Positions 1 through 40,030 of a DNA stretch of 40,030 bases are shown here, one piece after another. Below the pieces are notes generated by a model. It did no database searches and was not told the origin of the DNA. It saw only the letters and a list, made by a program, of their open reading frames with translations. Source of the stretch: an uncultured Chlorobiaceae bacterium (lineage in GTDB: Bacteria > Bacteroidota > Chlorobiia > Chlorobiales > Chlorobiaceae); contig CAIQGA010000040.1 of assembly GCA_903871235.1 (NCBI GenBank), positions 1 to 40,030 of the forward strand, in the 5' to 3' direction. Made by a program: the position numbers and the translations under genes. Position 1 is the first letter of the stretch. Every line of letters begins with the position of its first letter.

Positions 1-163
1 TGTACGAGGTTGGTTTTTCCAGGTCATTGAGTATCCTGCGCTCGCTGATGCCTGTTCTTGAACGAATCCACTCATCATTGGTCTCAAGCATGCGCTCGAG
101 GTCATGATTGCTCAGAATATTGGGTGGTAAATATTTGGCGGTTGCCGTAATTGCAGCTTTCAT
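1..163 (-). CDS. fabH: 3-oxoacyl-ACP synthase III, N-terminal part (runs off the left edge)
   Basis: KASIII condenses acetyl-CoA with malonyl-ACP to start type II fatty-acid synthesis in the cytoplasm. Only about 54 N-terminal residues are present. They read [14 protein letters not shown], then an N-D-E-W-I-x-x-R-T-G-I-x-E-R-R block, which is the characteristic FabH N-terminus; the catalytic Cys lies outside the window. The ATG at 161-163 is the only sensible start, because an in-frame TAG lies 9 bases upstream of it. No strong Shine-Dalgarno sequence is seen. It follows plsX by 101 bases on the same strand, giving the common rpmF-plsX-fabH order. Confidence 0.93.
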
Positions 164-264
164 GCGTTCTATGCAGTTATTATCATGCAGAATAATACAA
201 AATTTGCCTTTGCTGTCTGGGATTTTCTCCCCTTGCTTTGCAGAGGGCTACAGGTAGAAACGTA

Positions 265-1290
265 CTATTTTTCTGACAGGACTTCCGCAATATGCTCGTT
301 GACCCGCCGTTCAATCATGTGTTCAGCCATGTAAATCATGTTCTTGATCGCCCTTGAAGAGGAGCGGCCATGACCGACAATGGAGATGCCATCAACGCCG
401 AGGAAGGGAACCCCTCCAAATTTTTCGACATCAAAAGGCTCAAACATCCCTTTGAAGAGTCCGGTTGTTAACGTTGCAATCTCGCAATCCATCTGGCCGG
501 ATAGAACCAGTTTTTCCAGTGAACGCTTGAAGAGTGTGCTCAAAAATTCAGGGATGCTTTCACCGAATTTCAGGATGGTGTTGCCTACAAGGCCGTCGCA
601 CACCACGATTGTGGCCTTTCCTTTCAGAATGTCGTTGCCCTCAATGTTGCCAAGGAAGGTTATTTTTCCTGCCTGGTCAGCCTCTTTCAGCAGCCAGTAG
701 GCCTGCTTGAGCGTCTCCGTCCCCTTGCCCTCCTCCTCTCCGATATTGAGCAGTCCGACCAGAGGGTTCTCTATTCCTGCGCCATAGCGCTGGTAGATGG
801 TCAGCATTTCGGCAAACTGGACAAGATTTTCAGGTTTGCAGTCAACATTTGCCCCCACATCAACAATATTGGTCAACCCCTCACCAAGACGCGGAAAATA
901 GGCGTAAATGGTGGGGCGAAGGACCCCTGGAATGCGGCCCAGCACAAAAAGAGAAGCGGCCATCTGTGCCCCGGTATTGCCAGCGCTGACAAAGGCATCA
1001 GCCTCTTTTGCCTTGCAGAGCTGCAACCCCTTGACAAGTGACGAATTCTGCTTTGTCTTAACGGCAGTGGCAGGAATATCTTCCATGGTGACCACTTCGG
1101 GAGCGTGCAGAAATCGCAGGTTAAGGGCACTGGTATCGCAGGCGGCAAGCAGCGGCTCAACTTTTTCAGACTGGCCGATAAGGACAATTTCAAACCTGTT
1201 ACCGCTCTCCTGCAAAGCCTGTACAACTCCCTCGATCACACAGGCGGGAGCGTGGTCACCGCCCATGGCGTCAACTACAATGGTCAACAT
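265..1290 (-). CDS. plsX: Phosphate acyltransferase PlsX
   Basis: PlsX converts acyl-ACP and phosphate to acyl-phosphate, the acyl donor for the first step of phospholipid synthesis. The 341-residue length is usual for the family. The N-terminus [11 protein letters not shown] is the family signature, and further blocks are present: S-A-G-N-T-G-A near residue 102, D-V-G-A-N-V-D-C-K near 143, and a C-terminal [13 protein letters not shown]. The start is ATG at 1288-1290. It lies 32 bases downstream of rpmF and is followed by fabH, so it probably belongs to one transcript running from the DUF177 gene. Confidence 0.96.
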
Positions 1291-1322
1291 GATGGGGTAT
1301 TTGTCTTGTTCTTGTTATTGAA

Positions 1323-1514
1323 TCAGCTCTTTGCCAATTTGTTGACAACACATCTGCCCCGGTAGTGGCCGCAATGGCGACATGCGCGGTGTGGAAGGGT
1401 CGGCTCGCCACAATTAGGGCAGTTGACCGTTGTGGCCGGCTTGGTGCGGGCATTGAACTGGGCACGTCTTTTATCCCGTCGGGATTTCGACATTTTGGCT
1501 TTTGGATTTGCCAT
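1323..1514 (-). CDS. rpmF: 50S ribosomal protein L32
   Basis: A small protein of the large ribosomal subunit, 63 residues. The N-terminus [19 protein letters not shown] is typical of L32. Cys32, Cys35, Cys45 and Cys48 form two CxxC pairs, so this is the zinc-binding version of L32 rather than a cysteine-free paralogue. It lies 23 bases downstream of the DUF177 gene and just upstream of plsX, the widespread arrangement that links ribosome and membrane-lipid production. Confidence 0.96.
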
Positions 1515-1537
1515 AGCGGTACTCTTTTATAAGTCAG

Positions 1538-2068
1538 TTAACGATACTTGTCTTTCAGTTTTTCAAGAGACTCCTGCCACGGCGTTACGTTGCCAGGCTC
1601 AGGCTCCTCATTTTTTTCCATGCTTTCCTGGCTGCCGTAAAGCTTGCAATCAGGGTTATTCGTACAGGTTACCTTCATGGGCAACGAGAGCAGCAGTGTT
1701 TCGCAAACTTCTCCCGTAATGTCGATGGAGTCAGTGTTTCTATCGAGGCGAATGTACTCCTCATTTCCACCGTTATCCGATTCAGCATCAAAGAGATAGG
1801 AGAGTACGAGCGTCCCTGCCAGCTTTATTGCTACCGGCGCAAGACAGATGTCGCAGGTAAATTCGGCCACTGCTGAAGTGTTGATGGTGAGGGTTACCTC
1901 GTCATCACTTTTTTCAGCAACAACATTGACCTCTATCTTCCCTGTAAAACCGGCTTCAGCCAACTGCCGTCCCTTGAAATCAGCAGCTTTACAGGTGAAA
2001 TTGAACTCATTGGTACCCTCCGCAAGAGCACCCAGTCCAATCTCTATCAGCGATTTTTCTTTATGCAT
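1538..2068 (-). CDS. DUF177/YceD family protein
   Basis: A YceD (DUF177) protein; family members commonly sit directly upstream of rpmF, and the family has been linked to 23S rRNA maturation in other organisms. This 176-residue version has the family cysteine region (C-D-I-C-L-A-P) in the middle, then an acidic segment, then a C-terminal W-Q-E-S-L-E-K-L-K-D-K-Y-R that matches the usual ending. I chose ATG at 2066-2068. The frame extends to a TTG at 2104, which would add 12 residues that do not look conserved. It is first in the rpmF-plsX-fabH unit. The family assignment is firm; the role is inferred from the family and neighbours. Confidence 0.82.
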   Translation of the reverse strand: MHKEKSLIEIGLGALAEGTNEFNFTCKAADFKGRQLAEAGFTGKIEVNVVAEKSDDEVTLTINTSAVAEFTCDICLAPVAIKLAGTLVLSYLFDAESDNGGNEEYIRLDRNTDSIDITGEVCETLLLSLPMKVTCTNNPDCKLYGSQESMEKNEEPEPGNVTPWQESLEKLKDKYR

Positions 2069-2177
2069 AGACCATCTTTTCAGTAAAAGAGAACCAATGT
2101 ACAAAAATTATTATGGAAAATGAAAAGCGCTTGTGGCACAACTTTGAACAAAATGCACAAAAAAAGCCTGTTGGGAT

Positions 2178-2205
2178 TTGCATTTTCAAAAAACCGGTGT
2201 ATATT
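2178..2205 (+). promoter_or_regulatory. Predicted sigma70-type promoter of tRNA-Asn
   Basis: TTGCAT (2178-2183) and TATATT (2200-2205) are separated by 16 bases, placing a likely start near 2212, about 33 bases before the tRNA. This is a by-eye match to the -35/-10 consensus, with no experimental support. Confidence 0.5.
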
Positions 2206-2244
2206 AACACCCCATCAGCGAGATGTTGTGATGCTGATAGAGAT

Positions 2245-2316
2245 TCCGTGGTAGCTCAATGGTAGAGCATGCGACTGTTAATCGCAGGGTTGCAGGTTCG
2301 AGTCCTGCCCGCGGAG
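2245..2316 (+). tRNA. tRNA-Asn (anticodon GTT)
   Basis: A complete cloverleaf can be drawn. The acceptor stem TCCGTGG (2245-2251) pairs with CCGCGGA (2309-2315) with one G-T wobble, followed by discriminator G2316. The anticodon loop is CTGTTAA, giving anticodon GTT for asparagine. The T arm is GCAGG-TTCGAGT-CCTGC. The 3' CCA is not encoded, since the bases after the discriminator are CAC. A terminator follows at once, so this is probably a single-gene transcript. Confidence 0.95.
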
Positions 2317-2320
2317 CACA

Positions 2321-2361
2321 AAAAAAAGGCACTACACTTACAAGGTGTATTGCCTTTTTTC
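2321..2361 (+). terminator. Rho-independent terminator after tRNA-Asn
   Basis: AAAAAAGGCA (from 2321) pairs with TGCCTTTTTT (2351-2360). After a C/T mismatch, an inner TACAC/GTGTA stem extends it, and the structure ends in a T run. The A run on the left means it could also work in the opposite direction, but only the plus-strand tRNA ends here. Confidence 0.8.
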
Positions 2362-2402
2362 CGTTGTACCCACGCCAGCCCCCCCTTAGCCCATAAAAAT
2401 AA

Positions 2403-2627
2403 TCGAGGCTCCTGCTTAAATATCAGGCAATCCCTGACGCTGTTGCGACCCTTGGCTTAACGGATAAAATCCTTTCGACCGTTATTATCGGTAAATCTAC
2501 CAGTAAAATTTCTTTGTGGCAGCGCTTGAGGGGGCGCCACTCTTTTGTTGAAAGGTTGATTGCTGAATGCCGTGGGACCAGCGTTAGTGTGCTTGATACG
2601 ATGGGAGAGAGGTATCTCTTTTCGTAA
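2403..2627 (+). pseudogene. Possible relic of a KdpD-like sensor (Usp domain fragment)
   Basis: An open frame of 74 codons with no start codon, bounded by a TAA at 2400-2402 and a TAA at 2625-2627. Its translation contains T-V-I-I-G-K-S, then a W-Q-R-L-R-G-R segment, then F-V-E-R-L-I-A-E-C and a short terminal strand. This order resembles the end of the universal-stress-protein domain in KdpD-type histidine kinases (I-I-x-G-[KR], aromatic/basic stretch, [FV]-x-[DE]-R-L, terminal beta strand). No kinase domain follows. The rest of the 493-base gap between the tRNA terminator and the next gene (2362-2854) holds nothing else I recognise. The match is by eye and weak. Confidence 0.35.
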
Positions 2628-2854
2628 TTGCCCTGCAGGAGGGACATGAATGTTTCTGCATTGAGCGGCTCTGTTGAGCAGTTTTGCTTACCCTGATGAT
2701 TTCCGGTACATGGAACGTTTTAATGCCAGATATTCTTGATTGTTTCATCACAATTTCCCTTGAAGTGTTATTTTGTTCCTGTCCCTGTGTTCGTCTGTAA
2801 TTGAAAAAAAACAGTAATTATTTCTAATAATAAGAGATATTCTGGTGGAAGTGA

Positions 2855-3553
2855 ATGAATACTATGCTATCAGCATCAAGAGTTATCAGCCTTGTTCCGG
2901 CCTTGTTTCTTTTAACTTGTTCAGTGGCGGGATATGCTGCTGATGTTTCGTCAGTCACCGCCCTCAAAGCGTTAGATTCATCTACTGTCGGTGCGCCATC
3001 AATCCCGGCTGGATTTGTCAAGAGAGTTATTAAGAAAGGTGAGACACTTGCAAAGATATGTAACACGGATTCTACATCACGAATTCTTTTTATGAAAGTG
3101 AATCGGCTCGATGAACGGCACTTTCCCACAGGAAAAGAGGTGCTTGTGCCTGTTGATGTTGGCAAGGCGATGCTTTATTCGCCTGTACCAGCAACGATAG
3201 CCGACAGCAGGGGAGGACGTGAGATCAAAATTTTTCTTGATGCACAATATTTTGGAGCTTACGAGGGCGGAAAACTTCTTTTCTGGGGTCCGGTCTCCTC
3301 TGGCAAAAAACAGAAGCCTACACCTCCCGGAAAGTTTTTTGTGAATTACAAAGAGCGTTTCAGGCGCTCATTGAAGTATGAGAATGCCCCTATGCCGTTT
3401 TCAATAAATTTTAATAAAGGGTATTTCATGCATCAGCAGTCGCTTCCCGGTCGTCCTGCCTCACATGGTTGTGTCAGGCTTTTGCTGGTGGATGCCGAAC
3501 GTCTTTTTTTCTGGTTGCAGCGTAGTGACCCTGTCACGCTTGTCATGCACTGA
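2855..3553 (+). CDS. L,D-transpeptidase (YkuD family) with LysM-like segment
   Basis: A probable periplasmic cell-wall enzyme that forms or exchanges 3-3 peptide crosslinks, or attaches a protein to peptidoglycan. The 232 residues begin with a signal peptide (cleavage likely after A-G-Y-A, about residue 28). Residues 55-101 resemble a LysM peptidoglycan-binding domain (I-K-K-G-E-T-L, F-P-T-G-K-E-V-L-V-P). The YkuD domain follows from about 123 and ends in the catalytic motif H-Q-Q-S-L-P-G-R-P-A-S-H-G-C-V-R-L, with catalytic Cys206 and His204. A GGAAG sequence lies just upstream of the ATG at 2855. It appears to be a single gene; the attenuator-controlled leuA follows. Confidence 0.88.
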   Translation: MNTMLSASRVISLVPALFLLTCSVAGYAADVSSVTALKALDSSTVGAPSIPAGFVKRVIKKGETLAKICNTDSTSRILFMKVNRLDERHFPTGKEVLVPVDVGKAMLYSPVPATIADSRGGREIKIFLDAQYFGAYEGGKLLFWGPVSSGKKQKPTPPGKFFVNYKERFRRSLKYENAPMPFSINFNKGYFMHQQSLPGRPASHGCVRLLLVDAERLFFWLQRSDPVTLVMH

Positions 3554-3625
3554 ATATTTTTGAATCTCTCGAATCGGCAATTTGGGGTCACATTGCAGAA
3601 AGGCAAGAAAATGTTCCAGCCTGCA

Positions 3626-3653
3626 TTGTACGCATCGCTAATTTTTTTATTTT
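3626..3653 (+). promoter_or_regulatory. Predicted promoter of the leuA leader
   Basis: TTGTAC (3626-3631) and TATTTT (3648-3653) have a 16-base spacer, placing a start near 3660. That is a short distance before the leader ORF, as expected for an attenuated operon. It is a consensus match only, and neighbouring AT-rich sequence offers other -10 candidates. Confidence 0.4.
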
Positions 3654-3696
3654 CAGTAAAAGCTGTTAAATGATTTTTTTACTCTCTGTGCTGACC

Positions 3697-3783
3697 ATGC
3701 GTACAACGAATCACAAGAACCTCCTGATCTCGCTGGCCCTGCTGCTCCTTGGCGTGGTGGCTTTGGGGGGAGGTGCTCTTTAG
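3697..3783 (+). CDS. Leucine-rich leader peptide of leuA
   Basis: A 28-codon ORF with nine leucine codons. CTC CTG occurs at 3721-3726 and a run of four (CTG CTG CTC CTT) at 3739-3750, with Ile and two Val codons nearby. It ends at TAG 3781-3783, 31 bases before a strong terminator and 100 bases before leuA. An in-frame ATG at 3670 would extend it to 37 residues with three more leucines; no good ribosome-binding site favours either start. Leader peptides rich in the end-product amino acid control leu operons in other bacteria through ribosome stalling. A small membrane peptide is the alternative reading, because the stretch is hydrophobic, but the context argues for a leader. Confidence 0.7.
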   Translation: MRTTNHKNLLISLALLLLGVVALGGGAL

Positions 3784-3826
3784 TTCGTTTTTCAGCAAGC
3801 GAGAAAACACTGTTAAAGCCGCCACC
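3756..3826 (+). promoter_or_regulatory. Antiterminator pairing of the leuA attenuator
   Basis: GGTGGCTTT at 3756-3764, inside the leader ORF just after the Leu codon run, is identical to the 3' arm of the downstream terminator (3838-3846). Both can pair with the same segment, AAAGCCGCCACC at 3815-3826. A ribosome stalled at the earlier Leu codons would leave 3756-3764 free to take that arm and prevent termination. A ribosome that reads through would cover it and let the terminator form. The competing sequences are seen directly; the mechanism is inferred from known leu attenuators. Confidence 0.65.
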
Positions 3827-3849
3827 CTCCTGGGTCTGGTGGCTTTTTT
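3815..3849 (+). terminator. Attenuator terminator upstream of leuA
   Basis: GCCACC (3821-3826) pairs with GGTGGC (3838-3843), and flanking AAAGCC/GGCTTT pairing is possible. The loop is CTCCTGGGTCT and a run of six T residues follows. It lies between the leader peptide and leuA, so it must act as a conditional terminator rather than a gene end. Confidence 0.75.
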
Positions 3850-3882
3850 CGTTTAAAGGATACAAAAAGGAAGATGTGTGCA

Positions 3883-5565
3883 ATGAAAAAAATGAAGTAT
3901 CAAAAATACGCAACGTATCCTTCGGTTGCTATTTCCGAAAGGAGCTGGCCCGACAAGAGTATCACGAAAGCGCCGCTCTGGTGCAGTGTTGATCTTCGTG
4001 ACGGTAATCAGGCGCTTCCGGTACCGATGAGCGTTGAGGAGAAGGTCTCCATGTTCCAGCTTCTTGTTTCCATTGGATTCAAGGAGATTGAGGTTGGTTT
4101 TCCATCAGCTTCGGCGACCGAGTTTGCCTTTGTGCGCAGGCTGGTTGAGGAGCGTCTTATTCCTGATGATGTTACTATCCAGGTGCTGACCCAGGCGCGT
4201 GAGCACCTGATTCGCAAGACTTTCGATGCAATAAGCGGAGCGAAACATGCCATAGTGCATCTCTATAATTCGACATCGACTTTGCAGCGAAATGTGGTTT
4301 TTCGTAAAAACAAGGAGGAGATCAAGGCTCTTGCTGTCGCGGGGACGGCGCTTGTTCGTCGTCTGAAGGATGAGTGTGGCAATGCCGGGATCCGTTACGA
4401 GTACAGTCCTGAAAGTTTTACCGGCACGGAACTTGATTATGCGCTGGATGTCTGTCATGCGGTGATGGATGCCTGGGGAGCATCGAAGGATGAAAAAATC
4501 ATTTTGAATCTGCCCTCAACAGTTGAAATGTCGCAGCCAAACATTTATGCTGACCGCATTGAGTGGTTCTGCCGCAACATCAAGGCGCGGGATGCGGTCT
4601 TGATCAGTGTTCATGCTCATAATGACCGTGGTACTGCCGTGGCTACCGCTGAATTGGCGGTGATGGCCGGTGCCGATCGAGTTGAGGGAGCCTTGTTTGG
4701 TAATGGTGAGCGGTGTGGTAACATGGATATTGTCACCATGGCGCTGAACCTCTTCAGTCAGGGTGTCGATCCTGAACTCGATTTTTCTGATCTCCCCCGC
4801 ATACGTGAGGTCTATCACCGTTGTACTCGCATGGATGTTCACCCCCGTCATCCCTATTCGGGAGAGCTGGTCTATACCGCTTTTTCCGGTTCGCACCAAG
4901 ATGCAATCAGCAAGGGGATGAAGGCGCAGCCGCTCTCGCCCGGTGGTTTGTGGGCGGTGCCCTATCTGCCGATTGACCCTCAGGATGTTGGCTGCAACTA
5001 TGAGGCTATTGTCCGTATCAATAGTCAGTCCGGCAAGGGTGGTGTGGCCTGGGTGCTTGAAAAGGAGTATGGTCTCCAGATCCCGAAATGGATGCAGCCT
5101 GATTTTGCTGAAGCGGTACAGGCTGTGGCTGACACGACGGGTGTTGAGTTGTCGGTTGAGCAGATTCATGAGTTGTTTCATGCGGAGTATGTAAAACTTC
5201 GAGAGCCACTTTCCCTCAAAAAGTGCCAGATCAGTTGGGCTGATGAGGATCTTGAGCGCCTTGATGAAGAGGCAACAACCATAAGCTGTATCGTGCAGGG
5301 CAAGGAGAGGGAGTTCAGCTTTACGGCACAGGGGAATGGCCCTCTTGATGCTTTTGTCAAGGGATTTGTCAGGGAGAGCGGAGTGGATTTCAGTGTTGAT
5401 GATTATGCTGAGCACGCAATAGGCCACAGCGCAGGAGCCCTGGCCATAGCCTATATTAAAATTGGCTGCGCTGACGGACGGGTTTCCTACGGTGCCGGTA
5501 TTGATTCAAATATCAGCCTTGCCTCCATCAAGGCAACGGTCAGTGCGTTGAACAGGCTGCCTTGA
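3883..5565 (+). CDS. leuA: 2-isopropylmalate synthase (long, type 2 form)
   Basis: LeuA condenses 2-oxoisovalerate with acetyl-CoA, the first committed step of leucine synthesis, in the cytoplasm. The N-terminal R-S-W-P-D-K-S-I-T-K-A-P-L-W and D-L-R-D-G-N-Q-A-L blocks, the metal-binding H-A-H-N-D-R-G motif near residue 240, and a C-terminal LeuA-type regulatory domain (ending near Y-G-A-G-I-D-S-N-I) mark it as the longer type 2 LeuA also found in yeast and actinobacteria. I prefer ATG 3883, since AAGGAAG lies 9 bases upstream of it. ATG 3874 is in frame but overlaps that site. Expression is probably controlled by the leader/attenuator just upstream; feedback inhibition by leucine is expected from the C-terminal domain. 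Confidence 0.94.
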   Translation: MKKMKYQKYATYPSVAISERSWPDKSITKAPLWCSVDLRDGNQALPVPMSVEEKVSMFQLLVSIGFKEIEVGFPSASATEFAFVRRLVEERLIPDDVTIQVLTQAREHLIRKTFDAISGAKHAIVHLYNSTSTLQRNVVFRKNKEEIKALAVAGTALVRRLKDECGNAGIRYEYSPESFTGTELDYALDVCHAVMDAWGASKDEKIILNLPSTVEMSQPNIYADRIEWFCRNIKARDAVLISVHAHNDRGTAVATAELAVMAGADRVEGALFGNGERCGNMDIVTMALNLFSQGVDPELDFSDLPRIREVYHRCTRMDVHPRHPYSGELVYTAFSGSHQDAISKGMKAQPLSPGGLWAVPYLPIDPQDVGCNYEAIVRINSQSGKGGVAWVLEKEYGLQIPKWMQPDFAEAVQAVADTTGVELSVEQIHELFHAEYVKLREPLSLKKCQISWADEDLERLDEEATTISCIVQGKEREFSFTAQGNGPLDAFVKGFVRESGVDFSVDDYAEHAIGHSAGALAIAYIKIGCADGRVSYGAGIDSNISLASIKATVSALNRLP

Positions 5566-5704
5566 GTGACGGTATTCGAGCGGTATCATCTTTTTTTTTG
5601 CAGCATCTGCGTTTGAAGGGTGCGCGTAGCCTTTTTTTGTATCTTGGGGGAGTCGTGGATGTGGAATCTACCTCTTCCTCAACAGGTAACGCTCAAGGTT
5701 GAAC

Positions 5705-6592
5705 ATGGATAGTATGGATAACATCCTGATTAAATTTTATTTTTTCCTTCCGTTTCTTGCCATTTTTTTGAACGGGTGCGTTCGGCAATCCGAAACAGGG
5801 AAGCTGCCGGTTGTTGCCTCCATTGCGCCGCTTGCCTATTTTGCTGAAAGAATTGGGGGCGCTCATGTTGAAGTATCGGTGATGGTGCCACCAGGCGGAA
5901 ACCCTCACAGTTATGAGCCTTCTCCTCGTCAGATGGCCCGCTTGGGGGAGGCTGCACTTTTTATCAAGGCCGGTTCAGGTGTTGAGTTTGAGCTCGACTG
6001 GATGGATCGCTTTTTGTCGATCAGCCCGGCACTGAAGGTTTGCAATGGAGTCGAGGGTGTTCGCCTGCTGCGTGTCAAGCATGGTGGATGCTCGCATCAT
6101 GACGAGCCTTACGATCCTCATTACTGGCTCTCTGTGGCAAACGGTATTGTTATCGCAAAGAATGTTGAGCGTGCACTTGCTGCGCTTGATCCTTCACGAA
6201 GTGCCGAGTATGAGGCGAACTCTCAAAAGCTTCAGGCCGAGTTGCAGTTGCTTGACCGGGAGATTCAACAAAAGCTTTCCGGTGTAAAGAACCGGCGCTT
6301 TTTGGTTTTTCATCCCGCATGGGGCTACTACGCTGATTCCTTCCAGCTTGAACAGATTGCCGTCGAGGAGGAGGGCAAGACGCTCACACCTCGGCAGATG
6401 CAGCGTGTGATTGAAAAAGCCAAAGCGAACGATATCGGAATTGTTTTTGTTTCGCCACAGTTCAGTCGTTCCCAGGCAGAAACCATTGCGATGGAAATAG
6501 GCGGCAAGACCCGGAGTGTTGATCCTCTCTCATCTGATTATCAGGATAACCTCCGGCGTGCCACGAATGCCTTTCTTGAAACCATGCAATGA
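5705..6592 (+). CDS. Metal ABC transporter substrate-binding lipoprotein (ZnuA/TroA type)
   Basis: Cluster A-I binding protein that captures Zn, Mn or a similar divalent metal outside the inner membrane and hands it to the permease. The hydrophobic N-terminus ends in a lipobox L-N-G-C, with Cys25 as the lipidation site. Likely metal ligands are the His of G-N-P-H-S-Y-E-P-S, the His of D-P-H-Y-W-L-S, the His of F-H-P-A-W-G-Y-Y and the Asp of V-D-P-L-S. The His-rich loop before the second ligand is very short (H-H-D-E-P-Y-D), unlike long-loop ZnuA proteins. ATG 5705 has AAGG 6 bases upstream. It overlaps the next gene by 4 bases (ATGA). The metal cannot be told from sequence, and no Zur or MntR box is obvious. 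Confidence 0.88.
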   Translation: MDSMDNILIKFYFFLPFLAIFLNGCVRQSETGKLPVVASIAPLAYFAERIGGAHVEVSVMVPPGGNPHSYEPSPRQMARLGEAALFIKAGSGVEFELDWMDRFLSISPALKVCNGVEGVRLLRVKHGGCSHHDEPYDPHYWLSVANGIVIAKNVERALAALDPSRSAEYEANSQKLQAELQLLDREIQQKLSGVKNRRFLVFHPAWGYYADSFQLEQIAVEEEGKTLTPRQMQRVIEKAKANDIGIVFVSPQFSRSQAETIAMEIGGKTRSVDPLSSDYQDNLRRATNAFLETMQ

Positions 6593-7269
6593 GGACTGCC
6601 ATAATCGAATGTGACTGCCTCTCAGTTGATCTGGGCGGCGTAAGGGTGCTTGACGGGTTGACTCTGTCGGTTGGTGAAGGCGATTTTCTTGCTCTTGTTG
6701 GTCCGAACGGCGGGGGTAAAACGACGCTGCTCAGGGTGATTCTCGGCCTGGAGCGTTTTTCAGCAGGGAGCGCGAGGGTTTTTGGCGAATTGCCAGGATG
6801 CTCGCCGGGGCGTATCGGTTACGTGCCCCAGCGCCTTTTTTTTGATCGTGAGTTTCCTATCAGTGTCCGCGATCTGGTGCTGATGGGAAGGTTGTCGAAA
6901 AAAAAACTTTTTCAGCACTATAACCGTCTCGATAAAGAGAGGGTTGATGAGGCAATTTGTCTGGCCGGTCTTGAACGGCTGATTGAACGCCGGATAGGTG
7001 ATTTATCGGGTGGAGAGCTGCAGCGGGCACTCATTGCCCGGGCGCTTGCCGGAGAGCCGGAACTGCTTCTGCTCGATGAACCTACGGCAAGCATTGACCC
7101 ACAGATGAAAACCACCATTTACGATCTGATTGAGAAGTTGAAAGAGAGGCTCACCATTGTTCTGGTCACGCACGATACCGCACTTATAGGTCGTTACGTG
7201 ACAAAAGTTGCTACGTTGAATGTCACGCTTGAGCTGCATGAGCCGAATCCCGTTTTTCCGAACCATTGA
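6589..7269 (+). CDS. Metal ABC transporter ATPase (ZnuC type)
   Basis: The cytoplasmic ATP-hydrolysing subunit that powers import through the neighbouring permease, 226 residues. Walker A is G-P-N-G-G-G-K-T-T near residue 39, the ABC signature L-S-G-G-E-L-Q-R near 139, Walker B L-L-L-L-D-E-P-T near 158, and the switch His lies in V-T-H-D. The start overlaps the binding-protein stop (ATGA), and the permease follows within about 15 bases, so the three form one operon. Confidence 0.9.
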   Translation: MRTAIIECDCLSVDLGGVRVLDGLTLSVGEGDFLALVGPNGGGKTTLLRVILGLERFSAGSARVFGELPGCSPGRIGYVPQRLFFDREFPISVRDLVLMGRLSKKKLFQHYNRLDKERVDEAICLAGLERLIERRIGDLSGGELQRALIARALAGEPELLLLDEPTASIDPQMKTTIYDLIEKLKERLTIVLVTHDTALIGRYVTKVATLNVTLELHEPNPVFPNH

Positions 7270-7283
7270 TAAGTACGAACGGT

Positions 7284-8114
7284 ATGTTCCAGGAGATATT
7301 TGCTTTTGAATTCATGCGTAATGCCCTTCTTGCCGCTCTTCTCTCCAGTGTTGCCTGCGGTATCATCGGTACCTACGTGGTGGTGAAAAAGATCGGTTTT
7401 ATCAGCGGAGGTATAGCGCACACGGCCTTTGGTGGTGTCGGGGTTGGCTACTACCTTGGAATCAATCCGCTTCTCGGCGTTATCCCGTTCAGTCTGGCTG
7501 CGGCGGTGGCTATCGGCTTGTTGAGCAAAAAGGCAAAGGTTGCAGAGGATACGGCCATCGGAACCTTCTGGGCGCTCGGAATGGCGGTCGGGGTGATCTG
7601 TATCGGTCTTAAACCCGGCTATGCGCCCGATCTTTTCAGCTATCTCTTTGGCAATATTCTGACGGTTCCCACCGTTGATCTTTGGATGATCATGCTGCTC
7701 GATCTGCTGATTCTTGCCATCGTTTGGCTCCTCAGCAAGGAGTTTCTCGCCATCTCCTTTGATGAGGAGTATGCCGCCGTGTCGGGGTTGAAAACCACGG
7801 CACTCTATCTGCTGATGCTCTGTCTGATAGCCTTGACCGTCGTCGTTATGATGCGTGTGGTGGGTATTGTTATGGTGATAGCGCTTCTGACCATTCCTGC
7901 GGCCATTGCGCGGATGGTGAGCCGCAGCCTGCCCGGCATGATGCTCAGGGCAGTTTTGCTTTCGGCTTTTTTCAGCATTTGCGGCTTGTGGCTCTCTTTT
8001 CTGCTTGACGTTGCATCAGGAGCAACCATTATCCTTGTTGCCGGGTTTTGCTTTCTTCTGGCGCACGCATGGCGATTGTTCAGGCTTTCGACAAGCGTTC
8101 CTGGTTTATCATGA
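7284..8114 (+). CDS. Metal ABC transporter permease (ZnuB/TroC type)
   Basis: An ABC-3 family integral membrane permease with about eight hydrophobic segments, 276 residues from ATG 7284. Family landmarks are G-T-Y-V-V-V-K-K-I-G-F-I-S-G-G-I-A-H near residue 30 and F-D-E-E-Y-A-A-V-S-G-L, the cytoplasmic loop expected to contact the ATPase. A TTG at 7266 overlapping the ATPase stop (TTGA) could be a coupled start adding six residues, but the usual family N-terminus fits the ATG. Its last 35 bases overlap the 3' end of a gene on the opposite strand. Confidence 0.88.
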   Translation: MFQEIFAFEFMRNALLAALLSSVACGIIGTYVVVKKIGFISGGIAHTAFGGVGVGYYLGINPLLGVIPFSLAAAVAIGLLSKKAKVAEDTAIGTFWALGMAVGVICIGLKPGYAPDLFSYLFGNILTVPTVDLWMIMLLDLLILAIVWLLSKEFLAISFDEEYAAVSGLKTTALYLLMLCLIALTVVVMMRVVGIVMVIALLTIPAAIARMVSRSLPGMMLRAVLLSAFFSICGLWLSFLLDVASGATIILVAGFCFLLAHAWRLFRLSTSVPGLS

Positions 8115-8247
8115 AGAGTGCAAAGGCAACACCAGGCAACCAGCCAAGCAGGGTAAGAAGACCGGTCAGCATAATCGTTCCGACTTCCTTGTTGGTGACT
8201 GATGCTGGAGGAAGAATCACGGCAAGTATCAATCTGCGAATATCCAT
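8080..8247 (-). CDS. Pmp3/YqaE (UPF0057) family small membrane protein
   Basis: A 55-residue protein with two hydrophobic segments. M-D-I-R-R-L-I-L-A-V-I-L-P-P at the start and L-T-L-L-G-W-L-P-G-V at the second helix are the Pmp3 hallmarks. Family members are small stress-related membrane proteins proposed to affect membrane potential or ion leak. I chose ATG 8245-8247 because GGAG lies 6 bases upstream. It converges on the metal permease gene and overlaps its last 35 bases, so each 3' end is read from both strands. Confidence 0.8.
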   Translation of the reverse strand: MDIRRLILAVILPPASVTNKEVGTIMLTGLLTLLGWLPGVAFALFMINQERLSKA

Positions 8248-8433
8248 TGTAGGCTCCATTTTTTTATGAAATACCGTCAAATTTACCACTTATACAGACA
8301 GGATGCAACGCAAAAACTTTATCAGAACCCTCTTTCGGCATTAATCAATAAGACTATTCCTTGTATTTTGATTCTAAAATCGTAAATTGAACTCCCTTCA
8401 GAAATAATCCTGAGTAAAAAAAGCGCTCTTGAT

Positions 8434-8760
8434 TTGTTGAACATAAACAGAAATAACTTGCTTAATACAGTTCATCCCGACGTGGTTTTGGATGACGTTG
8501 ATGAGGTCATTGACGAGCCGAATTTTAATAACCACAATACCTCTCCGGATCCTCCCAGTCCTTATGCGGACCTTGAAAAAAAGTATCGCAAAAACCGGTT
8601 TAACAAAAACAAAACTCCTTCTACTCTTTTCGGTGTAAACGGTGTCGGCAAGCATCCCGTTTCGAACAGTGCGGATGGTAACAGGTTGCAGAAAAGAAAA
8701 CCAAAAAAGAAGAGCTTTTCAAAAGTATCTCGAGCTGTTTCCGGCAAGCGGAATCCATAA
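8434..8760 (+). CDS. Hypothetical protein, start uncertain
   Basis: An unrecognised open frame of about 108 residues. The N-terminal half is rich in Asn and Asp and the C-terminal third is strongly basic (K-R-K-P-K-K-K-S), with no membrane segment or signal peptide. The first usable starts are TTG 8434 and 8437; no ATG or GTG begins the frame and no Shine-Dalgarno sequence is seen. The frame stays open upstream to before 8400, so the true start may be elsewhere or lost. It stands alone between convergent and unrelated genes. It may be a real lineage-specific protein or a decayed one. Confidence 0.4.
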   Translation: MLNINRNNLLNTVHPDVVLDDVDEVIDEPNFNNHNTSPDPPSPYADLEKKYRKNRFNKNKTPSTLFGVNGVGKHPVSNSADGNRLQKRKPKKKSFSKVSRAVSGKRNP

Positions 8761-8910
8761 CAGCCTGGGCAGGCAGCCAGTTGTTGTACTTCTTTTCCTG
8801 CAATGGCGTTGTGCCGGAATGGTGACGGTGCTTTTTTTTGAACTCTTGTAACCGTCCAACGGATTGCAGTCGACTACGGTTGTGTTACTGCGGTAAAAAC
8901 AGGGCATGCA

Positions 8911-9741
8911 ATGGCGTTTGAAATACAGGCTCATCGGGGCGGAAGGGCTCTTTTTCCTGAAAATACACTGCAGGCATTCTGTCATGCGGCTGCTCTTGGT
9001 ATCAGGGTTCTGGAACTTGATCTTATGGTCTCGAAAGATCAGCAGATCGTCGTTTCTCATGACCCCTGGCTTGCCGCTCCTCTTTGTGCTGATCGGTACG
9101 GTCGTCCACTAAGCATTGAAGAGCAGGGGCGCTATCTCCTCCATGAGATGAGTTATCGGGATATTGCCTCTTTTGACTGCGGCCTGCCTCATCCCTCTTT
9201 TCCTCAGCAGGTGCGTGTTGCCGCCATCAAGCCGCTTCTTTCTGCAGTATTCAGGGAGGTGGAGGCTTGTATGGCATCATTGGTCATGAAGGGGAGGATG
9301 GTCTATAATCTTGAAATAAAGTCATGGCCTGACAAGGATGGGCTTTTTCATCCTTCTCCCGACCACTATGCAGCACTTGTTCTTCATCTTGTTGAAGAGG
9401 CAGGATTATCGTTGCGTGTCAGGATACAGTCGTTTGATTCTCGTGTCGTGCGGGAGGCGTGGAAGTTAAATCCACAGCTTTGCTATGGACTCTTGATTGA
9501 GAAAACGAAAGATGTTGACGAATTGTTGCTGGAACTCGGCTTTGTACCCTGCTATCTCAATCCCCATTTTTCTCTTGTTGATCGGGATCTGACGGAAACC
9601 CTTCATGCCCGGGGCATCGCGGTCATCCCCTGGACGGTAAATCGGACTGAAGAGATGCTTACAATGCAGCAGATCGGAGCAGATGGAATTATCACCGATT
9701 ATCCTGAGCGCGCCATTGCACTTTTTGGTCTGCCGCCTTAG
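8911..9741 (+). CDS. Glycerophosphodiester phosphodiesterase
   Basis: Hydrolyses glycerophosphodiesters to glycerol 3-phosphate and an alcohol in lipid turnover. The GDPD barrel begins Q-A-H-R-G-G-R-A-L-F-P-E-N-T (catalytic His8-Arg9 and Glu17), followed by L-E-L-D-L-M-V-S-K-D (metal-binding Glu/Asp) and S-H-D-P (second catalytic His). The C-terminal W-T-V-N-R-T and D-G-I-I-T-D-Y-P blocks are typical. The 276 residues show no signal peptide, so it is probably cytoplasmic. AGGG lies 6 bases upstream of the ATG. It converges with batD, leaving 39 bases between them. Confidence 0.92.
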   Translation: MAFEIQAHRGGRALFPENTLQAFCHAAALGIRVLELDLMVSKDQQIVVSHDPWLAAPLCADRYGRPLSIEEQGRYLLHEMSYRDIASFDCGLPHPSFPQQVRVAAIKPLLSAVFREVEACMASLVMKGRMVYNLEIKSWPDKDGLFHPSPDHYAALVLHLVEEAGLSLRVRIQSFDSRVVREAWKLNPQLCYGLLIEKTKDVDELLLELGFVPCYLNPHFSLVDRDLTETLHARGIAVIPWTVNRTEEMLTMQQIGADGIITDYPERAIALFGLPP

Positions 9742-9780
9742 CCATTTTTTTCAGAGGGGGCTTTTGCAATTTCGGCAGCC

Positions 9781-11124
9781 TTAGCCAGCTTTTTTCAATG
9801 AGCGCAATAGAGCGTTTACCTTTGCCTTTATCCTGTCGGGGATACGGCTCTCTTTTGCTTCGGAGTGGCTGTAGAGGATTTTATCCAGCGAGTCGAGTAC
9901 TTCGGGGAGTTCTGAGCGGGTGTTATCGGGGAGATTGATCTCCCGCAGCGCATTTTGCAACTCCATTCTTGTCATTCCTCCGGGACTTTTGATCCCGGCC
10001 TCTGCAAGCAGCGCCAGAAGCTGCTGTTTCATGGTTCTTGCAGATGCTGTTGTTTCAGGTGACTGGCTGCCTGCCTCCTCTGCCACCATTTTTTTTACAT
10101 CGGTGAGCTGTTTTTTTCTGATCCATACAATGAGAGCTCCGCTTGAAAGTAACAGGAGTGCGATAGCCATAGTTGAGAAGAGGGTATGGTCACTGCCTTT
10201 TTTTTCTGAAGGGGTATTACGTGACTTTTCTTCTCCTCCTGTTGCTTTCTGTGCTGCTGCATTTACTTGTATGGCAAGTGATTTCGAATGAAGGGTGCTG
10301 AATTGTTGTGTGTCAGGATTGAAGACAACAAGGGTTACTGCCGGGATTTGAAAATCACCCTTTGATTGAGGCCAGGCAAGAGATGTTGATGTTATGGAAC
10401 CAGCAGAGGTTGTCCCGGAGCTTTTTAGAAGGTTTATCGCTTTTTCTGGATGGTTTTTCCGAAAGCTTTCAGGGAGTTGAACGTCGGGAAGTTCAAGGGT
10501 TAGGAGGCTTCCTGTTCCGGTGAGGGTGAGTTTCAGGGAGAGTGGCTCTCCAATGTTGAGCTTTGATCTGTCGGCCATAAGGCTGAGGGAGAAAATGCCA
10601 ACGGCACCGGAGTATTGTTTCGGCACCGGCAGGGGAAGTGTACGGGCAGAGATGGTTATGGTGGGCGCAGTGATACCTACGCTGCTGTCAGGGAGCTCTT
10701 TTCCGTCAATGCCAACATCGTTCTGAGGCAAAGTACAGAGCATACTGTATCCTGAAACAGTAATTTTTCCGCTCTGGATAGGTACAAGTCTGAATTGCTT
10801 GATAACAGCACTTCTGAAGTGCTCTCCCTGAACTGTTGCCGGAACGCTTTTGATAAAGCGCTCTGAGCCGCACTCCTTTGCCCACAATCCCTGAAACGAA
10901 GGAGGAATTTCCCTGGCTATTTTTGGTGCGATATCCTTGAAATAGAGTGTGTAGGTCAACAGTATTTCCTGGCCTGTAAAAGGCTGGCTGTTGTTTATTG
11001 AGGACGCAAGAAAGGGTTTGTTTCCCTGAAGAAGTGATGCTCCGGCAATTGCCGGAGCAAAAAGTACCACCATGATGAGCATGAAAAGAGCGCGGTACCG
11101 GTAACGAGCGAAGCAGCCTGCCAT
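9781..11124 (-). CDS. batD: BatD-like membrane protein
   Basis: BatD proteins are inner-membrane parts of the Bat (Bacteroides aerotolerance) system, with a long periplasmic region. Here a signal anchor (about residues 13-30) is followed by A-S-I-N-N-S-Q-P-F-T-G-Q-E-I-L-L-T-Y-T-L and Y-F-K-D, matching BatD beta-domain repeats. A second similar domain follows (G-E-P-L-S-L-K-L-T-L-T-G-T-G). A transmembrane helix at about 315-335 precedes a basic cytoplasmic tail. It lies 5 bases downstream of proC in the same unit and about 9 kb from moxR-batA-batB, on the opposite strand. Detailed biochemical function is not established. Confidence 0.8.
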   Translation of the reverse strand: MAGCFARYRYRALFMLIMVVLFAPAIAGASLLQGNKPFLASSINNSQPFTGQEILLTYTLYFKDIAPKIAREIPPSFQGLWAKECGSERFIKSVPATVQGEHFRSAVIKQFRLVPIQSGKITVSGYSMLCTLPQNDVGIDGKELPDSSVGITAPTITISARTLPLPVPKQYSGAVGIFSLSLMADRSKLNIGEPLSLKLTLTGTGSLLTLELPDVQLPESFRKNHPEKAINLLKSSGTTSAGSITSTSLAWPQSKGDFQIPAVTLVVFNPDTQQFSTLHSKSLAIQVNAAAQKATGGEEKSRNTPSEKKGSDHTLFSTMAIALLLLSSGALIVWIRKKQLTDVKKMVAEEAGSQSPETTASARTMKQQLLALLAEAGIKSPGGMTRMELQNALREINLPDNTRSELPEVLDSLDKILYSHSEAKESRIPDRIKAKVNALLRSLKKAG

Positions 11125-11129
11125 AGTGA

Positions 11130-11933
11130 TTATTTCATAAGTTCCCTGGAGCGTGCCGCAGCGGCGGCAACTGTTGCTACCAGAATAGGCCGGATATTTT
11201 GTTCATCCATCACCTTCAGCCCTGCCTCTGTTGTTCCGCCTGGCGTTGTGACCTCCTGCTTGAGCTCTTCTGGCCCCTTTCGCCCGGAAAGCACCATTGT
11301 TGCCGCTCCAATCATGGTTTGTGCACCAAGGAGCAGTGCCTCCTCGCGTGAAAGACCGCACTGCACCCCCCCCTCGGCAAGAGCGTCAAGAATATGAAAC
11401 ATGTAGGCTGGGCCGCTGCCGGAAAGGGCGGTTGCCGCATCCATCTGCACTTCATCAAGAATGGCGATGCGGCCAATGGAGCGGAAAAGATCAGATGCAA
11501 GAAGAATATCCTCGTCCAAAGCCATTTTGCCCCGGCATAAGGCGGTCATTCCTTCGCCGACAAAGGCTGGAGTATTGGGCATTACTCTGATCACCCTTAT
11601 GCTCTCGCCTGCATTTTTCCGGATAAATTCTGAAGAAATTCCCGCAGCAACGCTGATGAGCAGGTGATTGGCGGTGAGTGACGCTTTCAGCGCTCCGAGC
11701 ACCTCTTCCATCTGGTAGGGCTTGACGGCAAGGATGATAACCTGCGCTTTCAGGGCAACCTCTTCAACTGAGAGGCAGGGCTGCAGAGGGTAATCGGCTG
11801 CAATGGAGGCAAGAGCGGCCGGTTCCTTGTCGAAGCCGGTAATAACCGTGTGCTCTCTCTGGCTGAGGCCAGCAATAAGCGCACGGGCAATTCTCCCTGT
11901 TCCAATAAAGCCAAGATAAAGATGGTTATTCAT
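11130..11933 (-). CDS. proC: Pyrroline-5-carboxylate reductase
   Basis: Catalyses the last step of proline synthesis, NAD(P)H-dependent reduction of 1-pyrroline-5-carboxylate. The 267-residue protein starts with the Rossmann nucleotide-binding motif G-F-I-G-T-G-R-I-A-R-A-L-I. It then has I-L-A-V-K-P-Y-Q, V-I-R-V-M-P-N-T-P-A, and the C-terminal signature A-L-S-G-S-G-P-A-Y through V-T-T-P-G-G-T-T-E-A-G-L, all typical of ProC. The usual G-A-G-N-M variant is replaced by G-T-G-R-I, an acceptable change. batD follows 5 bases downstream, so the two are probably co-transcribed. Confidence 0.95.
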   Translation of the reverse strand: MNNHLYLGFIGTGRIARALIAGLSQREHTVITGFDKEPAALASIAADYPLQPCLSVEEVALKAQVIILAVKPYQMEEVLGALKASLTANHLLISVAAGISSEFIRKNAGESIRVIRVMPNTPAFVGEGMTALCRGKMALDEDILLASDLFRSIGRIAILDEVQMDAATALSGSGPAYMFHILDALAEGGVQCGLSREEALLLGAQTMIGAATMVLSGRKGPEELKQEVTTPGGTTEAGLKVMDEQNIRPILVATVAAAAARSRELMK

Positions 11934-12081
11934 TACAATTTTTTTTTGTGTACAAACCTTACTCTATCGGTAGTTACACTTTTTCAGCCGATTTTCAAGC
12001 GTACAGCGTCGTTACGGTCAAGTTTCTCTGATGAGCAGAAGCGGAGTGTGTTGTCTATGGGGGAGTGGCTGGCGGAAAAGC

Positions 12082-12112
12082 AAAAAAGGCGGGAGAATGG
12101 CCCGCCTTTTCA
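12082..12112 (-). terminator. Terminator after the first c-type cytochrome
   Basis: AAAAGGCGGG and CCCGCCTTTT form a 10-bp stem with a 7-base loop. On the minus strand the hairpin ends in T6, so it serves the cytochrome gene that stops at 12134. The A/T-flanked stem could also act on the plus strand. Confidence 0.8.
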
Positions 12113-12133
12113 ATCGTAATAACGGAGAATGGC

Positions 12134-12466
12134 TTATTTGCCCTGCTCGACCATGTAGCTCACAATATCACCGATCTGAGCATCAGTCAGAGTCATGACA
12201 CCACCTTTTGCAGGCATTGAGCCTGTAGCACCGTCGAATCCTTCCACGGCATGCTTGACAATGGTATCTGTTCCTTGAGCGATACGTGGAGCCCATGCAG
12301 CCTTGTCGCCAAGTTTCGGTGCTCCGCCGAGACCGGTTTTGTGACATGCCGAACAGTTCGCCTCGAAAAGGGTTTTACCTGCAGCCGTGTCGGCGGCTGA
12401 TGCTACAGTGGAACAGATTAAACAAAGAAAGAGAGCACAAAGTGCTGTAGAAATAAAACGGGACAT
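12134..12466 (-). CDS. c-type cytochrome, c-555-like, monohaem
   Basis: A small periplasmic electron carrier, probably in photosynthetic or sulfur-oxidation electron flow as c-555 is in green sulfur bacteria. From ATG 12466 (AAAGGAG 7 bases upstream) it has 110 residues. A signal peptide ends at V-A-S-A-A, the haem site is C-S-A-C-H at residues 38-42, then comes G-A-P-K-L-G-D-K-A-A-W-A-P-R-I-A-Q-G, and M-P-A-K-G-G supplies the likely axial Met. A longer frame upstream has no support. The next upstream cytochrome starts with a nearly identical signal peptide, so the two are recent tandem paralogues. There are 129 bases between them, so this one may have its own promoter. Confidence 0.9.
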   Translation of the reverse strand: MSRFISTALCALFLCLICSTVASAADTAAGKTLFEANCSACHKTGLGGAPKLGDKAAWAPRIAQGTDTIVKHAVEGFDGATGSMPAKGGVMTLTDAQIGDIVSYMVEQGK

Positions 12467-12595
12467 AGGGATACTCCTTTTTAATTGGTTTGGTACGAAC
12501 GGTGTGTGTCGCCTTACAAAACATAACACGATCAATATACGTTCGAGGTAATCAATCAAAAATATGTTTTGCGGCGGAAAAAGAAAAATTGCTCT

Positions 12596-12940
12596 CTATT
12601 TTGAACTTTTGATCATGAAAGCGACGGCGTTGTTGATATCTTTATCACTCAGATTTGGTTTGCCTGCTTTTGGCATCATTGCCATACCAGTGCTGCCGGG
12701 GGTCTTCCAACCTTTGATAGCATGGAGGGTCAGTACTGCTTCTCCCTGAGCAATGCGGGGTTTCCATGCAACCTTGTCACCTAATTTTGGGCTACCACCG
12801 ATTCCTGCAGTGTGGCAGACACTACAATCGGCGTTGTAAACAGCTTTACCTTTAACGGGATCTCCTGCTGCGGAAGCTTCGGTTGAACAGATTGAACAGA
12901 CAAAGAGTGCACAAATCGCGGTTGAAATAAAACGGGACAT
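12596..12940 (-). CDS. c-type cytochrome, c-555-like, monohaem (paralogue)
   Basis: A second small secreted cytochrome of 114 residues. Its first nine residues (MSRFISTAI) differ from the neighbouring paralogue at the last position only. The signal peptide is cleaved near A-S-A-A-G. The haem site is C-S-V-C-H (39-43), followed by G-S-P-K-L-G-D-K-V-A-W-K-P-R-I-A-Q-G. The Met region M-A-M-M-P-K-A-G-K is diverged from the M-P-A-K-G-G form, so its redox properties or partner may differ. GAGGAG lies upstream of the ATG. A 15-bp triple repeat and an inverted repeat lie 60-110 bases upstream of the start. Confidence 0.9.
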   Translation of the reverse strand: MSRFISTAICALFVCSICSTEASAAGDPVKGKAVYNADCSVCHTAGIGGSPKLGDKVAWKPRIAQGEAVLTLHAIKGWKTPGSTGMAMMPKAGKPNLSDKDINNAVAFMIKSSK

Positions 12941-13000
12941 AGGGGGTTACTCCTCTTTAACGTTTTTTTGGGATGATGGGCTGGTATTGTTTTTTTCGCT

Positions 13001-13045
13001 TGCGGTTGTGTCGCGTGCGTTTGTGTTGTGTGCGTTTGTGTCGTA
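13001..13045 (+). repeat. 15-bp tandem repeat, three copies
   Basis: Three adjacent imperfect copies are TGCGGTTGTGTCGCG (13001-13015), TGCGTTTGTGTTGTG (13016-13030) and TGCGTTTGTGTCGTA (13031-13045). They lie in the region upstream of the minus-strand cytochrome at 12940. The 15-base unit keeps reading frame, so minus-strand frames stay open through it, but no supported gene covers it. Confidence 0.85.
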
Positions 13046-13050
13046 CACAA
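13036..13050. promoter_or_regulatory. Perfect inverted repeat, possible operator
   Basis: TTGTGT-CGT-ACACAA is a perfect 6-3-6 inverted repeat overlapping the third copy of the 15-bp repeat, about 95 bases upstream of the cytochrome start at 12940. It could bind a dimeric regulator or arise by chance from the repeat; no known consensus is matched. Confidence 0.35.
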
Positions 13051-13123
13051 TTGTTAATACGAATTATAAACGATTAATCCAAATAAGAGGAGAAATATTT
13101 CACTTTTATTATGACTTCTGGAT

Positions 13124-13157
13124 AAAAAGCGGGAACTGATCTGGTCAGTTCCCGCTC
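13124..13157 (-). terminator. Terminator after the dihaem cytochrome
   Basis: GCGGGAACTGA (13129-13139) pairs perfectly over 11 bp with TCAGTTCCCGC (13145-13155), leaving a 5-base loop. On the minus strand it is followed by TTTTT. It ends the transcript of the gene that stops at 13179. Confidence 0.85.
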
Positions 13158-13178
13158 GGTAAAAAAGAGCCTTGCAGC

Positions 13179-13895
13179 TTATTTTGATTTGTCGACCATA
13201 TAGGTGACGATGCTCGATATCTCTGCACCGGTAAGCGCTGCGTTTCCGCCTTTTGCCGGCATCATACCAACCTTGCCCTTGAATCCATCGGTGGCATGGC
13301 TGAGAAGCAGAGCGTTTCCTTGAGCGATACGTGGCGCCCATGCAGCCTTGTCTCCGGGTTTCGGAGCGCCCATCATGCCTGATTCGTGACATGCGGCACA
13401 ACTCGCGTCATAGGCTGCCTTGCCGTCAGCCACTGCCGGAGCCGCTGTCGGGGTTGCAGCAGCGGCACCTTTTGACTTGTCGGCCATGAAGGCAACAGCA
13501 TTGGTTACCTCTTCATCGGTCAAACTGGCGTTGCCACCTTTTGCAGGCATCATGCCAGCCTTGCCGGTGAAGCCCGCGATCGAGTTTTTCGTCATTACGT
13601 CTGCACCTTGAGCAATACGTGGCGCCCATGCGGCTACGTCTCCAGGTTTCGGCGCACCCATCATACCCGCATCGTGACATGCGGCACAGTTTGCGTCATA
13701 GACCACTTTACCTGCGGCCAGTTTCGGGTCTGAGGGAATCTCAGCCGTTGCTGCCGGGGCAGCGCTTGCAGCAACCGCTGCGGCATCTCCCTTTGCATCA
13801 GGAAATTTCAGTGAGGCTGGTGGCTTTTCGAGGCCGCATGCACTGAGAAATAAGAGAGTCACGGTCAAAAAAGGGAGGAAAGGCTTCATGGTCAT
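13179..13895 (-). CDS. Dihaem c-type cytochrome lipoprotein with two c-555-like domains
   Basis: A 238-residue membrane-tethered electron carrier. The N-terminal lipobox L-S-A-C puts lipidated Cys at residue 20. An Ala/Pro-rich linker (33-58) precedes domain 1 (about 59-142), with haem site C-A-A-C-H at 70-74 and Met region M-M-P-A-K-G-G at 115-121. A second Ala/Pro linker follows, then domain 2 (158-238) with C-A-A-C-H at 166-170 and the same Met motif at 211-217. The domains are close copies. ATG 13895 and 13889 are both possible. It probably carries electrons at the periplasmic membrane face, perhaps to the soluble c-555-like proteins encoded downstream; that pairing is inferred. Confidence 0.88.
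   Translation of the reverse strand: MTMKPFLPFLTVTLLFLSACGLEKPPASLKFPDAKGDAAAVAASAAPAATAEIPSDPKLAAGKVVYDANCAACHDAGMMGAPKPGDVAAWAPRIAQGADVMTKNSIAGFTGKAGMMPAKGGNASLTDEEVTNAVAFMADKSKGAAAATPTAAPAVADGKAAYDASCAACHESGMMGAPKPGDKAAWAPRIAQGNALLLSHATDGFKGKVGMMPAKGGNAALTGAEISSIVTYMVDKSK
13182..13712 (-). repeat. Internal gene duplication in the dihaem cytochrome
   Basis: Segment 13470-13712 (domain 1) and segment 13182-13424 (domain 2) are 243-base direct repeats in the same frame. They remain clearly similar at DNA level around the haem motif, for example the shared run CGTGGCGCCCATGC. They are separated by a 45-base Ala/Pro linker. Confidence 0.8.
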
Positions 13896-13961
13896 TTTTA
13901 GATACAGGTTTAGATTGTTGTACCGGGTGTGGGTTAAAAATACTGTCGTACAGTTTAAAAA

Positions 13962-15407
13962 TTATTTGGCGTATGGCAAAATGGTTTTTTCTCTCTTTCC
14001 TGTTTCAAGCTGACAGCGCAGGTCATGGCGTGAGAGGCTGTAGAGATGGGTGTAGAAGAGATTGAAGAGCATCACCGCACTTTTCGCTCTTGGGGCTGCA
14101 AAGCCTCTCGTGATGGCATTTTTTATGCTGAACACCTGCCGGGTAAGGGTGGAGTAGCTTTCGATAAAGGCGTCGAGTGGAATATTTTTTGGCTTATAGA
14201 GCATCTCCTGGCCAAAGGAGTAACGGTATGCGGTGACGTCGAGGGGATCAAAGAGCAGCCGTCCCTCCTGGCGAAGCCGTTCAAAGACCTGTGTTCCTGG
14301 AGTAGGTCGCAGAATATTGATGCCGGGGACGTCAAGCCTGGTTTCATTGATGAAGTCAAGGATTGCCGCCGGAGTATCGAGCGTATCGCCGTCGAGGCCA
14401 TAAATAAAGCTTCCGTAGAGGCTTATTCCTGCCGCCCTGATAGTTTTAATTGCTCCGGCAAGTTCACCGGCCCTGTTCTGGTTCTTTTTATGGGCGCTCC
14501 TACTTTTTGTTTCAATGCTCTCTATGCCAACCAACAGCGCCTGACATCCTGAGCGGGCAAAGGTTTCAAGCAACTCATGTTGCTGGCCGAGGGTTGTTGT
14601 GGCCTGTCCGAACCAGCGGATCTTCAGGGGAGTGAGCTGACGGAAGAGTTCCCGGGCATAGAGTGGATCGGCATTGATGGAGTCATCGACAAAAAAGAAG
14701 ATTCTTCGGTCATGCTGCTGAAACCGCTCAACCTCACTGACCACGTCCTCAATTGCCCTTCTGCGCAGGCGGCGGCCGTTCAGCAGATGCACATTGCAGA
14801 AGTCGCAACTGTACTGGCATCCTCGTCCAGTCTGAATCAGGTTTGTTGTAAAGTAGCGGTTTTTTATCAGTGATTGTTTACTGACAGGCCTTGAAATTCC
14901 AAGATCGGGAAAGCTGCTGGATTGATAGAGCGGCTTGAGAGTGCCTGCGGCAAGGTCAGCAAGCAGTTCCTTCCAGAGGTCGTCAGCCTCTCCAAGCACA
15001 AGAATATCTGCGTGGGGTCTGCATGAATCGGCGAAGAGTGTGACATGTGCCCCTCCGAGTACAACAGCAATCCCGGCAGCACGGAGTTTGTCGGCAAGGG
15101 CAAAGGCCTGTTTTGCCATTCCGGTCTGAACGCTGATGCCAACCAGATCCCAGTGTTGATGAAAGGGAAATTCTTCGAAGCGCATATCGCATATCGACTG
15201 CTCGACTCCCGGTACTTCAAGAGAACTGAGGATCATGAGCGAAAGCGGTGGAATGGCAAACTGGCTACGCTTGATCATGGTTCTGATCGAACGGTTGAAC
15301 CAGTTGAACAGAGGGTTCAGCTCATGCTCGCCGTAGAGTGAACGGGCTCCGTCAACACCGCTTTCGGATGGCAGAAAAACCAGCACTACTTTTTTTTGTG
15401 AACGCAT
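13962..15407 (-). CDS. B12-binding-domain radical SAM protein
   Basis: A 481-residue class B radical SAM enzyme of the group that includes BchE and the bacteriochlorophyll methylases BchQ/BchR. An N-terminal cobalamin-binding-like Rossmann domain (about 50-155, with V-G-I-S-V-Q-T and L-G-G-A-H-V-T) lacks the D-x-H-x-x-G base-off motif, as is common in this group. The radical SAM domain starts at about 185, with its 4Fe-4S ligands Cys197, Cys201 and Cys204 in G-R-G-C-Q-Y-S-C-D-F-C-N. The GGE-like region and barrel follow to about 390, then a helical C-terminus. batC abuts upstream by 6 bases. Substrate is unknown; a pigment, lipid or quinone methylation role is possible but unproven. Confidence 0.82.
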   Translation of the reverse strand: MRSQKKVVLVFLPSESGVDGARSLYGEHELNPLFNWFNRSIRTMIKRSQFAIPPLSLMILSSLEVPGVEQSICDMRFEEFPFHQHWDLVGISVQTGMAKQAFALADKLRAAGIAVVLGGAHVTLFADSCRPHADILVLGEADDLWKELLADLAAGTLKPLYQSSSFPDLGISRPVSKQSLIKNRYFTTNLIQTGRGCQYSCDFCNVHLLNGRRLRRRAIEDVVSEVERFQQHDRRIFFFVDDSINADPLYARELFRQLTPLKIRWFGQATTTLGQQHELLETFARSGCQALLVGIESIETKSRSAHKKNQNRAGELAGAIKTIRAAGISLYGSFIYGLDGDTLDTPAAILDFINETRLDVPGINILRPTPGTQVFERLRQEGRLLFDPLDVTAYRYSFGQEMLYKPKNIPLDAFIESYSTLTRQVFSIKNAITRGFAAPRAKSAVMLFNLFYTHLYSLSRHDLRCQLETGKREKTILPYAK

Positions 15408-15413
15408 TCCGTT

Positions 15414-16076
15414 TTACCAGTCCTGATTATTTTTTCCGCCTTGCTCAGCAGAGCGGTCTGCCCGTGGCAGGCGCTGCATCAGTGCGGATTCCTCCATTTG
15501 TGCGTTTTCAAGCAGCCGTTCTGCAGTCTCCTTGCTGATGCCGGAGGGCGGGGGAGGAGCGTTCTTTTTTTCCGGGCTTGAGGCGCCTTGCTTCGGCCTT
15601 TCAAGTTCATCAAGATAACGGCGGACAATTTCATAATTGATTTTTGCATCATTCTCATCCGGGTCGGTCAAGAGTACCGACCTGAAACGATTGAGCGATT
15701 GGCGGAAGAGGAGCTGTCTTTCTGCTTTTCGGTTGCTTCCGACCGCTCTCATGGCAAGCGCATTGCCTTCATTGAAGGTAGCCTTTACTCTCATTTCTGG
15801 CCGTGTGCCGCCGGGTTTTGCCGAGAGGGAAAAGAGTGTGGCCGATTCAGGATACTTACCCTGCATGTAGAGGGCGCAGGCGAGATTGAAACTGGCAGAG
15901 GCGCAGCCTTTTTGTGCGGGAAGTGCGGCAATTTGCCTGAATGCACTCTCCGCTCCGCTGTATGCTCGATGCTCATAGAGTGCATCGGCTTTGAGCTGTA
16001 AACGGTACTCCCCGAGCATCTCCTGCATTGAAGGTGCGAGTGCAAAAACAAGCAGGAGAGTGTGCAGGAGAATCAT
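15414..16076 (-). CDS. BatC-like TPR protein
   Basis: A 220-residue protein with an N-terminal hydrophobic signal or anchor, TPR-like helices (A-D-A-L-Y-E-H-R-A-Y-S-G-A-E-S-A-F and S-F-N-L-A-C-A-L-Y-M-Q-G-K-Y), then a Pro-rich linker. The C-terminal motif L-L-E-N-A-Q-M-E-E-S-A-L-M-Q-R-L resembles that of BatC-type periplasmic proteins. BatC is thought to scaffold the VWA proteins BatA and BatB. Here the gene sits between an aminotransferase (21 bases upstream) and the radical SAM gene (6 bases downstream), away from batA/batB on the other strand. The Bat assignment rests on architecture and is moderately sure. Confidence 0.65.
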   Translation of the reverse strand: MILLHTLLLVFALAPSMQEMLGEYRLQLKADALYEHRAYSGAESAFRQIAALPAQKGCASASFNLACALYMQGKYPESATLFSLSAKPGGTRPEMRVKATFNEGNALAMRAVGSNRKAERQLLFRQSLNRFRSVLLTDPDENDAKINYEIVRRYLDELERPKQGASSPEKKNAPPPPSGISKETAERLLENAQMEESALMQRLPRADRSAEQGGKNNQDW

Positions 16077-16096
16077 GGCGAAGGCACTCCCGAGGC

Positions 16097-17233
16097 TTAG
16101 TTGCCGAGAAATGCTTTCTGTACAGCGCTGACGCCAGCACCAATTTCAAACGGAAAGTTGATCTCCTTCAAAGCCCGTTCAATACCGCCAATGACGGTGA
16201 GCATATCGAGCTCATCATAAAAACCAAGATGAGAAATACGGAAAATTTTGTCTTTATAGTCATCCTGACCAGCGGCAACCGTTATGCCGTTGCTGTTTTT
16301 CAGCGCCTTGTTAAATGCTGACCACTTTACTCCTTCAGGGAGCCATACCGGAGTAACGGCAAACGACGGAGAGTTGCTGAAGAGCTTCATACCAAGTGCA
16401 TTGCACCCTTCACGGCAGGCGTTTGCGAGGCTTTCGTGCCGTTTCCAGATATTCTCAATTCCTTCCGTCTTGATCATTTGCAACGCTTCATCGAGGCCGA
16501 TAACGAGCGAAACGGCCGGAGTGAAGGGTGTATCGTCGCCAGCATGAGCCTTGAGGGCGTGTTTCAGGCTCAAGTAGTATTGCCTCATGCTTTGCCCTTT
16601 GATGATGTCCTGCGCCCGTTCTGAAACGGCTATCAGTGCGAGCCCTGGAGGCATCATGAGTCCTTTCTGTGAACCGGTGATACAGATATCGACACCCCAG
16701 TCGTCAAAATGAAACTCGTGAGCTCCGACCGCCGTTATGCCGTCAACCACGACAAGCGCATCTGAGTGTTCGCGAATCAGGGCGCTGAGGGTCTGAATGT
16801 CGGCGGCAGTGCCGGTTGATGTTTCGGAATGGGTCAGGCAGACTCCTTTGGCATCCGGGTGCTCTTTGAGCAGCTCTGCAAGTCGTTCAGGCTGAATGGC
16901 CGAACCCCATGCGACCTTCTCCTCAACGCAGTTGCCGGTGAAGATGCGTACCAGCTCTCCCCACCGTTCGCCAAACTTGCCGGCATTGACGGTGATGACC
17001 TTGTCGCCCTGCTTGAAGAGGCTTGAAATTGTCGCCTCCATGCCGCCAGTGCCTGAACAACTGAGCACAACGACTGGCTGGGTCGTTCTGAAGAGATACT
17101 TCAGATCCTCGTGAACCCTGGTCAGAATCTCCATGAACTCGGGGTTCCTGTGGTGGATAATTGGAGCTGCCATGCGAAGCATGACATTTTCGGGTACCGG
17201 GGTAGGCCCTGGTGTAAATAATCTTTTTTTCAT
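16097..17233 (-). CDS. Class V aminotransferase (serine/alanine-glyoxylate type)
   Basis: A PLP-dependent aminotransferase, 378 residues, fold type I. The N-terminal F-T-P-G-P-T-P-V-P and H-H-R-N-P-E-F motifs, S-G-T-G-G-M-E-A near 60, cofactor Asp164 in [10 protein letters not shown], and the Schiff-base Lys190 in [12 protein letters not shown] are typical of alanine-glyoxylate and serine-pyruvate aminotransferases. The exact amino donor cannot be read from sequence. The start overlaps the carA stop by 4 bases, so translation is likely coupled. The family is sometimes annotated as a soluble hydrogenase subunit; I see no reason for that name. Confidence 0.88.
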
Positions 17234-18366
17234 CTCGTCAGAATAATGGGTTGGGTTAAATCCATAAGTGAGGTGAACTCTTCAAAGAGGTAGTGCGAAT
17301 CGTGCGGTCCTGGTGCCGCTTCCGGGTGATACTGTACCGAAAAGCAGGGAAGCGTTTTGTGCTGTACACCCTCAACAGTATTGTCGTAGAGGTTGAGATG
17401 GCTCATTTCCAGCTCTTCAGGCAGTGACTCCATCGCAACAGCAAATCCGTGGTTCTGTGATGTTATCTCTATCTGCTTGCTGGCGAGATTTTTCACCGGG
17501 TGATTGCTGCCGTGGTGGCCGAATTTCAGTTTGTAGGTTTCGGCTCCGAAAGCCAGAGAGAGCAGTTGGTGGCCGAGGCAGATACCAAAGATCGGCAGCG
17601 GTTTTGTTGTGCGGTTATACTCAACAAGTTGGCGAATGGTTTCAATGGCATAATCGACGGCTGAAGGATCGCCAGGGCCGTTGGAGAGAAAGACTCCGTC
17701 CACGTTGAGCTTGAGTACTTCGCTTGCCGTTGCTCCGGCCTTGAGGACGGTCACCCGGCATCCCGCCTCCTGCAGCATCCGCAGGATATTGGTTTTGATA
17801 CCGTAGTCGAATGCGGCAACATGGTAGCGGGCATTCTCTCGTTCGAGGGTATAATTTTCGTTGGTGGTAACGGTTTTGACCAGATCGCGACCACTCATTT
17901 CAGGGCTTTGAAGGGCCTTCTCCCTCAGTATCTCATCATTGGTTTCAAGAGCGGAGATGACACCTCTCATGGCACCCTTTTCACGGATTTCGCGGACAAG
18001 TTTCCGGGTATCAATACCGGCAAGCCCCATGACGCCCGCCCTCTTGAGGCAAGAGTCGAGACTCTCGGTGGCCTCGAAGTTGCTGTGGATACGCGACACT
18101 TCATGGACAATGAAGGCCGATGCCCATATTTTTTCCGATTCGTTATCCGTCGGGTTGATACCGTAGTTTCCTATCAGCGGATAGGTCATCATCACCATCT
18201 GGCCAGCATAAGAGGGATCGGTGAGAATTTCCTGATATCCGGTATGTGATGTATTGAAAACCACTTCGCCGGTTGTTTCCCCGATGTGGCCGAATGCGGT
18301 TCCGTTATAGACCGATCCGTTTTCCAGTACCAATTTTGCTGCTGCTGGTTGCATGATACCTCTCAT
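17230..18366 (-). CDS. carA: Carbamoyl-phosphate synthase small subunit
   Basis: The glutaminase subunit that supplies ammonia to CarB for carbamoyl phosphate, used in arginine and pyrimidine synthesis. The 378-residue length is typical. The N-terminal domain has L-E-N-G-S-V-Y-N-G and [16 protein letters not shown]. The class I glutamine amidotransferase domain has nucleophile Cys in G-I-C-L-G-H-Q and the catalytic His in Y-H-P-E-A-A-P-G-P. No carB is in the window. ATG 18366 overlaps the yajC stop by 4 bases; an in-frame ATG at 18354 is preceded by GAGGT and is an alternative start. Confidence 0.96.
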
Positions 18367-18719
18367 TCCTTGGTCGTGAGTTTATCGCCCGTTTCCTGTT
18401 TTTCAATGTTGGCAATGGCGGTGCGGTCAAAAGTAATTTTTGTGGACTCATTGATCTGGACAAGAACGGTTTTCTTCTCCGTATCAATTCCGGCAACGGT
18501 ACCATGAAGGCCGCCTATGGTGATAACCTTGTCACCTCTTTTCAGGCTGTCGAGCACTTTTTCGCGATCCTTCTGCTTTTTCTGCTGGGGACGGATCATG
18601 AAGAAGTAAAAAACAATAAAGATAAGTACCAGAGGGGCAATCTGAAAGAGTGGATTTGGTGCAGCCTGGCCTGCAACAGGAGGCGCAAAGAGTAACAGTG
18701 TGAGTAGCATATTTGGCAT
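18363..18719 (-). CDS. yajC: Preprotein translocase subunit YajC
   Basis: The auxiliary inner-membrane subunit of the Sec holotranslocon that associates with SecDF. The 118 residues have one transmembrane helix (about 22-42, [22 protein letters not shown]), followed by the cytoplasmic YajC domain with [17 protein letters not shown]. It overlaps carA by 4 bases and lies 81 bases after tsaD. secD/secF are not in the window. Confidence 0.93.
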
Positions 18720-18800
18720 GGTATTGTCGTAGGATATTAATAAAACGTAACTGACTCATTTCGAGAGCAGCAATGTAATGTATTTATGGAACTATTTCAA

Positions 18801-19853
18801 TCACGCCCTCCTCGCCCCGGTGGTGAAGCTTGCGTAAGGTGCTCTATTGTAAAGGCATTCAGCCTTCATGCCTCGGGAGAGTTTCAGAGCGGCCAGTGTG
18901 GCAATCATGGCCGCGTTGTCGGTTGAGTAAAGCGCGGCGGGTACGTGCAGCGTCATGCCCGCTTTATCGCAAGCCTTTTTCATCGAATTTCTCAGGGCCG
19001 AGTTGGCACTCACTCCACCCGCCATTGCAACCGCCCTGATTTTTTGACTGCGTGCTGCGGCAATGGTTTTTTTGACCAGTACGTCGACGATGGCCGCCTG
19101 GATTGATGCGGCAATATCAGCCTTGTGCTCTTCGATATATTCCTGGCTCTGTTTTTGCAGCCAGGTGAGTACAGAGGTTTTCAGGCCGGAAAAGCTGAAA
19201 TCGAAATTTCCCTGGTAATTTTTACTGCTTTGCGATGCTGAGGTGAGCGCCCGGGGAAAGAGGTGGAAGGCTGGATTGCCTATTTTTGCAAGTGTGTCAA
19301 TCACCGGGCCTGCTGGATAGGGGAGGCCAAGCATTTTGCCGGTTTTGTCGAAAGCCTCTCCGGCAGCATCGTCCAGTGTCCGGCCAATAACCTTGTACGA
19401 GAGATCCTGTTCCACCAGAGAGAGGAGGGTGTGGCCACCCGAAACCGTCAGCGAAACAAACCGTCCTTCAGGGGCTGGGTGAGAAGAGCCCTCATTGATA
19501 AATGGCGAAAAGATATGAGCTTCGATGTGATTGATCGGTATAAATGGGATTTTGAGAGCGTATGCCATGCCTTGGGCAAAACAGAGGCCTACCATGACGG
19601 CACCTATTAATCCAGGGCCGGCGGTCGCCGCTATGACATCAAGTTCATTTTTTCGTATATTAGACTCTGTTACGGCAGCGTCTACAATTGCAACAATAAG
19701 CCGTTCGTGTTCTCGTGAAGCCAGTTCCGGCACAACACCGCCGAAGAGTGTGTGACAGCGTTGCGAACTGACGACATTTGATCGTACCTCTCCGCTGCAA
19801 AGCACGGATGCGGATGTTTCATCACAACTGGTTTCAATGCCTAAAATATTCAT
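18801..19853 (-). CDS. tsaD: tRNA N6-threonylcarbamoyladenosine transferase TsaD
   Basis: TsaD transfers the threonylcarbamoyl group to A37 of ANN-decoding tRNAs, working with TsaB and TsaE. The 350 residues begin [13 protein letters not shown]. The metal site is H-I-E-A-H, with His109 and His113, preceded by A-T-A-G-P-G-L. The C-terminal G-G-V-S-A-N and S-T-D-N-A-A-M-I-A blocks complete the ASKHA fold. It heads the minus-strand run towards yajC and is transcribed away from a short divergent gene at 19877, with only 23 bases between their start codons. Confidence 0.97.
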
Positions 19854-19876
19854 GGTATAATTTTTTCTGTAGAACT

Positions 19877-20104
19877 ATGGGCAAAGCTAACAATCCGGTC
19901 AATAATAGCAAACCGCACGAGAAGGTAAGCGCACTTCATGTGATTATGATTCTTATCGGGGCAAACCTCATACTTCTCTTGGCCCCTGAGTTCGGTCTTC
20001 TTAACAGTTTGCTTTATATCCCCGATTTTTATGTGTGGCCAGCGACGGTCGCTGGGTTTGCCATGGTGGTGTTTGGCTTCAGGGGTTTTTTCAAGAAAGC
20101 TTGA
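19877..20104 (+). CDS. Small hypothetical membrane protein
   Basis: An unrecognised 75-residue protein. After a polar N-terminus (about 17 residues), two hydrophobic segments (about 19-38 and 50-68) suggest two transmembrane helices, ending in a basic F-F-K-K-A tail. A longer frame reaches 19778, but those codons lie inside tsaD on the other strand and look spurious; ATG 19877 is preferred. It is divergent from tsaD and 132 bases before moxR, so it may share regulation with either. Confidence 0.6.
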   Translation: MGKANNPVNNSKPHEKVSALHVIMILIGANLILLLAPEFGLLNSLLYIPDFYVWPATVAGFAMVVFGFRGFFKKA

Positions 20105-20236
20105 TGATTGCGTTTAGCCAAAAGTATGGATTTGAAAAAATTGATGGCTATGTCACTGCTTGCGCCGACGGTGGAATTGGCGTGTATGGCAGATTATTGA
20201 GCAGGTTCTTTTAACAAGCACACGAGAGGAGTCATC

Positions 20237-21235
20237 ATGCAGCACGCAGTAGAACTGGAAGAGCTTGGAGTGCAGATAACGGAGGCTTCCCGTTTTCTTG
20301 AAATGGCGCAGGAGCAGCTTTCGCAGCGTATTATTGGTCAGCATGAGGTGATCAGGAGGATTTTTATTGCCATGCTCGTTAATGGCCATATTTTGCTTGA
20401 GGGTGTGCCCGGACTTGCCAAAACACTTATTATCAGGACCTTTGCTTCCGCAATGAACCTGAAGTTCCAGCGCATTCAGTTTACCCCGGATATGTTGCCC
20501 GCCGACCTTATCGGTACCATGATTTACAATCCAAAAGATATGGAGTTCTATCCCCGCAAGGGGCCGGTCTTCGCCAATGTCATCCTTGCCGATGAAATCA
20601 ATCGTTCGCCAGCCAAGGTGCAGTCTGCACTGCTGGAGGCCATGCAGGAGCATCAGGTAACGATTGGCAGTCAGACCTTCCCCCTGCAGGAGCCCTTCAT
20701 GGTGCTGGCGACCCAGAATCCTATTGAGCATGAAGGCACCTATATTCTTCCGGAAGCACAGGTTGACCGGTTTATGATGAAGATTCTTGTCGATTATCCC
20801 TCTTATGAAGAGGAGCTTGAGATCATGGTGCAATCGGCTACCACCGCCAGCAAGTTGCCGGTTATGCCGGTTGTACAGCCTCATGATATTTCGAGAGCAA
20901 GAGCTCTGATTGACCGGATTTATGTTGACCCGAGAGTGCAGCGCTATATCGTTGACCTTGTTGTTGCTACCCGAAAACCTGGCAAATATGGCATGGCTAA
21001 TCTTGACGCAATGATTGAGTATGGCGCCTCTCCAAGGGCCTCAATATTTCTTCTTTTGGCGGCGAAAGCACACGCCTTTCTTCAGCAACGGGCGTATATA
21101 ACCCCGGAGGATGTCAAGGCTATTGCCTACGATACCCTTCGTCACCGCATACGACCGGGGTATGAGGCTGAGGCAGACAACATTAAACCTGACGATATTA
21201 TCCGGCAGATCCTGCAGCATGTGCAGGTTCCATAA
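20237..21235 (+). CDS. MoxR-family AAA ATPase
   Basis: A MoxR AAA+ ATPase of 332 residues, thought to act as a chaperone-like activator for VWA-domain proteins such as those encoded just downstream. Walker A is G-V-P-G-L-A-K-T (56-63), Walker B V-I-L-A-D-E-I-N-R-S-P (about 116-126), then A-T-Q-N-P-I-E-H-E-G-T-Y as sensor 1 region and L-P-E-A-Q-V-D-R-F-M-M with the arginine finger. The C-terminal lid domain is present. It heads the moxR-DUF58-batA-batB locus, with a 16-base gap to the next gene. Confidence 0.93.
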   Translation: MQHAVELEELGVQITEASRFLEMAQEQLSQRIIGQHEVIRRIFIAMLVNGHILLEGVPGLAKTLIIRTFASAMNLKFQRIQFTPDMLPADLIGTMIYNPKDMEFYPRKGPVFANVILADEINRSPAKVQSALLEAMQEHQVTIGSQTFPLQEPFMVLATQNPIEHEGTYILPEAQVDRFMMKILVDYPSYEEELEIMVQSATTASKLPVMPVVQPHDISRARALIDRIYVDPRVQRYIVDLVVATRKPGKYGMANLDAMIEYGASPRASIFLLLAAKAHAFLQQRAYITPEDVKAIAYDTLRHRIRPGYEAEADNIKPDDIIRQILQHVQVP

Positions 21236-21251
21236 CTTTGACGGCCATACC

Positions 21252-22160
21252 ATGAGCACGGAGAGGGCAATGGAGAAAAGTGAAGAGCGGTTGAAAGAGC
21301 TTCAGAATATCATAAGGCGGGTTGAAATCCGCTCGAAGCGTATGGCCAGTGAGCTCTTCAGCGGCGAATACCACTCCTCATTCAAGGGGAAGGGTATCGA
21401 GTTCAGTAATGTTCGTGAATACCAGTACGGCGACGATGTCCGCTCCATTGACTGGAACACCTCCGCACGGAAGCATGAGCTCTATGTCAAGCTCTTTACC
21501 GAGGAGCGGGAGCGGAGCCTTCTGCTTGTTGTTGACGGCTCCGCATCAATGCTTTTTGGCAGCCGGAAGCAGAGCAAAAAGGATCTTGCCCTTGAAGTGT
21601 GTGCCGTGCTTGCCTTCAGTGCTCTCCAGAACAACGACAAGGTCGGGCTTCTGGTCTTTACCGACCGGGTCGAAACCTATATCCCACCCCGAAAAGGGCG
21701 TTATCATGTACTGGTCATTCTCGAAGAACTTGTTCGACTGAAGCCCCGGAGCCGCACCACCAACATAGGTGCAGCCCTCTCTTTTATCCGCTATACCCGC
21801 AAGCGGCAGGAGATTATTTTTCTTTTGACTGACCTTGTTGACAGTGACTACGAAAAAGGGATGAAACTGCTCAATACCCGTCACGATTTTATTCTGGTGC
21901 ACATCAGTGACCCGCTCGACAAGGCGTTACCCTTGAGCAGCCTGCTCGATCTTGAAGAGCCGGAAACAGGCGTGCGGCTCACCTTTGATGGCGGCAGCCG
22001 CAGCGAAATTGAGCGCTATCGGCGTGAGCAGGCGCGGCAGCATGACGAGCTTCGCCAGCGGCTCCGACGCATGCGCATCGACTCGGTTTTTCTTGATACT
22101 GATCGCTCTTTTACTGCCGATCTCAACTCATTTTTTCGAAATCGTGAACGCAAGCTCTGA
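21252..22160 (+). CDS. DUF58 (VWA-like) protein of the Bat locus
   Basis: A cytoplasmic DUF58 protein, the usual partner next to MoxR. Residues near the start hold G-E-Y-H-S-S-F-K-G-K-G-I-E-F-S-N-V-R-E-Y-Q-Y-G-D-D-V-R-S-I-D-W, the DUF58 signature (read here as single motif letters). The VWA-like part has a metal-ion site D-G-S-A-S-M, then T-N-I-G-A-A-L and L-L-T-D-L-V-D-S. Two in-frame ATGs compete: 21252, and 21270, which has GGAG 6 bases upstream. The longer is listed (302 residues). The next gene begins inside its 3' end. Confidence 0.85.
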   Translation: MSTERAMEKSEERLKELQNIIRRVEIRSKRMASELFSGEYHSSFKGKGIEFSNVREYQYGDDVRSIDWNTSARKHELYVKLFTEERERSLLLVVDGSASMLFGSRKQSKKDLALEVCAVLAFSALQNNDKVGLLVFTDRVETYIPPRKGRYHVLVILEELVRLKPRSRTTNIGAALSFIRYTRKRQEIIFLLTDLVDSDYEKGMKLLNTRHDFILVHISDPLDKALPLSSLLDLEEPETGVRLTFDGGSRSEIERYRREQARQHDELRQRLRRMRIDSVFLDTDRSFTADLNSFFRNRERKL

Positions 22161-23112
22161 ATTGCAGAGGGCCGGGCTTCAAACGTGGCTTCTTTTTTTG
22201 CTGCTTTTGTTCTTCCCGATGGCGCACGTTTCTCCACTTCTTGGTGCGGAAGGGGAGGTGCCGCCCCGGATAACTGCAAGGGTGATCCCCGACAGTGCCC
22301 TTGTCGGCGACCGTGTTCGCTATTTTGTTACGGTTCATCATTCAGAGAAAGAGGTTGCTGCACTTGAAGGGTTCGACCGGAGAGACTCTCTTGCCAGATA
22401 CTCGTTCGAGTTGATAGGACGAAAACACACCTCCTCTTTTCCTCTTTCCGGAGCGGGAACGGAGGAGTTCGAGCTTGAGTTTGCTGTGTTTGGCCGTGGT
22501 CATCAGCCTCTTCCACCCTTTATTGTGGTATTTCGGGATCTCCAGGGAAGGGTCACAAAAAGAGTGCCTTATACGTCCTCGGCGTCACTCTTTATTCGAG
22601 CGCTCACCGACTCTTCCATGCGTGAACTTCGTCCTCTCAAGCCACCTCTGAAGCCATCGATACCCTCTTTTCTGATGATGAGCGTTGTTGCTGGAGTGTT
22701 TGTCGTTGCCGGTATGGTGCTTCTGCTGCTTTTTCTGCTTAAACGCACGGTGCGCAACAGCGCTGAGCGGGTTGATTCCGGACAGGTTGCCCAGCGGAAG
22801 CTCCGAAAACTTGGTTCAAGCCTTTCAGCCGGGATGCCTCCGCATGAATGCTATGAGGAGCTCAGTAACATCATGCGCTCCTTTCTTGAAAACCATTACC
22901 GCATCAGTGCCCTCGAAGCGGTAACCCAAGAGATTGAGCGCGACTTGAAAAAGATAGGTGTCGCAGGATTTGAAAGTATCATGAATCTTCTCAAGCAGGC
23001 CGATCTCGTTAAATTTGCCGATTGTCATCCTGATGTTGAAGAGTCACGCCAGTCACTCAACAAAGCTTCAGAAGTGATTCGTTCCACCCGTTTGCCAAAG
23101 GCTGAGGGGTAG
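22144..23112 (+). CDS. Bat-locus membrane protein (BatD/DUF4381-like)
   Basis: A 322-residue membrane protein between the DUF58 and batA genes. GTG 22144 gives a plausible signal sequence (W-L-L-F-L-L-L-L-F-F-P-M, ending near L-L-G-A-E-G). A beta-rich periplasmic region follows (A-R-V-I-P-D-S-A-L-V-G-D-R-V-R-Y-F-V-T-V), then one transmembrane helix (about 182-202). The cytoplasmic helical tail contains P-H-E-C-Y-E-E-L-S-N-I-M-R-S-F-L. This layout matches BatD or enlarged DUF4381 proteins seen at this position in Bat loci. TTG 22162 is an alternative start. GTG overlaps the DUF58 gene by 17 bases. No ribosome-binding site is visible, so translational coupling is likely. Confidence 0.65.
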   Translation: MNASSELQRAGLQTWLLFLLLLFFPMAHVSPLLGAEGEVPPRITARVIPDSALVGDRVRYFVTVHHSEKEVAALEGFDRRDSLARYSFELIGRKHTSSFPLSGAGTEEFELEFAVFGRGHQPLPPFIVVFRDLQGRVTKRVPYTSSASLFIRALTDSSMRELRPLKPPLKPSIPSFLMMSVVAGVFVVAGMVLLLLFLLKRTVRNSAERVDSGQVAQRKLRKLGSSLSAGMPPHECYEELSNIMRSFLENHYRISALEAVTQEIERDLKKIGVAGFESIMNLLKQADLVKFADCHPDVEESRQSLNKASEVIRSTRLPKAEG

Positions 23113-23232
23113 AATGAGAGGCCGTTCAACGGTTGATTGTTGCAATGAACCATTATTGGTTTATCGAACGTCTGATTTTGATGAGCCTGTTTGTTGAGAA
23201 GTTTGTATTGTTGAGATAAACGAATCGTGCTT

Positions 23233-24243
23233 ATGCTTGAATGGTTTACCAATATCCCTCGCTTTGAACTGGCGGAACCCTGGTGGTTGCTGTTGTTGCC
23301 TTTTTTTGCTTTTACCGTCTGGTTACGGGGTCGGTTGGAACGTCCTGACAGGGCTCCTGCAATTCTTTTTCCCGCTCTTGAGCGTCTGCGGGATTCAGGG
23401 TTTGAAGCTCGGCGCTGGTTGCGTCTGTTGCCTCAATGGTTGAGGTGGTGCGCAGTTGTGCTCTCTGTTCTGGCGCTTGCAGGCCCTTACCTTCTTGTTC
23501 GTCAGACTGAAGCTGAATCGAAGGGCATTGACGTGATACTGGCACTCGATATTTCGGAATCAATGCTTCGGAGTGATTTTGGCGGTAAAAGCCGTCTTGA
23601 TGCGGCCCGTGAGGTTGCTCGCAGCTTTGTTTTGCGTCGTTCGAATGACCGGATTGGTCTTGTGGTTTTTCGGGGAAAAGGGTATACACAGTGTCCTTTG
23701 ACGCTCGATCATGAGGTACTGGCCATGCTGCTTGATCATCTTTCGTCCGGGGTGATACAGGAAGACGGGACGGCAATTGGCTCAGCGATTCTCATTGCGG
23801 TCAACCGGCTCAAGGCATCGGAGTCGTTGCACAAGGTACTTCTCCTTGTTACGGATGGCGAAAATAATGCAGGCGAGATTGGGCCCGTAACGGCTGCCGG
23901 AATTGCCGCCCGGAGTGGAGTGAGGATTTATGTCATAGATGCGGGTTTTAATGTTGCTGAAGAGCGCCGTGATTCATCTGGGGAGAGCATCAGTCATCCA
24001 AAAAAAGATGAGGAGTCGCTCCAGGGCATTGCCCGAACGACTGGTGGAGGCTATTTCAGGGTTGAAGATCCTGCGGCATTTGATGAAACAATCAGAGCTA
24101 TTGATCGACTCGAAAAAAAACGGCTTGCCGGGCCGGTTATGGAGCATCGTTCAGGGTTGTTTTTTCAACTTCTGCTGCTGGCACTTGTGTTGCTTTTTTT
24201 TGAGGCTGTTTTGTCAAATACCCGACTGCTCAGAATACCATAG
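23233..24243 (+). CDS. batA: BatA-like VWA membrane protein
   Basis: A 336-residue inner-membrane von Willebrand A protein. Two N-terminal helices (about 17-33 and 72-90) precede the VWA domain. Its MIDAS residues are visible as A-L-D-I-S-E-S-M (DxSxS), the Thr of E-D-G-T-A-I-G-S-A, and the Asp of L-V-T-D-G-E-N-N-A-G-E. A C-terminal helix closes it (about 312-330). A 120-base gap separates it from the upstream gene, larger than elsewhere in the locus. batB follows after 40 bases. The Bat role is known mainly from Bacteroides and spirochaete genetics; the mechanism is unclear. Confidence 0.87.
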   Translation: MLEWFTNIPRFELAEPWWLLLLPFFAFTVWLRGRLERPDRAPAILFPALERLRDSGFEARRWLRLLPQWLRWCAVVLSVLALAGPYLLVRQTEAESKGIDVILALDISESMLRSDFGGKSRLDAAREVARSFVLRRSNDRIGLVVFRGKGYTQCPLTLDHEVLAMLLDHLSSGVIQEDGTAIGSAILIAVNRLKASESLHKVLLLVTDGENNAGEIGPVTAAGIAARSGVRIYVIDAGFNVAEERRDSSGESISHPKKDEESLQGIARTTGGGYFRVEDPAAFDETIRAIDRLEKKRLAGPVMEHRSGLFFQLLLLALVLLFFEAVLSNTRLLRIP

Positions 24244-24283
24244 TTTATGGATATTGAACTGCTTACGATAGAGGAGTGTGCGC

Positions 24284-25303
24284 ATGTGTTTTGCCCGGCC
24301 TGAAAATATTGGCTATTTGCTGCTTTTGATGCCTCTCGCTTTGATTTTGGGCTATGGGCTCGTGAGGTTGCGTCTGGCGCGAGAGGCTGTTGTCGGGCAT
24401 CTGATGGCCGATGGTATGATGCGTAGAGTGTCGATGAGGGTTGTGGCGGTGAAAAAAGTGCTGTTTTTTTGCGGCATCGCGTTGTTGTTGTTTGCCATGG
24501 CGGGCCCACGGTTTTGCAGCGGAGGGCGGCCAGTATTGCGTAAAGGTGCCGATATTGTTTTTATGCTTGATGTTTCACGGAGTATGCGGGCAAGAGATGT
24601 GCTTCCTGATCGTCTCGGACAGGCGAAACAGGAGATTTCGAGTATCAGTCGTGCTGTCGCGGGCGGACGGAAGGCTCTTCTTCTTTTTGCTGCAAGCCCC
24701 CTCGTTCAGTGCCCGCTCACGACGGATCGGGAGGCATTTGATGCTTTGCTTGGCATGGCTTCACCCGACCTTATTGAGGAGCAGGGAACCTCTTTTCATG
24801 CAGCTTTTGAGCTTGCCGGGAACCTTCTTGAACCGCAATCGGAACGCAGTATGGCCTCAGGAGTAAAGGGGGAGAAGATTGTGGTGCTGCTGAGTGACGG
24901 TGAGGATCATGCCGGAGAACTGCGGGATGCGGTTCAGTCGTTGAAAGATGCAGGAATTCATCTTTTTGTAATAGGGGTTGGCATACCCAATCCTGTTGTG
25001 ATTCCTGCAGGAGATGGGGGTGGATTCAAGCGCGATGAGAGCGGAAAGGTGGTGATGACCAGTTTCAGGCCTGAAACATTACAGATGCTGGCCCGTGATG
25101 CTGGCGGGTTTTACTTTCGAAGCAGGGCAGATCAGACCGTGTACGGAGAGGTTGCTGAAAGAATCAACCGCATTGCGGTGGCCTCCCGCTGGGTGATGGA
25201 GCCCGGCGAGCGTGAACCGCTTTATCGCCATTTTCTTGCGGTTGGCCTTGTTTTATTGCTTGTTGAAACTTTCATCGTGTCAGGTGGAGGGAGGATGCGG
25301 TAA
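24284..25303 (+). CDS. batB: BatB-like VWA membrane protein
   Basis: A second VWA membrane protein, 339 residues, paralogous to the batA product. N-terminal helices lie at about 8-26 and 62-78. The MIDAS is M-L-D-V-S-R-S-M, E-E-Q-G-T-S-F-H-A-A, and L-L-S-D-G-E-D-H-A-G-E. A C-terminal helix lies at about 315-333. It differs from BatA by the S-R-S-M-R-A-R-D-V-L-P-D-R-L stretch, typical of BatB. ATG 24284 has GAGGAG 7 bases upstream. It is the last gene of the locus; only a weak 5-bp AGGAG/CTCCT hairpin follows at about 25314-25330. Confidence 0.87.
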   Translation: MCFARPENIGYLLLLMPLALILGYGLVRLRLAREAVVGHLMADGMMRRVSMRVVAVKKVLFFCGIALLLFAMAGPRFCSGGRPVLRKGADIVFMLDVSRSMRARDVLPDRLGQAKQEISSISRAVAGGRKALLLFAASPLVQCPLTTDREAFDALLGMASPDLIEEQGTSFHAAFELAGNLLEPQSERSMASGVKGEKIVVLLSDGEDHAGELRDAVQSLKDAGIHLFVIGVGIPNPVVIPAGDGGGFKRDESGKVVMTSFRPETLQMLARDAGGFYFRSRADQTVYGEVAERINRIAVASRWVMEPGEREPLYRHFLAVGLVLLLVETFIVSGGGRMR

Positions 25304-25406
25304 GGGGTGTACAGGAGGGTTTTACTCCTTTTGTTGAAAAAATTATTACATTACGCTCTATAATCAAGGAAAATCAGTTCATTTTCAGACGAAAAACAGA
25401 GACGTT

Positions 25407-25706
25407 ATGGAGCAGCAGAACAGTGGTAAAAAAGTTCTTGACTCTTTCGAGAAGGCGAAGCTTGGGCTGAAGGTTTTCAACATGCCGTTTGCTGAAGCTG
25501 AAGAGGTGATAGATGCCTATGTGAGTCAGGATGATTATGATCCTGCATGTGTTGAGCTTTTCAAGGAGCAACTTGATACCCAGCGACACATTCAGGAGAG
25601 AAGCGTTGAACTTTTATCTACGGGTAGCCAGATATTGCGGCTTGTGGTTGTTGCTTTTATAAAAAATATGCCGCAATCATCTTCCGCAGATCGCTCAAAG
25701 TCCTGA
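25407..25706 (+). CDS. Hypothetical protein upstream of clpB half
   Basis: An unrecognised 99-residue protein, mostly helical and acidic in the first two thirds (F-A-E-A-E-E-V-I-D-A-Y-V). A short hydrophobic stretch near the end (I-L-R-L-V-V-V-A-F-I) could be a weak membrane-associating helix. ATG 25407 is the only early start. It lies 30 bases before the clpB half-gene on the same strand and is probably co-transcribed with it. No function is offered. Confidence 0.6.
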   Translation: MEQQNSGKKVLDSFEKAKLGLKVFNMPFAEAEEVIDAYVSQDDYDPACVELFKEQLDTQRHIQERSVELLSTGSQILRLVVVAFIKNMPQSSSADRSKS

Positions 25707-25736
25707 TCCTGAACGTTTCACAAAACAGTCAGAGCC

Positions 25737-27059
25737 ATGCAATTTGATCCGAACAAATTCACACTGAAGGCCCAGGAGGCCCTGCAGGCTGCATCCACTC
25801 TTGCTGGCAGCCGTCAGCATCAGCAGATAGAGCCGGAGCATCTTCTCTCTGTCATGCTGGATGATAAAAGTAGTATTGCTGTGCAGATAGCCCAAAAGCT
25901 CGAAGCACAGTCCGAAATGCTGCAAACGGCGCTTGATCGCGAAATCGGGAGAATTCCCAAGGTTACCGGAGCATCGGCTACAGGTCAGTATCTTTCGCAA
26001 AATCTTGGCAAGGTTTTTGACGTTGCCTTGAAAGAGGCCGAAAATCTGAAGGATGAGTATATCAGTTCGGAACATCTTTTGATTGCCATGAGTGAGGCCG
26101 GGGTTACTGTTTCACGGATGTTGCAGGATGCGGGATTTAACCGCAACTCAATCCTCAAGGTACTCACCACCATCAGGGGGACGCAGCGCGTGACCAGTCA
26201 AAGCGCTGAGGAGAGTTATAATTCACTGAAAAAATATTCGCGCAACCTCAATGATCAGGCGCGCAAGGGTAAGCTCGATCCGGTTATCGGTCGTGATGAG
26301 GAGATCCGCAGGGTGCTGCAGATTCTCAGTCGCCGCACCAAGAACAATCCAGTGCTGATCGGTGAGCCAGGGGTTGGCAAGACCGCACTGGTCGAGGGAA
26401 TTGCACAACGCATTGTGGCTGGCGATGTGCCTGAAAACCTCAAGAGCAAGCAGATTGCGGCGCTCGACATTGCCCAGCTTGTTGCCGGAGCCAAGTTCCG
26501 TGGAGAGTTTGAGGAGCGCCTGAAAGCGGTGGTGCGCGAGGTGCAGTCATCCGATGGCGAGATTATTCTTTTTATTGATGAACTTCACCTGCTTGTGGGT
26601 GCCGGGTCGGCCGAGGGTTCCATGGATGCGGCCAATATCCTCAAGCCTGCGCTTGCCCGTGGAGAGCTGCGCTGTATCGGAGCCACCACGCTTGACGAGT
26701 ATCGCAAGCATATCGAAAAGGATGCCGCTCTTGAACGTCGATTCCAGACCGTTCTGGTCGATCAACCGAGCGTTGAGGACACCGTCTCCATTTTGCGTGG
26801 CCTCAAGGAAAAATACGAGATCCATCATGGCGTGCGCATCAAGGATGCTGCCATTGTTGCCGCCGCCGAACTCTCCAACCGCTACATCGCAGACCGTTTT
26901 CTGCCCGACAAGGCGATTGACCTTATTGACGAAGCATCATCGCGCCTCCGTCTTGAAATTGACAGCAGCCCTGAAGAGCTTGACAGGATCAACCGCGAGA
27001 TTCGCCGTCTTGAAATTGAACGTGAAGCCCTGAAGCGCGAGATTGAAATCGGGGGGTAA
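25737..27059 (+). CDS. clpB: ClpB-like disaggregase, N-terminal half only
   Basis: ClpB (Hsp100) hexamers pull apart protein aggregates with DnaK. This 440-residue product has the complete N domain (two Clp_N repeats, 1-150) and first AAA+ domain: Walker A G-E-P-G-V-G-K-T (209-216), Walker [10 protein letters not shown] (276-284), and arginine-finger region L-E-R-R-F-Q. It stops at [16 protein letters not shown], the first helix of the coiled-coil M domain. Full ClpB is about 860 residues, so most of M and the second AAA+ domain are missing. No continuation is found in any downstream frame. All motifs present are intact, so it may be one half of a split ClpB rather than a dead gene. Confidence 0.85.
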
Positions 27060-27463
27060 TACCGGACTTCTGTTTTTGTTTGCAACGTCTTATTCTATGC
27101 CCGCTTTTTTTACCCAATCAACTGCTGATTGAAAAGGAGATTGCAGTAAAAGGGAATTTTTAGCCAACATTTTTGTTGCCAGCAAAAATGTTGGTATACC
27201 TCTCTACGTTTATGATAAATGAGCGGCGACGTGCAATTGAGATACAAGAAGTGGCCAAAGATGTCGTCAAAAGGATTGATGTACGGAAAAACACAATGAA
27301 GAAAGTCTTTGTGACCACTTCTGAAAGGGTTTCCGGGTTTTTGGCAGCGTTCTGAAGAAGGTTCGTTGCGGGAATTCATTGCTGAAAATCGTATATTGGC
27401 GTTTGCATATCATTGTATGTTTTCTATGCTTTGCTTTTTTTCAACAACAAAAAACAGACGACA
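27060..27463 (+). other. 404-base gap after the clpB half, no supported gene
   Basis: This stretch holds an inverted repeat (27164-27194) and a 55-codon ORF from ATG 27188 to 27355. The ORF product is basic (M-I-N-E-R-R-R-A-I-E-I-Q) and unlike any family I know. The ATG lies within the hairpin, making it a poor gene candidate. No ClpB second-half sequence is visible in any frame. Confidence 0.5.
27164..27194. repeat. Inverted repeat, 12-bp perfect stem
   Basis: CCAACATTTTTG (27164-27175) and CAAAAATGTTGG (27183-27194) are exact complements around a 7-base loop TTGCCAG. It lacks a following T run on the plus strand, so it is a weak terminator for the clpB half. It could be an RNA hairpin or a small mobile-element remnant. 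Confidence 0.7.
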
Positions 27464-27997
27464 ATGATGAAAATAATGAAAATTGTTACTCTTGCTCTTT
27501 TGTTTGCTGGAGTATTCTCTTCTGCTGTTATGGCTGGATGGGATCCTGCTGACGAAGAACATGCAAGGGCTTCGGCTGATTCTTTCAAGACGCATTCCGG
27601 ACTTTCCCGCTTTTTTGAAAGCGCTTACGGGTTTGTAGTGTTCCCTGATGTTTATAAAGGGGGATTCATGCTTCTGGGCGGTGGACGCGGGAAGGGGTAT
27701 GTGTACGAACAAAATAACCTTGTGGGACGCTCAATGATCACTCAGGTCAATGTTGGTCCGCAGCTCGGTGGTCAGTCTTTTTCTGAAATCATTTTTTTCA
27801 GGAGCAGCAGCGATTTGGAAAATTTCAAAAAGGGCAACTTTGTGCTGAGCGCTCAGGTTACGGCCATCATGGTTACGACGGGGATGGCAACCAACACCGA
27901 TTATTCCAATGGCGTGGCAGTCTTCATTCTTCCCAAGGCCGGAGTTATGGCTGAAGCAACCGTTGGCGGGCAGAAGTTATCGTACAGGCCGTACTGA
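27464..27997 (+). CDS. SYLF/Ysc84-domain secreted protein
   Basis: A SYLF (Ysc84) domain protein of 177 residues from ATG 27464, with a signal peptide cleaved near V-M-A-G. The domain includes A-Y-G-F-V-V-F-P-D-V-Y-K-G-G-F, then G-G-G-R-G-K-G-Y-V-Y, G-P-Q-L-G-G-Q-S-F-S-E-I-I-F-F and F-I-L-P-K-A-G-V-M-A-E-A-T-V-G-G-Q. In eukaryotes the domain binds lipids; bacterial versions are periplasmic or outer-membrane associated with unknown role. It appears to be transcribed alone; gatB starts 71 bases later. The family call is confident, the function open. Confidence 0.85.
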   Translation: MMKIMKIVTLALLFAGVFSSAVMAGWDPADEEHARASADSFKTHSGLSRFFESAYGFVVFPDVYKGGFMLLGGGRGKGYVYEQNNLVGRSMITQVNVGPQLGGQSFSEIIFFRSSSDLENFKKGNFVLSAQVTAIMVTTGMATNTDYSNGVAVFILPKAGVMAEATVGGQKLSYRPY

Positions 27998-28068
27998 CAT
28001 TCGTTTTTTTATAAGCAGGAAAGGCGTCGGGACATACCGCTGTTTTTTCAATAACGTTAATTTTTGCA

Positions 28069-29496
28069 ATGAAGTATGAATTAGTGGTTGGCCTTGAAGT
28101 TCATTGTCAGCTCAATACCGTAAGCAAAGCCTTTTGTGGCTGTTCTGCGCAGTTTGGCAAATCGGCCAATACCAATGTCTGCCCGGTCTGTCTCGCACTT
28201 CCCGGTGCGTTGCCCGTATTGAACCGTCGCGTGGTGGAGGATGCCGTAAAGCTCGGGCTTGCAACGGGATGCAGCATAGCACCCCACTCTGTGCTTGCCC
28301 GGAAAAACTATTTTTATCCGGATTTACCGAAAGGGTATCAGATTTCGCAGTTTGAAGAGCCGATTTGCAGTGAGGGGATGGTACATATTGATGCTGGAGA
28401 GGGGAAGCGTGATATCCGGCTGATCAGAATCCACATTGAGGAGGACGCCGGCAAGTCGATTCATGACATCGGTGAGGAGACCTATATTGATCTGAACCGG
28501 AGCGGTGTCCCGTTGCTTGAAATTGTCAGTTATCCTGACCTTCGCACACCGAAAGAGGCCTCGGCCTATCTGCAGAAGGTGCGCCAGATTGTCAAGTATC
28601 TTGGTATTTCGGATGGTAACATGGAGGAGGGAAGCCTTCGCTGTGATGCCAACGTCTCTTTGCGGCCCGTTGGGCAAGAGGAGTATGGTACCCGTTCCGA
28701 GATAAAGAATATGAACTCCTTCAAGAACGTTGAAAAGGCTATTGAGTACGAGGTTGAACGCCACACAGCGATTTTGGAAAGTGGTGGTGTTATTCTGCAG
28801 GAGACGCGTCTTTGGGATGCTGACAAGGGGGAGACCCGTTCCATGCGTGGCAAGGAGTTTGCCCATGACTATCGTTACTTCCCGGATCCCGATCTGGTGC
28901 CGGTGCTTGTTGACCAGGAGATGATTGATCGTATCCTGCTTGAGCTTCCCGAGTTTCCTGAAGAGCGTGCCGTTCGTTTTACTGAAGAGTATGCCATTCC
29001 TGCCTACGATGCCGCAGTGTTGACGGTTGAGCGGGAGTTGGCCGACTATTTTGAAGAGACCGTTAAAATTTCGGGCGATGCTAAAGCCTCATCAAACTGG
29101 GTGATGGGAGAGGTGATGCGCATGCTGAAAGAGAGTTATCTTGACATTGCAGAGTTCTCAATTCGTCCGCAGCGACTTGGTGCTCTGATTACTTTGATTG
29201 GAAAGGGTGTGATCAGCAACACCATTGCCAAACAGGTGTTTGAACTGATGCTCAAGAGTGGAGATGCACCGGCGGAGATTGTTGAACGGGAAGGGCTTGC
29301 ACAGGTTTCAGACAGCAGCGCCATTGAGGCGGTTGTACAGGGAATTCTTGATGCAAACCCCGGCCAGTTGGCCGCCTATCGTGGCGGAAAAACCAAGCTG
29401 CTCGGCTTTTTTGTGGGGCAGTGCATGAGCCAGACGAAAGGCAAGGCCAATCCCCAGATGGTTAATGAAGTGTTGTTGAAAAAGCTCGAGGGGTGA
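28069..29496 (+). CDS. gatB: Asp-tRNA(Asn)/Glu-tRNA(Gln) amidotransferase subunit B
   Basis: GatB binds misacylated tRNA and activates Asp or Glu before amide transfer by GatA, a route to Gln-tRNA or Asn-tRNA in many bacteria. The 475-residue length is standard. Signatures are [12 protein letters not shown] at the start, two cysteine pairs (C-G-C and C-P-V-C) near 23-40, [13 protein letters not shown], and D-A-N-V-S-L-R-P. The C-terminal YqeY-like domain runs from about 330 with V-M-G-E-V-M-R-M-L. gatA and gatC are not in the window. It converges with xseB, 7 bases apart. Confidence 0.97.
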
Positions 29497-29503
29497 GCCG
29501 TTT

Positions 29504-29761
29504 TCAGGATTCGCTGTCGAAGAGATCTTTGGTGCGTGGTGATTCGGGCCAGTTTTTAGCAAGCTCAGGATTAATCACTTCGATTTTTTTTCGGGCTTCG
29601 AGCAATCTTTTTTTACAGTTTTCGGCAATGGCGAGCCCCTCCTCGTACATGCCGATAGAGTTTTCAAGGCCGGTTTCCGGATTTTCGATGGTACGGGTGA
29701 TCTCTTCAAGCCGGGAGATAAGCTCTTCGATAGGAGGTTTGCCGGTGTGGGTGGCTGTCAT
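29504..29761 (-). CDS. xseB: Exodeoxyribonuclease VII small subunit
   Basis: The small subunit of the ssDNA exonuclease involved in mismatch repair and DNA processing, 85 residues. I-E-E-L-I-S-R-L-E-E-I near the start, L-E-N-S-I-G-M-Y-E-E-G and a helical, charged middle with A-R-K-K-I-E-V-I match XseB. xseA is not in the window. It is convergent with gatB and divergent from obgE, with 72 bases between starts. Confidence 0.9.
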   Translation of the reverse strand: MTATHTGKPPIEELISRLEEITRTIENPETGLENSIGMYEEGLAIAENCKKRLLEARKKIEVINPELAKNWPESPRTKDLFDSES

Positions 29762-29833
29762 GGTTTTTACAGGTTTTGATGTTGCGTGTTAAAATAGAGA
29801 AAGAGAAAGATTATTCAAAAGGCAGGTGTGTGA

Positions 29834-30847
29834 GTGAAGTTTGTTGATAGTGCGTCTATTTTTGTTCAGGCTGGAGACGGCGGAAAAGGGTGTGTCAGTT
29901 TTCGGAGAGAGAAGTTTGTGCCTAAAGGGGGCCCGGACGGGGGCGATGGCGGTCGGGGAGGCCATGTATGGCTGAGAACCAACCGGCAGTTGACCACCCT
30001 TCTCGATTTCAAATATAAAAAGAAGTACATCGCTGTTCGTGGTGTACATGGGCAGGGAGCCCGTAAAACCGGCAGGGATGGAGCCGACATTATCATTGCG
30101 GTTCCATGTGGAACCATCGTCAGAAACGGTGAAACCAATGAGATTATTGCTGATTTGACGGGTGAGGATCAGGAGATTATGATTGCCAGAGGGGGCAAAG
30201 GGGGCCGTGGCAACCAGCACTTCGCCACACCAACCCGTCAGGCGCCTCGCTATGCCGAGCCGGGTCAGAAAGGTGAGCTGATGATGCTCAATATGGAGCT
30301 GAAGCTTATGGCTGATGTTGGTTTGGTTGGCTTTCCCAATGCGGGCAAGTCCACACTCATTTCGGTCATCAGCGCAGCCAAGCCGAAAATTGCCGATTAT
30401 CCTTTTACGACACTGGTGCCCAATCTTGGCATTGTGCGCTATGAGGATTATAAATCGTTTGTGATGGCTGATATTCCCGGAATCATTGAGGGTGCGGCAG
30501 AGGGAAAGGGGCTTGGTTTGCAGTTTCTGCGTCATATTGAGCGCACGAAAATACTTGCCATACTCATTTCGGCTGATTCACCCGATATTGCCGATGAATA
30601 CCGCACCATCCTCGGTGAGCTTGAAAAATTTGAGCCAGCACTGCTCGACAAGCCAAGGATGGTGGTGGTGACAAAAATGGATATTGCTACTGAAGAGCTT
30701 GAGATACCCACCCTTGAAGAGGGAGTCAAGGTTCTTTCGATATCGGCCGTTTCAGGTCATGGGCTGAAGGAACTCAAAGATGAACTCTGGCGTGAGGTGT
30801 CTGGTCGCATCAGGGCTGCTGAACCGCAGGACGAGAGTCTTGAGTAA
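29834..30847 (+). CDS. obg: Obg-family GTPase
   Basis: A ribosome-associated GTPase acting in 50S assembly and stress signalling. The 337 residues have a glycine-rich OBG domain (1-158; [14 protein letters not shown] and G-G-P-D-G-G-D-G-G), then the G domain with G1 G-F-P-N-A-G-K-S-T (166-174), G2 Y-P-F-T-T, G3 D-I-P-G and G4 T-K-M-D. There is no C-terminal OCT domain, which is common in non-Firmicute Obg. The start is GTG 29834. The acetyltransferase gene begins 3 bases after its stop. Confidence 0.95.
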
Positions 30848-30849
30848 CC

Positions 30850-31317
30850 ATGCAACACACTGAACTCTCTATCAGGTATGCGCGTCTGGCCGACGCCCCG
30901 GCAATTTCTGCCATCACGGCAGAGTATGCGCTTCAGGGAATCATGCTCGAACGTTCCGGCGAGAATATTATTGAGAATATTCGTAACTTCTTCGTCGCTG
31001 AATACAACGGTGAGGTGATAGGGTGTTGTGCTATTGCATTCTACACCCTGAAGCTTGCTGAAATCCGTTCGCTGGCCGTCTTTAACCGCTATAAAATGAA
31101 GGGGATTGGGCGGTTGCTGGTTGACAAGGCCGAGACAGTCCTGCGCGAAGAGGGGGTTGTGGAGGTTTTTGTTTTGACGCTCAGTCGTGAGTTTTTTCGC
31201 AGACTCGGCTACAACGAAATCAAGAAAGAGTATTTTCCGCAGAAAATATGGAGGGATTGCACTCATTGTCCCAAGCTTATGGCCTGCGATGAGATTGCAA
31301 TGGTGAAAACATTGTAA
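30850..31317 (+). CDS. GNAT N-acetyltransferase, N-acetylglutamate-synthase-like
   Basis: A GCN5-related acetyltransferase of 155 residues. The acetyl-CoA loop is K-M-K-G-I-G-R-L-L (about 77-85). The C-terminus (R-R-L-G-Y-x-E, K-I-W-R-D-C, C-P-K-x-x-x-C-D-E) resembles stand-alone N-acetylglutamate synthases that start arginine synthesis. This would fit carA elsewhere in the window, but other GNAT substrates cannot be excluded. It follows obg by 3 bases and precedes HPr by 30, all on one strand. Confidence 0.72.
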   Translation: MQHTELSIRYARLADAPAISAITAEYALQGIMLERSGENIIENIRNFFVAEYNGEVIGCCAIAFYTLKLAEIRSLAVFNRYKMKGIGRLLVDKAETVLREEGVVEVFVLTLSREFFRRLGYNEIKKEYFPQKIWRDCTHCPKLMACDEIAMVKTL

Positions 31318-31347
31318 CTTAATTTTACAAAAAGGGAACAGAAATTC

Positions 31348-31614
31348 GTGATTGTTCAGGAAGTTATCGTTAAAAACAAGGCAGGGCTGCATACCAGACC
31401 TGCGGCTGCAGTGGTCAAACTCGCGTCCCGTTTCAAATCAGATTTTTTTATCGAGATGCAGGGCGTTGAAATTAATGCAAAATCAATTATTGGTGTCATG
31501 AGCCTTGCCGCCCCAAAAGGGACACGGTTGACGCTCAAGCTTGATGGCGTGGACGCTGACGAAGCCTCCCGCCAGTTGGTAGAGTTTTTTGAGCAGGGTT
31601 TTGGAGAGGTTTAG
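31348..31614 (+). CDS. HPr-family phosphocarrier protein
   Basis: An 88-residue HPr with phosphorylatable His15 in N-K-A-G-L-H-T-R-P-A-A-A and regulatory Ser46 in A-K-S-I-I-G-V-M, both at the canonical positions. No EI, EII or HPr kinase gene is in the window. Green sulfur bacteria do not depend on sugar uptake, so its role may be regulatory, through Ser46, rather than in PTS transport; that is inference. The start is GTG 31348. The stop is followed after 2 bases by a glycosyltransferase start, with the ribosome-binding site inside the HPr gene. Confidence 0.92.
   Translation: MIVQEVIVKNKAGLHTRPAAAVVKLASRFKSDFFIEMQGVEINAKSIIGVMSLAAPKGTRLTLKLDGVDADEASRQLVEFFEQGFGEV
31603..31609 (+). promoter_or_regulatory. 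Strong ribosome-binding site deciding a TTG start
   Basis: GGAGAGG lies 7 bases before TTG 31617, within the last codons of the HPr gene. It is one of the clearest Shine-Dalgarno sequences in the window and supports the non-ATG start of the first glycosyltransferase. Confidence 0.75.
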
Positions 31615-31616
31615 CA

Positions 31617-32750
31617 TTGCGGATTGCCTTCATATCCCCTTTTTCTCCTTTGAAGGGCGGGATTGCCCGATTCAGTGGAGTGTTGCGCGATACCCTTCAA
31701 GGTCGGGGATATGCGGTTACTCCTCTTGCCTTCAGGGCGCTCTACCCCGATTTTCTGGTCAAAGGGGGAGCTGAAAGGGTTGCCGATACCACACCTTTCA
31801 ACGAGGCGCGTCTTGTGCTTTTTAACCCATTCACATGGCTTGGAGCAGTCAGGCGTCTCAGGTCATTGAAGCCGGAACTGCTGCTTGTGGCCTACTGGAG
31901 CGGATTTCTGGCACCGCTCTATTTTGTGATACGGCGTCTGACCGGTATCAAAATGGTGGTACTGCTCCACAACCTCTCTTCACATGAGCCTTTTTTTTTC
32001 GATCCCCTGACGCAAAGGCTGCTTGCCGCTTCTGCCGACGGAGTTTTGACCCTTTCGGGCGCTGTTACGCAGGAGGTGCGGGCTCTCATGCCCGATGTTC
32101 CCCTGCTGCAACTCTTTCATCCCCTCTATGAGCCGGATGGCGAGCTCTCTTCGGTGGAGGATGCCCGAAGTGCGCTCAATTTGGATATTCACTCGCCGGT
32201 GCTTCTTTTTTTTGGCTATGTGCGTCGGTACAAAGGGCTTGATACAATGCTTCGTGCCATGCCGGCAATTCTTCAAAGGGAACCAGCCCTCCGCCTTGTG
32301 GTTGCTGGACACTTTCATGAGAGTGCCGAAAGGTATCGCATGCTGCTTGCCCAGCTCGGAATTGCGGGGAGCGTCGATCTCTATCCCGGTTATGTTTCGA
32401 GTGAACGCACGGCCCTTTTTTTTGCTGCAGTTGATGCGGTTGCCCTTCCCTATCGCAGTGCAACGCAGTCGGGAGTGGTGCAGTTTGCCTATGCTCATGG
32501 TTTGCCCGTCATTGTCACACCGGCAGGAGCCCTTCCCGAGATGGTCTGTCATGGCAAAACCGGCTGGATCGCTCCTGACTGTTCGGCGGAAGGTTTTGCC
32601 GAAGCGGTAGGGGAGTTTCTTGACTGCCGCGAGAGGCGTGAGCTTGAGGCTATTCGCCCCGCCATTGAAGCGTTCAGCCGTGATTTTTCCTGGGAGAGTT
32701 TTGTGGAGGCGGCAGGCGTTTTTTTTGAATCCATAGCCGCAAAGAGGTGA
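31617..32750 (+). CDS. Glycosyltransferase family 4 protein
   Basis: A GT-B fold glycosyltransferase of 377 residues, first of the surface-glycan cluster. The N-terminal R-I-A-F-I-S-P-F-S-P-L-K-G-G-I-A-R-F-S is a GT4 opening. The donor-binding half has F-F-G-Y-V-R-R-Y-K-G-L-D-T-M-L and P-V-I-V-T-P-A-G-A-L-P-E-M-V. It probably adds a sugar to a lipid-linked or polysaccharide acceptor at the cytoplasmic face of the membrane; sugar and acceptor are unknown. The start is TTG with a strong ribosome-binding site. Its stop overlaps the next ATG by one base (TGATG). Confidence 0.88.
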   Translation: MRIAFISPFSPLKGGIARFSGVLRDTLQGRGYAVTPLAFRALYPDFLVKGGAERVADTTPFNEARLVLFNPFTWLGAVRRLRSLKPELLLVAYWSGFLAPLYFVIRRLTGIKMVVLLHNLSSHEPFFFDPLTQRLLAASADGVLTLSGAVTQEVRALMPDVPLLQLFHPLYEPDGELSSVEDARSALNLDIHSPVLLFFGYVRRYKGLDTMLRAMPAILQREPALRLVVAGHFHESAERYRMLLAQLGIAGSVDLYPGYVSSERTALFFAAVDAVALPYRSATQSGVVQFAYAHGLPVIVTPAGALPEMVCHGKTGWIAPDCSAEGFAEAVGEFLDCRERRELEAIRPAIEAFSRDFSWESFVEAAGVFFESIAAKR

Positions 32751-33583
32751 TGGCCACTCCCTTGAGCTGCATTGTGGTGCTGAACTGGAACGGCGCTGAG
32801 GATACCCTTGCCTGCCTGGAGTCGCTTGCCGCAGTCAGCTCGCCCTCCTGCCGGGTACTGGTTGTCGATAACGGTTCAACCGATGGCTCTGTAGAGAGGA
32901 TCAGGGAGGTATTTGTGGATATTGAGTTGCTGCTCCTCCCCTCCAATATCGGCTACGCAGGCGGCAACAATGGCGGATTCCGTCGGGTTCTGGAGATGAA
33001 AGCCGAATTCGTCATCTTTCTGAACAACGACACCCTTGTTGACGCCGATTTTTGTGCGCCACTGGTTGAAACGCTGCAACGCAACCCCTCGGCAGGAATT
33101 GCCGTACCAAAAATTTTCTATCTCGATCGGCCCGACACGCTCTGGTATGCCGGTGGTGTTGTCAATCTTTCGACTGGCCTTATTCGCCACGTCGGGCTTA
33201 GAAAAAAAGATGCTTCGCAGTTTGACCGCCCTGGCGTTACCGGTTATGCGACAGGGTGCTGTTTTGCCATGCGCTGCCGTGATTTTGAGGAGGCTGGTGG
33301 TTTTGATGAAGGGTTCAGGATGTATGCGGAGGATGTCGATCTCTCCCTGCGGATTCGCTCTCGGGGGATGACGATCAACTATGTTCCCTCCTCAAGGGTC
33401 TGGCACAAGGTGTCGGCATCGCTCACCCGAAGCCCGTTAAGGAAGCTTGTAATAAAAAGTGCCGGTGCGTTGTATCTTTTCAGAAAACACCGGGCCTGGA
33501 GCGGCATGTTGCTCTATCTACTCCTGCTTCCCCTCCGTCTTGCCGGAAGTTTTTGCGATGTGTTACCGATCAGGAGAAAATAG
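32750..33583 (+). CDS. Glycosyltransferase family 2 protein
   Basis: A GT-A fold glycosyltransferase of 277 residues. It opens I-V-V-L-N-W-N-G, then V-V-D-N-G-S-T-D-G-S, I-G-Y-A-G-G-N-N-x-G and F-L-N-N-D-T as the metal-binding region. Then G-Y-A-T-G-C-C-F-A-M-R and F-D-E-G-F-R-M-Y-A-E-D-V-D-L follow, matching rhamnosyltransferase-like GT2 enzymes. A short hydrophobic C-terminus may touch the membrane. A GTG 3 bases upstream is an alternative start. It is coupled to the previous gene, and the methyltransferase begins 3 bases after its stop. Confidence 0.9.
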   Translation: MATPLSCIVVLNWNGAEDTLACLESLAAVSSPSCRVLVVDNGSTDGSVERIREVFVDIELLLLPSNIGYAGGNNGGFRRVLEMKAEFVIFLNNDTLVDADFCAPLVETLQRNPSAGIAVPKIFYLDRPDTLWYAGGVVNLSTGLIRHVGLRKKDASQFDRPGVTGYATGCCFAMRCRDFEEAGGFDEGFRMYAEDVDLSLRIRSRGMTINYVPSSRVWHKVSASLTRSPLRKLVIKSAGALYLFRKHRAWSGMLLYLLLLPLRLAGSFCDVLPIRRK

Positions 33584-33586
33584 AGC

Positions 33587-34150
33587 ATGGAGAGCCGTTG
33601 CAGAACCATCATTGACGAAGCCTATCTCAGTGATCCGGCCCACGCTGTCCGGTGGCGGAAAACCCTTGAATTTCTCCAAGGCTCCTCACTCTCCGCCATC
33701 CCACTTGCCAGAGGGCTCGATCTGGGCGATCGAACACCCTATACCGCAGTGCTGGAACAGCATTTCGGCTGCCCCTTCGAGAACACAACGGTCGATCTTG
33801 ACCTTGAAGCGCTTTCGGGTTCTTTCGAAGTGGTGACCGCTTTTGAAGTGCTTGAGCATCTCTTCAATCCGCTCCATGCGCTGCTTGAAATCAAGCGGCT
33901 CCTGGCTGGCAAGGAGGCACGGCTTTTCGTCTCCATGCCTCTCTGGAAACCGCCTTTTCTTGCAAGCCCCGACCACTTTCATGAAATGACGCGCCGCTCA
34001 GCCCGTTCACTCTTCATGCGTGCCGGGTTTGCCGTGCTCCGAAATGCGGAGTTTCGTATCCGCCATCCGTTGTTTTATCTTACGGGAGTGAAGCCGCTCT
34101 TGCGGGCATGGTATGAAAAAGTGCAGATCTATGAACTTGCCATCCGATAG
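33587..34150 (+). CDS. Class I SAM-dependent methyltransferase
   Basis: A short 187-residue methyltransferase. The SAM-binding loop is degenerate (G-L-D-L-G-D-R-T-P-Y in place of DxGxGxG). F-E-V-V-T-A-F-E-V-L-E-H-L-F-N-P (motif II region), the following L-L-A-G-K-E-A-R-L-F-V-S-M-P and the P-D-H-F-H-E-M segment match the Methyltransf_11/23 group found in polysaccharide clusters. It may methylate a sugar of the glycan. The next gene starts inside its 3' end, 20 bases before the stop. Confidence 0.8.
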   Translation: MESRCRTIIDEAYLSDPAHAVRWRKTLEFLQGSSLSAIPLARGLDLGDRTPYTAVLEQHFGCPFENTTVDLDLEALSGSFEVVTAFEVLEHLFNPLHALLEIKRLLAGKEARLFVSMPLWKPPFLASPDHFHEMTRRSARSLFMRAGFAVLRNAEFRIRHPLFYLTGVKPLLRAWYEKVQIYELAIR

Positions 34151-35306
34151 GGGAGCCCCCTGCAGACTGCCCGACCGCTTCAGGCTTGTCTGGTTTTCGG
34201 AGATACAGTGGGACTTTCTCTCAACCCGCAAGCAGCGCCTCTTGTGCCGCTTTCCGGAGAGCTGGAGCATTCTTTTCATTGAGCCCTATACTCTCGGGCG
34301 CCACCACCACTGGCTCCCGGTCAAAAGGGGGCGGGTCTGGGTTGTCAGCATCCCTTTTTTGAAGAGTATCCCTTTCAGGATAGGACGCCTGCTCAACATC
34401 CCGTTGCTGCGCGCCCTCCTCTCCCTGCCCGGCACGGTGCTGATGCTCTTGTGGGTGACCATTCTCGGATTTGGCTCCTCTGAAAGGATCATCGGCCTGA
34501 GCAACATCTATTGGGGAAGAGTTGCCGCCCTCCTCCCGTGCCGTCTCCGCTTTTATGATGCCAATGATGATCATCTTGCCTTTCCGGGGAGCCCCCCGTG
34601 GCTGAAGGGCTCTCTTGACCGCTATCTCGAAAAGGTGCATCTTCTTTTCAGCGTGAGCCGCGAGTTGACCCTGCGCCTCAGGGTGCCAGCCGGTGTGCGC
34701 ACGGTTGAGCTTGGCAACGGTGTTGAGTTTGCCCATTTTGCCTCTCCCCGCCTCGATACACCGGCATCGCTCTGCGGCCTCAAGGGGCCGATTCTTGGCT
34801 ATGCAGGGGCGATGGACTGGCTCGACACTTCCCTTATTGCCGCCACAGCCCGAGCCTGGCCGGATTATCAGATTGTACTCCTTGGCCCCGCTTATCAACG
34901 GGAGTGGTGGAAAAAACAGGAGGCGATCAACGCCCTGCCCAATGTCCACTATTTCGGTAAAATTGAGTACAGCGAACTTCCGGCATGGGTGCAGCGCTTC
35001 GATCTCGCCCTGATGCCGCTCCTCTCCGGTGCGTTGAAAGGGGTCTCCCATCCCAACAAGCTCTATGAATATTGTGCAGCGGGTGTGCCGGTGCTCTCGA
35101 TGAACTATTGCAGTGCGGTGGAGCGGGCGCGGGAGGTGGTGCATGTTGCTCTGTCGCACGAGGAGTTTGTTGGCATGGTGCCCGAGGCTTTGGCTGACCG
35201 GCGAGTTGTGGCACGGCAGGCATTCGCCCGGCAGCACAGTTGGGACGCGCTTGCCGCTGCGATGGTACGGGAGCTGGAAAAGGGCTGTCAGGAGAGCCGC
35301 CCGTGA
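34131..35306 (+). CDS. Glycosyltransferase (GT-B, family 1/4-like)
   Basis: A 391-residue glycosyltransferase. V-W-F-S-E-I-Q-W-D-F-L-S-T-R-K-Q opens the acceptor domain, with a hydrophobic segment near 85-110. The C-terminal half has I-L-G-Y-A-G-A-M-D-W-L-D, L-G-P-A-Y-Q-R-E-W-W and S-H-P-N-K-L-Y-E-Y-C-A-A-G-V-P-V-L-S, typical nucleotide-sugar binding. It resembles teichuronic-acid/TuaH-type glycosyltransferases in layout. ATG 34131 is chosen; ATG 34113 would add six residues deeper in the methyltransferase gene. Its stop overlaps the flippase start (GTGA). Confidence 0.85.
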   Translation: MNLPSDRGAPCRLPDRFRLVWFSEIQWDFLSTRKQRLLCRFPESWSILFIEPYTLGRHHHWLPVKRGRVWVVSIPFLKSIPFRIGRLLNIPLLRALLSLPGTVLMLLWVTILGFGSSERIIGLSNIYWGRVAALLPCRLRFYDANDDHLAFPGSPPWLKGSLDRYLEKVHLLFSVSRELTLRLRVPAGVRTVELGNGVEFAHFASPRLDTPASLCGLKGPILGYAGAMDWLDTSLIAATARAWPDYQIVLLGPAYQREWWKKQEAINALPNVHYFGKIEYSELPAWVQRFDLALMPLLSGALKGVSHPNKLYEYCAAGVPVLSMNYCSAVERAREVVHVALSHEEFVGMVPEALADRRVVARQAFARQHSWDALAAAMVRELEKGCQESRP

Positions 35307-36799
35307 GCCGCAATACCGTCATCGCCGGTCAGGCAGGCTTCTCCTTTGCCGGATTCCTCTTTGGCCAGACGGCCCGCTTCGGCTATAACCTCGTTGTGGC
35401 AAGGCTCCTCGGGGTTGACGCTTTGGGAACCTACGCTCTCGCCATTGCCGTTATCCAGATTGCCGAAGTGGTTGCTGTTGCAGGGCTTGATTCGGGGTTG
35501 CTGCGCTATGTTAGTTTGCACAGTCGCGATCCCCTTCGCCAGAGGGCGGTGATCGGTTCTGCCCTGAAAACCAGCATTACCCTTTCACTCTTTGTGGCGC
35601 TCCTTCTCCTTCTCTTTTCAGCGCCCATTGCCTCTCAGCTCAACGGCAGTCGCCTGCTTCAGCTTACGCTCTGCTGCTATGCGGCGGCCATCCCCTTCAA
35701 TGTGGCAACCGTGCTCTACGGCCATGCCATGCAGTCGTTCAGGCAGCTCAAGCCTAAAATTATTGCCACACAGATGCTGAGCCCGCTCTTTCTGTTGTTG
35801 CTCACCATTCTCTTTCGCTACACCGCAGGCCAGGATGCAGCCCTCTTTTTGCCCTTTGCCCTGGCAGGCGCGGGGGCATTCTTCTGGATTCGTTCCCGGC
35901 TTTTCACCATCAGCGGTGTTGTGCCAACTGATATTCTGCACGCCCGCCCGGACAAGGTGATGCTGGCTTACGCCCTTCCCTTCATGGCGGTCTCGCTCTT
36001 GAGCATGATGAGCCACTGGCTTGATGTGATGATGCTCGGTATGCTCACCGATACGGCGACCGTCGGTCTCTACCATCCTGCGGCCAGAACGGCGGGGCTT
36101 ATTCGCTCTGTGTTGCTCGCATTCACTGGTATTGCTGCGCCGATGATTGCCGAACTGCATACGGGGAGGCAGAACGCAGAGATCGGGCGGATCTACAAGA
36201 TGGTTACGCGCTGGATTGTCACGGTGGTTCTTCCGCCAGCCATTCTCTTCATGGTGCTTCCCGAAGCGGTGCTCTCGGTCTTCGGTGCCCGCTTTGCTGC
36301 CGGAGGAGCTGTTGCGCTGCTGCTTTTGACGGCCGCCTCCTTTCTGCAAGCCACCTTTGGACTTTCGGCTACGGTACTCGCCATGACCGGCCATGCGCGG
36401 CTCAGCCTCATCAACGCTCTCAGCGCCCTCGGTTTGCAGGTGGTGCTGAACCTGCTCCTGATTCCATCTATGGGTTTGAATGGAGCCGCCCTTGCTACAT
36501 TGCTGCTCTTTTTGATGCTCTCCGCTCTCCGGCTTGTTGAAATTCGTAGCATCCTGAAGATTCACCCCTTCGGTCATGCGCTCTGGAAACCCCTTGCAGC
36601 AGGCTTGTCGGCGACGCTCTTCCTCATGGCCGTGCGCCCGTGGCTGCTCACCCTTCCATCCTTTGTCGGGCTGGCGGTGGGAGCACTCCTCTCTCTTGGC
36701 TGCTTTACGGCATTGATGCTCCTCCTCAAGTTGGAAGAGGAGGAGAGAGAGATTATCTTGAAGCACCTGCCTTTTCTTGACAAAAAACCAAAGCCATAA
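35303..36799 (+). CDS. Polysaccharide flippase (Wzx/MOP superfamily)
   Basis: A 498-residue integral membrane protein with about 14 hydrophobic segments, of the oligosaccharide-flippase type that moves lipid-linked glycan units to the periplasmic face. The N-terminal F-S-F-A-G-F-L-F-G-Q-T-A-R-F-G-Y-N-L-V-V-A-R-L-L-G and D-A-L-G-T-Y-A-L are typical. GTG 35303 is preferred: it overlaps the previous stop by 4 bases and has GGAGA about 8 bases upstream. A longer frame from 35240 lies within the glycosyltransferase gene. Confidence 0.87.
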   Translation: MSRNTVIAGQAGFSFAGFLFGQTARFGYNLVVARLLGVDALGTYALAIAVIQIAEVVAVAGLDSGLLRYVSLHSRDPLRQRAVIGSALKTSITLSLFVALLLLLFSAPIASQLNGSRLLQLTLCCYAAAIPFNVATVLYGHAMQSFRQLKPKIIATQMLSPLFLLLLTILFRYTAGQDAALFLPFALAGAGAFFWIRSRLFTISGVVPTDILHARPDKVMLAYALPFMAVSLLSMMSHWLDVMMLGMLTDTATVGLYHPAARTAGLIRSVLLAFTGIAAPMIAELHTGRQNAEIGRIYKMVTRWIVTVVLPPAILFMVLPEAVLSVFGARFAAGGAVALLLLTAASFLQATFGLSATVLAMTGHARLSLINALSALGLQVVLNLLLIPSMGLNGAALATLLLFLMLSALRLVEIRSILKIHPFGHALWKPLAAGLSATLFLMAVRPWLLTLPSFVGLAVGALLSLGCFTALMLLLKLEEEEREIILKHLPFLDKKPKP

Positions 36800-36803
36800 C
36801 ACT

Positions 36804-39176
36804 GTGCAGAAAAAGATTCTTCCGTTGCTCACCCTTTTTGGCGGCTACCTCCTTCTGGTGCTGCTGCTCTTTTATCCGCTTGTCTTTCAGTCGAACACTC
36901 TTCTTGCTCCTGATTCGCTCATTCCCCGTGCATCAACCCTTGCGCTCGACAAGCTTCAGGCCCAAACCGGTGCCTATCCGCTCTGGCAGCCCTGGCTCTT
37001 TTCGGGGATGCCGACCGTCGAGGCTTTCAGCTATCTCAGCGGCCTCTATTACCCCAACGTTGTGTTCAATTTTTTCCATATCGACGGCATTGTGTTGCAA
37101 CTGCTTCATCTCGCCTTTGCCGGGTTGGGAGTTTTTTTCTTTCTTCGCCAGTATGGTCTTGCCACCCTTGCCGCCTCGTTTGGCGGAGCGGTTTTCATGC
37201 TTAACCCCTATATGACGGCTATGCTGGTGCATGGTCACGGAAGCCAGCTTATGACAGTGGCCTATATGCCCTGGATGCTCTGGGCCACCATGCGCCTTTT
37301 TGAGCGAGGCAGGCTGCTTGATGCGGGGATACTTGCGCTGCTTGCCGGGTTTCAGTTGCAGCGCTCACATGTTCAGATTGCCTGGTATTCGTGGATGCTT
37401 GTGCTGTTGCTGGCTGTTGTTTTGTTTGTTTTTAAGCGCGGGTGGGCGGCAAAAAAAGCGGGTGTTTTATTATTGTTGGTTTTGGCGATGGGTTGCGGAG
37501 TTGCAATGTCGGCTTCGATTTATCTGCCAGCCTCTGAATATGCGGCATATTCGGTGAGGGGGATGGCTGCCGAGGGTGGCGGTTCAGCGTGGGAGTATGC
37601 TACTCTCTGGTCGATGCACCCTCTGGAGTTGCTCACCTTTCTGCTGCCGGGTGCGTTTGGATTTGGCGGAGCGACCTACTGGGGATTCATGCCTTTTACC
37701 GATTTCCCCCACTATGCTGGTATTGTGGTGCTGCTGCTTGCTGTTGCAGGCGTTGTTATGCGCAGAAAAAAGCTGTTGACATGGTTTTTTGCTGGCGGTT
37801 TGCTGCTTGTCCTGCTCCTCTCATTTGGCAGCTTTTTCAGCCCGATTTTCGATCTCTTTTACCATTTTGCCCCCCTTTTCAGCCGTTTCAGGGTGCCCTC
37901 AATGGCGCTTGTCATGGTTTACCTGCTCCTCTCCTTTCTTGCTGCGGCAGGACTCCATGAACTTCTTCAACTGCTTCAGCGCGAGCCAGAGCGTCAGCGC
38001 CTGCTGAAACCGCTCAGGATTGGATCGCTCATTCTCGCCGTCACGCTTCTTCTCTTCCTTGCTTTTGAGTCGCCGCTTGAGAGCTTTTTCCGCTCAATCT
38101 TTCCCGAGCCACGGGTTGGAAGTTTTGACCTCGCCTTCATGATCAACAAGGTGCGCTGGGAGAGCCTGACAGGAAGTTTCTGGACACTTTTGCTGGTACT
38201 CTCTTTCTCGGCAGGAGTACTCTGGCTCACCATCAAGAGCAAGCTCTCCAGCAACATTTCGGCCTTGCTGCTTATTCTCTTTGCGCTTGGTGATCTGCTT
38301 TGGCTCGACGCCCAGATTGTCTACCCCTCTGCAAGCTCTCTGCGTCCTTCGCTCTATGCCGAGAGTCGCACGATAGAGCCCGCTTTTCAGCCCGACGATA
38401 TCACCCATTACCTCGCCGCACAGAAAGGGCCCTTCAGAATCTACCCCGTCGGGGAGCTGTTTACGGAGAACAAGTTTGCCCTCTTCGGTCTTGAGTCTGT
38501 CGGCGGCTACCATCCCGCCAAACTCAAGATATACGAAGAGTTTCTCGCAAAAACCGGGAACCTCGCAAGCCTCAATGTCATGCGGATGCTCAATGTCGGT
38601 TACATCATCACCTCTCAACCTATTGTGCATCCAGCCCTTGAGCTGGTCAAAACCGGCACCCTGCAACTCGCCAGCGGCCCGGTCACAGCCTCGGTCTACC
38701 GGCTTCAGCAGACAGAGCCAAGAGCCTGGTTCGCCGGGCAGGTCATTGGTGTCAACAGCAATGAAGAGCTCTTTGCCCGAATTCTTGATGATCAGGCCCC
38801 TTCGGGTGTTGCATACATTGACGGTTCACTCTGGAAAGGAGCCAGAATGTTTGCTGCGGCAACAGTGACTTCGCTTGACGCAAAAGCAGAAACAATGGTT
38901 GTGAAGGTTGCAGCGCCCGGCGAAGCATTTCTTGTGGTGAGCGAGCTGTATTATCCCCTGCGGTGGAAGGTGAAGATCGACGGCAGGGAAGCCTCAATGG
39001 TGAAGGTGAACGGCCTGCTGCGTGGTGTTGTCGTTCCAGCAGGCAGCCGGGAAGTCTGGTTCTCTTACGACCGAAGCGGGTTTGAAACCGGACGGTGGAT
39101 ATCGCTTGGAGCTTTTGGTGTGGCGCTGCTGATGGTGGCAGGGGGAGTGATTGGCAGGCGGTTTCAGCGGGAATAA
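36804..39176 (+). CDS. Large YfhO-like multispanning membrane protein
   Basis: A 790-residue protein with about 12 transmembrane helices in the first two thirds and a soluble C-terminal region ending in one more helix. F-S-G-M-P-x-x-E-A-F-S-Y after the first helix, then the periplasmic loop, fits YfhO family proteins, which belong to the GT-C fold and are linked to sugar decoration of cell-surface polymers. The C-terminal beta-rich part includes L-V-V-S-E-L-Y-Y-P-L-R-W-K-V-K-I-D-G, a hallmark of the family. The start may be GTG 36804, 4 bases after the flippase stop, or TTG 36777, which overlaps it. Last gene of the glycan cluster; no clear terminator follows. Confidence 0.82.
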   Translation: MQKKILPLLTLFGGYLLLVLLLFYPLVFQSNTLLAPDSLIPRASTLALDKLQAQTGAYPLWQPWLFSGMPTVEAFSYLSGLYYPNVVFNFFHIDGIVLQLLHLAFAGLGVFFFLRQYGLATLAASFGGAVFMLNPYMTAMLVHGHGSQLMTVAYMPWMLWATMRLFERGRLLDAGILALLAGFQLQRSHVQIAWYSWMLVLLLAVVLFVFKRGWAAKKAGVLLLLVLAMGCGVAMSASIYLPASEYAAYSVRGMAAEGGGSAWEYATLWSMHPLELLTFLLPGAFGFGGATYWGFMPFTDFPHYAGIVVLLLAVAGVVMRRKKLLTWFFAGGLLLVLLLSFGSFFSPIFDLFYHFAPLFSRFRVPSMALVMVYLLLSFLAAAGLHELLQLLQREPERQRLLKPLRIGSLILAVTLLLFLAFESPLESFFRSIFPEPRVGSFDLAFMINKVRWESLTGSFWTLLLVLSFSAGVLWLTIKSKLSSNISALLLILFALGDLLWLDAQIVYPSASSLRPSLYAESRTIEPAFQPDDITHYLAAQKGPFRIYPVGELFTENKFALFGLESVGGYHPAKLKIYEEFLAKTGNLASLNVMRMLNVGYIITSQPIVHPALELVKTGTLQLASGPVTASVYRLQQTEPRAWFAGQVIGVNSNEELFARILDDQAPSGVAYIDGSLWKGARMFAAATVTSLDAKAETMVVKVAAPGEAFLVVSELYYPLRWKVKIDGREASMVKVNGLLRGVVVPAGSREVWFSYDRSGFETGRWISLGAFGVALLMVAGGVIGRRFQRE

Positions 39177-39432
39177 TTTTCAGTTCCTCAACGACCTGTT
39201 CAATTTGGGGCAGTACCATCAAGAGTGAAGATGACCGCTGGGAGGAGTGCGCCCGGGTGCTATCGCAAAAAGATATCAACGCTGTTATAAGCAAGCCTTG
39301 GGGGGAAGCGGTGATAAAAATGAGTATTGTGCAGGGAAATTGGAGATGGTTGAAAAAGCTGTAGCGACAAGACGCGAAGAAGACGCATTGCATATTGGTA
39401 TGCTGAATACCAACAACATGTTTCGGTGGCCT
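39177..39432 (+). other. Spacer with a short start-less open frame
   Basis: A 256-base spacer between the YfhO-like gene and the broken toxin gene. The plus frame that includes 39240-39363 stays open and reads like coding sequence (E-D-D-R-W-E-E-C-A-R-V-L-S-Q, then K-P-W-G-E-A-V-I-K-M). It has no credible start of its own and ends at TAG 39361-39363. It may be the tail of a decayed gene. No terminator or repeat is seen. Confidence 0.3.
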
Positions 39433-39840
39433 TCAATTTTTTAATTTCTTGATTTTAAAAACCTTAATCTGTTTTGATTCCCTCAGTTTCTCGTCCATTG
39501 TTATCAGCGTCATATTATATTCTCATGCAGTCGCGGCAATAAACCTGTCAGCAGGGTCATGATGCGGCAACTCAATTAGTCTGCTTTTGATCGCAACAGC
39601 ATGAGATAAAAGAGCTTCTTTCACAGGGCTGTGTTTCAGAGCTTCCTTTACCCATTCCGCCGGAGACGGCATCAGCACAATTCTCTGTTTCTCGGCAAGA
39701 ATCATTGTTTCCCAAATCGTAATCGGAGAGATGAAAAGCTCGTTGATGTCATTTTCAAGCACTTCCGATATGCTGCGGTGGAGCCGGTGTGCTTCCAGAA
39801 GACTCCACAGCCAGATATGGGTATCCAGTAGAAATTTCAT
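39433..39840 (-). pseudogene. vapC: PIN-domain toxin VapC, interrupted by an in-frame TGA
   Basis: VapC toxins are PIN-domain ribonucleases. From ATG 39840 the frame reads M-K-F-L-L-D-T-H-I-W-L-W-S-L (first catalytic Asp), then I-S-P-I-T-I-W-E-T (second acidic position) and D-P-A-D-R-F-I-A-A-T-A (third). A TGA at 39523-39525 then stops it after 105 residues. The same frame continues E-Y-N-M-T-L-I-T-M-D-E-K-L-R-E to a TGA at 39433, exactly the tail expected for this family. A single base change (for example TTA to TGA) would explain it. The start overlaps the antitoxin stop by 4 bases. The 105-residue product keeps most acidic residues but lacks the final strand, so activity is doubtful. Confidence 0.8.
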
Positions 39841-40030
39841 TGTTTCAGAACTTCCCATGCAGATATATTTTCGGCAGGTGAGATAATATCTCCGATGATG
39901 CGACCTGTTCCTGCCATACATCCAAGCCATGATTTCTTTTCGGAAAAAGAGAGAGGGACGATTTTTGCCAGAAATTTACCCTTTCTGCATATCAGCACGG
40001 ATTCATCTGAATGATTCACCTTCTCCAGAA
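39837..40030 (-). CDS. Phd/VapB-type antitoxin, C-terminal part (runs off the right edge)
   Basis: The antitoxin partner of the VapC-like gene; it would bind and neutralise the toxin and repress the operon. About 64 residues are visible. L-E-K-V, then S-V-L-I-C-R-K-G-K-F-L-A-K-I-V-P-L, is the Phd/YefM pattern (I-T-R-R-G-K-P-V-A-x-L-V-P). The toxin-binding tail G-T-G-R-I-I-G-D-I-I-S-P-x-x-x-x-x-A-W-E-V-L-K matches Phd antitoxins paired with PIN toxins. The N-terminal DNA-binding part is outside the window. A GTG at 40019 could be mistaken for a start, but the frame is open beyond it. It overlaps vapC by ATGA. Confidence 0.78.
   Translation of the reverse strand, partial: LEKVNHSDESVLICRKGKFLAKIVPLSFSEKKSWLGCMAGTGRIIGDIISPAENISAWEVLKQ

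Follow-up and report, generated by a model that had tools for sequence, protein, structure and literature searches.

The window analysed here, the whole stretch of 40,030 nucleotides (locus label G000:C40), is part of a Chlorobiaceae genome and carries a leuA gene on the plus strand, preceded by a leader region with the following features, all on the same strand:

2855-3553, plus strand: L,D-transpeptidase-like gene, upstream of the leader
3626-3653, plus strand: probable promoter of the leader RNA, recognized by eye, TTGTAC (3626-3631), 16 bases, TATTTT (3648-3653)
3697-3783, plus strand: leader peptide ORF of 28 codons, nine of them Leu, MRTTNHKNLLISLALLLLGVVALGGGAL followed by the stop; frame open and Leu kept through synonymous changes in relatives
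3715-3733, plus strand: region 1, putative protector strand with the first Leu codons and ACCUCC (cognate duplex with region 2 against permuted duplexes)
3733-3750, plus strand: second Leu cluster, putative control codons, with the most conserved Leu at 3739-3741 and 3745-3747 (alignment of relatives)
3756-3764, plus strand: exact copy of the terminator 3' arm, an alternative antiterminator strand confined to this and the closest species (fold of the window)
3765-3782, plus strand: region 2, predicted conserved antiterminator strand, G-rich, overlapping the ORF end and the stop codon (folding and permutation)
3813-3831, plus strand: region 3, shared strand, comprising the terminator 5' arm and loop (pairing counts)
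3815-3852, plus strand: intrinsic terminator, arms 3815-3827 and 3832-3846, then a U-run (folding and relatives)
3874-5565, plus strand: leuA, 2-isopropylmalate synthase of the TIGR00970 (leuA_yeast) type, 563 aa (NCBIfam TIGR00970)

The leuA product scores 738.8 bits against TIGR00970 (NCBIfam cut-off, 697.4), and this gene, the copy with the putative attenuator, stands alone. The same genome encodes a second 2-isopropylmalate synthase, of the bacterial TIGR00973 type, within a leuB-leuA-leuC-leuD-cimA cluster (L084, G000:C188, 279-6453); thus, two types of the enzyme coexist in this genome. The promoter block is kept in relatives as a TTGCA-like element, 16-18 bases and TATATT/TATNTT; an automatic promoter/terminator scan of the window missed both this promoter and the terminator.

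Among the 86 Chlorobiaceae genomes examined, nearly all have a leuA ortholog (73-99% identical), and 82 leuA upstream regions were compared, 81 of which were readable, as one ends at a contig edge. The Leu-rich leader ORF is kept in 77 of the 81 loci (76 aligned, and L032 read separately). The leader is lost and the terminator kept in L018, L039 and L045, and neither is present in L026. In L018 and L039, the leader ORF has been lost and the leuA terminator comes directly after a tRNA-Asn gene; these are natural cases of loss, in which the switch has disappeared and the terminator is kept. A covariance model of regions 2-4 produced exactly one strong match in 79 of the 86 family genomes, in every case immediately before leuA, and none in 12 further genomes of the Chlorobiales; no further strong copies of the element were found across 98 genomes of the class. 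Weak matches to this model in G007, G087, G067 and G033 turned out to be ordinary terminators on inspection. Because the ORF, the terminator and their mutually exclusive folding recur in 77 of 81 relatives, the combination is beyond chance. A first-pass annotation of this DNA had proposed a leucine attenuator upstream of leuA and named a lack of conservation in relatives as one ground for refuting it; the comparison with relatives did not refute it.

The short ORF noted there, with nine Leu in 28 codons, was found as described, at 3697-3783, and ends with UAG (3781-3783). Over the aligned part corresponding to 3697-3760, its frame contains no stop codon in the relatives, compared to 113 and 33 stops in the other two frames. 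In the Chlorobiaceae alignment, Leu is kept at 3739-3741 in 65 of 69 ungapped rows and at 3745-3747 in 71 of 75, the latter being encoded by four synonymous codons (CTA 23, CTC 21, CTT 19, CTG 8). The rare codon CUA accounts for 19.1% of the 393 leader Leu codons, compared to 0.3% of the 1,665 Leu codons in the leuA sequence covered, and in the leaders of relatives it is found mostly in the second Leu cluster, i.e., at the presumed control positions. This enrichment is the pattern that selection for slow, leucine-sensitive decoding would give. It should be noted that the CUA signature rests on the relatives, as the window's own leader contains no CUA. There is no clear Shine-Dalgarno sequence at or upstream of 3697; leuA itself has one in most relatives. 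Outside the Leu codons, the peptide sequence shows free drift, and relatives differ in its length and in where it stops. The comparative evidence for translation of the leader ORF is strong, and the alignment points to a hallmark of attenuators, a leader ORF rich in codons for the amino acid of the pathway, with a conserved frame, conserved Leu and CUA enrichment.

The terminator hairpin (3815-3846) has a predicted energy of -19.8 kcal/mol (fold of 3813-3850) and, as the first-pass annotation had it, starts 31 bases after the leader stop codon; a U-run follows the hairpin. Across 76 sequences, 94.6% of the cells of this helix are paired. An intrinsic terminator, a further hallmark, lies between the leader ORF and leuA. 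Between the leader stop and the terminator, a GUUC...GAAC hairpin (3784-3812) is kept in many relatives; this hairpin would cap the antiterminator.

When the relatives were folded from just past the stall position through the terminator 5' arm, region 3 paired with 3765-3782 (region 2). In this register, 84.5% of the cells of regions 2 and 3 form standard pairs, compared to 41-60% with one strand slid, and in 46 of 76 rows one pair of the fixed register does not form. Run on the plain alignment, RNAalifold recovered the terminator but very little of the antiterminator, owing to a one-base shift of one helix between lineages; therefore, it was replaced by fixed-register counts and a duplex permutation test, in which strands were swapped between species and duplex strengths compared (2000 permutations, using either all sequences or 41 clusters at 85% identity). 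With all sequences, none of the 2000 permuted sets was better than the cognate one for the 2:3, 3:4 or 1:2 pairing; with the 41 clusters, this was the case for 10, 0 and 3 permutations, respectively, and these tests only partly remove shared ancestry. The tests lose power at 15 clusters or fewer (98/2000 for 2:3 at 15; not significant at 8 or 4). The number of double-change pairs in the antiterminator, counted in the relatives, was no higher than in shuffles.

For the window itself, when folding begins at 3759 to mimic release by a stalled ribosome, the predicted minimum is the conserved 2:3 fold (-23.3 kcal/mol), whereas with a ribosome modelled at the stop codon only -4.8 is left to compete with the terminator. 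These folds suggest an antiterminator that excludes the terminator and would be freed by a stalled ribosome. The protector pairing, of 3715-3733 with 3764-3783, is weaker than the 2:3 and 3:4 pairings; judging from the sequences, it is this pairing that completes the usual 1:2, 2:3, 3:4 scheme of attenuators.

The first-pass annotation placed the antiterminator strand elsewhere, in an exact 9-base copy of the terminator 3' arm inside the leader ORF. The copy is real: GGTGGCTTT is present exactly at 3756-3764 and 3838-3846, with another copy in the window at 13819 and 0.67 expected by chance. Both copies are able to pair with 3815-3823, and in the window, where 3756-3764 is the strongest unconstrained partner (duplex -19.8), the unconstrained antiterminator fold uses 3754-3766. 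The 3756-3764 pairing is not conserved in relatives. As a conserved antiterminator strand, the copy was rejected: tested over 3752-3765, its pairing with region 3 in relatives was no better than in shuffles or permutations (permuted pairings were better in 367/2000, and in 1386/2000 on clusters). The conserved strand lies about 12 bases downstream. Furthermore, a ribosome stalled on the most conserved Leu (3745) would cover the first bases of 3756-3764, and the conserved fold then becomes the minimum. Attenuation as proposed here, with the copy in place of region 2 as the antiterminator strand, is therefore unlikely.

Taken with the analogy to known attenuators, sequence comparison and modelling make it very probable that the leuA leader is a ribosome-mediated transcription attenuator of the classical logic, which reads charged leucine tRNA. 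Leucine control in a green sulfur bacterium, the central proposal of the first-pass annotation, gains support from leader conservation, the coding signature and the three pairings, and it fits the pathway, since leuA makes the first committed leucine intermediate. We infer ribosome stalling, transcription-translation coupling and the leucine response from the established logic of trp and leu attenuators together with the features computed here, i.e., the conserved ORF with its coding signature, the terminator, and the comparative support for the three pairings; the positions of the ribosome edges are likewise inferred, being taken from general knowledge. RNA polymerase would start near 3660 and transcribe the leader, with a ribosome behind it on the 28-codon ORF. 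Under a shortage of Leu-tRNA, this ribosome would stall on Leu codons, chiefly those at 3739-3747; with its front edge near 3758, region 2 (3765-3782) would stay free to pair with region 3 (3813-3831), the terminator would be blocked, and leuA would be transcribed. Conversely, when leucine is plentiful, the ribosome would reach the UAG at 3781-3783 and cover region 2, so that region 3 could pair with region 4 and transcription would terminate near 3850. If the leader is not translated, region 1 (3715-3733) would pair with region 2, and the terminator would form again. Attenuation of this kind implies close coupling of transcription and translation at leuA.

Two other explanations dispense with Leu-tRNA sensing, and we consider each of them very improbable. 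According to the first, the terminator merely ends the L,D-transpeptidase-like gene, and the short ORF is incidental. This gene lies on the same strand, its end being 260 bases upstream of the hairpin, and in L018, L039 and L045 the terminator does exist without a leader, in two cases right behind the tRNA-Asn gene. However, only 2 of 75 loci have a homolog of this gene before leuA, the other 73 having a different gene there, whereas the leader and terminator stay with leuA; the unit thus belongs to, and travels with, leuA, and both coding selection and rare-codon enrichment argue against an incidental ORF. According to the second, the ORF product is itself functional, either as a small hydrophobic peptide or as an arrest peptide that senses something besides Leu-tRNA. 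Being hydrophobic and rich in Leu, the peptide resembles a membrane segment, and its C-terminal Gly-Gly-Ala-Phe is fairly conserved; these residues, however, coincide with the conserved RNA strand, and the free drift of the non-Leu residues, the changes in length and stop position, and the gathering of rare CUA codons at the control positions all speak against this explanation. Control of the terminator by a T-box or a metabolite riboswitch has a negligible chance: leuA genes of the same type in Clostridia do carry T-boxes (L134, L154, L196), but in the window leader every Rfam family stayed below its threshold (the strongest of the weak matches being Phe_leader, 17.9 bits versus 55), the T-box covariance model RF00230 gave no match there while being positive in the Clostridia leuA loci, and the alignment shows no conserved unpaired T-box-like core.

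Within the class, no family other than Chlorobiaceae was found to have leuA of the TIGR00970 type. Elsewhere, its closest relatives have a scattered distribution; a quick tree places as its sister a Spirochaetaceae gene (support 93) that is likewise preceded by a Leu leader and a terminator. A strict scan detected a Leu leader with a terminator at 9 of 76 outside loci (L122, L123, L132, L133, L135, L136, L174, L176 and L185), and none in 1,520 shuffles or in 76 antisense sequences; the loci belong to at least five other phyla, namely Spirochaetota, Deferribacterota (as labelled), Thermodesulfobacteriota, Actinomycetota and Verrucomicrobiota. By a crude definition, L122 and L123 show a clear competing pairing and L133 and L136 a weaker one; none was evident in the other loci. 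This recurrence at the same leuA type in other phyla raises the question of co-transfer or repeated invention. It is conceivable, although we lean against it, that leuA of the TIGR00970 type is passed between phyla together with its Leu attenuator, as a single cassette; if so, the RNA logic would persist while the sequence is wholly replaced. A separate observation concerns the ilv-leu operon of a relative (L099, minus strand, about 14281-14760), in which a short ORF, MTAPSSHTGHASLPAEAVLPLAGLPLSFDVTPVSGVTLKGSVR, precedes ilvD and might be a candidate branched-chain leader.

Classical leader-peptide attenuation has long been deemed a speciality of Proteobacteria and Actinobacteria, and the comparative evidence from 77 genomes now places it in green sulfur bacteria. 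The leader also offers a clean single-gene reporter of leucine supply in green sulfur phototrophs. The abstract of Vitreschak et al. 2004 reportedly mentions candidate attenuators in some Bacteroidetes/Chlorobi. Our literature search found attenuators elsewhere and no description of this element in green sulfur bacteria; the surveys Vitreschak 2004 and Lopatovskaya 2010 lay outside the search. According to Naville and Gautheret 2010, leader peptide systems were unknown beyond Proteobacteria and Actinobacteria before their own case in Firmicutes (PMC2965389). The Chlorobiaceae leader thus belongs to a familiar class of switch, one that seems to have been little described in this lineage.

The leu operons of enterobacteria have a Leu-rich leader peptide with consecutive control codons and the rare CUA, terminator, antiterminator and protector pairings, and leuA as the target. 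The Chlorobiaceae leader resembles this leuL system in the Leu-rich leader, the three pairings, the leuA target and, in the relatives, the rare CUA, but differs in the TIGR00970 type of its leuA, in control of a single gene rather than leuABCD, and in an antiterminator strand that overlaps the stop codon; the Rfam covariance model of the enterobacterial Leu_leader (RF00512) gave no match to the window leader even at E 5. The actinobacterial LEU element also places a leader ORF with Leu codons before leuA, the same general gene. It is described as a pseudoknot with a base stem formed between the Leu codons and the Shine-Dalgarno box, and mutations of these codons had effects unlike those of classical attenuation (PMC1262725); compared by description, the Chlorobiaceae leader differs in having an intrinsic terminator and a switch acting on it. 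The T-boxes of Clostridia share with the Chlorobiaceae system the leuA type and the sensing of charged tRNA via a terminator, whereas they bind tRNA directly and have no leader peptide. Leaders in Spirochaetaceae (L122), a Deferribacteres MAG (L123) and Desulfobulbales (L132, L135) are not alignable with the Chlorobiaceae leader, but they likewise combine a Leu-rich short ORF and a terminator with leuA of the same type, and L122 and L123 share an ORF end that is able to pair with the terminator 5' arm.
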